Origin: Gammaproteobacteria bacterium
GTDB taxonomy: Bacteria > Pseudomonadota > Gammaproteobacteria > DSM-19610
NCBI GenBank assembly: GCA_026197075.1
Contig: JAPHQV010000044.1
Coordinates: 1-33,756 of the forward strand
Reading direction: 5' to 3'
Length of the DNA: 33,756 nt
The position numbers were made by a program, and so were the translations under genes. Numbering within the stretch: the stretch's first letter is position 1; every line of letters starts with the position of its first letter. Under the pieces are notes generated by a model. It did no database searches. It was not told the DNA's origin and worked only from the letters and a program-made list of their open reading frames with translations. Below, in pieces: positions 1-33,756 of the stretch.

Positions 1-60
1 CATGGACGCGGCCTTCGAGCGTACAGGGATGTATTTACAGCGAGTTTCGAGGCAGAACCC
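1..60. repeat. Possible dispersed repeat at left edge
   Basis: Downstream of ctaE the minus strand reads CGCTGTAAATACATCCCTGT followed by ACGCTCGAAGG and then a GC-rich stretch ending in CATG. From memory this resembles a motif scattered between genes in several gammaproteobacteria, where a 'CGCTGTGAATACATCCCTGTATGCTCG'-like core is followed by a gene-unrelated palindrome. Only one copy lies in this window, so its repeat nature cannot be shown here. No convincing gene overlaps it. Confidence 0.35.
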
Positions 61-87
61 CGACGGCTCAGGCCGCAACCCCGCCTC

Positions 88-960
88 CTACACCAGATAC
101 ACAAATATAAACAGCCCCAGCCACACCACGTCCACGAAGTGCCAGTACCAGGCCACCGCTTCGAAGGCGAAGTGGTTGTCATGGCTGAAATGACCTTTCG
201 CGCAGCGGATCGTGATCACCGCCAGCATGATGGCGCCCAAGGTGACATGGAAGCCGTGGAAGCCGGTGAGCATGAAGAAGGTGGAGCCGTAGATCCCCGA
301 ACCGAGAGTAAGGTTGTGGTGCTCGCCATAGGCCTCGATGTATTCGTAGACCTGGAAACCAAGGAAGGTCAGGCCGAGGGCCACCGTGGCCACCATCCAG
401 CCGACCAGGGCGCCACGATTGCCCTTCTTGAGGGCCCAGTGCGCCAGGGTGATGGTCACGCCACTGGACAACAGCAACAGGGTGTTCAGGGCCGGGATCT
501 TCCAGGGATCCAGGACACTGAACTCGCCACCCAGCGCCGCAGGACCATTGGTGGGCCAGGCGGCTGAATCCGCATCGAAATTGGGCCACAGGTGCTGGTT
601 GGTGGACACATCTTCCCCGGCCAGCCAGGGTACCGAGTAGATGCGCGCGTAGAACAGGGCGCCGAAGAAGGCGGCGAAGAACATGACCTCGGAGAAGATG
701 AACCAGCTCATGCCCCAGCGGAAGGAGCGGTCCACCTGGTCGTTGTACATGCCCTTGAGGCTCTCGTTGATCACCGTACCGAACCAGCCGAACAACATGA
801 CCAGGGTGATCAGCACACCGATGCCCATGAGCATCGTGGCTCCGGACGCCCCGTTGAGGAGGGATGCAAACCCCACCAGCAGGGTTGTCAGGCCGATCGA
901 GCCCAGGATGGGCCAGTGACTACCGTGGGGCACATAATAACCGCCATGCGTTGCACTCAT
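88..960 (-). CDS. ctaE: Cytochrome c oxidase subunit III
   Basis: This is the third core subunit of a heme-copper terminal oxidase in the inner membrane; it stabilises subunit I and carries no metal. The 290-residue protein begins MSATHGGYYVPHGSHWPILG, has the alternating hydrophobic segments of the seven-helix family, and ends with the family hallmark WHFVDVVWLGLFIFVYLV, which places the C-terminus correctly. Further family motifs are FHGFHVTLG and FAFEAVAWYWHF. An ATG start is supported by GAGGAA about six bases upstream. It is the last gene of the ctaC-ctaD-small ORF-ctaG-ctaE run, 57 bases after ctaG. The stop codon TAG sits in TGTAGGAG, which looks like the start of the palindromic repeats found elsewhere in the window. 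Confidence 0.97.
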   Translation of the reverse strand: MSATHGGYYVPHGSHWPILGSIGLTTLLVGFASLLNGASGATMLMGIGVLITLVMLFGWFGTVINESLKGMYNDQVDRSFRWGMSWFIFSEVMFFAAFFGALFYARIYSVPWLAGEDVSTNQHLWPNFDADSAAWPTNGPAALGGEFSVLDPWKIPALNTLLLLSSGVTITLAHWALKKGNRGALVGWMVATVALGLTFLGFQVYEYIEAYGEHHNLTLGSGIYGSTFFMLTGFHGFHVTLGAIMLAVITIRCAKGHFSHDNHFAFEAVAWYWHFVDVVWLGLFIFVYLV

Positions 961-1017
961 GCCTTGTTCCTCATTTTTGCCAATTCATGAAACTGTTGTT
1001 GTTTACGGCACCCTGCT

Positions 1018-1551
1018 TCACGCGCCACCCTTATCGAAGAAGGTGTACGAGAGCGTCACTCTCCGCACATCTGCCGGCAACTTCGGATCGAGCATGAAGT
1101 ACACCGGCATGTCCCGGCCTTCGCCGGACTCGAAGCGCTGCTCGGTGAAGCAGAAGCATTCGGTCTTCTTGAAGTGCCGCGCCGCGTTCCCCGGCGCCAC
1201 GCTGGGCACGGCATGCCCGGTAATGACGTGGTCGGCGAGATTTTCCGCGTAATAACTGGTCTTGTAGGTCTTGCCCGGATGCACCTGCATCTCCACCACT
1301 TCGGGATGGAACTTCCAGGGCAGGTCCTGGTTGAGGTTGGCGACGAACTCCACCGTCACCAGGCGACCCTCGTCCACCTGCACATCGGAGATGACGGCTG
1401 CTGTCGCGGCGGTCTTGCCACCCAGGCCCGTGACCTGGCAAAAGATGTCGTAAAGCGGCACCAGGGCAAATACGAACCCGAACATGCCGGCCACCACCCA
1501 GAGCAACTTGCCGAGCACACGCCGATTGGCCGCCTGGATACCGGAATCCAC
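1018..1551 (-). CDS. ctaG: Cytochrome c oxidase assembly protein CtaG/Cox11
   Basis: Cox11/CtaG proteins deliver copper to the CuB site of subunit I. The 177-residue protein has an N-terminal cytoplasmic segment, one membrane anchor at about residues 15-37 (LLWVVAGMFGFVFALVPLY), a cysteine just after it (YDIFCQVTG), and a periplasmic domain with the copper-binding motif ECFCFTEQ. All family cysteines are therefore present. The start codon is GTG at 1551, only four bases after the stop of the 35-residue ORF upstream. Translational coupling is likely because no strong ribosome binding site is seen. Its position between ctaD and ctaE is the usual one. Confidence 0.96.
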   Translation of the reverse strand: MDSGIQAANRRVLGKLLWVVAGMFGFVFALVPLYDIFCQVTGLGGKTAATAAVISDVQVDEGRLVTVEFVANLNQDLPWKFHPEVVEMQVHPGKTYKTSYYAENLADHVITGHAVPSVAPGNAARHFKKTECFCFTEQRFESGEGRDMPVYFMLDPKLPADVRRVTLSYTFFDKGGA

Positions 1552-1555
1552 TCGC

Positions 1556-1663
1556 TCAGCCCCGCATGTTCATATACAGGAAGGTGAGATAGATCCCCAC
1601 CGCCACGGCACCGACTCCCAGTGCCCAGAGCCTGATGCGACGTTCGCGCTTATCCTTGTCCAT
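1556..1663 (-). CDS. Small cytochrome oxidase-associated membrane protein, 35 aa
   Basis: This tiny ORF, translated by hand from the minus strand, reads MDKDKRERRIRLWALGVGAV and continues with AVGIYLTFLYMNMRG before a TGA stop. It has a strongly basic cytoplasmic start and one membrane helix at about residues 12-31. It lies between ctaD (stop 50 bases upstream) and ctaG (GTG start four bases downstream), in the same direction. Small one-helix proteins at exactly this place are known in many proteobacterial cox operons and are annotated as cytochrome oxidase small assembly proteins; assignment here rests on position and shape, not on recognised motifs. The ATG codes directly after a short gap with no strong ribosome binding site. 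Confidence 0.75.
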   Translation of the reverse strand: MDKDKRERRIRLWALGVGAVAVGIYLTFLYMNMRG

Positions 1664-1678
1664 ACGTCCGGAACTCCC

Positions 1679-1702
1679 TGCGCCGGCCCGCGGGCCGGCG
1701 CA
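1679..1702. other. 24-base perfect palindrome between ctaD and small ORF
   Basis: Bases 1679-1702 form a perfect GC-only-but-ends palindrome (core CGCCGGCCCGCGGGCCGGCG at 1681-1700). It falls between the ctaD stop and the 35-residue ORF. There is no T-run after it on the minus strand, so it is not a normal intrinsic terminator. As RNA it would form a very stable hairpin that could protect the upstream ctaCD message from 3' decay or lower readthrough into the assembly and subunit III genes. The role is inference. Confidence 0.6.
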
Positions 1703-1713
1703 TACATCTGTCA

Positions 1714-3288
1714 CTACTTGATCTGCGGAGCAGTTTCAAAGCTGTGGTAAGGCGGCGGTGAAGGCAGCGTCCACTCCAGGCCCTTCGCGCCTTCCCACAC
1801 CTGGTCCGTGGCCTTGGCACCGCCGCGGATGGTCTGGAACACGATGTACACGAACAGCAGCTGGGTCAGGCCATAGGCGAAGCCGCCGAGGCTGGAGATC
1901 ATGTTGAACTCCGCGAACTGCACCGAGTAATCCGGGATGCGGCGCGGCATGCCGGCCAGGCCCAGGAAGTGCTGCGGGAAGAACAACACGTTCACGAAGA
2001 GCGTGGACAGCCAGAAATGCCACTTACCCAGGGTTTCGTTGTACATGTGGCCGGTCCACTTGGGCAGCCAGTAGTAGGCTGCGGCCATGATGGCGAAGAT
2101 GGCGCCGGTCACCAGCACGTAGTGGAAATGCGCCACCACGAAGTAGGTGTCATGGTACTGGAAGTCCACCGGGGCGATGGCGAGCATCAGGCCGGAGAAA
2201 CCACCGATGGTGAACATGACCACGAAGCCCAGGGCGAACAGCATGGGGGTTTCAAAGGTCATGGACCCGCGCCACATGGTGGATACCCAGTTGAACACCT
2301 TCACCCCCGTCGGCACCGCGATCAGCATGGTGGCGTACATGAAGAACAGTTCGCCGGTAAGCGGCATGCCCACGGTGAACATGTGGTGCGCCCACACGAT
2401 GAAGGACAGGAAGGCGATAGAGGCCGTGGCATATACCATCGAGCTGTAGCCGAACAGCGGCTTGCGCGCGAAGGTCGGGATGATCTGCGACACGATCCCG
2501 AAGGCCGGAAGGATCAGGATGTACACCTCGGGGTGCCCGAAGAACCAGAAGATGTGCTGGAACATCACCGGGTCACCGCCGCCGGCCGCGTTGAAGAAGG
2601 AGGTATCGAAGAACTTGTCTGTCAGCAGCATGGTGACCGCACCGGCCAGCACCGGCATGACCGCGATCAGCAGGTAGGCGGTGATCAGCCAGGTCCACAC
2701 GAACAGTGGCATCTTCATCAGCGTCATGCCGGGTGCACGCATGTTGACGATGGTCACCACCACGTTGATGGCGCCCATGATGGAGGAGATACCCATCAGG
2801 TGGACGGAGAAGATCAGGAACGGAAAGGCGTCACCGGTCTGCAACACCAGCGGCGGATACATGGTCCAGCCTCCGGCCGGTGCACCGCCCGCCATTAACA
2901 GGGTGGACAGCAGCATGGCGAAGGCGAAGGGCAGGATCCAGAAGGACCAGTTATTCATGCGCGGCAGGGCCATGTCCGGCGCCCCGATCATCATGGGGAT
3001 GAGCCAGTTGGCAAGCCCCACGAAGGCCGGCATGACCGCACCGAAGATCATGATCAGCGCGTGCATGGTGGTCATCTGGTTGAAGAACATCGGGTCGACC
3101 ACCTGCATGCCCGGCTGGAACAGCTCGGCGCGGATGACCATGGCCATGGCGCCGCCGACGAAGAACATCAGCAGGGAGAACAGCAGGTAGAGGGTGCCGA
3201 TGTCCTTGTGGTTGGTGGTGAAGACCCAGCGCAGCAACCCGCTCTGGTGCTCGGCGTGATGCGTGTCGTGTGTAGTTGCAGTGCTCAT
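1714..3288 (-). CDS. ctaD: Cytochrome c oxidase subunit I
   Basis: This catalytic subunit holds heme a and the heme a3-CuB centre where O2 is reduced and protons are pumped. Signatures visible in the 524-residue protein are the CuB/tyrosine-crosslink motif [14 protein letters not shown], the CuB histidine pair WAHHMFTVG, and the heme ligand region [14 protein letters not shown]. The D-channel region [16 protein letters not shown] and the glutamate of HPEVY are kept, so this is an A1-type oxidase. I chose the start [11 protein letters not shown] at 3288: GGAGGAG lies about six bases before it, and an alternative GTG start 15 bases further out would sit inside that ribosome binding site. It follows ctaC by 20 bases and is clearly in the same operon. 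Confidence 0.98.
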
Positions 3289-3308
3289 TCCGTACTCCTC
3301 CACGACCC

Positions 3309-4436
3309 TTAGCGGGCGGCCTTGATATCAGAAGGTTGCAGCAAGTCACCGGTATCGTTGCCCCAGGCGTTGCGCTCATAGGTGATGACCGCGGCCAGGT
3401 CGGCGTCGCTGAGTTGCCCGCCGAAGGCGGCCATAGCGGTACCGGATTTACCGTTCATCACGATATCCACGTGACCGGCAACCGGGCCCTTGATCAGGGG
3501 TGAACCCACCAGTCCCGGGAAGGCGCCCGGCAGACCGGCACCGTTGGCCTGGTGACAGGCGGCGCAGTGGGTGCCATACACCTTTTCACCACGCGTCATC
3601 AGTTCGCCCATGTCCATCTCCCGGTCGTCATCCGCGGCCGCGGCCGCGCTGGCCGCCTGCTGGTCGGCGACCCATTGGCTGTAATCCGCTTCGGACAGGG
3701 CCTCCACCACGATGGGCATGAAGCCGTGATCCCGGCCGCACAGCTCGGCGCACTGGCCGCGATACACGCCGGGTTCCTTGACCTGGATCCACATCTCGTT
3801 GATGAAGCCCGGGATGGCGTCCTTCTTCATGCCCAGCTCCGGCACCCACCAGGCATGGATAACATCACTGGCGGTCAGCAGCAGGCGCACCTTCTTGCCT
3901 ACCGGCACGACCATCTTGTTGTCCACTTCGAGCAGGTAGTGGGGGCCCTTCTCCTCACTACCGTAGATCTGATCGGTCGGAGTGGACAGGTTGCTGAAGA
4001 AACCGATGCCCTCGTCCAGGTACTCGTACTGCCATTTCCACTGGTAGGCAGTGACCTTGATGCTGACATCCGAATCGCTGGTGTCTTCCATGGCGATGAG
4101 GGCCTTGGTGGCCGGAACGGCCATGCTGACCAGTATCAGGAAGGGAATGATGGTCCAGAGGATCTCGACCGTGGTGCTTTCATGGAACTGGGCGGGAACC
4201 GCACCCCTGGATTTGCGGTGACGGAGGATGGAGATGAACATCGCCCCGAACACCACCACACCAATGGCCACACAGATCCACAGGATCAGCATGTGCAGGC
4301 TATAGGCCGTCTGGCTGATCGGGGTTACCCCCACCGGCAGGTTAAGCCCCCAGTCGGCGCGCGCGCCACTTGCCCCCAGCAGAAGGCTCGCTGCCGCTAC
4401 CCCCGACAGACTTCGTTTCATGTTCCTCAACAACAT
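3309..4436 (-). CDS. ctaC: Cytochrome c oxidase subunit II with fused cytochrome c domain
   Basis: Subunit II takes electrons from cytochrome c through the binuclear CuA site. The protein (about 375 residues from [12 protein letters not shown]) has a signal peptide ending near GARA, two membrane helices ([18 protein letters not shown] and [16 protein letters not shown]), a cupredoxin domain with complete CuA ligands (HAWWVPELG and [12 protein letters not shown]), and a C-terminal cytochrome c domain with heme site CAACH and a later methionine-bearing stretch. The fusion marks it as a caa3-like oxidase. Alternative starts are ATG 4421 (MKRSLSG, close AGGA) and a longer frame to 4529. I prefer 4436 or 4421 because both give a clean signal peptide. 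Heme attachment would depend on ResB/CcsA encoded at 20443-23828. Confidence 0.95.
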
Positions 4437-4671
4437 GCCAGCAGTTCTCCTCGTAGTACTCGAACCTTGGTGGTAAGCACCCGGCCAATCCGCCCGCCGG
4501 GTCGTGTGCTGAACGCGTAACGACGCCACAACCTGTCATCTTTCCCGTACTGAAACTGCCTGTGCGTCGAACCACTCCTCCAACAACCGTGCCTGCCAGT
4601 TAGTCACGCCTGAAACGGACGCGCGCGAACCCCCGGCCCATGGCCGGAGGCGGCGCTGCATCCGCGATAAT

Positions 4672-4700
4672 TCAATATAGAAAAAGAGGGTAATACCGGC
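4672..4700 (-). promoter_or_regulatory. Promoter-like site P2 of the oxidase operon
   Basis: On the minus strand TTGCCG (4700-4695) and TATATT (4677-4672) are separated by 17 bases, a fair sigma-70 match. A transcript from here would have a leader of about 230 bases before ctaC. Found by eye only. Confidence 0.4.
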
Positions 4701-4967
4701 AAAACCCCGGCGCGCGCGCGGATCGGCATGGCGGGCTTGTGGCGCCCTGATGCGCTTTTCAGGTACGGCCGCGCATTCTTGTCGATGTGACCTTCCTGCC
4801 TTGCCAGGTCACCCCTGCCTTCCCTCACCACAACCTGCGTCTCCGGGTCTGAATTCTTATTGATGCCGGATGCTACTCCACGCCTGGAGGGAAGACAACA
4901 AAAATCAAAAAATTTTCCGACAAAAAAACCCGTTAAAACAAATAGATATACAGCTTTCCCTTAATTT

Positions 4968-4995
4968 ATAATATTAAGTTTTTCTAACTTGTTAA
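4968..4995 (-). promoter_or_regulatory. Promoter-like site P1 of the oxidase operon
   Basis: On the minus strand TTAACA (4995-4990) and TATTAT (4973-4968) are separated by 16 bases; both hexamers differ from the sigma-70 consensus at one position. It lies in the most AT-rich part of the window, where matches also arise by chance. If used, the ctaC leader would be more than 500 bases long. Confidence 0.4.
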
Positions 4996-5058
4996 TTGGC
5001 AAGCCGGACCGTGAACACAGGCCGGAAAGGATCCGGGAACCGCAAGTCTGACAGACTC

Positions 5059-5940
5059 CTAGCGGCTGACCGCGCTCAACTCGACGCGCCGGTTGCGCAT
5101 CCGGCCCGCCTCGGTGCCGTTGTCGGCGCGGGGCTGCGTCTCCCCCAGGAAGCGCAGTTCGAAGCGATCGCGGGAGATACCCCGCTCCATGAGGAAATTA
5201 CGCACCATAATGGCGCGCTTGCGGGATAGGGCCAGGTTGTACTCCGTGCCACCCTCGCTGCTGGCGTGCCCCTCCACCAGCACCTGGCCGCGTCCCTGGG
5301 TGCGCAGGTGGCGTGCCGTCTGCTCCAGCACCTCGCGTCCCAGGGACGTGATGCGAGCGGAATCGAGGGGGAAATAGACGCGCGTGGCCTCCCCCTCCGC
5401 CATGCCGAAGTGGCTGGGATCACCGACACAGTCCTGGAACTCGCGCTGGGCGGTACGGAAGAAGACGGGCAGGATCCGCACCGTCACCAGATCCTGGCCA
5501 TCGAACCAGTCCCGGTATTGCAGTGTCGGTGCCATACCCTGCTCCAGTTCCGTGAACAGGCGCTGGGCACGTATGCCCTCCACCCGGAAGGACTCGCCTC
5601 CGAGGATGGCGTCCACGGGATCGAGCCCACGCGGCGCGGCCTGGTGCTTCCAGTCCGTCGGGTCCGAGGACAATTGCGCCTCGGTCTGCAACACGGGCGG
5701 CCGCAGGGCATGCACGCTGAACACCAGGTCATGGCGACCCTGACGGCGGAACTCCACCCGACCGTAGCGGGGGATCTCGTGACTGAGGACGCAGACCATG
5801 TCCACCATCCTGGCCTCCCAGGCGGCCTCATGGAGTCGCGCCTGGTGCTGCTGGATGCCCGCCAAGGCCGGTAACGCCAGCATCCCCGGCAGGACCGACA
5901 GCAAAATGCGCAGCAGATTTGCACGAAACCGAGTGGACAT
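5059..5940 (-). CDS. motY: MotY-like stator-associated outer membrane/periplasmic protein
   Basis: MotY forms part of the T-ring that holds stator units at the flagellar motor in Vibrio and Pseudomonas. From the ATG at 5940 the protein has 293 residues: a signal peptide (about 1-28, ending LALPALAG), an N-terminal domain with the MotY-like stretch CVLSHEIPRYGRVEFRR, and a C-terminal OmpA-type peptidoglycan-binding domain (about 185-293, VEGHASSEGG, NLALSRKRA, NGTEAGRMRNRRVEL). Cys50 and Cys171 match the two cysteines that form a disulfide in MotY. A frame running to 6204 is longer but lacks a signal peptide at its start. A sigma-28-like promoter just upstream supports a flagellar role. It is divergent from uvrD. 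Alternative reading: a general OmpA-family protein; the N-terminal motif argues against this. Confidence 0.8.
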   Translation of the reverse strand: MSTRFRANLLRILLSVLPGMLALPALAGIQQHQARLHEAAWEARMVDMVCVLSHEIPRYGRVEFRRQGRHDLVFSVHALRPPVLQTEAQLSSDPTDWKHQAAPRGLDPVDAILGGESFRVEGIRAQRLFTELEQGMAPTLQYRDWFDGQDLVTVRILPVFFRTAQREFQDCVGDPSHFGMAEGEATRVYFPLDSARITSLGREVLEQTARHLRTQGRGQVLVEGHASSEGGTEYNLALSRKRAIMVRNFLMERGISRDRFELRFLGETQPRADNGTEAGRMRNRRVELSAVSR

Positions 5941-5992
5941 GGGAAGGACGCCACAAAACGGGATCCCGGGAACCGGGCTTCCCCCAACCCAG

Positions 5993-6019
5993 CCATCGAC
6001 TCCGAGGACACAAACTTTA
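5993..6019 (-). promoter_or_regulatory. Sigma-28 (FliA)-type promoter of motY
   Basis: On the minus strand TAAAGTTT (6019-6012) is followed after exactly 11 bases by GTCGATGG (6000-5993). The known FliA consensus is TAAAGTTT-N11-GCCGATAA: the -35 box matches at all eight positions and the -10 box at five of eight. It lies about 50 bases from the motY start and faces it. Confidence 0.65.
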
Positions 6020-6076
6020 ACCGTCAGAACGGCTGGCCCCAAAACCAACACCCCCGGGGTTTGGTAGACTGCGCCG

Positions 6077-8239
<2,163 letters not shown>

Positions 8240-8261
8240 TCATTCTGCCGCCCGCGAACCC

Positions 8262-8343
8262 TTCGCGGCCAAGGCCGCTCCTACAGGTGAGATTCACGCT
8301 CTGCGCCTGACTCCGATGTAGGAGCGGGCTTCGCCCGCGAACA
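8262..8343. repeat. Inverted pair of REP-like palindromes (family 1, copy A)
   Basis: Two units point away from each other between the convergent uvrD and GGDEF-EAL genes. The left unit (8262-8285) is TTCGCGGCC-AA-GGCCGC followed by TCCTACA; the right unit (8317-8343) is TGTAGGAGCGGG-CTTCG-CCCGCGAACA. Both share the signature GTAGGAGCGG read in opposite directions. This is the architecture of a REP doublet (REPIN). It may also serve as a bidirectional transcription barrier, since no T-rich terminator is visible. Confidence 0.85.
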
Positions 8344-8384
8344 TCCGTGGCAATGACCACCCCTGCAGGGCATTCATCGCATGG

Positions 8385-11258
8385 TCAGTTCTGATGCACC
8401 ACACTGCCCGCATACGGAATGCGGGCGATGTTCAGCAGCGCCTCGCGCGGCTTGCCGAGGAAATTGCCCTGCGCGAAGTCGACACCGATTTCGCGCAACA
8501 GCTCCAGGGACTCGCGGTTTTCCACGTACTCGGCGATGGTGACCTTGCCCAGGGCATGGGCCACTTCGTTCATGGACTTGACCATGGCCTGGTCGACGGC
8601 GCTGGTGGCCATGTTCTGCACGAAGGAGCCGTCGATCTTGAGCTTGTCCACCGGCAAATGCTTGAGGTAGGCGAAGGACGAGAAGCCGGAGCCGAAGTCA
8701 TCCAGGGCGAACTGGCAGCCGATCTGCTTCAGCGCGCCGATGAAGGTGGCCGCCGCCGACAGGTTGGCGATGGCGGCGGTCTCGGTGATCTCGAAGGTCA
8801 ACCAGGCGGGGTCCAGCCCGGTTTCCTGGATCAGGCGCTGAATCAGCGGCAGCAGCAGGTCGTCCTCGAATGCCTTGCCCGACAGATTGATGGAGAAACG
8901 CAGCTCGTCATTGTCGAGGCGCATCTTGGCCAGGTAGCGGATGGCGCGGTTGACAATCCAACGGTCCACCGCGTGGATCAGGCCGAAGCGCTCCGCCGCC
9001 GGCATGAAACCGCCGGGCAGGATCACTTCGCCATCGTCGCACTTCATGCGCACCAGCACCTCGTAATCCTGCACATTGCCCTGGGGGATGCTGACGATGG
9101 GCTGGTAGACCAGCTGGAAGCGGTCCTGCTCCAGCATCTCCCGCACCCGCGCCGCCCAGCCCATGTCCTCGGCCATGCCGGCCTTCTTGGTGTCATCGGG
9201 ATCGTAGAGATTGATGCGGTTGCGACCCTGGGCCTTGGCCAGGTTACAGGCGATGTCCGCATGGGACAGGGCTTCCTCCGCCGAGGCCACCGACTGGTCG
9301 ATGATGGTGACACCGATACTGCAACTCACATTGAAGGCCTTGCCATCCTCCAGGAACTTGAATTCCTCGAAGCGGCGCCGGAAATGATCGGCCACGGCCA
9401 GCACGTTGCGCGCCTCGATGTTGTATAGCAGCAAGGTGAACTCGTCGCCGCCGAAGCGGGCCAGCAGATCACCTTCGCGCACATGATCGCCGAGCAGTCG
9501 GGTAATCTCGATCAGCAGGCGGTCACCGGCGGCATGACCCAGGGTGTCATTGATGTACTTGAACTGGTCGAGATCGATGTAGCACAGGGCGCAACCGGCG
9601 CCATTACGTGCCACCCGCGCCACGGTGCGCTCCAGTTCCTGCTGGAAATAATGGCGGTTGAACAGGCCGGTGAGTGAGTCATGCTCGGCGTGGTAGGTCA
9701 GTTGCTGCTGGAAGGCCTTCTGGTCGGTGATGTCGCGCGCCGTGCCGCTGACCCGCTCCACCCGGCCCTCGGCATCCAGGTGCGCCTTGGCATTGAAACT
9801 CAGGTGATGGGATTCCCCGTTCTGGTCCAGGTGCACGGTCTCGTACTGCACCAGCTCGTTACCCTGCAGCAGTTCCTCGAAGGCCACCCGGTCGCGGTTA
9901 CCCGCGTCCGGGGCATTGAATTCGGTGATATGGCGACCGAGCATCTCGTCGGGCGCGCATCCATAGATCGACTTGCTGGCACGATTGAGGTAGGTCCAGT
10001 GCCCCTCCGCATCGGTGGCCCAAACCAGGTCATGGGCGGTCTCCACCAGGTCACGGTAGCGCGACTCGGCATGCTGCAGTTGCGACTCGGCCAGTTTACG
10101 CTGGGTGATGTCCGCCACCATGCAGGTGTACATGCGCCGTCCGCTGATATCCATTTCCGTGACCCGCACCGACAGCTGGATGGATGCACCATTGCGGTGG
10201 GAACCGCACATCTCCTGTTCACCGGGGCCGGCCGTGCAGGCCCGACCCACATCCTGGATGGCGGGAATCAGCCAGCTCAGGGGACGGCCGAGAATCTCGC
10301 CGGCCAGAAAACCAAACAGGCGCTCGGCGGCGGGGTTGAAGGTCTCGATACGGCCTTCCTCGTCGGTGACGATAATCCCTTCGGCGGCCGTTTCCACCAC
10401 GGCGCGGGTATGGGACTCCTGGTCACCCAGGCGCTGGAACAGGCGTCCCAGGGTCTGGGTCAGGTAGCCGATCTCATCGGTGGAACGGGGCCGCAACTGG
10501 GCCAGCTCGCGGGTGGAGGAAGCCCCGCTGCGGCCGAGCATCTCCTGCACCGGCGCCAGGGAACGGGTGGTACTGCGGCTGGCCAGCAGGCTGGTGGACA
10601 GGGTCACCAGGCCCAGGGACATCCAGATCACCATGAGGTCGGTGCCGAGGCTGCCGCTCTGCAACCAGTGATACTGCATCAGGATCGAATAGGACAGCAA
10701 AGGCACGAAACCACCCAGCAGCAGGGTCTTGGATCTCAGGCTCAACTGCACCTTGCGCAGGCCGAGCCGGCTGACCAGGAGCCCGATGCGATCCTGGGCC
10801 AGCAGGTAGGCGGGCAGGCCCACCAGCACGGCACAGGACATCTGCAGCAGCAGGAAATTGAAAAAGCCGGTGAACTGGCGCGTGGCCACCAGGCCATGCA
10901 GGGCATAGAAGTAGATCAGGGGCGTGGCCAGAGAATAGAGGAAGAACAGACCCCAGTAATCGCGGCTGAAGCGCGCCAGGCGCCGATGCAAATGAGCCGG
11001 GGCGCTGGCGCCCTCCGGATGTTCATCGGCCCAGCGCACCAGGGGCAGCAGGAAATGCCAGAAATACACCCCGGTCCACACCAGCATGGTGACCAGGAAC
11101 AGGGGCAGGGCGCCGTGGCCCATGACCTGCCACAGCTGCTGTGCATCGGTCAGGCCGAACAACTGGGCTCCCAGCAGGCCAACAATGGGGGTCAGGGTGA
11201 AACTCGCCAACATCAGGGCGGTGAAGGCTGCAACAGCGCGCTTGGGTTCTTGCTCCAT
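8385..11258 (-). CDS. Membrane-bound PAS-PAS-GGDEF-EAL c-di-GMP enzyme
   Basis: This protein is predicted to make and/or break down c-di-GMP in response to membrane or PAS-sensed signals. The 957 residues contain about six membrane helices (near 9-33, 48-70, 102-125, 132-155, 178-195, 206-227), a HAMP-like linker (about 225-282), two PAS domains (about 285-395 and 405-520), a GGDEF domain with intact GGDEF at 603-607 and an RxxD inhibitory site at 594-597, and an EAL domain starting YEVLVR (Glu733) with DDFGSGFSS and KIDGSFVQ. The EAL signature is EVL, a tolerated variant that keeps the metal-binding glutamate. Both domains therefore look active on paper; net activity cannot be told from sequence. 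It is monocistronic and convergent with uvrD. Confidence 0.93.
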   Translation of the reverse strand: MEQEPKRAVAAFTALMLASFTLTPIVGLLGAQLFGLTDAQQLWQVMGHGALPLFLVTMLVWTGVYFWHFLLPLVRWADEHPEGASAPAHLHRRLARFSRDYWGLFFLYSLATPLIYFYALHGLVATRQFTGFFNFLLLQMSCAVLVGLPAYLLAQDRIGLLVSRLGLRKVQLSLRSKTLLLGGFVPLLSYSILMQYHWLQSGSLGTDLMVIWMSLGLVTLSTSLLASRSTTRSLAPVQEMLGRSGASSTRELAQLRPRSTDEIGYLTQTLGRLFQRLGDQESHTRAVVETAAEGIIVTDEEGRIETFNPAAERLFGFLAGEILGRPLSWLIPAIQDVGRACTAGPGEQEMCGSHRNGASIQLSVRVTEMDISGRRMYTCMVADITQRKLAESQLQHAESRYRDLVETAHDLVWATDAEGHWTYLNRASKSIYGCAPDEMLGRHITEFNAPDAGNRDRVAFEELLQGNELVQYETVHLDQNGESHHLSFNAKAHLDAEGRVERVSGTARDITDQKAFQQQLTYHAEHDSLTGLFNRHYFQQELERTVARVARNGAGCALCYIDLDQFKYINDTLGHAAGDRLLIEITRLLGDHVREGDLLARFGGDEFTLLLYNIEARNVLAVADHFRRRFEEFKFLEDGKAFNVSCSIGVTIIDQSVASAEEALSHADIACNLAKAQGRNRINLYDPDDTKKAGMAEDMGWAARVREMLEQDRFQLVYQPIVSIPQGNVQDYEVLVRMKCDDGEVILPGGFMPAAERFGLIHAVDRWIVNRAIRYLAKMRLDNDELRFSINLSGKAFEDDLLLPLIQRLIQETGLDPAWLTFEITETAAIANLSAAATFIGALKQIGCQFALDDFGSGFSSFAYLKHLPVDKLKIDGSFVQNMATSAVDQAMVKSMNEVAHALGKVTIAEYVENRESLELLREIGVDFAQGNFLGKPREALLNIARIPYAGSVVHQN

Positions 11259-11329
11259 AGGTCTCTCTGGACCCTCCTCGTGCAGACCCTGCCGGGTGCG
11301 TGGTGTCGTTACGCTCCTTAAAATCCCTT

Positions 11330-11358
11330 TTATAAACGACAGTTACATACTGTTCCAA
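11330..11358 (-). promoter_or_regulatory. Sigma-70-like promoter of the GGDEF-EAL gene
   Basis: On the minus strand TTGGAA (11358-11353) and TTATAA (11335-11330) are 17 bases apart, about 70 bases from the start codon. The spacer carries an inverted repeat ACAGT-N5-ACTGT (11339-11353) that could be an operator. A Shine-Dalgarno-like AAGGAG lies downstream at about 11315 but is not followed by a start codon at usable distance. Confidence 0.55.
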
Positions 11359-11501
11359 TAATTGCTCGCAGTATCATGCCATAACCGACCACCATTGCAA
11401 GACTATTCTCCCGGCTAATCCTGACCGCCGCCGCCATACCCCTGGACCACCCGGGTGCGTACAATGCGGCCCATTCCAATCACAAGCGAACAGGATTCCC
11501 C

Positions 11502-12617
11502 ATGAAACGCCGCACCTTCCTCCACAAGATCGGCGCCGGCACCCTGGCCGTGGGCGGCACCCTCGCCGCGGGCTGTCAGCCGCAAGACCAGGATCGCCGT
11601 GACACCGCATCGACCGACTCCGAACAAAGCTTCCAGTGGAAAATGGTCACCACCTGGCCCAAGAACTTCCCGGGCATGGGTACGGGCGCCAACTACCTGG
11701 CCAGGATCATCGGGGAAATGAGTGGCGGCCGTATCCAGGTGCGGGTCTACGGCGCCAACGAGTTGGTGCCCCCCTTCGAGATCTTCGATGCCGTGGGCCG
11801 CGGCACGGCGGAGATGGGCCACGGCGCCTCCTACTATTGGAAGGGCAAGAGCGAGGCGGCGCAGTTCTTCTCCGCCGTGCCCTTCGGCCTCACCGGCCAG
11901 GAGATGAACGCCTGGCTGTACCACGCCGGCGGCATGGAGCTGTGGGAAGAGGTGTACGCGCCCTTCGGGCTGGTACCCACGGCGGCCGGCAATACCGGCG
12001 TGCAGATGGGCGGCTGGTTCAACAAGGAAATCGGCTCCGTGCAGGACCTGCAGGGGCTCAAGATGCGCATCCCGGGCCTGGGTGGCGAGGTATTGCGGCG
12101 CGCCGGCGGCACCCCGGTGAACCTGCCTGGCGGCGAGCTGTTCACCTCCCTGCAGTCCGGCGCCATCGATGCCGTGGAATGGGTCGGCCCCTACAACGAC
12201 CTCGCCTTCGGCCTGCATCGGGCCGCGCGCTACTACTACTATCCCGGCTGGCACGAACCGGGCACCACGCTCGAGTGCTTCATCAACCGCGAGGCCTTCG
12301 AGGCCCTGCCCACCGACCTGCAAAGCATCGTCAGGAATGCCTGCAAGGTGGCCAACCTGGACATGCTGTCGGAATACACGGCACGCAACAACGAGGCCCT
12401 GCGCAGCCTGGTGGACGAGCACCAGGTGGAGCTGCGTCGCTTCCCGGACGACGTACTGGCCACCATCCGCAAGATGTCCGACGAGGTGGTGGCGGAGATC
12501 GCCGACAAGGATGCCCTGTCGCGCAAGGTGTACGATTCCTTTCTCGCCTTCCGTGAACAGGCCATGGCCTGGCACGAGATCTCCGAGCGCGCTTACCTGA
12601 ACGCGCGCGGTTCGTAA
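11502..12617 (+). CDS. TRAP transporter substrate-binding protein, DctP family (2-oxo acid type)
   Basis: This is the extracytoplasmic receptor that hands a small organic acid to a TRAP membrane complex. The N-terminus KRRTFLHK carries a twin-arginine motif and ends in a lipobox LAAGC (Cys25), so it is probably a Tat-exported lipoprotein. The mature part begins with the family stretch WKMVTTWPKNFPGMG and includes MRIPGLGGEVLRRAGGTPVNL, where the conserved arginine binds the substrate carboxylate, and EWVGPYNDLAFGLHRAARYY followed by YPGWHEPGTTLE. These resemble TakP-like and related 2-oxo acid or lactate receptors; the exact ligand is not decided by sequence. AGGA precedes the ATG by about six bases. 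Unusually, it is transcribed towards its permease genes rather than with them. Confidence 0.92.
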   Translation: MKRRTFLHKIGAGTLAVGGTLAAGCQPQDQDRRDTASTDSEQSFQWKMVTTWPKNFPGMGTGANYLARIIGEMSGGRIQVRVYGANELVPPFEIFDAVGRGTAEMGHGASYYWKGKSEAAQFFSAVPFGLTGQEMNAWLYHAGGMELWEEVYAPFGLVPTAAGNTGVQMGGWFNKEIGSVQDLQGLKMRIPGLGGEVLRRAGGTPVNLPGGELFTSLQSGAIDAVEWVGPYNDLAFGLHRAARYYYYPGWHEPGTTLECFINREAFEALPTDLQSIVRNACKVANLDMLSEYTARNNEALRSLVDEHQVELRRFPDDVLATIRKMSDEVVAEIADKDALSRKVYDSFLAFREQAMAWHEISERAYLNARGS

Positions 12618-12638
12618 CACTGCCCTGGGTACCCTGCC

Positions 12639-14012
12639 CTAGCTGCCGTACACAACCCCCGGCAACCAGGTGGCCAGGGCGGGCCACAGGGCCAGCAGGC
12701 CCAGCATCAGCAACTGGATGGCAATGAAGGGCATCACCCCGCGGTAGATGTCGGCGGTGGCGATCTCCGCCGGTGCCACGCCGCGCAGGTAGAACAGCGC
12801 GAACCCGAAGGGCGGGGTCAGGAAGGAGGTCTGCAGGTTGATGGCGATCATCACCCCCAGCCACACGGGATCCAGCCCCATGGCCAGCAGCACCGGCGCC
12901 ACGATGGGCACCACCACGAAGGTGATCTCGATAAAATCGAGTACGAAGCCCAACAGGAACATGATCAGCATCACCACCAGCATGGCGCCCAGCACGCCGC
13001 CGGGCAGGCTGGTCAGCAGCGCCTCCACCAGTTCATCGCCACCCAGACCGCGGAATACCAGGGAAAACACCGAGGCGCCGATGAAGATCAGGAATACCAT
13101 GCTGGTAATACGCAGGGTGCTGCGCATGACCTCGCGCAACATGGCGAGGTCGAAGCGGCGCTGTGCGGCGGCCAGCAGCATGGCGCCCACCGCCCCCACG
13201 GAAGCGGCCTCGGTCGGCGTCGCCACCCCGCCGATGATGGAGCCCAGCACCGCGACGATGAGCAGCAAAGGCGGCAGCAGGGCACCCAGCAGCCGGCTCA
13301 CGCCCACCCGTTCCCGCACCAGCTTCACCGGCGGCAGGGCCTCGGGACGCCACAGCGCCACAAGCATGAGATAGGCCATGTACATCACCACCAGTACCAG
13401 GCCCGGGATCAGGGCGCCGGCGAACAGGTCGCCCACGGATACGGTCTCGGGTGCGAACACACCGGCGTCCAGCTGTGCCTGCTGGTAGGACGAGGACAGC
13501 ACATCCCCCAACAGCACCAGCACGATGGAAGGCGGGATGATCTGTCCCAGGGTACCCGAGGCGCAGATGGCACCGGTGGAAAGCTTCGGGTCATAGCCAT
13601 GCCGCAGCATGGTGGGCAGCGCCAGCAGGCCCATGGTCACCACCGTGGCGCCGACGATCCCCGTGCTGGCCGCCAGCAACATGCCCACCAGGATCACCGA
13701 GATGCCCAGGCCACCGCGCAGGGAACCGAACAGCCCACCCATGGTTTCCAGCAGGTTCTCCGCCACCCGCGAACGCTCCAGCATCACCCCCATGAACACG
13801 AACAGAGGCACGGCCACCAGGGTCTCGTTCATCATGATGCCGTAGATGCGGTTGGGCAGTGCCTCCAGGTAGACGGGATCGAACAGCCCGAAGGCAAAGG
13901 CACCATAGCCGAAGGCCAGGGCCGTGCCCGCCAGGGTGAAGGCCACGGGATAGCCCGCCATCAGCACCAGGCAAACCACCAGGAACATGAGCAGGGGCAG
14001 GAATTCGCTCAT
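12639..14012 (-). CDS. dctM: TRAP transporter large permease subunit (DctM)
   Basis: DctM is the sodium-coupled transport subunit of TRAP transporters (ion transporter superfamily). The 457-residue protein from MSEFLPLLMFLVVCLVLMAG is almost entirely hydrophobic helices, with family motifs GYPVAFTLAG, LVAVPLFVFMGVMLERS, ASGTLGQIIPPSIVLVLLGD, GGVATPTEAASVGAVGA and LGFVLDFIEITFVVVPI. I chose the start at 14012 because it overlaps the dctQ stop as ATGA and has GAGG seven bases upstream; a longer frame to 14051 lies inside dctQ. The gene ends 21 bases from the dctP stop on the other strand. Confidence 0.95.
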   Translation of the reverse strand: MSEFLPLLMFLVVCLVLMAGYPVAFTLAGTALAFGYGAFAFGLFDPVYLEALPNRIYGIMMNETLVAVPLFVFMGVMLERSRVAENLLETMGGLFGSLRGGLGISVILVGMLLAASTGIVGATVVTMGLLALPTMLRHGYDPKLSTGAICASGTLGQIIPPSIVLVLLGDVLSSSYQQAQLDAGVFAPETVSVGDLFAGALIPGLVLVVMYMAYLMLVALWRPEALPPVKLVRERVGVSRLLGALLPPLLLIVAVLGSIIGGVATPTEAASVGAVGAMLLAAAQRRFDLAMLREVMRSTLRITSMVFLIFIGASVFSLVFRGLGGDELVEALLTSLPGGVLGAMLVVMLIMFLLGFVLDFIEITFVVVPIVAPVLLAMGLDPVWLGVMIAINLQTSFLTPPFGFALFYLRGVAPAEIATADIYRGVMPFIAIQLLMLGLLALWPALATWLPGVVYGS

Positions 14013-14530
14013 GCCGTGTCCTCGCCCAGCAACTGCGCCAGACTGCGGCACAGCTGGGAGATGCCCTGCAGGATGAGCAGCGCGGCCATGAGAGGGATGA
14101 CGGTCTTCAGCAAGTAGACCCAGGGCAGCCCTCCCGACTCACGGGAACCCTCGCGAACGGACCAGGCGCTGGACACATAGTCTCCGCTCACCCAGAACAG
14201 GAACACACATACCGGCAGCAACAGGAACAGGACACCGGCCAGGTCGACCCAGGCACGGGAGGCTGGCGACAGCTTGCGATAGAAGATATCCACCCGCACA
14301 TGGCCACCCTGCTTGAGGGTATAGGCGGCTCCGAGCATGAAAACCGTGGCATGCAGATACAGGATCGATTCCTGCAGTATGGTCGAGCTCAGGTTGAAAC
14401 CGTAGCGCAGCACCACCACGGAAAAGGTGGCGAGCACGGTGCCCAGGGTCAGCCAGGCCACGGCGCGGCCGGTCCATTCCGACAGGGTATCGAGGCGGTC
14501 GGCCAGGGCCGTCAGGAAACGAGTGTTCAT
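14009..14530 (-). CDS. dctQ: TRAP transporter small permease subunit (DctQ)
   Basis: DctQ is the four-helix scaffold that pairs with DctM. The 173-residue protein has four hydrophobic segments and the family stretch LRYGFNLSSTILQESILYLH, then YTLKQGGHVRVDIFYRKLSP, a classic DctQ signature. It overlaps dctM by four bases (ATGA), so the two are translationally coupled. No strong ribosome binding site is seen before the ATG. Upstream lies a REP-like pair (14571-14640), so the promoter must be in or beyond it or very close to the gene. Confidence 0.93.
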   Translation of the reverse strand: MNTRFLTALADRLDTLSEWTGRAVAWLTLGTVLATFSVVVLRYGFNLSSTILQESILYLHATVFMLGAAYTLKQGGHVRVDIFYRKLSPASRAWVDLAGVLFLLLPVCVFLFWVSGDYVSSAWSVREGSRESGGLPWVYLLKTVIPLMAALLILQGISQLCRSLAQLLGEDTA

Positions 14531-14570
14531 GGAGTCGGCATCATACCGGCTTGTGGTTCAGGTGGCTGCC

Positions 14571-14640
14571 TCTAGGAACGGCCTCTGGCCGAGAACGAGA
14601 TGTGCCACGCCAGGTTCGCGGCCGAAGGCCGCTCCTGCAG
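14571..14640. repeat. Inverted pair of REP-like palindromes (family 1, copy B)
   Basis: The left unit is degenerate (TCTAGGAACGG-CCTCT-GGCCGAGAAC, 14571-14595) and the right unit is close to the family form (TTCGCGGCC-GAA-GGCCGC then TCCTGCAG, 14615-14640). They face each other in inverted order between dctQ and the DUF2782-like gene. The left unit has mismatches in the GTAGGAGCGG signature, suggesting an older copy than those at 8262 and 25440. Confidence 0.75.
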
Positions 14641-14671
14641 GTGGGATGCGGAACCACTGCGGCGGGTGTTT

Positions 14672-14995
14672 CTACCAGCGGAAGATGGCCCAGTTCGGCA
14701 CCAGCAGCCGGGGGTCCAGTTCTCCGCGACGCGATTCCAGCTCGCCGTCGCCATTGGTATCCATGAGGTAGTAGGCCGGACCCTTGGCGGGAGTGATCTT
14801 CACCATATAGAGCTGGCCGTTGATCCGGTATTCCTCGACCTGCCCGCCGCCCTCGCGACGGATGGTGACCTCGGGTTCGAGGTCGTCGGGCACGGTGCCC
14901 GGCAGCGCCGGCGGTGCCAGGTCCGGCAGTTGCGCACCGTCGTCGGCCAGTGCCGGGACGGCCATCAGGGTCAGGACAAGCAGCAGGTAGGGCAT
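14672..14995 (-). CDS. DUF2782-like periplasmic protein
   Basis: This 107-residue protein begins MPYLLLVLTLMAVPALADDG, a signal peptide likely cut after ALA. The mature part has a proline-rich start and then VTIRREGGGQVEEYRINGQL, PAKGPAYYLMDTNGDGELES and a final PNWAIFRW. I recognise the pattern as DUF2782, a family of unknown function often found next to polA in gammaproteobacteria, which is the case here. AAGGA stands about seven bases before the chosen ATG at 14995; a longer frame to 15088 overlaps the upstream gene and has no signal peptide at its start. It follows the LOG-family gene by 16 bases, so the two probably form an operon. Confidence 0.8.
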   Translation of the reverse strand: MPYLLLVLTLMAVPALADDGAQLPDLAPPALPGTVPDDLEPEVTIRREGGGQVEEYRINGQLYMVKITPAKGPAYYLMDTNGDGELESRRGELDPRLLVPNWAIFRW

Positions 14996-15011
14996 GGGGA
15001 ATCCTTGGTCA

Positions 15012-15737
15012 TCAGAGCTCGAGCAGCAGCTCTCGCTCCCGTGCGGAAGGCTCGAAGCCGCGGTTTTCGTAGTGATGGAATATAGCATCCACCACCTCGC
15101 CGGGTTCGTCCAGCAGTTGGAAAAGGTCCATGTCCTCGGGGGAGATGGTGCCCTCGCCCACCAGGGTCTGCCGGAACCAGTCCAGCAGCCCGGTCCAGAA
15201 CTGCGTGCCCACCAGGATGATGGGGATGCGCCGGGTCTTGCCGGTCTGCACCAGGGTGAGGATCTCCGCCAGCTCGTCCAGGGTGCCGAAACCGCCGGGC
15301 AGCACCACGTAGGCCGAGGCGTATTTCACGAACATCACCTTGCGCGAGAAGAAGTGGCGGAAGTTGAGGGCAATGTCCTGGTACTCGTTGCCGGCCTGCT
15401 CATGGGGAAGCTGAATGTTGAGACCGATGCTCGGCGACTTGCCGCCGTAACAGCCCTTGTTGGCCGCCTCCATGATGCCCGGGCCACCACCGCTGACCAC
15501 GGAGAAACCCGCATCGGACAGCTTGCGGGCGATCTCTTCGGCCAACGTATAGTAGGGGTGATCCGTCGGGGTGCGCGCCGAACCGAAGATGCTCACCGAG
15601 GGTTTGATGCGCGCCAGACGCTCGAAGCCTTCCACGAATTCCGCCATGATCTGGAAGATCTTCCAGGATTCGCGGGTCAACTGGGTATCGTTGATGGGCA
15701 CCAGGCCCCGCCGCACCAGATTCTTGTCTACATCCAT
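15012..15737 (-). CDS. LOG family protein (TIGR00730-type nucleotide phosphoribohydrolase)
   Basis: LOG-family proteins cleave nucleoside 5'-monophosphates to base and ribose 5-phosphate; some make cytokinins. The 241-residue protein has a Rossmann fold with VSIFGSARTP, SGGGPGIMEAANKG (phosphate binding) and the hallmark PGGFGTLDEL with its catalytic glutamate. The start MDVDKNLVRRGL at 15737 is preceded by AGGAAAGG at good spacing; in-frame starts further out (for example MKFAPITEV) are possible but lie close to polA. It is divergent from polA with 150 bases between. The true substrate cannot be read from sequence. Confidence 0.9.
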   Translation of the reverse strand: MDVDKNLVRRGLVPINDTQLTRESWKIFQIMAEFVEGFERLARIKPSVSIFGSARTPTDHPYYTLAEEIARKLSDAGFSVVSGGGPGIMEAANKGCYGGKSPSIGLNIQLPHEQAGNEYQDIALNFRHFFSRKVMFVKYASAYVVLPGGFGTLDELAEILTLVQTGKTRRIPIILVGTQFWTGLLDWFRQTLVGEGTISPEDMDLFQLLDEPGEVVDAIFHHYENRGFEPSARERELLLEL

Positions 15738-15887
15738 TGTCAGCCTTTCCTGCCCTCTCATGGGGCCCTGTTGGAATTCCGTCACCTCGGTGATGGGTGC
15801 AAATTTCATACCGTTGGCATGCACGCCGGGCCGCAATGATACCATGGCGGCCTTGCCGCGACGGAAACGAGCCGGGAGCCCGACCCA

Positions 15888-18596
15888 ATGCACAAACCCA
15901 ACCCCTTTGTCCTGGTGGATGGATCGTCCTATCTGTACCGTGCCTTTCACGCACTGCCACCGCTGACCAATTCTCGGGGCGAACCCACCGGGGCCGTGTA
16001 CGGTGTGGCCAATATGCTGCGCAAACTGGTCGACGACTATACGCCGGAACAGATTGCCGTGGTATTCGATGCCAAGGGCAAGACCTTCCGCGACGAGCTG
16101 TTCGCCGAGTACAAGGCCCACCGGCCACCCATGCCCGAGGAACTGAGCGCCCAGATCGCCCCCCTGCATGCCCTGGTGCGTGCCATGGGATTGCCCCTGC
16201 TGCAGGTGCCCGGAGTGGAGGCGGACGATGTCATCGGCACCCTGGCGCGCCAGGCCTCGGGCGAGGGTCGGCACACCCTCATCTCCACCGGCGACAAGGA
16301 CATGGCGCAGCTGGTGGACGAGCAGGTCACTCTCATCAATACCATGAGCAACACCCTGCTGGATCCTCCCGGCGTGGTGGCAAAATTCGGTGTGCCGCCC
16401 GAGTGCATCATCGATTACCTGGCCCTGGTGGGCGACACCTCCGACAACATCCCCGGCGTGCCCAAGGTAGGGCCCAAGACCGCGGCCAAGTGGCTCAACG
16501 AATATGGCTCCCTGGACGCGATCATCGCCCACGCCGACGAGATCAAGGGCAAGGTGGGAGAAAGCCTGCGCGCCAGCCTCGACACCCTGGCCCTGTCACG
16601 CCAGCTCGCCACCATCCGCTGCGACGTGGAACTGGAAGAGGACCCCGCCAGCCTGCGACGCCGGGAACCGGACCGGGATGCCCTGCGCGAGTGGTACAAA
16701 AAACTGGAGTTCAACACCTGGTTGCGCCAGCTGGATGAAGGCGCGGCACCGGAAGCCAGCCCTTCCGCCGCCCGCGAACCGCTGGACGCCGATTACGAAA
16801 CCGTATTCACGCAGAAGCGACTCGATGCCTGGCTCGAACGACTGCAGCGGGCCGAGCTGTTCGCCTTCGATACGGAGACCACCAGCCTGCGCTACATGGA
16901 GGCACGCATCGTCGGGGTTTCCTTCGCCGTGGAAGCCGGCCAGGCCGCCTACGTGCCCCTGACCCACGACTACCCCGGCGCCCCCGATCAACTGGATCGC
17001 GACCAGGTGCTGGAACAGCTGAAACCCCTGCTGGAAGATGCCGGCAAGGCCAAGCTGGGCCAGCACCTGAAATATGATCTCAATGTGCTGGCCAATCACG
17101 GCATCCGGCTGCGCGGCATCGCCCACGACACCATGCTGGAATCCTATGTACTGGACAGCACCGCCACCCGCCACGACATGGATTCCCTGGCGCGCAAGTA
17201 TCTCGACCACGACACCATCCGCTTCGAGGAGGTGGCCGGCAAGGGCGCCAGGCAGCTCAGCTTCAACCAGGTGGCGATCGAGGTGGCCGCGCCCTATGCC
17301 GCCGAGGACGCCGACATCACCCTGCGTCTGCACGAAACCCTGTGGCCGAAACTGCAGGCGCAGGCCGGCCTGCGCGCCGTCTACCAGGACATCGAGATCC
17401 CGTTGATCCCTATCCTCGCCGCCATGGAACAGCGCGGCGTGCTGGTGGACCGCAAACTGCTCGCCACCCAGAGCGGGGAACTGGCCAGGCGCCTGCACGA
17501 AATCGAGGCACAGGCACACGACATCGCCGGCCAGCCCTTCAACCTGGGCTCGCCCAAGCAGATCCAGGAGATCCTGTTCGACAAACTGGAACTGCCGGTG
17601 CTCTCCAAGACCCCCAAGGGCGTACCCTCCACGGCGGAGAACGTACTGCAGGAACTGGCGGAACAGGGCCATGAGCTGCCGCGGGTGCTGCTCGAGCACC
17701 GCTCGCTCAGCAAGCTCAAGTCCACCTACACCGACAAGCTGCCGGAACAGATCGATGCCGACACCGGCCGTGTGCACACCTCCTATCACCAGGCGGTGGC
17801 CGCCACCGGCCGCCTGTCCTCCTCGGATCCCAATCTGCAGAATATCCCCATCCGCACCGAGGAGGGCCGGCGCATCCGCCAGGCCTTCATCGCGCCCGAG
17901 GGCTGCCGCCTGCTGGCGGCGGACTATTCCCAGATCGAACTGCGCATCATGGCCCACCTGTCGCGGGACGAGGGTCTGCTGGCCGCCTTCGCCGCCGATG
18001 CCGACATCCACCGTGCCACCGCCGCCGAAGTGTTCGGCATCCCACCGGAACAGGTGAGCGGCGACCAGCGCCGTTCCGCCAAGGCCATCAACTTCGGCCT
18101 CATCTACGGCATGTCCGCCTTCGGCCTGGCGCGCCAGCTGGGCATCGACCGCGGCGCCGCCCAGCGCTACGTGGATCTCTACTTCGAACGCTATCCCGGG
18201 GTGAAGCGCTACATGGACGAGACCCGCGAGCAGGCCCGCGAGCAGGGCTACGTGGAAACGGTATTCGGCCGCCGCCTGTACCTGCCGGAGATCCGTGACC
18301 GCAACGGCCAGCGCCGCGCCGCCGCCGAGCGCACCGCCATCAACGCCCCCATGCAGGGCACGGCAGCGGACATCATCAAGCGCGCCATGCTGCGCGTGGA
18401 AACATGGAATAAAGGTTCCGGTCTCGACGTCACATTGATCATGCAGGTCCACGACGAACTGGTGTTCGAAGTGGCGGAAAAGGACATCGAGGCCGCAAAA
18501 TCAGGTATTTGCGAAGCCATGGAGGGGGCCGCGGAACTCTCCGTGCCACTCCGGGTCGAATTGGGCACAGGTCATAACTGGGACGAGGCGCACTGA
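15888..18596 (+). CDS. polA: DNA polymerase I
   Basis: PolA fills gaps and removes primers in replication and repair. The 902-residue protein is complete: an N-terminal 5'-3' exonuclease domain (about 1-290; [47 protein letters not shown]), a 3'-5' proofreading domain with its DxE motif intact (Asp328, Glu330 in FDTETTSL), and a family A polymerase domain with DYSQIELR (Asp679) and VHDELVFEV (Asp856). The intact exonuclease site suggests proofreading is kept. It is divergent from the LOG-family gene and convergent with engB, with a probable small RNA between, as around Escherichia coli polA-spf-yihA. Confidence 0.98.
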
Positions 18597-18649
18597 GCTA
18601 GCACGAACGGTATTTGCGCCACAAGCCTTTAAATCTCGCCAGAATGACC

Positions 18650-18655
18650 TATTAT
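18650..18655 (+). promoter_or_regulatory. Candidate -10 box for the polA-engB small RNA
   Basis: TATTAT differs from the consensus at one base and lies 54 bases after the polA stop. A -35 box at the expected distance is poor (TTTAAA or CTTTAA, near 18628-18634), so an activator or another sigma factor may be needed, or the RNA may come from polA readthrough. Confidence 0.35.
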
Positions 18656-18661
18656 GTACAC

Positions 18662-18872
18662 AGATGATGGATTCGGGTGCCGCAGGACCGGCACCGGGTC
18701 AGTAACCAGGACACAAGGATCACCATAGAGACCAGCGACTGACAAGCTTTTACCCATGGCGCGCAAGCGCCGTCCCGCTTCCCCCCCGAAGCGGGATTCC
18801 TCCAACCCGGTTTCCCCAAGCCGGGTGTTTTAACCCCGGTGCTTCCCCCCCTTGCAACCCGGGGTTTTTTTT
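18662..18872 (+). ncRNA. Probable trans-acting small RNA at the Spot 42/ErsA locus
   Basis: About 210 bases downstream of polA fold into five successive hairpins: GGTGCCG/CGGCACC (18676-18695); GGCGC-GCAA-GCGCC with a GNRA tetraloop (18758-18771); CCCGCTTC/GAAGCGGG with a CCCCCC loop (18774-18795); a 9-pair stem with loop CCCC (18805-18826); and a terminator stem AACCCCGG/CCGGGGTT followed by eight Ts (18832-18872). The string GCTTCCCCCCC occurs twice (18777-18787, 18841-18851), each time at a hairpin loop. The region has no ORF with a good start. Spot 42 in Escherichia coli and ErsA in Pseudomonas aeruginosa lie in the same polA-engB gap in the same direction. Sequence similarity to either is not evident, so this is homology of place, not shown homology of sequence. 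The 5' end is a guess from the -10 box. Confidence 0.65.
18832..18872 (+). terminator. Intrinsic terminator of the polA-engB small RNA
   Basis: An eight-pair stem AACCCCGG/CCGGGGTT (18832-18839 with 18859-18866), extended by TGC/GCA after a two-base bulge, encloses a C-rich loop and leads into TTTTTTTT (18865-18872). This is a textbook Rho-independent terminator and the strongest in the window. Confidence 0.88.
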
Positions 18873-18881
18873 GCCTGAAAT

Positions 18882-18912
18882 TCGGAAACCGGGCAGAGCC
18901 CGCTCCTACGGG
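18882..18912. repeat. Single REP-like palindrome overlapping the engB stop
   Basis: On the minus strand GTAGGAGCGGGC-TCT-GCCCGG is followed by a degenerate TTTCCGAA end. Only one unit is seen, with no inverted partner, unlike the other family 1 copies. The engB stop codon TAG (18908-18906) is the TAG of GTAGGAGCGG. Confidence 0.7.
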
Positions 18913-19541
18913 GCCTGTTCCGGGGCGCTGGTGTCCTGTGCCGGCTCCGGGAACAGCCAGCGGTCGAGCTGCTTGCGCGCCTCGTCCACCCCCTGGCGGT
19001 CGAGGGCGGAAAACAGTTGCACCGTGGCCCAGGGATGCAGCGCCGCCAACTGCTTGCGCACCTGCAGCAGGCTGGCCTGGGCGGCACCGCGCTTGAGCTT
19101 GTCGGCCTTGGTCAGCAGCACGTGGGTGGGCAGGCGCGCCTGCGCCGTCCAGCCCAGCATCTGCACATCGAAGTCGGTCAGGGGATGGCGCACATCCATC
19201 AGCAGGACCAGGCCCTTGAGCGCCGTGCGCTTCTCCAGGTACTCCCCCAGGGCTGCCTGCCACTGGCGTTTCATTCTGATCGGCACCTTGGCATAGCCAT
19301 AACCGGGCAGGTCCACCAGACGATGCGACTCGTCCATGGCAAAGAAATTGATCTGTTGGGTGCGTCCCGGCGTTTTACTGGTGCGCGCCAGCGCCTTCTG
19401 ACTGCTGATCACATTGAGAGCGCTGGACTTGCCGGCGTTGGAACGCCCGGCAAAGGCCACTTCCGCGCCCTCGTCGGGGGGCGCGAAGCGGATGTCGGGA
19501 GCACTGGTCAGAAAGCGGGCCTGCTGATAAGGATTCGTCAT
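18906..19541 (-). CDS. engB: Ribosome biogenesis GTPase EngB (YihA/YsxC)
   Basis: EngB is an essential GTPase for large ribosomal subunit assembly. The 211-residue protein has all GTPase motifs: G1 GRSNAGKSS (about 32-40), switch region [15 protein letters not shown]3 [12 protein letters not shown]4 TKADKL and G5-like FSALDRQG. The start [20 protein letters not shown] aligns with the Escherichia coli start; longer frames (for example [15 protein letters not shown]) are possible but match nothing known. Its stop codon is contributed by a REP-like repeat, so the last residues after the conserved end ([14 protein letters not shown]) may be recently changed. It is convergent with polA and divergent from the cytochrome c4 gene. 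Confidence 0.96.
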
Positions 19542-19590
19542 GGCAGGCATTTTCCCCGTCTTGGCGGCGCTTGTCATGGAACCTTTGCGG

Positions 19591-19619
19591 TTGACCTGGA
19601 CCCGGGTGGCTGGTATACA
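19591..19619 (+). promoter_or_regulatory. Sigma-70 promoter of the cytochrome c4 gene
   Basis: TTGACC (19591-19596) and TATACA (19614-19619) are separated by 17 bases; TGG immediately precedes the -10 box. The start codon lies about 50 bases beyond the expected start site. It is among the best promoter matches in the window. Confidence 0.7.
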
Positions 19620-19677
19620 ATCTGGCTCTTTTTTGGATTCCCGACCAGCGCCGCTGATTGACAGGAGCAGGTGTAAA

Positions 19678-20286
19678 ATGAATAAGTTGTTTGTTATTGC
19701 AGCAGTTGTTTCCTTGCTCGCCGTCTCCGGCCCGAGCCTGGCCGCGGGCGATGCCGCCGCCGGCAAGACCAAGTCCGCCAGCTGCGTCGCCTGTCACGGC
19801 GCCGATGGCAACAGCATGAATCCGGAATGGCCGACCCTGGCCGGCCAGCATCCCGACTACCTCGTCAAGCAGCTGCGTAATTTCAAGGACGGCGATCGCA
19901 ACAACGCATTGATGTCTCCCATGGCCGCGCCCCTCAGTGAACAGGACATGCAGGACCTGGCCGCCTACTACGCCAGCCTGGCCGCCAAGCCCGGTCAGGC
20001 CGATCCTGCCCTTGTCGACCAGGGCCGCCAGCTGTACCGCGGTGGCAACATGAGCACCGGCGTAGCCGCCTGTATCGCGTGTCACGGTCCCATGGGCGCC
20101 GGCAACCCGGCCGCCAACTTCCCCGCCCTGGCCGGCCAACATGCCGCCTACACGGTCAACCAGTTGAAGGCCTTCAAGCGGGGCGAGCGCGCCAACGATG
20201 CCGGCAAGATGATGCAGAACATCGCCGCCAAGATGAGCGAGGCGGAAATGCAGGCCGTGGCCTCCTACATCCAGGGCATGCAATAG
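19678..20286 (+). CDS. Diheme cytochrome c4
   Basis: Cytochrome c4 is a periplasmic two-heme electron carrier to terminal oxidases. The 202-residue protein has a signal peptide cut near [10 protein letters not shown] and two tandem cytochrome c domains, each with a CxxCH heme site (CVACH at 36-40, CIACH at 132-136). Each also has a later methionine ligand region: MSPMA near 79-82, and [10 protein letters not shown] near the C-terminus. Domain repeats such as [19 protein letters not shown] and [19 protein letters not shown] show the internal duplication. AGGAG precedes the ATG at 19678; a longer frame to 19540 lacks a signal peptide. It probably donates electrons to the oxidase at 88-4436 and needs ResB/CcsA just downstream for heme attachment. 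Confidence 0.95.
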
Positions 20287-20312
20287 GCTCCCACGCCAGA
20301 GCCCTGACCAGG

Positions 20313-20338
20313 AAGGGTGGCCCAGGCCACCCTTCTTT
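20313..20338 (+). terminator. Intrinsic terminator after cytochrome c4
   Basis: AAGGGTGGCC-CA-GGCCACCCTT (20313-20334) is a perfect inverted repeat followed by CTTT. The T-run is short, so termination may be partial. Because it is symmetric and lies between cytochrome c4 and resB, it argues that resB has its own promoter. Confidence 0.75.
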
Positions 20339-20442
20339 GTCTCCAGCCCCTGAACTTCCGCGCCATCGGCGTGTCCATTGTCCGTAGCAAATCGCTACAA
20401 TGGCGCGATTCCAGCCTCCAACCGGGACCTAGACATCATACC

Positions 20443-22473
20443 GTGAGCAGCCCAGCCACCAGCACCCGAGCCGCGCCCTCCCGCGCCCACATCCTGCTGG
20501 AATTCCTCGGTTCCATGAACCTGGCCATCACCCTGTTGATGGCGGTAGCGGTAGCCTCGGTGATCGGCACGGTACTCAAGCAGAACGAGCCCTACCAGAA
20601 CTACATCATCAAGTTCGGCCCCTTCTGGTTCGAGGTATTCGAAAAGCTGGCACTTTATGATGTGTACAGTGCCAGCTGGTTCCTGTTCATCCTGGGCTTC
20701 CTGGTGGTTTCCACCAGCGTGTGCATCTACCGCAATGCACCCACCATGCTCAAGAGCATCTCCCACTTCCGCACCCATGTAGGACTCAACTCCCTGCGCG
20801 CCTTTCATAATCGCCAGGAATGGGTCATCCCCCGGCCGGAAGCCGAGGTCGCCCCCCAGTTGGCGGCCATGGCGCGCACCCACGGCTATCGCCTGCGCAG
20901 CCAGGATCACGGCGACCACCGCGTCCATGCCGCCATGAAGGGCAGCTGGAACCGGCTCGGGTACGTCTTCACCCATGCGGCCATCGTCATCATCTGTATC
21001 GGTGGCCTGGTGGACGGCAACGTGCCCCTCAAGCTCAAGGAAAGCTCCGGCCAGATCCAGATAGAAACGCGTGACATCCCCGCCTCGCAGGTCCCCGCGA
21101 AAAGCTGGTTGTCGGTGAAGAACCCGTCCTTCCGCGGCTCGGTGACCATCGCCGAGGGGACCTCCGCCAATCTGGCCTTCCTGCAGCTGCGCGACGGCTA
21201 CCTGGTGCAGCCGCTGCCGTTCCGCATCGAACTGAAGGACTTCCGCATCGAGCATTATTTCACCGGCCAGCCCAAGTCCTTTGAAAGCGACCTGGTGATC
21301 CATGACCCGGAACTGGAGCAACCCCTCGAGTCCACCATCGCCGTCAACCACCCGCTGGTATACAAGGGCTACGCCATCTACCAGTCCAGCTTCAACGACG
21401 GCGGCAGCAAGCTCAATATCCGCGCCTGGCCCCTGCTCGCCCGCGACCTCCAGCCCCATGACATCGAGAGCGCCGTGTTCCAGGACGTGAAGGTGACGAG
21501 TCCGCGCGGCACGCTGACCATGGAGCTGACCGATTTCAAACTCTACAACGTGAACCCCGTGGAGGAGGACGACGAGTCCGGCAAGCAGTTCCGCAACTAC
21601 GGACCCAGCTTCACCTTCAAGCTGCGCGATGAGACCGGCGCGGCACGCGAGTACGAGAACTACATGTCGCCGGTGGAATTCGAAGGCCGCTCCATGTACA
21701 TCAGCGGCGTACGCACCACCCCCGCGGAGCCCTTCCGCTACCTGCATATCCCCGCCGACAGCAAGTACAGCCTGGAGCGTTTCCTCAAGTTCAATGCCCT
21801 GCTGCGTGACCAGGAACGGGTACGCGAGCTGGCCGAGGAGACCACGCGCGGCAGCTTCGACCAGCTGACTCTGGAGCGCCCCGAGCTGCGCCAGGAGGTC
21901 ATCGAGAACATGGTCCACCTGGTGGGCCTGTTCACCCAGGGTGGCGTCGACGCCATCCTGGAACAGGTCAACCGCTCGGCACCGGAGGAACGACGCACCC
22001 AGGTGATGGATGCCTACCTGAAGGTGCTGCAGACCATCCTCGGCGAGCTGTACCTGGAACTCCTGGCCGGGGAAGGGGTCGATTTCTCCCAGGGCATGTC
22101 CGAGTCGGACGCGCGGTTCTTCGACGACAGCCTCAATGCCATTTCGTCCCTCGGCCACTACGGCGCACCCTTTTTCGCCCAGCTGACGGGTTTTGAACAC
22201 CTACAGGCATCGGGGTTGCAAATCGCCCGTGCCCCCGGCAAGAATGTGGTTTACCTGGGCTGCGCCCTGCTGACCCTGGGCGTGTTCCTGATGTTCTACG
22301 TGCGCCACAGCCGGCTCTGGTTCCGGGTGGAAGAAAAGGACGGTCACACCCGTCTTCTGTTTGCCGGCACCGGCCATCGCCACGAACGGGATTTCGCCGA
22401 GGAATTCACCCGCCTGCGCGCCGAACTGGAGCAGCGGTTGGGCGTCGCGGATCGGCCGCCGGCGCAGCCCTGA
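20443..22473 (+). CDS. resB: System II cytochrome c biogenesis protein ResB/Ccs1
   Basis: ResB works with CcsA to carry heme across the membrane and attach it to apocytochromes. I place the start at GTG 20443 (about 676 residues; first residues encoded SSPATSTRAAPSRAHILLEF); a frame to 20317 would begin inside the terminator above. Visible features are helices SMNLAITLLMAVAVASVIGT, WFLFILGFLVVSTSVCIY and YVFTHAAIVIICIGGLVDG, a large periplasmic domain (about 210-600), and a final helix VVYLGCALLTLGVFLMFYVRHS. Histidines in HAAIV and FYVRHSRLWF are in the positions used for heme. It is followed by ccsA after a 185-base repeat-filled gap. No good ribosome binding site is seen before the GTG, so the start is the weak point. 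Confidence 0.9.
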   Translation: MSSPATSTRAAPSRAHILLEFLGSMNLAITLLMAVAVASVIGTVLKQNEPYQNYIIKFGPFWFEVFEKLALYDVYSASWFLFILGFLVVSTSVCIYRNAPTMLKSISHFRTHVGLNSLRAFHNRQEWVIPRPEAEVAPQLAAMARTHGYRLRSQDHGDHRVHAAMKGSWNRLGYVFTHAAIVIICIGGLVDGNVPLKLKESSGQIQIETRDIPASQVPAKSWLSVKNPSFRGSVTIAEGTSANLAFLQLRDGYLVQPLPFRIELKDFRIEHYFTGQPKSFESDLVIHDPELEQPLESTIAVNHPLVYKGYAIYQSSFNDGGSKLNIRAWPLLARDLQPHDIESAVFQDVKVTSPRGTLTMELTDFKLYNVNPVEEDDESGKQFRNYGPSFTFKLRDETGAAREYENYMSPVEFEGRSMYISGVRTTPAEPFRYLHIPADSKYSLERFLKFNALLRDQERVRELAEETTRGSFDQLTLERPELRQEVIENMVHLVGLFTQGGVDAILEQVNRSAPEERRTQVMDAYLKVLQTILGELYLELLAGEGVDFSQGMSESDARFFDDSLNAISSLGHYGAPFFAQLTGFEHLQASGLQIARAPGKNVVYLGCALLTLGVFLMFYVRHSRLWFRVEEKDGHTRLLFAGTGHRHERDFAEEFTRLRAELEQRLGVADRPPAQP

Positions 22474-22490
22474 ACAGAATTTGATTGGAG

Positions 22491-22594
22491 AACGTCTGAT
22501 TGATCCGTCATGCCGGCGCAGGCCGGCATCCATGCATGTGATCCTTCTGGATTCCGGCATTCGCCGGAATGACGAAAATGAAATCGCAGACGTT
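22491..22594. repeat. Inverted pair of GC palindromes (family 2, copy A) inside an outer inverted repeat
   Basis: Two units, CGTCATGCCGGCGCAGGCCGG (22506 onward) and its inverted partner ending CGCCGGAATGACG (22574), face each other around a short centre. They are enclosed by AACGTCTG (22491-22498) and CAGACGTT (22587-22594), with GGAGAAC (22487-22493) and GTTCTCC (22603-22609) slightly further out. The same inner family occurs at 23841-23909. It lies between resB and ccsA. Confidence 0.8.
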
Positions 22595-22603
22595 TCATTG
22601 TAG

Positions 22604-22636
22604 TTCTCCGCGCCCTTTGCGTCTTTGCGGTGAACA
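22604..22636. repeat. Possible dispersed repeat (CTTTGCGTCTTTGCGGTGAA type)
   Basis: The stretch containing CTTTGCGTCTTTGCGGTGAA directly before ccsA is familiar to me from many unrelated proteobacterial intergenic regions, where it is usually mis-annotated as short proteins reading TAKTQR on the other strand. Only one copy is in the window, so this rests on memory. Confidence 0.4.
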
Positions 22637-22658
22637 CACTATATAAGCGAGGCACGCC

Positions 22659-23828
22659 ATGTCCGTTACACAGCAACAAATGATGCAGGGCTTCGAGAAG
22701 CCCTCCTTCTGGAAATCCCTGAGCTGGTTCGACTGGGTCTGGGCCGCACTGGTGGTGGCCGGCAGCGTCTATGTCTACCGCAACTTCCCGCACCTGATGG
22801 ACGTCTACGAGATCGCCATCCTGGTGGGCAGCGCCGCCTCCCTCATCGCCCTGGGCTGGCTGTGGAAGCCAATCCGCGGACTGAGCCTGGCGGTGGCGAT
22901 CATCAGCCTGTTCGGCATCAGTCGCTATGGCACCGACCTTGGCCTCGCGGACCAGGAGTTCTTCCTCAAGTACCTGGTATCCAGCCAGTCCGCCGTCATG
23001 TGGATGAGCGCCCTGTACGTCATGGCCACCGTCACCTACTTCGCCCACCTGTTCAGCGGCTCGGACTTCGTGGGCAAGGTGGCCAGTGCCATGACCTGGT
23101 CCGCCACCACCATGGGCCTGGTGGGCCTGATGGTGCGCTGGCGCGAGACCTACCTGGTGGGCGCGGACGTGGGCTACATCCCGGTGAGCAACCTCTACGA
23201 GGTGTTCATCCTGTTCGCCATCATGACCGCCCTGATCTACCTCTACTACGAGGGCCGCTACCGCACCCGTTCCATGGGCGCCTTCGTGCTGCTGGTGATC
23301 TCGGCCGCGGTGGGCTTCCTGCTCTGGTACAGCCTCGACCGTGGCGCCCACGAGATCCAGCCCCTGGTACCGGCCCTGCAGAGCTACTGGATGAAGATCC
23401 ACGTACCGGCCAACTTCGTCGGCTACGGCTGTTTCGCGCTCTCTGCCATGCTCGGAGTTGCTTACCTGATCGCGGCGCGTGTCACACCCGGCAGCACCCT
23501 GGCCCGGCGCCTGCCCGACCTGGAACTGCTCGACGACGTGATGTACAAATCCATCGCCCTGGGCTTCGCCTTCTTCACCCTGGCGACCATCCTCGGCGCC
23601 TTGTGGGCGGCCGAGGCCTGGGGCGGCTACTGGTCCTGGGATCCCAAGGAGACCTGGGCGCTGATCGTGTGGCTGAACTACGCCGCCTGGCTGCACATGC
23701 GCCTGACCAAGGGTTGGCGCGGCACGCCCATGGCCTGGTGGGCCATCATCGGCCTGTTCATCACCCTGTTCGCCTTCCTGGGCGTGAACATGTTCCTCTC
23801 CGGCCTGCATTCCTACGGCGGATTGTAA
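22659..23828 (+). CDS. ccsA: System II cytochrome c biogenesis protein CcsA (CcsB/ResC)
   Basis: CcsA is the heme-handling half of the System II synthetase. The 389-residue protein has eight or so membrane helices and the tryptophan-rich WWD-type heme loop WGGYWSWDPKETWALIVW near residues 325-343, flanked by the expected histidines (KIHVPANF before it, and GLHSYGGL at the C-terminus, with LHMRLTKGW between). The ATG at 22659 has GAGG seven bases upstream. Paired with ResB just upstream, it forms a complete System II; no ccm (System I) gene is in the window. It is convergent with lpdA. Confidence 0.95.
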   Translation: MSVTQQQMMQGFEKPSFWKSLSWFDWVWAALVVAGSVYVYRNFPHLMDVYEIAILVGSAASLIALGWLWKPIRGLSLAVAIISLFGISRYGTDLGLADQEFFLKYLVSSQSAVMWMSALYVMATVTYFAHLFSGSDFVGKVASAMTWSATTMGLVGLMVRWRETYLVGADVGYIPVSNLYEVFILFAIMTALIYLYYEGRYRTRSMGAFVLLVISAAVGFLLWYSLDRGAHEIQPLVPALQSYWMKIHVPANFVGYGCFALSAMLGVAYLIAARVTPGSTLARRLPDLELLDDVMYKSIALGFAFFTLATILGALWAAEAWGGYWSWDPKETWALIVWLNYAAWLHMRLTKGWRGTPMAWWAIIGLFITLFAFLGVNMFLSGLHSYGGL

Positions 23829-23840
23829 TTCCGATCAACC

Positions 23841-23909
23841 CGTCATTCCGGCGCATGCCGGAATCCAGGTTTTCTCAAGACATGGATTCCGGCATACGCC
23901 GGAATGACG
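23841..23909. repeat. Inverted pair of GC palindromes (family 2, copy B)
   Basis: CGTCATTCCGGCGCATGCCG (from 23841) and its inverted partner ending ACGCCGGAATGACG (23909) flank a short AT-rich centre between the convergent ccsA and lpdA genes. Each unit is itself a hairpin (CCGGCGCATGCCGG). The outer ends CGTCATTCCGG are identical to the right-hand unit of copy A. There is no other terminator between the two genes, so it may stop transcription from both sides. Confidence 0.85.
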
Positions 23910-23936
23910 TCGATTAATCCGGAAATGAAATCCTGA

Positions 23937-25370
23937 TCAGCGCCGGTTGACCCGGTGTATCGCGCGGCCGTCCACGGCCAGGGCCGCCTCGTGCAGGGCC
24001 TCGGACAGGGTGGGATGGGCGTGAATGGTACGTGCCAGGTCCTCGCTGCTGGCGGCATATTCCATGGCCAGCACCGCCTCGGCGATCAACTCCGAGGCCC
24101 CCGGACCCAGGATGTGCACCCCGAGGATCTCGTCGGTCTCCGTATGGGCCAGCACCTTCGCCAGCCCGTGCTTGACCTGCATGGCCAGCGCCCGCCCATT
24201 GGCGGCAAGGGGAAAACTGCCGGCACGGTAGGGTGTGCCCAGTGACTTGAGCTGCTGCTCCGTGGCCCCCACCCAGGCCAGCTCCGGTTCCGTGTAGATC
24301 ACCGAAGGCACGGTATCGAGACGCAAGCCATGGGGCTTGCCGCTGGCGATGCTCTCCGCCACGGCCATGCCCTCCTCGGAAGCCTTGTGCGCCAGCATGG
24401 GCCCGCGCACCAGGTCACCGACGGCGTATACATTGGGAATATTGGTCGCGCAGTATTCATCCACCACCACGCCACCCCGCTCGTCGAGCACGAGCCCAGC
24501 CGCCTCGGCCACCAGATCCTCGGTATTGGCGCGACGGCCCACGGCCACCACCAGGCGATCCACGGCCAGGCTGCGCTCCTCGCCTTCCTGCTGGTAGGAC
24601 ACCCGCACCTCGCCGCCGCTCACCTCGCTGCCCAGCACGCGCGCGCCGAGACGGATGTCGAGGCCCTGCTGACCGAGAATCTTCAGGGCATGGCGGGAAA
24701 GTTCGCCATCGACCATGGGCAGGAACTGTTCCTGGGCCTCCAGCAATACCACTTCACTGCCCAGGCGATTCCATACGCTGCCCAGTTCCAGGCCGATGAT
24801 GCCGGCACCGATGATGCCAAGACGGCGCGGCACCTCGGTGAAACCCAGGGCACCTGTGGAATCGACGATATGTTCGCCGTCCAGTGGCGCCAGGGTGATC
24901 TCCAATGGGCGCGAACCGGAGGCCAGGATCACATGGCTGGGTGTCAGGGTACGGACCTCACCCTGATGGGGCGTGAATTCCACCCGCGTGCCATCCAGCA
25001 GGCGCCCATACCCTTGCAGCCAGCTGACCCCATTGGCCTTGAACAAACCCTCGATGCCACCGGTGAGCTGTTCCACCACCTTGTTCTTGCGTGCCTGCAT
25101 GACTGCCAGATCGATACCCAGGCCGCCGGTCTTGATGCCATGGGCACCGAAGGCTGTACGTGCCTGGTAGTACAGCTCGGAGCTGTGCAGCAGGGCCTTG
25201 GAGGGAATGCAGCCCACGTTGAGACAGGTACCGCCCAGGGCCGGCTTGTCCTGGTCATTGCGCCAGGCGTCGATGCACGCGGTCTTGAGTCCCAGCTGGG
25301 CACAGCGGATGGCGGCCACGTAGCCTCCCGGGCCGCCTCCGATCACCACGACTTCGTAATCCTGTTCCAT
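23937..25370 (-). CDS. lpdA: Dihydrolipoamide dehydrogenase (E3)
   Basis: E3 reoxidises the lipoyl groups of 2-oxo acid dehydrogenases with NAD. The 477-residue protein has an FAD-binding GGGPGGYVAA, the redox disulfide CLNVGC (Cys49, Cys54), the NAD-binding GIIGAGIIGLELGSVW, the second FAD motif YAVGDLVRGPMLAHKASEEG and the C-terminal His-Glu dyad HAHPTLSEALHEAAL. All catalytic residues are there. It is the third gene of the sucA-sucB-lpdA operon, separated from sucB by 135 bases that hold a REP-like pair, which may lower its expression relative to sucAB. Confidence 0.97.
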   Translation of the reverse strand: MEQDYEVVVIGGGPGGYVAAIRCAQLGLKTACIDAWRNDQDKPALGGTCLNVGCIPSKALLHSSELYYQARTAFGAHGIKTGGLGIDLAVMQARKNKVVEQLTGGIEGLFKANGVSWLQGYGRLLDGTRVEFTPHQGEVRTLTPSHVILASGSRPLEITLAPLDGEHIVDSTGALGFTEVPRRLGIIGAGIIGLELGSVWNRLGSEVVLLEAQEQFLPMVDGELSRHALKILGQQGLDIRLGARVLGSEVSGGEVRVSYQQEGEERSLAVDRLVVAVGRRANTEDLVAEAAGLVLDERGGVVVDEYCATNIPNVYAVGDLVRGPMLAHKASEEGMAVAESIASGKPHGLRLDTVPSVIYTEPELAWVGATEQQLKSLGTPYRAGSFPLAANGRALAMQVKHGLAKVLAHTETDEILGVHILGPGASELIAEAVLAMEYAASSEDLARTIHAHPTLSEALHEAALAVDGRAIHRVNRR

Positions 25371-25439
25371 ATTTCATTCCTTTCGTTATCTGGCCACGGA
25401 ATCTCCGGAAAGATTGCCTGACTGCCAACAGAAACCACC

Positions 25440-25511
25440 TGTAGGAGCGGCCTCTGGCCGCGAACGGTTCGTGGTACATCAGGCATTCGCGGCCGAAGGC
25501 CGCTCCTACAG
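25440..25511. repeat. Inverted pair of REP-like palindromes (family 1, copy C)
   Basis: TGTAGGAGCGGCC-TCT-GGCCGCGAAC (25440-25464) and the inverted unit TTCGCGGCC-GAA-GGCCGC then TCCTACAG (25486-25511) enclose about 20 bases. The right unit overlaps the end of sucB, so the sucB stop TAG (25508-25506) is part of GTAGGAGCGG. It sits inside the suc operon, where it could stabilise the sucAB message. Confidence 0.88.
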
Positions 25512-26729
25512 CTGCAGCAACAGCCGCGCAGGGTCTTCCAGGTTTTCCTTCATGGCCACCAGGAACTGCACCGCGTCGCGGCCGTCGATGATGCGGTGAT
25601 CGTAGGAGAGTGCCAGGTACATCATGGGGCGGACCACCACCTGACCCTGTTCCGCCACCGGGCGCTCCTGGATCTTGTGCATGCCGAGCACGGCGCTTTG
25701 CGGGGGATTGAGGATGGGCGTCGACAGCAGGGAACCGAATACCCCGCCATTGGTGATGGTGAAAGTGCCGCCATCGAGATCCTCCATGGTCAGCTTGGCA
25801 TCACGGGCGCGGGCGGCGAAATCGGCGATACCCGCCTCCATATCGGCAAAGCCCAGGCGGTCAGCACCACGCAGCACCGGCACCACCAGGCCACGCTCAG
25901 TGGAGACCGCGACACCGATGTCATAGTAGTCGTGATAGAGGATCTCCTCGCCCTCGACACTGGCGTTGACGATGGGGAAGCGTTTCAGGGCCTCCACCGC
26001 CGCCTTGATGAAAAAGCTCATGAAACCGAGCTTCACGCCATGGCGTTTTTCAAAGGTCTCGCGGTGGCGCTTGCGCAGTTCCATCACCGCCTGCAGGTTC
26101 ACTTCGTTGAAGGTGGTAAGGATGGCCGCCGTCTGCTGGGCCTGCACCATGCGCTCGGCAATGCGCGCCCGCAGACGGCTCATGGGCACACGGCGCACAC
26201 CCTCCGCGGCGGTGGCGGGTTCGGGTGTGGGCGCGGGACGCGCTGCCGGAGTGACCGGCAAGGTGGAGACCGGGCGCGGAGACGGCGAGGGCTTCTGCGC
26301 GGCTTCCAGATGCGCCAGCACATCGGCCTTGGTAAGCCGGCCATCCTTGCCACTAGGAATGATGTCCGCGGCCTCCAGGCCATGCTCCTCCAGCAGGCGC
26401 CGAACCGCGGGGCCCTGCTGTTCCTGACCTCGTGCGCTCGGGGAAGCGGTGGCCGGCGCCTTGGCTTCCGGAGCCGGCTCATTGGCGGCGGCCCCGGGCT
26501 CGATCACCGCCAGCACCTCATCGGCCTTGACCGTGGCGCCGCGCTCATGACGGATCTCCCGAAGGATACCTGCCTGAGGCGCCGGCACCTCGAATACCAC
26601 CTTGTCGGTCTCCAGGTCCACCAGCACTTCATCTCGCTCGACCCGGTCGCCGGGTTGCTTGTGCCAGTCGGCCAGAGTGGCATCCTGCACCGATTCCGGC
26701 AGGGTGGGTACGCGTACTTCCACTTCCAT
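25506..26729 (-). CDS. sucB: 2-oxoglutarate dehydrogenase E2 (dihydrolipoyl succinyltransferase)
   Basis: E2 forms the core of the complex and transfers succinyl groups to CoA. The 407-residue protein has one lipoyl domain with Lys43 in [11 protein letters not shown], a proline/alanine-rich linker, a peripheral subunit-binding domain (about 105-140, [19 protein letters not shown]), a second linker, and the catalytic domain ending [16 protein letters not shown] with His378 and Asp382. The protein ends ARLLLQL, as expected for the family, with its stop codon supplied by a REP-like repeat. It starts three bases after the sucA stop. A single lipoyl domain is usual for SucB and separates it from AceF. 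Confidence 0.97.
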
Positions 26730-26732
26730 AAT

Positions 26733-29513
26733 TTACGCCTCGTCCAGTTGCAGCGCCTGCGCCACCAGGGCGCGTTGCTGTTCGATGTGGGTGGGGAAAT
26801 GACCTACCGCCGGCGCCGCCGAGGCGGGACGCCCCGCATAGCGCAGGCGCTGGGCAGAACGCATACATTCGATGATATTGTGCTGGGTCTGGTACCAGGC
26901 ACCCTGGTTCTGTGGTTCTTCCTGGCACCAGACCACATCCATGGCCTCGGGGTAGCGTTCCAGCTCCCGTATCAGCCGCTCATGCGGGAAGGGATAGACC
27001 TGTTCCACGCGCAGAATCGCCACATCTTCGCGCTCATGCTTGCGACGCGCCTCCAGGAGATCGTAGTACACCTTGCCGGCACAGAGCACGACCGTACGCA
27101 CCGCTTGTGAGTCCTGCTCGTCCACTTCCGGGATCAGGGGCTGGAAGGAGCCCTTGGTAATGTCTTCCAGGCTGGATACGGACAACTGGTGACGCAGCAG
27201 GCTTTTCGGCGTCATGACAATGAGGGGCTTGCGATAGGGGCGCAGCATCTGCCGGCGCAGCATATGGAACATCTGCGCCGGGGTGCTGGGCACGCATACC
27301 TGGATGTTGTGCTCGGCGCTCAGCTGCAGGAAGCGCTCCAGCCGCGCCGAGGAATGTTCCGCGCCCTGGCCCTCGAACCCGTGGGGCAGGAACAGGGTCA
27401 GACCACACTTGCGACCCCACTTGTGTTCGCCGGAAGTGATGAACTGGTCGATGACCACCTGGGCACCGTTGGCGAAATCGCCGAACTGGGCCTCCCAGAT
27501 CACCAGCGCCTCGGGATCGGTGGTGGCGAAACCGTATTCGAAGGCCAGCACCGCCTCCTCGGACAACAGGGAATCGATGACGATGAACTTGGCCTGCCCG
27601 GGATCCAGGTGCTGCAAGGGAATATGGACTTCACCATCCTGCTGGTTGTGCAGTACCGCATGTCGGTGAAAGAAGGTGCCGCGCCCGCTGTCCTGACCGG
27701 ACAGGCGCACGGCATGGCCCTCTTCGAGCAGGGCCGCGTAGGCCAGGTTCTCGGCGAAACCCCAGTCCATGGCCAGGGCGCCGGCCGCCATCTTGGTGCG
27801 GTCGGCCATGATGTTGGCCACGCGGGGATGCAATTCGAAACCGGTGGGCAGGGCCAGCATGCGCTGGGCCAGGTCCCGCAGCCGCTGCAGGCTGATGGCG
27901 GTATCGACGGGATGGTCCCAGTTCGTGCCCCGATAGGGGGCCCAGTCGATCTCGCTGGTGGCACCGATACCCGCCTGGGAATGGGGCGATACGACCAGGC
28001 ACTGGTCCAGGGAGGCGCGATACTGATCCTGCAGCTGTCGAGCCTCCTCGGCATTGATCAGACCCTCTTCCTCCAGCCGTTCCACATACCGCTGGCGCAG
28101 GGTGGGATGGTTACGAATGGCGTGATACATGAGTGGCTGGGTCACGGCGGGCTCGTCGGCCTCGTTGTGACCCTGGCGCCGGTAACACACCATGTCGATG
28201 ACCACGTCCTTGCGGAAGGCCATGCGGAAATCCAGCGCCAGTCGCGCCACGAACACCACCGCCTCGGGATCGTCCCCGTTCACATGGAAGATGGGCGCCT
28301 GCACCATCTTGGCCACGTCCGTGCAATAGAGGGTGGAGCGGGTATCCACCGGATTGCTGGTCGTGAAGCCGATCTGGTTGTTGATGACGATATGCACCGT
28401 GCCGCCGGTGCTGTAACCCCTGGCCTGGGACATGCTGAAATTTTCCATCACCACGCCCTGGCCGGCGAAGGCCGAGTCACCATGCAGCAGGACCGGGATC
28501 ACGCGGTTACCGCGCCGGTCGCCGGCGCGTTGCTGGCGGGCACGCACCGAGCCCTCCACCACCGGCCCGATGATCTCCAGGTGGGAAGGATTGAAAACCA
28601 GGGACAGGTGCACGGGCCCGCCGGGCGTAGCGGCGTTGGCGGAAAAACCCATGTGGTATTTCACGTCGCCGGCACCGGCCTCTTCGCGCAACTGGTGCTT
28701 GCCCTCGAATTCCTGGAACAGGTCGCAGGGCTGCTTGCCCAGGGTATTGATGAGCACATTCAGGCGACCACGATGGGCCATGCCGATGACCATGTCGGTG
28801 ACACCATTGGAACCACCATGCAGGATCAGTTCATCGAGCAGGGGGATGAGGGCATCGGCCCCCTCCAGCGAAAAACGCTTCTGGCCCAGGTAACGGGTGT
28901 GCAGGTAGCGCTCCAGCCCCTCGGCGGCGGTGAGCCGTTCGAGGATATGACGCTTCTGCCCCGCCGCGAAATCCGGGTCGCCGCCCGCGCCCTCCAGGCG
29001 CCGCTGGACCCAGCGCTTCTGGTCCGTATCGGTGATGTGCATGTACTCGGCACCGATGGTACCGGTATAGACCCGCTTCAACTGCTCGATGACCTCGCGC
29101 AGGGTACGACGGGACTCGCCTACCAGGGAGCCGGTATCAAAGATCTGTTCGAGGTGCGTCTCGCCCAGACCATGGAAGGCGGGATCGAGATCGGGCACCG
29201 GGGGGCGCTCGCAGATGCGCAGGGGGTCCAGGTCGGCCTGTTGATGGCCGCGTACCCGGTAGGCGTTGATGAGCTGCAGGACCTCCGTCTGCATGCGCGC
29301 CGCCGGTGCCGGGCGTGCGGAGGACGGGGTCGCCGCCGGGCGCGGCGGCGTTGGCAGCGGCTGACCGGCCGTGAGCTCGTTGAAATAGGCGCGCCACTCG
29401 GGATCGAGCGCGCCAGGATCCTGTAACCAGGCCTCGTAGCGGTCTTCCAGGTAGGCGGCGTTGGCGCCCTGCAAAACGGAACGTTCGGCAATCAACTTGC
29501 GAACGGCATTCAT
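26733..29513 (-). CDS. sucA: 2-oxoglutarate dehydrogenase E1
   Basis: E1 is the ThDP-dependent decarboxylase of the TCA-cycle complex. The 926-residue protein matches the family length. The N-terminus (YLEDRYEAWLQDPGALDPEW) is the E2-binding segment, followed by MGMAHRGRLNVL-type and HGDSAFAGQGVVMENFSMSQ sequences and the ThDP-binding stretch ending VINNQIGFTTSNP. Near the C-terminus are KSLLRHQLSVSSLEDITKGS and VWCQEEPQNQGAWY. It opens the operon with sucB and lpdA. GGGATGGA precedes the ATG. Catalytic motifs are complete. Confidence 0.97.
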   Translation of the reverse strand: MNAVRKLIAERSVLQGANAAYLEDRYEAWLQDPGALDPEWRAYFNELTAGQPLPTPPRPAATPSSARPAPAARMQTEVLQLINAYRVRGHQQADLDPLRICERPPVPDLDPAFHGLGETHLEQIFDTGSLVGESRRTLREVIEQLKRVYTGTIGAEYMHITDTDQKRWVQRRLEGAGGDPDFAAGQKRHILERLTAAEGLERYLHTRYLGQKRFSLEGADALIPLLDELILHGGSNGVTDMVIGMAHRGRLNVLINTLGKQPCDLFQEFEGKHQLREEAGAGDVKYHMGFSANAATPGGPVHLSLVFNPSHLEIIGPVVEGSVRARQQRAGDRRGNRVIPVLLHGDSAFAGQGVVMENFSMSQARGYSTGGTVHIVINNQIGFTTSNPVDTRSTLYCTDVAKMVQAPIFHVNGDDPEAVVFVARLALDFRMAFRKDVVIDMVCYRRQGHNEADEPAVTQPLMYHAIRNHPTLRQRYVERLEEEGLINAEEARQLQDQYRASLDQCLVVSPHSQAGIGATSEIDWAPYRGTNWDHPVDTAISLQRLRDLAQRMLALPTGFELHPRVANIMADRTKMAAGALAMDWGFAENLAYAALLEEGHAVRLSGQDSGRGTFFHRHAVLHNQQDGEVHIPLQHLDPGQAKFIVIDSLLSEEAVLAFEYGFATTDPEALVIWEAQFGDFANGAQVVIDQFITSGEHKWGRKCGLTLFLPHGFEGQGAEHSSARLERFLQLSAEHNIQVCVPSTPAQMFHMLRRQMLRPYRKPLIVMTPKSLLRHQLSVSSLEDITKGSFQPLIPEVDEQDSQAVRTVVLCAGKVYYDLLEARRKHEREDVAILRVEQVYPFPHERLIRELERYPEAMDVVWCQEEPQNQGAWYQTQHNIIECMRSAQRLRYAGRPASAAPAVGHFPTHIEQQRALVAQALQLDEA

Positions 29514-29837
29514 GATTCCATCCCTTTCACCTGCTGGTGAAGCATCCCGACCTCGCCATGGCGAGGGATCCTGCGTCCGGCGACTGAAACCGGAAACCCT
29601 GGGCCAGCAACGGCCTCCTTAGACTAGCATAGCGGTTCCTTACTGCCGCACTTTAGCCCCGCGAATCAAATGGTTTCGGCTGTCTCCCCGGACGGCCCGG
29701 GAACTTTGCCGCCGTCCTCGCCCTCCAAGGGGGTGCGTATGCCGGTAACGCCCGGGAGTGGTACCATGACCCATCCGGGACCACCGGCACAAAACAATTC
29801 GACGGAACTCCCCCTCAAGGGGACAAGAGGAATCACC
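29514..29837. other. Divergent intergenic region between sucA and dsbA
   Basis: These 324 bases hold no gene. Near sucA lies a perfect 16-base palindrome CCTCGCCATGGCGAGG (29551-29566), and a small hairpin CACC-TGCT-GGTG (29529-29540) next to the sucA ribosome binding site. An extended -10-like TGCTAGTCT on the minus strand (about 29625-29633) is a weak promoter candidate for sucA. I found no convincing promoter for dsbA. Frames that extend dsbA upstream through here lack a signal peptide at their starts. Confidence 0.5.
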
Positions 29838-30506
29838 ATGATCAGACACTGGCTGGGCAATCTGGCGCTGTGCGCCGCGCTGCTGGGCGGACCCGTGGCC
29901 GCCATGGCGCAGGAATACGACGAAGGCATCGACTACCAGCGGATATCCCCGCCCCAACCCACCGCCAGTGCCGACAAAGTGGAAGTGGTGGAACTGTTCT
30001 GGTACGGCTGCCCCCACTGCCACCAGCTGGAGCCCCTGCTGCACGAGTGGCTGGAGAAGCAGCCCGATCATGTGGAATTCGTGCGCCTGCCGGCCCTCCT
30101 CAACCCCAACTGGGAATTGCTGACCCGCGCCTACATCACCGCCGACCTGCTCGGCGTGGTGGACGAGGTGCATACCGACCTGTTCGACCGTATCCATGTG
30201 AAGCGCGATCGCAGCCTGCACAGCGAGGACGGCCTGGCCGCCTTTTTTGCCGAGCACGGCGTGGATGAGCAGAAATTCCGCGAAACCTTCCATTCCTTCG
30301 CCACCATGACCCGCGTCAACCAGTCCAAGCTCATGAGCCGCCGCTATGGCGTGAACGGCGTGCCCACCATCATCGTCAATGGCAAGTACCGCGCCAACGC
30401 CAGCATGGCCGGTGGTACCCACGAAGGCATGCTGCGGGTGGTCGACCACCTGATCGAAAAGGAATACGAGGCCATGAGCCCGGCCACGGCGGATGCGCAA
30501 CAATAA
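29838..30506 (+). CDS. dsbA: Thiol:disulfide interchange protein DsbA
   Basis: DsbA introduces disulfides into periplasmic proteins. The 222-residue protein starts MIRHWLGNLALCAALLGGPV with a signal peptide cut after AMA (mature start QEYDEG). It has the thioredoxin-fold active site FWYGCPHC (Cys58, Cys61) and the cis-proline loop VNGVPTIIVNG. AGAGGAA stands six bases before the ATG, which decides this start over longer frames. The next gene begins three bases after its stop, so the two are co-transcribed. MotY, with two cysteines, is one plausible local client. Confidence 0.95.
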   Translation: MIRHWLGNLALCAALLGGPVAAMAQEYDEGIDYQRISPPQPTASADKVEVVELFWYGCPHCHQLEPLLHEWLEKQPDHVEFVRLPALLNPNWELLTRAYITADLLGVVDEVHTDLFDRIHVKRDRSLHSEDGLAAFFAEHGVDEQKFRETFHSFATMTRVNQSKLMSRRYGVNGVPTIIVNGKYRANASMAGGTHEGMLRVVDHLIEKEYEAMSPATADAQQ

Positions 30507-30509
30507 TCC

Positions 30510-32141
30510 ATGAAGGCTGCCGAGCTGTTCCTGAAGTGCCTGGAAAACGAGGGTGTGGAATACATCTTCGGTGTGCCGGGCGAGGAAAATCTGGACGTCA
30601 TGGACGCCCTGCTGGATTCGCCCATCCAGTTCATCACCTGCCGCCATGAGCAGGGTGCCGCCTTCATGGCCGATGTCTACGGCCGCCTCACCGGCCGCGC
30701 CGGGGTATGCCTGTCCACCCTGGGACCGGGCGCAACCAACCTGATCACCGGCGTCGCCGACGCCAACATGGACCATGCCCCGGTGGTGGCCATCGCCGGC
30801 CAGGCCGACACCAACCGCCTGCACAAGGAATCCCACCAGGTGCTGGACCTGCGCCAGCTGTTCCAGCCCATCACCAAGTATTCCTCGCAGCTGCTCGACG
30901 CCGACATCATCCCCGAGGTGGTGCGCAAGGCCTTCAAGCTGGCGCAGACGGAAAAGACCGGCGCCACCTTCATCGAGTTCCCGGAAAACATCGCCAAGCA
31001 GGAGGTCGACCTCAAGCCCCTGCCGGTGAAGCACATGGTCACCCCGGAACCGGCCCAGGAACGGGTGGAGACCGCCGCCCGGCTGATCTCCGCCGCCCGC
31101 CATCCCATGATCCTGGCCGGCAACGGCGTCATCCGCGCCGGTGCCTGCCAGCAGCTGGCGGAATTCGCCGAGGCCCTGAACATCCCGGTGGCCAACACCT
31201 TCATGGCCAAGGGAGTGGTGCCCTTCCGCCATCCCACCGCCCTGGGCAGCGCCGGCCTGCAGGCCAACGATTACGTGAGCGTGGGTTTCAACCAGGCCGA
31301 TGTCATCCTCTGTGTGGGCTACGACCTGGTGGAATATCACCCCCACCTCTGGCACCCCACCGCCGACCGCACCATCATTCATATCGACAGCAGTTCGGCC
31401 GAGGTGGATGCCCACTACCCCGTCGCCGCCGGCGTGGTGGGCGACATCAAGCACAGCCTGGCACGCATCGCCGCCCTGGCCACGCCGCACCAGGGCGAGC
31501 CCATGCGCGCCCTGCGCCAGGCCCTGATCGAGGAGATGCGCCAGCACCGCCACGACACCGAGGTGCCCCTGAAGCCCCAGAAGATCATCTGGGACCTGCG
31601 CACCGTGCTCGACCTGGAGGACATCGTGGTCTGCGACGTGGGCGCCCACAAGATGTGGATGGCCCGCATGTTTCGCTGCGAGAATCCCAATACCTGCCTG
31701 ATTTCAAACGGATTTGCGAGCATGGGCATTGCCGTTCCGGGCGCCATCGCCGCCAAGATGGTACATCCGGAACGGGCCGTGGTGGCGGTCACCGGCGACG
31801 CCGGGTTTATGATGAACTCCCAGGAAATCGAAACCGCCATGCGTCTCGGGGTGCCCATCGTCATATTGATCTGGAATGATGGCGGCTACGGACTGATCGA
31901 GTGGAAGCAGCTGAACACCTTCAAGCGCAGCTCCAGTGTCCACTTCGGCAACCCGGATTTCGTACAATATGCCCAGTCCTTCGGGGCCGCGGGCTACCGG
32001 GTGACCCCGCAGGACGACCTGCAGGCTATACTGCGCCGCGCATTGGCCGATACCCGGGTAAGCGTGATCGACTGCCCGGTGGATTATCGCGAAAACCTGA
32101 AACTCACCGAGACCCTCGGCAAGCTGGTATGTCAGTTATGA
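30510..32141 (+). CDS. ThDP-dependent enzyme of the acetolactate synthase large-subunit family
   Basis: Family members decarboxylate pyruvate and join it to a second 2-oxo acid. The 543-residue protein has the three-domain layout: an N-terminal pyrimidine-binding domain with the catalytic Glu47 in CRHEQGAAFMADVYGRLTG, a central domain with GNGVIRAGACQQLAEFAEAL, and a ThDP-binding domain with GDAGF at 429-433 and Asn456 in LIWNDGGYGLIEWKQ (the GD-x25-N motif). No small regulatory subunit (ilvN/ilvH) follows, and no alsD is near, so it is either a catabolic-type acetolactate synthase or another family member with a different substrate. No good ribosome binding site precedes it; translation probably couples to dsbA. 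Its stop overlaps the next start (ATGA). Confidence 0.88.
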   Translation: MKAAELFLKCLENEGVEYIFGVPGEENLDVMDALLDSPIQFITCRHEQGAAFMADVYGRLTGRAGVCLSTLGPGATNLITGVADANMDHAPVVAIAGQADTNRLHKESHQVLDLRQLFQPITKYSSQLLDADIIPEVVRKAFKLAQTEKTGATFIEFPENIAKQEVDLKPLPVKHMVTPEPAQERVETAARLISAARHPMILAGNGVIRAGACQQLAEFAEALNIPVANTFMAKGVVPFRHPTALGSAGLQANDYVSVGFNQADVILCVGYDLVEYHPHLWHPTADRTIIHIDSSSAEVDAHYPVAAGVVGDIKHSLARIAALATPHQGEPMRALRQALIEEMRQHRHDTEVPLKPQKIIWDLRTVLDLEDIVVCDVGAHKMWMARMFRCENPNTCLISNGFASMGIAVPGAIAAKMVHPERAVVAVTGDAGFMMNSQEIETAMRLGVPIVILIWNDGGYGLIEWKQLNTFKRSSSVHFGNPDFVQYAQSFGAAGYRVTPQDDLQAILRRALADTRVSVIDCPVDYRENLKLTETLGKLVCQL

Positions 32142-32947
32142 GCAGTGTCCAACCCATTTTTGAACCCGATGAGCCGCTGGCCGGCACGGGCCAGCGCATC
32201 AAGCTGCTGAGCTACAATGTGCAGGCGGGTATCTGTACCACCCGCTACCACCAGTATGTCACCTCGAGCTGGAAACACGTGCTGCACCACCCGCAGCGTT
32301 TCCACAACCTGGACCGCATCGCCCAGCTGGCGCGTGGCTACGACCTGGTGGGCCTGCAGGAAGTGGATGCCGGCAGCCGGCGCAGCGGCTTCGTGAATCT
32401 GACCCAGTACCTGGCGGAAAAGGCCGAATTTCCCTTCTGGGATGACCGCACCAACCGCCGCCTGGGCCGCTTCGCCAGCCACAGCATGGGCATGCTGAGC
32501 CGTTACCTGCCCACGGAAATCACCGAACACAAGCTGCCCGGCCGGGTGCCGGGACGTGGCGTGCTGTGCGTGCGCTACGGCCGCAAGGACACCTCGCTGA
32601 TGGTGATGATCGTGCACCTGGCGCTGAGCCGGCGCGCGCGCATGGAACAACTCGGCTTCCTCAGCGAGCTGGTCAACGAACACCGTAACGTGGTGCTCAT
32701 GGGTGACATGAACTGCCCCTCCGAAAGCCCCGAGATCAACCAGTTCATCAATCGCACCCTGATGTGTGAGCCGGCCCATGGCCTGCACACCTTCCCCAGC
32801 TGGCGGCCGGAACGCAACATCGACCACATCCTGGTCAGCCCCACCCTGAAGGTGGAACGGGTGAGGGTGCTGGACTACCCGGTCTCCGACCACCTGCCCG
32901 TCGCCATGGAACTCACCCTGCCCGATTCGGTACGGCTGTCGGAATAG
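32138..32947 (+). CDS. Endonuclease/exonuclease/phosphatase-fold protein
   Basis: This 269-residue protein has the metal-dependent hydrolase fold shared by DNase I, exonuclease III and some phosphatases. Catalytic signatures in order are LLSYNVQAG (Asn), GLQEVDAG (Glu, metal), IVHLALSRRARMEQLGFL, MGDMNCPSESPE (Asp and Asn), RNIDHILVS and a final VSDHLPVAMEL (Asp-His pair). All key residues are present and there is no signal peptide. The ATG at 32138 overlaps the previous stop; ATG 32129 is an in-frame alternative. A protein of this fold lies between dsbA and dgcP in Pseudomonas as I recall it, but its substrate is not known to me. Confidence 0.88.
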   Translation: MSSVQPIFEPDEPLAGTGQRIKLLSYNVQAGICTTRYHQYVTSSWKHVLHHPQRFHNLDRIAQLARGYDLVGLQEVDAGSRRSGFVNLTQYLAEKAEFPFWDDRTNRRLGRFASHSMGMLSRYLPTEITEHKLPGRVPGRGVLCVRYGRKDTSLMVMIVHLALSRRARMEQLGFLSELVNEHRNVVLMGDMNCPSESPEINQFINRTLMCEPAHGLHTFPSWRPERNIDHILVSPTLKVERVRVLDYPVSDHLPVAMELTLPDSVRLSE

Positions 32948-32954
32948 CACTCCC

Positions 32955-32972
32955 GTCGGGCTTCAGCCCGAC
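32955..32972. repeat. Short GC hairpin after the phosphatase-fold gene
   Basis: GTCGGGC-TTCA-GCCCGAC forms a seven-pair stem. No T-run follows, so it is a poor terminator. The reverse reading TGTCGGGCTGAAGCCCGAC is a palindrome type often scattered in gammaproteobacterial genomes; only one copy is in this window. Confidence 0.55.
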
Positions 32973-33061
32973 AGGCCGGACAAACTTCAAGACTTTCCCA
33001 TCCCGACCGCTACCTGCTGTGCACCGGCATGATGCCCGCGCCCGGTATCCAAGAGGAACTC

Positions 33062-33756
33062 ATGGTGGCAACGGACGACAACCCGCAGGACGCCCGCCTG
33101 TGGCAGGGAAAATACTACGACAGCCTGGAAGCCTTTGAAAAAAAGGAAAAACAATGGGCTGAAGTGGAAGACCTGCTGCGCCGCACCCTGTCGCGCCTGA
33201 CCCTGGCCGCCGAGGGCTCCGATGACGCCCTCGACCGTCAGCTCAAGGAACTGCGCGACGCCATCCGTGACCGCGAGGACAGCCGCCGACTCGGCCAGCG
33301 GATCGAGGCCATGACCCGCACCCTGGTGAAACTGGACGAGGCGCGCAACCGCCAGGCCCGTGCCACCCGCGCTCCCCATCCCCTGCTGCAGCTGCTCGAA
33401 CGCCTGCCCCTGCCCAAGGGCACCGGTCGCCGCGTCAAGCAGTTGCGCAAGGAACTCGAAGGCCTGGCGGACGAGACCACGCCCGACACCCTGATCCAGG
33501 GTTTTGCCGAGCTGGTCCGTGAAGCCCTGGACCTGGCCCGTGAGGAAGCGCCGGCCACCGCAACACCCGGCAACACCCCGGCCCGGGAAGGCCTGTTGCA
33601 GCGCTTGTTCGGCAAGGGCGAACGTACCGCCGATACCAGCCCTGCCGCTGAACTCGAACGCCTGAGCGAGCAACTGCCCGGCAAGCTGCCCAAGGCCGAA
33701 GCCGACCCCGCTCACGCTGCCGCTGCCGCTGCCGCTGCCGCTGCCGCTGCCGCTGC
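33062..33756 (+). CDS. N-terminal part of a DgcP-like diguanylate cyclase (truncated by window end)
   Basis: The reading frame opens at ATG 33062 with AGAGGA four bases upstream and runs off the window after 231 complete codons. The visible part is hydrophilic and probably coiled coil: LWQGKYYDSLEAFEKKEKQW, then EDLLRRTLSRLTLAAEGSDD and LKELRDAIRDRED. I recognise this as the N-terminal region that precedes a GGDEF domain in one group of gammaproteobacterial cyclases. The neighbours dsbA and a phosphatase-fold gene match the dgcP locus (PA5487-PA5489) of Pseudomonas aeruginosa as I remember it. The GGDEF domain itself is not in the window, so enzymatic function is inference. The frame ends in a polyalanine stretch from a hexanucleotide repeat. 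Confidence 0.7.
   Translation, partial: MVATDDNPQDARLWQGKYYDSLEAFEKKEKQWAEVEDLLRRTLSRLTLAAEGSDDALDRQLKELRDAIRDREDSRRLGQRIEAMTRTLVKLDEARNRQARATRAPHPLLQLLERLPLPKGTGRRVKQLRKELEGLADETTPDTLIQGFAELVREALDLAREEAPATATPGNTPAREGLLQRLFGKGERTADTSPAAELERLSEQLPGKLPKAEADPAHAAAAAAAAAAAAA
33716..33756 (+). repeat. GCTGCC hexanucleotide tandem repeat encoding polyalanine
   Basis: Six full GCTGCC units and five further bases run to the last base of the window, in frame with the DgcP-like gene, encoding alternating GCT/GCC alanine codons. Gain or loss of whole units would change linker length without a frameshift. The window ending inside the repeat suggests that the source contig stops here because of it. Confidence 0.9.

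Follow-up and report, generated by a model that had tools for sequence, protein, structure and literature searches.

MotY is a periplasmic protein of the stator ring (T-ring). In the closest described systems, the motY gene of Legionella is named among the FliA-regulated genes of class IV (lpp3034 motY being listed with 0.116; PMC5655016), and that of Shewanella oneidensis (SO2754) has a predicted sigma-28 site (PMC3120886). For V. cholerae, two reports list MotY in class III (PMC6504787) and assign motY to the FlrBC regulon (PMC12607845), whereas the Shewanella study describes its own motY finding as consistent with V. cholerae (PMC3120886). An earlier reading of the DNA analysed here (the original prediction) had invoked the late-class position of motY in Vibrio, which, in view of this disagreement, is a weak argument; Legionella and Shewanella are the better precedents. 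FliA control of motY is already known, being reported in the former and predicted in the latter, and the arrangement described below is ordinary in this respect.

Precedents at the level of the site itself come from E. coli (PMC4183435). Its FliA promoters, like the site described here, combine a TAAAGTTT -35 box, an 11-base spacer and a -10 box with a CGAT core. The FliA-bound site of yjdA/yjcZ reads TAAAGTTC-N11-GTCGATGA, and the printed expression of this pair goes from 111/52 to 11/1 in a fliA deletion, without a significance mark. GTCGA sites at holA, evgS, hslU and rluF are bound by FliA, with no clear drop in expression in its absence (PMC4183435).

The site in the window (the whole stretch of 33,756 nucleotides that was analysed) occupies 6019-5993 of the minus strand and consists of the -35 box TAAAGTTT (6019-6012), the spacer GTGTCCTCGGA (6011-6001, 11 bases) and the -10 box GTCGATGG (6000-5993), which confirms the letters, the exact spacing and the placement ahead of motY given in the original prediction. 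Eleven bases between the 8-base boxes is the distance that sigma-28 (FliA) promoters require, and TAAAGTTT is the -35 form by which we recognised this class (a TCAAG variant being also accepted). The agreement with the FliA consensus TAAAGTTT-N11-GCCGATAA is 13/16 letters, and the description of the promoter as near-perfect suits the -35 box (8/8) but not the -10 box (5/8). All three differences from the consensus fall within the latter, which nevertheless retains the CGAT core.

The gene downstream, motY (5059-5940, minus strand), encodes a protein of 293 aa with a signal-peptide-like start, a MotY_N domain (PF18393, 2.3e-29) and then an OmpA-like peptidoglycan-binding domain (PF00691, 1.9e-19). 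Its score against the Vibrio equivalog model NF047620 (108.5) is far under the cut-off of 400, and the protein is therefore a divergent MotY. The ATG at 5940 is the probable start codon; it is the first in-frame start past the promoter, since there is no in-frame ATG, GTG or TTG between the -10 box and this position. The intervening 52 bases (5941-5992, minus strand) contain no clear Shine-Dalgarno sequence discernible by eye. Transcription usually starts about 7 bases past the -10 box, and by this spacing the transcript would start near 5986 and carry a leader of about 46 nt. The divergent neighbour is a helicase gene, uvrD (6077-8239, plus strand), which encodes UvrD domains and, as far as seen, is outside the regulon. 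As uvrD starts at 6077 on the opposite strand, the site lies within a divergent intergenic region of 136 bases. Downstream of motY are genes for cytochrome c oxidase subunits I and II (1714-4529, minus strand), subunit II having a fused cytochrome c domain, with an AT-rich stretch near 4940-5000 between them and motY.

At up to three mismatches the site is the sole match in the whole window, where shuffled sequence gave a mean of 0.01. In the whole genome (2,988,916 bases) the same threshold gives 19 matches compared with 9 for a control pattern read backwards, so that the pattern by itself is about half noise and its precision is poor. The case thus rests on position and conservation rather than on the match score. 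For the approximately 110 start positions of the intergenic strand, the expected number of matches this good is about 1.7e-4 (derived from the 9 control matches in 2 x 2,988,916 positions), which bears out, at about 2 in 10,000 by the reversed-pattern control, the view that a chance match is improbable at this spot.

The original prediction had staked itself on the presence of fliA, and FliA is indeed encoded in this genome (G000:C19:223485-224138), with 275.1 bits against the TIGR02479 cut-off of 189.6. Its expectation that other hits would lie ahead of flagellin, chemotaxis and motor genes fits roughly, for one half of them and not for the other. Of the other 18 matches in the genome, nine were judged to precede motility or signalling genes, namely one for flagellin, one for a chemoreceptor-like protein (4HB/HAMP), four for response regulators, two for GGDEF proteins and one for a HAMP/PAS sensor. 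No obvious motility gene follows the remaining nine, which stand before FtsH, MlaA, FimV, a PilM-like protein (the match being inside its frame), a Lys-rich ORF and, in four cases, unrecognised products in the frames tested. This is a rough test of regulon context, because the downstream frames were chosen by length on the sense strand and tested in part, and the tally covers the matched sites alone. The FliA-like match that comes closest to the consensus in this genome (L009; G000:C57:270-296, minus strand) agrees at 15/16 letters (TAAAGTTT-N11-GCCGTTAA) and precedes a lysine/alanine/valine-rich repeat ORF that ends at the contig edge and weakly resembles the histone H1-like HC2, under the Pfam cut-off.

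Conservation in relatives is best seen in a genome of the same genus, G001, where TAAAGTTT GTGTCTCCGGA GTCGATGG stands 53 bases ahead of the motY ATG. Aligned with the window, both boxes are identical (8/8 each, 16/16 in total), as are 9/11 spacer letters and 41/52 of those between the -10 box and the ATG, compared with 38/57 and a further 17-base gap in the stretch that separates the -35 box from the start codon of uvrD. In another genus, G002 has TAAGGTAT-N11-GTCGAGAA before motY, and in most genomes of genus g3 TCAAG...GTCGA is found directly ahead of the gene. Overall, T(C/A)A(A/G)G...GTCGA was read before motY in 16/18 genomes of the family, the window's own included. The 18 are the 20 family genomes (G000-G019) less G009, which is cut at a contig end, and G005, which has no full MotY match. 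The count takes in weak sites at the right place, such as that of L044 (G007: TCAAGGAG...GTCGACAC, with 6 mismatches). The two genomes outside it are G018, masked by N upstream so that CTCGTCGAAAC alone is visible, and G015, where a GTCGATGA site occurs 200 nt before the start of the match. At -10 position 2, all 16 sites carry T in place of the C of the consensus. The sites of the other family genomes (L030, L031, L032, L033 and others) share the T(A/C)A(A/G)G...GTCGA form with the window and differ from it in having mostly TCAAG and a -10 box that ends 6-8 nt before the ATG, as opposed to TAAAGTTT and 52 nt. On the other hand, several motY loci outside the 16 have GCCGA (L046, L047, L059, L061, L064, L067, L069 and L075), and two of these, L064 (Thiohalomonas) and L075 (Thiohalobacter), could belong to the same family. 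The GTCGA form is therefore not general for motY, and we limit the claim to the family.

Across a broader set of 37 de-duplicated motY loci (13, including the window's own, plus 24 from a second locus set), a FliA-type site occurs within 200 nt of motY in 18 at p<=0.05 and in 9 at p<=0.01, with about 2 and 0.4 expected, respectively, from dinucleotide shuffles. This set leaves out loci whose contigs were judged by length to be duplicates of those in the second set (L031, L032, L033, L034, L035, L036, L037, L038, L041 and L042; the contigs of L037 and L071 differ in length by 100 bases), a locus too close to a contig end for an upstream region (L049) and loci matching the OmpA part alone (L051-L054, L056 and L057). 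Of the 19 non-significant loci, some have the weaker TCAAG/GTCGAAA form and others (e.g. L045, L055 and L076) no convincing site; in L062 the significant match differs from the site adjoining the ATG.

The isolated position of motY beside uvrD, as originally described, is correct for the window, but among relatives it is limited to the same genus: uvrD adjoins motY in 1 of 36 relative loci, that of G001 (the flanks compared reached 1.5 or 2.5 kb at most, and some ended at a contig edge). Elsewhere the neighbour is argininosuccinate synthase (L064 and L068) or an RNase T-like exonuclease (L081); with neighbours changing in this way, the context of motY varies while the FliA site persists in the family. 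Legionella and Shewanella resemble the present case in having motY under FliA, and in Shewanella the gene likewise lies outside the main flagellar region. The likeness concerns regulation; the uvrD neighbour sets the window apart.

Taken together, the layout and conservation of these letters very probably mark a sigma-28 (FliA) promoter for motY. A different regime, in which motY is driven mainly by sigma-70, or by sigma-54 with an activator of the FlrC/FleR type, and the FliA-like site plays a minor part or none, would be in keeping with the class III and FlrBC assignments in the V. cholerae reports cited above. We regard it as improbable, since the form conserved before motY in relatives is the FliA form, and scans of 5941-6076 with simple consensus patterns, which can miss weak promoters, gave neither a sigma-70-type match (the two hits of that scan lie at 4943-4995) nor a sigma-54 pattern (71 matches in total for the latter scan against a chance mean of 68.8). 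Even less probable, to the point of being barely credible, is that the letters between uvrD and motY resemble a FliA site by chance, or are conserved for another reason, e.g. as a site for a uvrD regulator. About half of the matches of this quality in the genome are indeed expected by chance, and the leader of G001 is itself fairly conserved, but the expectation at this particular spot is about 1.7e-4, and the site also stands ahead of motY in genomes that showed no uvrD next to it. The preferred reading, a FliA promoter, also accords with the claim that the site ties motY to the flagellar regulon, for which the FliA gene, the MotY domains, the boxes kept in the same genus and the equivalent site across most of the family all speak.

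Outside the genus of the window the promoter has a distinctive placement. With looser sites counted, the distance from the end of the -10 box to the ATG is 6-8 bases in 14 of these 16 genomes of the family, the two exceptions being those of the window's genus (52-53). A search of the 20 family genomes for TMAAG-N14/15-GYCGAWA-N7/8-ATG returned 26 matches in 14 genomes, compared with 3 for the control. Their ATG opens motY in 12 cases, a 183-aa frame in two, a 147-aa frame in one (L092, with no Pfam match) and frames of <=42 codons in the remaining 11. GTCGAAA is present in all 12 motY matches and GCCGA in all 14 others; the exact form TCAAG-N14/15-GTCGAAA is found 6-7 nt before the motY ATG in 12/20 genomes. 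Short-leader motY loci with GTCGA from other genera of the family include L030, L058, L060, L063, L065, L070 and L074, and a similar distance (7 bases) is seen with GCCGA in L047 and L075. Because the usual spacing of about 7 bases would put the transcript start at or near the ATG, motY messages with no leader, or almost none, are predicted outside the window's genus. The 183-aa frame (L086:1535-2083 and L100:1535-2083) has the same short-leader FliA-type site, and Pfam, applied to L086, shows Sel1 repeats in it. The two frames score far below the cut-off of the MotX model (E 7.3e-7 and 2.3e-7, respectively), and their product is possibly a MotX-like partner.

Flagellin and stator genes of the same family provide a comparison. 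Among 15 flagellin loci (L111-L124 and L082), scanned with C or T accepted at -10 position 2, 13 have a FliA-type site at <=4 mismatches (L118 and L122 have none), and in 11 of these 13 the -10 box is NNCGCTAA, with a TAAAGTTT-like -35 box. This differs from the motY form, so that the -10 letters look gene-specific. At motB, a FliA-type site at <=3 mismatches was found within 1500 nt upstream in 2/29 family loci (L139-L167), and also at L084 of the window's genome, which makes motA/motB a poor positive control. The PF20560 profile gave no match for motA, but the idea of a missing stator was rejected when a motA-like frame beside motB was identified by PF01618. This motA-like gene is preceded by a weaker site, TCAAGATT-N11-GGCGATAC.

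The placement of the -10 box close to the ATG (14/16 family genomes) and T at its second position (16/16) appear mildly novel, and the literature matches listed contain none that pairs motY with a leaderless message, which is not proof of absence. A more specific proposal, to which we give slightly less than an even chance, is that motY of this family retains a FliA promoter sub-form of its own, marked by T at -10 position 2, with a leaderless message outside the window's genus, and that within this genus, beside uvrD, the promoter was kept and the message has about 46 nt of leader.

The conserved FliA start signal before motY probably places its expression at a late stage of flagellar assembly. 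RNA polymerase with FliA would recognise TAAAGTTT and GTCGATGG and begin the motY message about 7 bases downstream, and MotY would be made alongside flagellin and other late products as soon as FliA becomes available, presumably upon its release from an anti-sigma factor. The finding connects a solitary motor gene with the flagellar programme in a bacterial family that has received little study, and for that family it supplies a clear footprint of FliA sites across the phylogeny. The family GTCGA form and the fixed distance of 6-8 nt to the ATG outside the window's genus bear on how FliA promoters differ from gene to gene, and this fixed distance bears also on whether FliA-driven leaderless messages exist. 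If the proposed sub-form is true, a conserved, gene-specific weak promoter together with leaderless translation would tune the dose of the stator-ring protein.

Follow-up and report, generated by a model that had tools for sequence, protein, structure and literature searches.

A probable small RNA gene with C-rich loops between polA and engB, and its relation to sX13, ErsA and ncS04

When describing the small RNA (sRNA) sX13 in 2013, its authors raised the question of whether such sRNAs are also encoded at polA in other bacteria (PMC3771888). We analyzed the gap between polA and engB in a stretch of 33,756 nt, referred to in the following as the window, from a gammaproteobacterial genome of 2.99 Mb. 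An initial annotation had proposed that positions 18662–18872 encode an sRNA that is the positional counterpart of Spot 42 and ErsA; that both of these lie downstream of polA and point in the same direction was confirmed. We consider it probable, at roughly 0.8, that the element is a gene for a small regulatory RNA acting in trans, with C-rich loops that would pair with G-rich ribosome-binding sites, and that it is a branch of an ancient polA/engB sRNA family. Conservation, covariation and synteny give good support to the presence of an sRNA gene, to its standing as the positional counterpart of ErsA, and to the C-loops as its functional element.

Anatomy of the polA–engB gap

The upstream neighbor, polA (DNA polymerase I; 15888–18596, forward strand), was recognized as a 902-aa open reading frame (ORF) with the polA C-terminal sequence, and a C-terminal query matched PolA loci at 66–77% identity. 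Downstream, the convergent engB gene (YihA/YsxC GTPase) occupies 18906–19577 on the reverse strand, with a start codon picked by inspection. The gap of 18597–18905 contains, on the forward strand, a promoter-like box, five hairpins, an exact repeat of GCTTCCCCCCC, a CCCC loop and a terminator with a T8 tail. The sequence features named in the initial annotation were all recovered: the five hairpins were predicted at 18676–18695, 18758–18771, 18774–18795, 18805–18826 and 18834–18864, the eight Ts of the terminator at 18865–18872, the third loop, CCCC, at 18814–18817, and the 11-base string GCTTCCCCCCC at 18777 and 18841, its only occurrences in the window.

The window has two C7 runs in all its 33.7 kb, both inside the GCTTCCCCCCC copies. 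In the first copy, GCTT lies within the stem, leaving only C6 in the loop. The repeat is weak evidence when taken alone, as 42 of 2000 dinucleotide shuffles gave an equal or longer one. Neither did it hold up as a conserved design, for the first copy was found in the one genome of the same genus (L002) and in none of the family's other genera.

Folding of 18662–18880 gave a z-score of −3.3. This signal was concentrated in the last 99 nt (18774–18872; z = −6.0), while the 5′ part (18662–18770) did not fold significantly (z = −0.9). The C-runs of all three loops in this last part were predicted to be unpaired with a probability near 1. We refer to the last three hairpins (18774–18872) as the core. 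Core hairpin 1, CCCGCTTC-CCCCCC-GAAGCGGG (18774–18795), is followed by the linker ATTCCTCCAA (18796–18805), which is nearly constant in the family alignment and carries a CCTCC complementary to the Shine–Dalgarno core. Core hairpin 2, ACCCGG-TTTCCCCAAG-CCGGGT (18805–18826), has a CCCCA loop that is the most widely kept of all, and core hairpin 3 is the intrinsic terminator (18834–18872), with C7 in its loop and the T8 tail.

The remaining 5′ extension (18662–18773), which includes the first two hairpins, is lineage-specific, its sequence being kept within the genus only. A small protein in this part (MMDSGAAGPAPGQ, read from the sequence) was considered and rejected, as it is short and absent from other genera. 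The element had no match in the plasmid collection searched.

Upstream of the extension, a consensus scan identified a sigma-70-like, promoter-like site, TTTAAA-16-TATTAT (18628–18655, forward strand), which ends at 18655 and fits a start near 18662. Its −10 box lines up with boxes of the CTATAGT type found elsewhere in the family.

Conservation and covariation of the three-hairpin core

A DNA search of 95 relatives showed 93% identity over the entire stretch in the single genome of the same genus, and 87–94% over the last 80–105 nt only in other members of the family. We then compared 18 polA gaps within the family, 16 of which could be used in the alignment. Core hairpins 2 and 3 were nearly invariant, as was the linker ATTCCTCCA; core hairpin 1 was variable and the 5′ part divergent. 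In 17 of the 18 gaps, a −10 box of the TATAGT/TATTAT type preceded the terminator end by 213–237 nt; the eighteenth (L010) also has the box, and its terminator was identified by reading the sequence. Since this box keeps a similar distance in spite of the divergence of the 5′ part, the data support a conserved start and a transcript of approximately 205–225 nt in the family.

The polA gaps of other Gammaproteobacteria displayed the same three hairpins and C-rich loops on unrelated stems. A covariance model of the core, R1, was built from nine sequences, including the window RNA and excluding Pseudomonas and Xanthomonas, with no gene information. It was based on a smaller alignment (A2), as the first MAFFT alignment (A1) had hairpin 1 misaligned. 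R1 matched 137 of 275 genomes of the class at E ≤ 0.01, mostly at one place per genome, although E-values from the shortened calibration are rough. The window RNA, itself a training sequence of R1, scored 89.9 bits (E = 1.9e-18) and was the sole match in its genome. Of 90 R1 loci that were fetched, 70 fell within the polA/engB interval: 64 were preceded by polA in the same orientation, followed by a convergent engB, or both; two overlapped the end of engB; and four lay on the other strand between both genes. The window RNA thus has a significant match to R1, three covarying stems and C-rich loops, and lies in the polA/engB interval, and can be assigned to the three-C-loop family that R1 defines.

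Covariation was assessed in 109 matches. All 19 modelled base pairs, including seven of seven in core hairpin 1, changed on both sides, and 95.4% of the cells were paired, an effect size that is overstated by counting on a structure-fitted alignment. None of 500 shuffles reached the observed values, and slid partners paired at 32–57% (54–57% for a slide of one base), so these controls leave little doubt that the covariation is real. Loop 1 consisted of 59.5% C and 4.0% G, whereas the stems had equal C and G, and loops 1, 2 and 3 carried CCTCC, CTCCC or CCCC in 94, 99 and 84 of the 109 sequences, respectively. Two of the checks proposed in the initial annotation thereby gave a positive outcome: a covariance model made from related polA gaps recovered the RNA throughout the class, and compensatory changes in the stems were accompanied by loops that stayed C-rich and G-poor.

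The hairpins might instead belong to polA alone, as its 3′ untranslated region and terminator, in which case no distinct RNA would exist. The element does start 66 nt after the polA stop codon, extends to 276 nt after it and ends in an intrinsic terminator. We consider this very improbable, however, given that the stems of the three hairpins covary while their C-loops stay constant, that promoter boxes occur at fixed distances, and that there are copies without a polA match within about 2 kb, inverted copies and tandem arrays. The sRNAs that resemble homologues of the element also have independent transcripts (PMC3771888, PMC5688073).

The arrangement of the RNA gene varied among the class genomes. 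In four loci (L126, L151, L189 and L201) it keeps its place between polA and engB but has the opposite orientation. Some genomes have 2–4 tandem copies: there are arrays of up to four (L157 in genome G185, L183 in G283 and L138 in G249) and tandem pairs (L132, L165, L169, L170, L190, L192, L193, L194, L201, L207 and L208). In the two four-copy arrays that were read (L157 and L183), which lie between polA and engB, most copies have their own sigma-E-like promoter, of the GAACTT/GAACTC...GTCTGA type. One family has a second locus, in the form of a tandem pair adjoining an RlmL-type methyltransferase gene (L169 in G040 and L207 in G282).

Relation to known RNA families

Nothing in the window reached the gathering score of any Rfam family. 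The initial annotation had seen no similarity to known families, a statement that needs revision, since sub-threshold matches were found to three of them. The closest was anti-hemB (RF02837), with 32.5 bits (E = 6e-6) against a gathering cut-off of 49.5 bits, followed by ErsA/Pseudomon-1 (RF01719), with 32.4 bits over model positions 33–116 only (cut-off 50), and sX13 (RF02232), with 24.3 bits (cut-off 50 bits).

These weak matches pointed to the same loci in other genomes. When the anti-hemB model was run over the 275 genomes, 46 of its top 50 matches coincided with R1 loci, and two R1 loci that were scanned against all of Rfam exceeded the anti-hemB cut-off. The match of the ErsA model in the source genome and in several relatives was the polA–engB sRNA locus, and the sub-threshold matches of the sX13 model outside xanthomonads included eight R1 loci, as compared by eye. 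R1 itself missed sX13 in one xanthomonad genome, where it matched another site. A broader model, R2, found that sX13; it scored held-out sX13 sequences, at polA, at 38–44 bits, recovered held-out sX13 loci in whole genomes at E-values of about 1e-5, and gave mostly 28–36 bits on ErsA, also at polA.

All three of the matched RNAs are experimentally detected transcripts (PMC3771888, PMC5819304, PMC5688073). Encoded beside polA, sX13 forms three stems with C-rich loops, and it represses target mRNAs by pairing of these loops with G-rich motifs, for which Hfq is not required (PMC3771888). The window RNA shares this layout, in that polA is followed in the same orientation by three stem-loops, each with a C-rich apical loop (C4–C5 in sX13); sX13 differs in being 115 nt long, without the 5′ extension, and in having XCV4199 as a neighbor instead of engB. 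ErsA shares the polA–engB gap, the direction, a closely similar terminator (AACCCCGG...CCGGGGTTTTTTTTGCCTG) and a C-rich terminator loop. It is, however, sigma-22 dependent (PMC5819304), and the window has no such box. The anti-hemB RNA, known as ncS04 in Burkholderia, was detected by RNA-seq and Northern blot and is reported to bind Hfq, and CU-rich unpaired stretches have been reported for several B. cenocepacia sRNAs (PMC5688073). It differs from the window RNA in its length of 105 nt and in a middle hairpin that is divergent in the model. RF02837 also matches polA/engB RNAs outside Burkholderia (L125 and L131), and hemB was not found as a neighbor in any fetched R1 locus; the name anti-hemB therefore looks misleading outside Burkholderia.

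We place the window RNA in the same broad family as sX13, ErsA and ncS04; common descent of those three, a link of moderate strength, appears likely, if unproven, with kinship to sX13 and ErsA resting on modest scores and synteny. The likeness to sX13 and ErsA could also be a convergence at a favored locus, as the cross-matches are below the Rfam cut-offs and C-rich loops also occur in sRNAs without a relationship to these, RNAIII of Staphylococcus aureus being one (PMC3771888). This seems unlikely to us, considering that the place, the direction and the number and order of the hairpins are all the same, that the anti-hemB matches coincide with R1 matches, and that R2 recovers held-out sX13 in whole genomes at E of about 1e-5. 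Many members also have a sigma-E-like box upstream, in line with the sigma-22 dependence of ErsA (PMC5819304).

The kinship with Spot 42 suggested by the shared locus did not fare as well. The likeness of Spot 42 to the window RNA lies in its genomic place and direction only. The Spot 42 model (RF00021) gave no match in the window even at E = 10, and neither R1 nor R2 produced a significant one; the place alone is common. R2 did match weakly within the Spot 42 of Klebsiella (18.8 bits, E = 0.03), but scores at enteric and Vibrio loci were not significant, and the authors of the sX13 study likewise saw no resemblance of sX13 to Spot 42 at the sequence level (PMC3771888). That the window RNA is a true Spot 42 family member by descent is thus very improbable.

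Promoters, proposed action and significance

A sigma-E-like box (GAACTT-N15-18-TCNNA) was found upstream of the core in 66 of 138 class matches, compared to 0.3 expected by shuffling; this set holds some loci twice, and the non-duplicated count was 52 of 106. The distance from the end of the box to the first stem was 15–40 nt in nearly all cases and 21–35 nt in most, and the derived consensus is tGAACTTTT-N16-GTCTTA. By this strict pattern, about half of the members have a core-proximal box, for example L127, L130, L134 and L144. A sigma-E-like promoter near the core in many relatives is what a sigma-22-dependent ErsA would predict, and it points to envelope stress as the ancestral signal.

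Within the same family, the box is kept in four loci (L004, L009, L013 and L014), while none of the sigma-E/sigma-22 type was found upstream of the core in the window or its congener L002. The simplest reading of these sequences is that the genus no longer has the envelope-stress promoter near the core and depends on the distal sigma-70/sigma-S-like one. The genome encodes RpoE, RpoS and Hfq.

The RNA would probably be transcribed from its own promoter (−10 box at 18650–18655) as a transcript of approximately 211 nt ending at 18872, perhaps to be processed to the three-hairpin core of approximately 100 nt. Each core hairpin would present a C-rich, G-poor loop, to which the first linker adds CCUCC. 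By analogy with sX13, these loops and the CCUCC may be expected to pair with the G-rich Shine–Dalgarno regions of several mRNAs, and translation of these mRNAs would be blocked or tuned. Such masking of ribosome-binding sites is what we infer for the window RNA.

The perfect complement of the repeated loop, GGGGGGAAGC, occurs at six other sites in the genome, one of them convincingly at a ribosome-binding site, which is too weak to claim a target. At this site (L226, complementary strand near 1510), 5 nt separate GGGGGGAAGC from the ATG of a long ORF, which follows a repeat-rich surface-protein gene in a surface-type operon and is a candidate target only. The hfq gene, a target of sX13, was considered as well and rejected, as its own ribosome-binding site (AAGGAG) is not G-rich, unlike those of the sX13 targets.

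Alternatively, the RNA could act mainly as a sponge for a protein, such as Hfq, a CsrA-like protein or a poly-C-binding protein, rather than by pairing with mRNA. The multiple repeated loops and the tandem copies do resemble sponge RNAs, and ncS04 binds Hfq (PMC5688073). Several points count against a sponge. Hfq prefers A- and U-rich RNA. CsrA binds GGA motifs (PMC4894983), whereas the loops avoid G. Mutations in the sX13 loops act via G-rich mRNA motifs and without Hfq (PMC3771888). We regard a sponge as quite improbable as the main action, and retain pairing with G-rich ribosome-binding sites as the preferred reading. A role for Hfq in this pairing is conceivable, as the regulation of several ErsA targets is Hfq-dependent (PMC8575079), and is an inferred part of the model, as is the promoter replacement.

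About half of the sampled class genomes carry such an sRNA at a detectable score; the RNA family is very widespread, though patchily annotated. Among the open-access papers searched, none mentions sX13 and ErsA together. On balance, we lean towards the view that sX13, ErsA, ncS04/anti-hemB and many unannotated polA/engB RNAs form a single ancient family of general envelope-stress RNAs with several anti-Shine–Dalgarno loops, which was under sigma-E control in its ancestral state and is gammaproteobacterial in the sense that includes betaproteobacteria. The lineage of the window would have swapped the promoter for a distal sigma-70/S one and added a 5′ domain, while tandem arrays arose elsewhere. 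If sX13, ErsA and ncS04 are one family with sigma-E promoters, results from separate organisms could be pooled. If this is true, envelope stress as the signal and G-rich ribosome-binding sites as the rule for targets would both become directly testable in many non-enteric bacteria.
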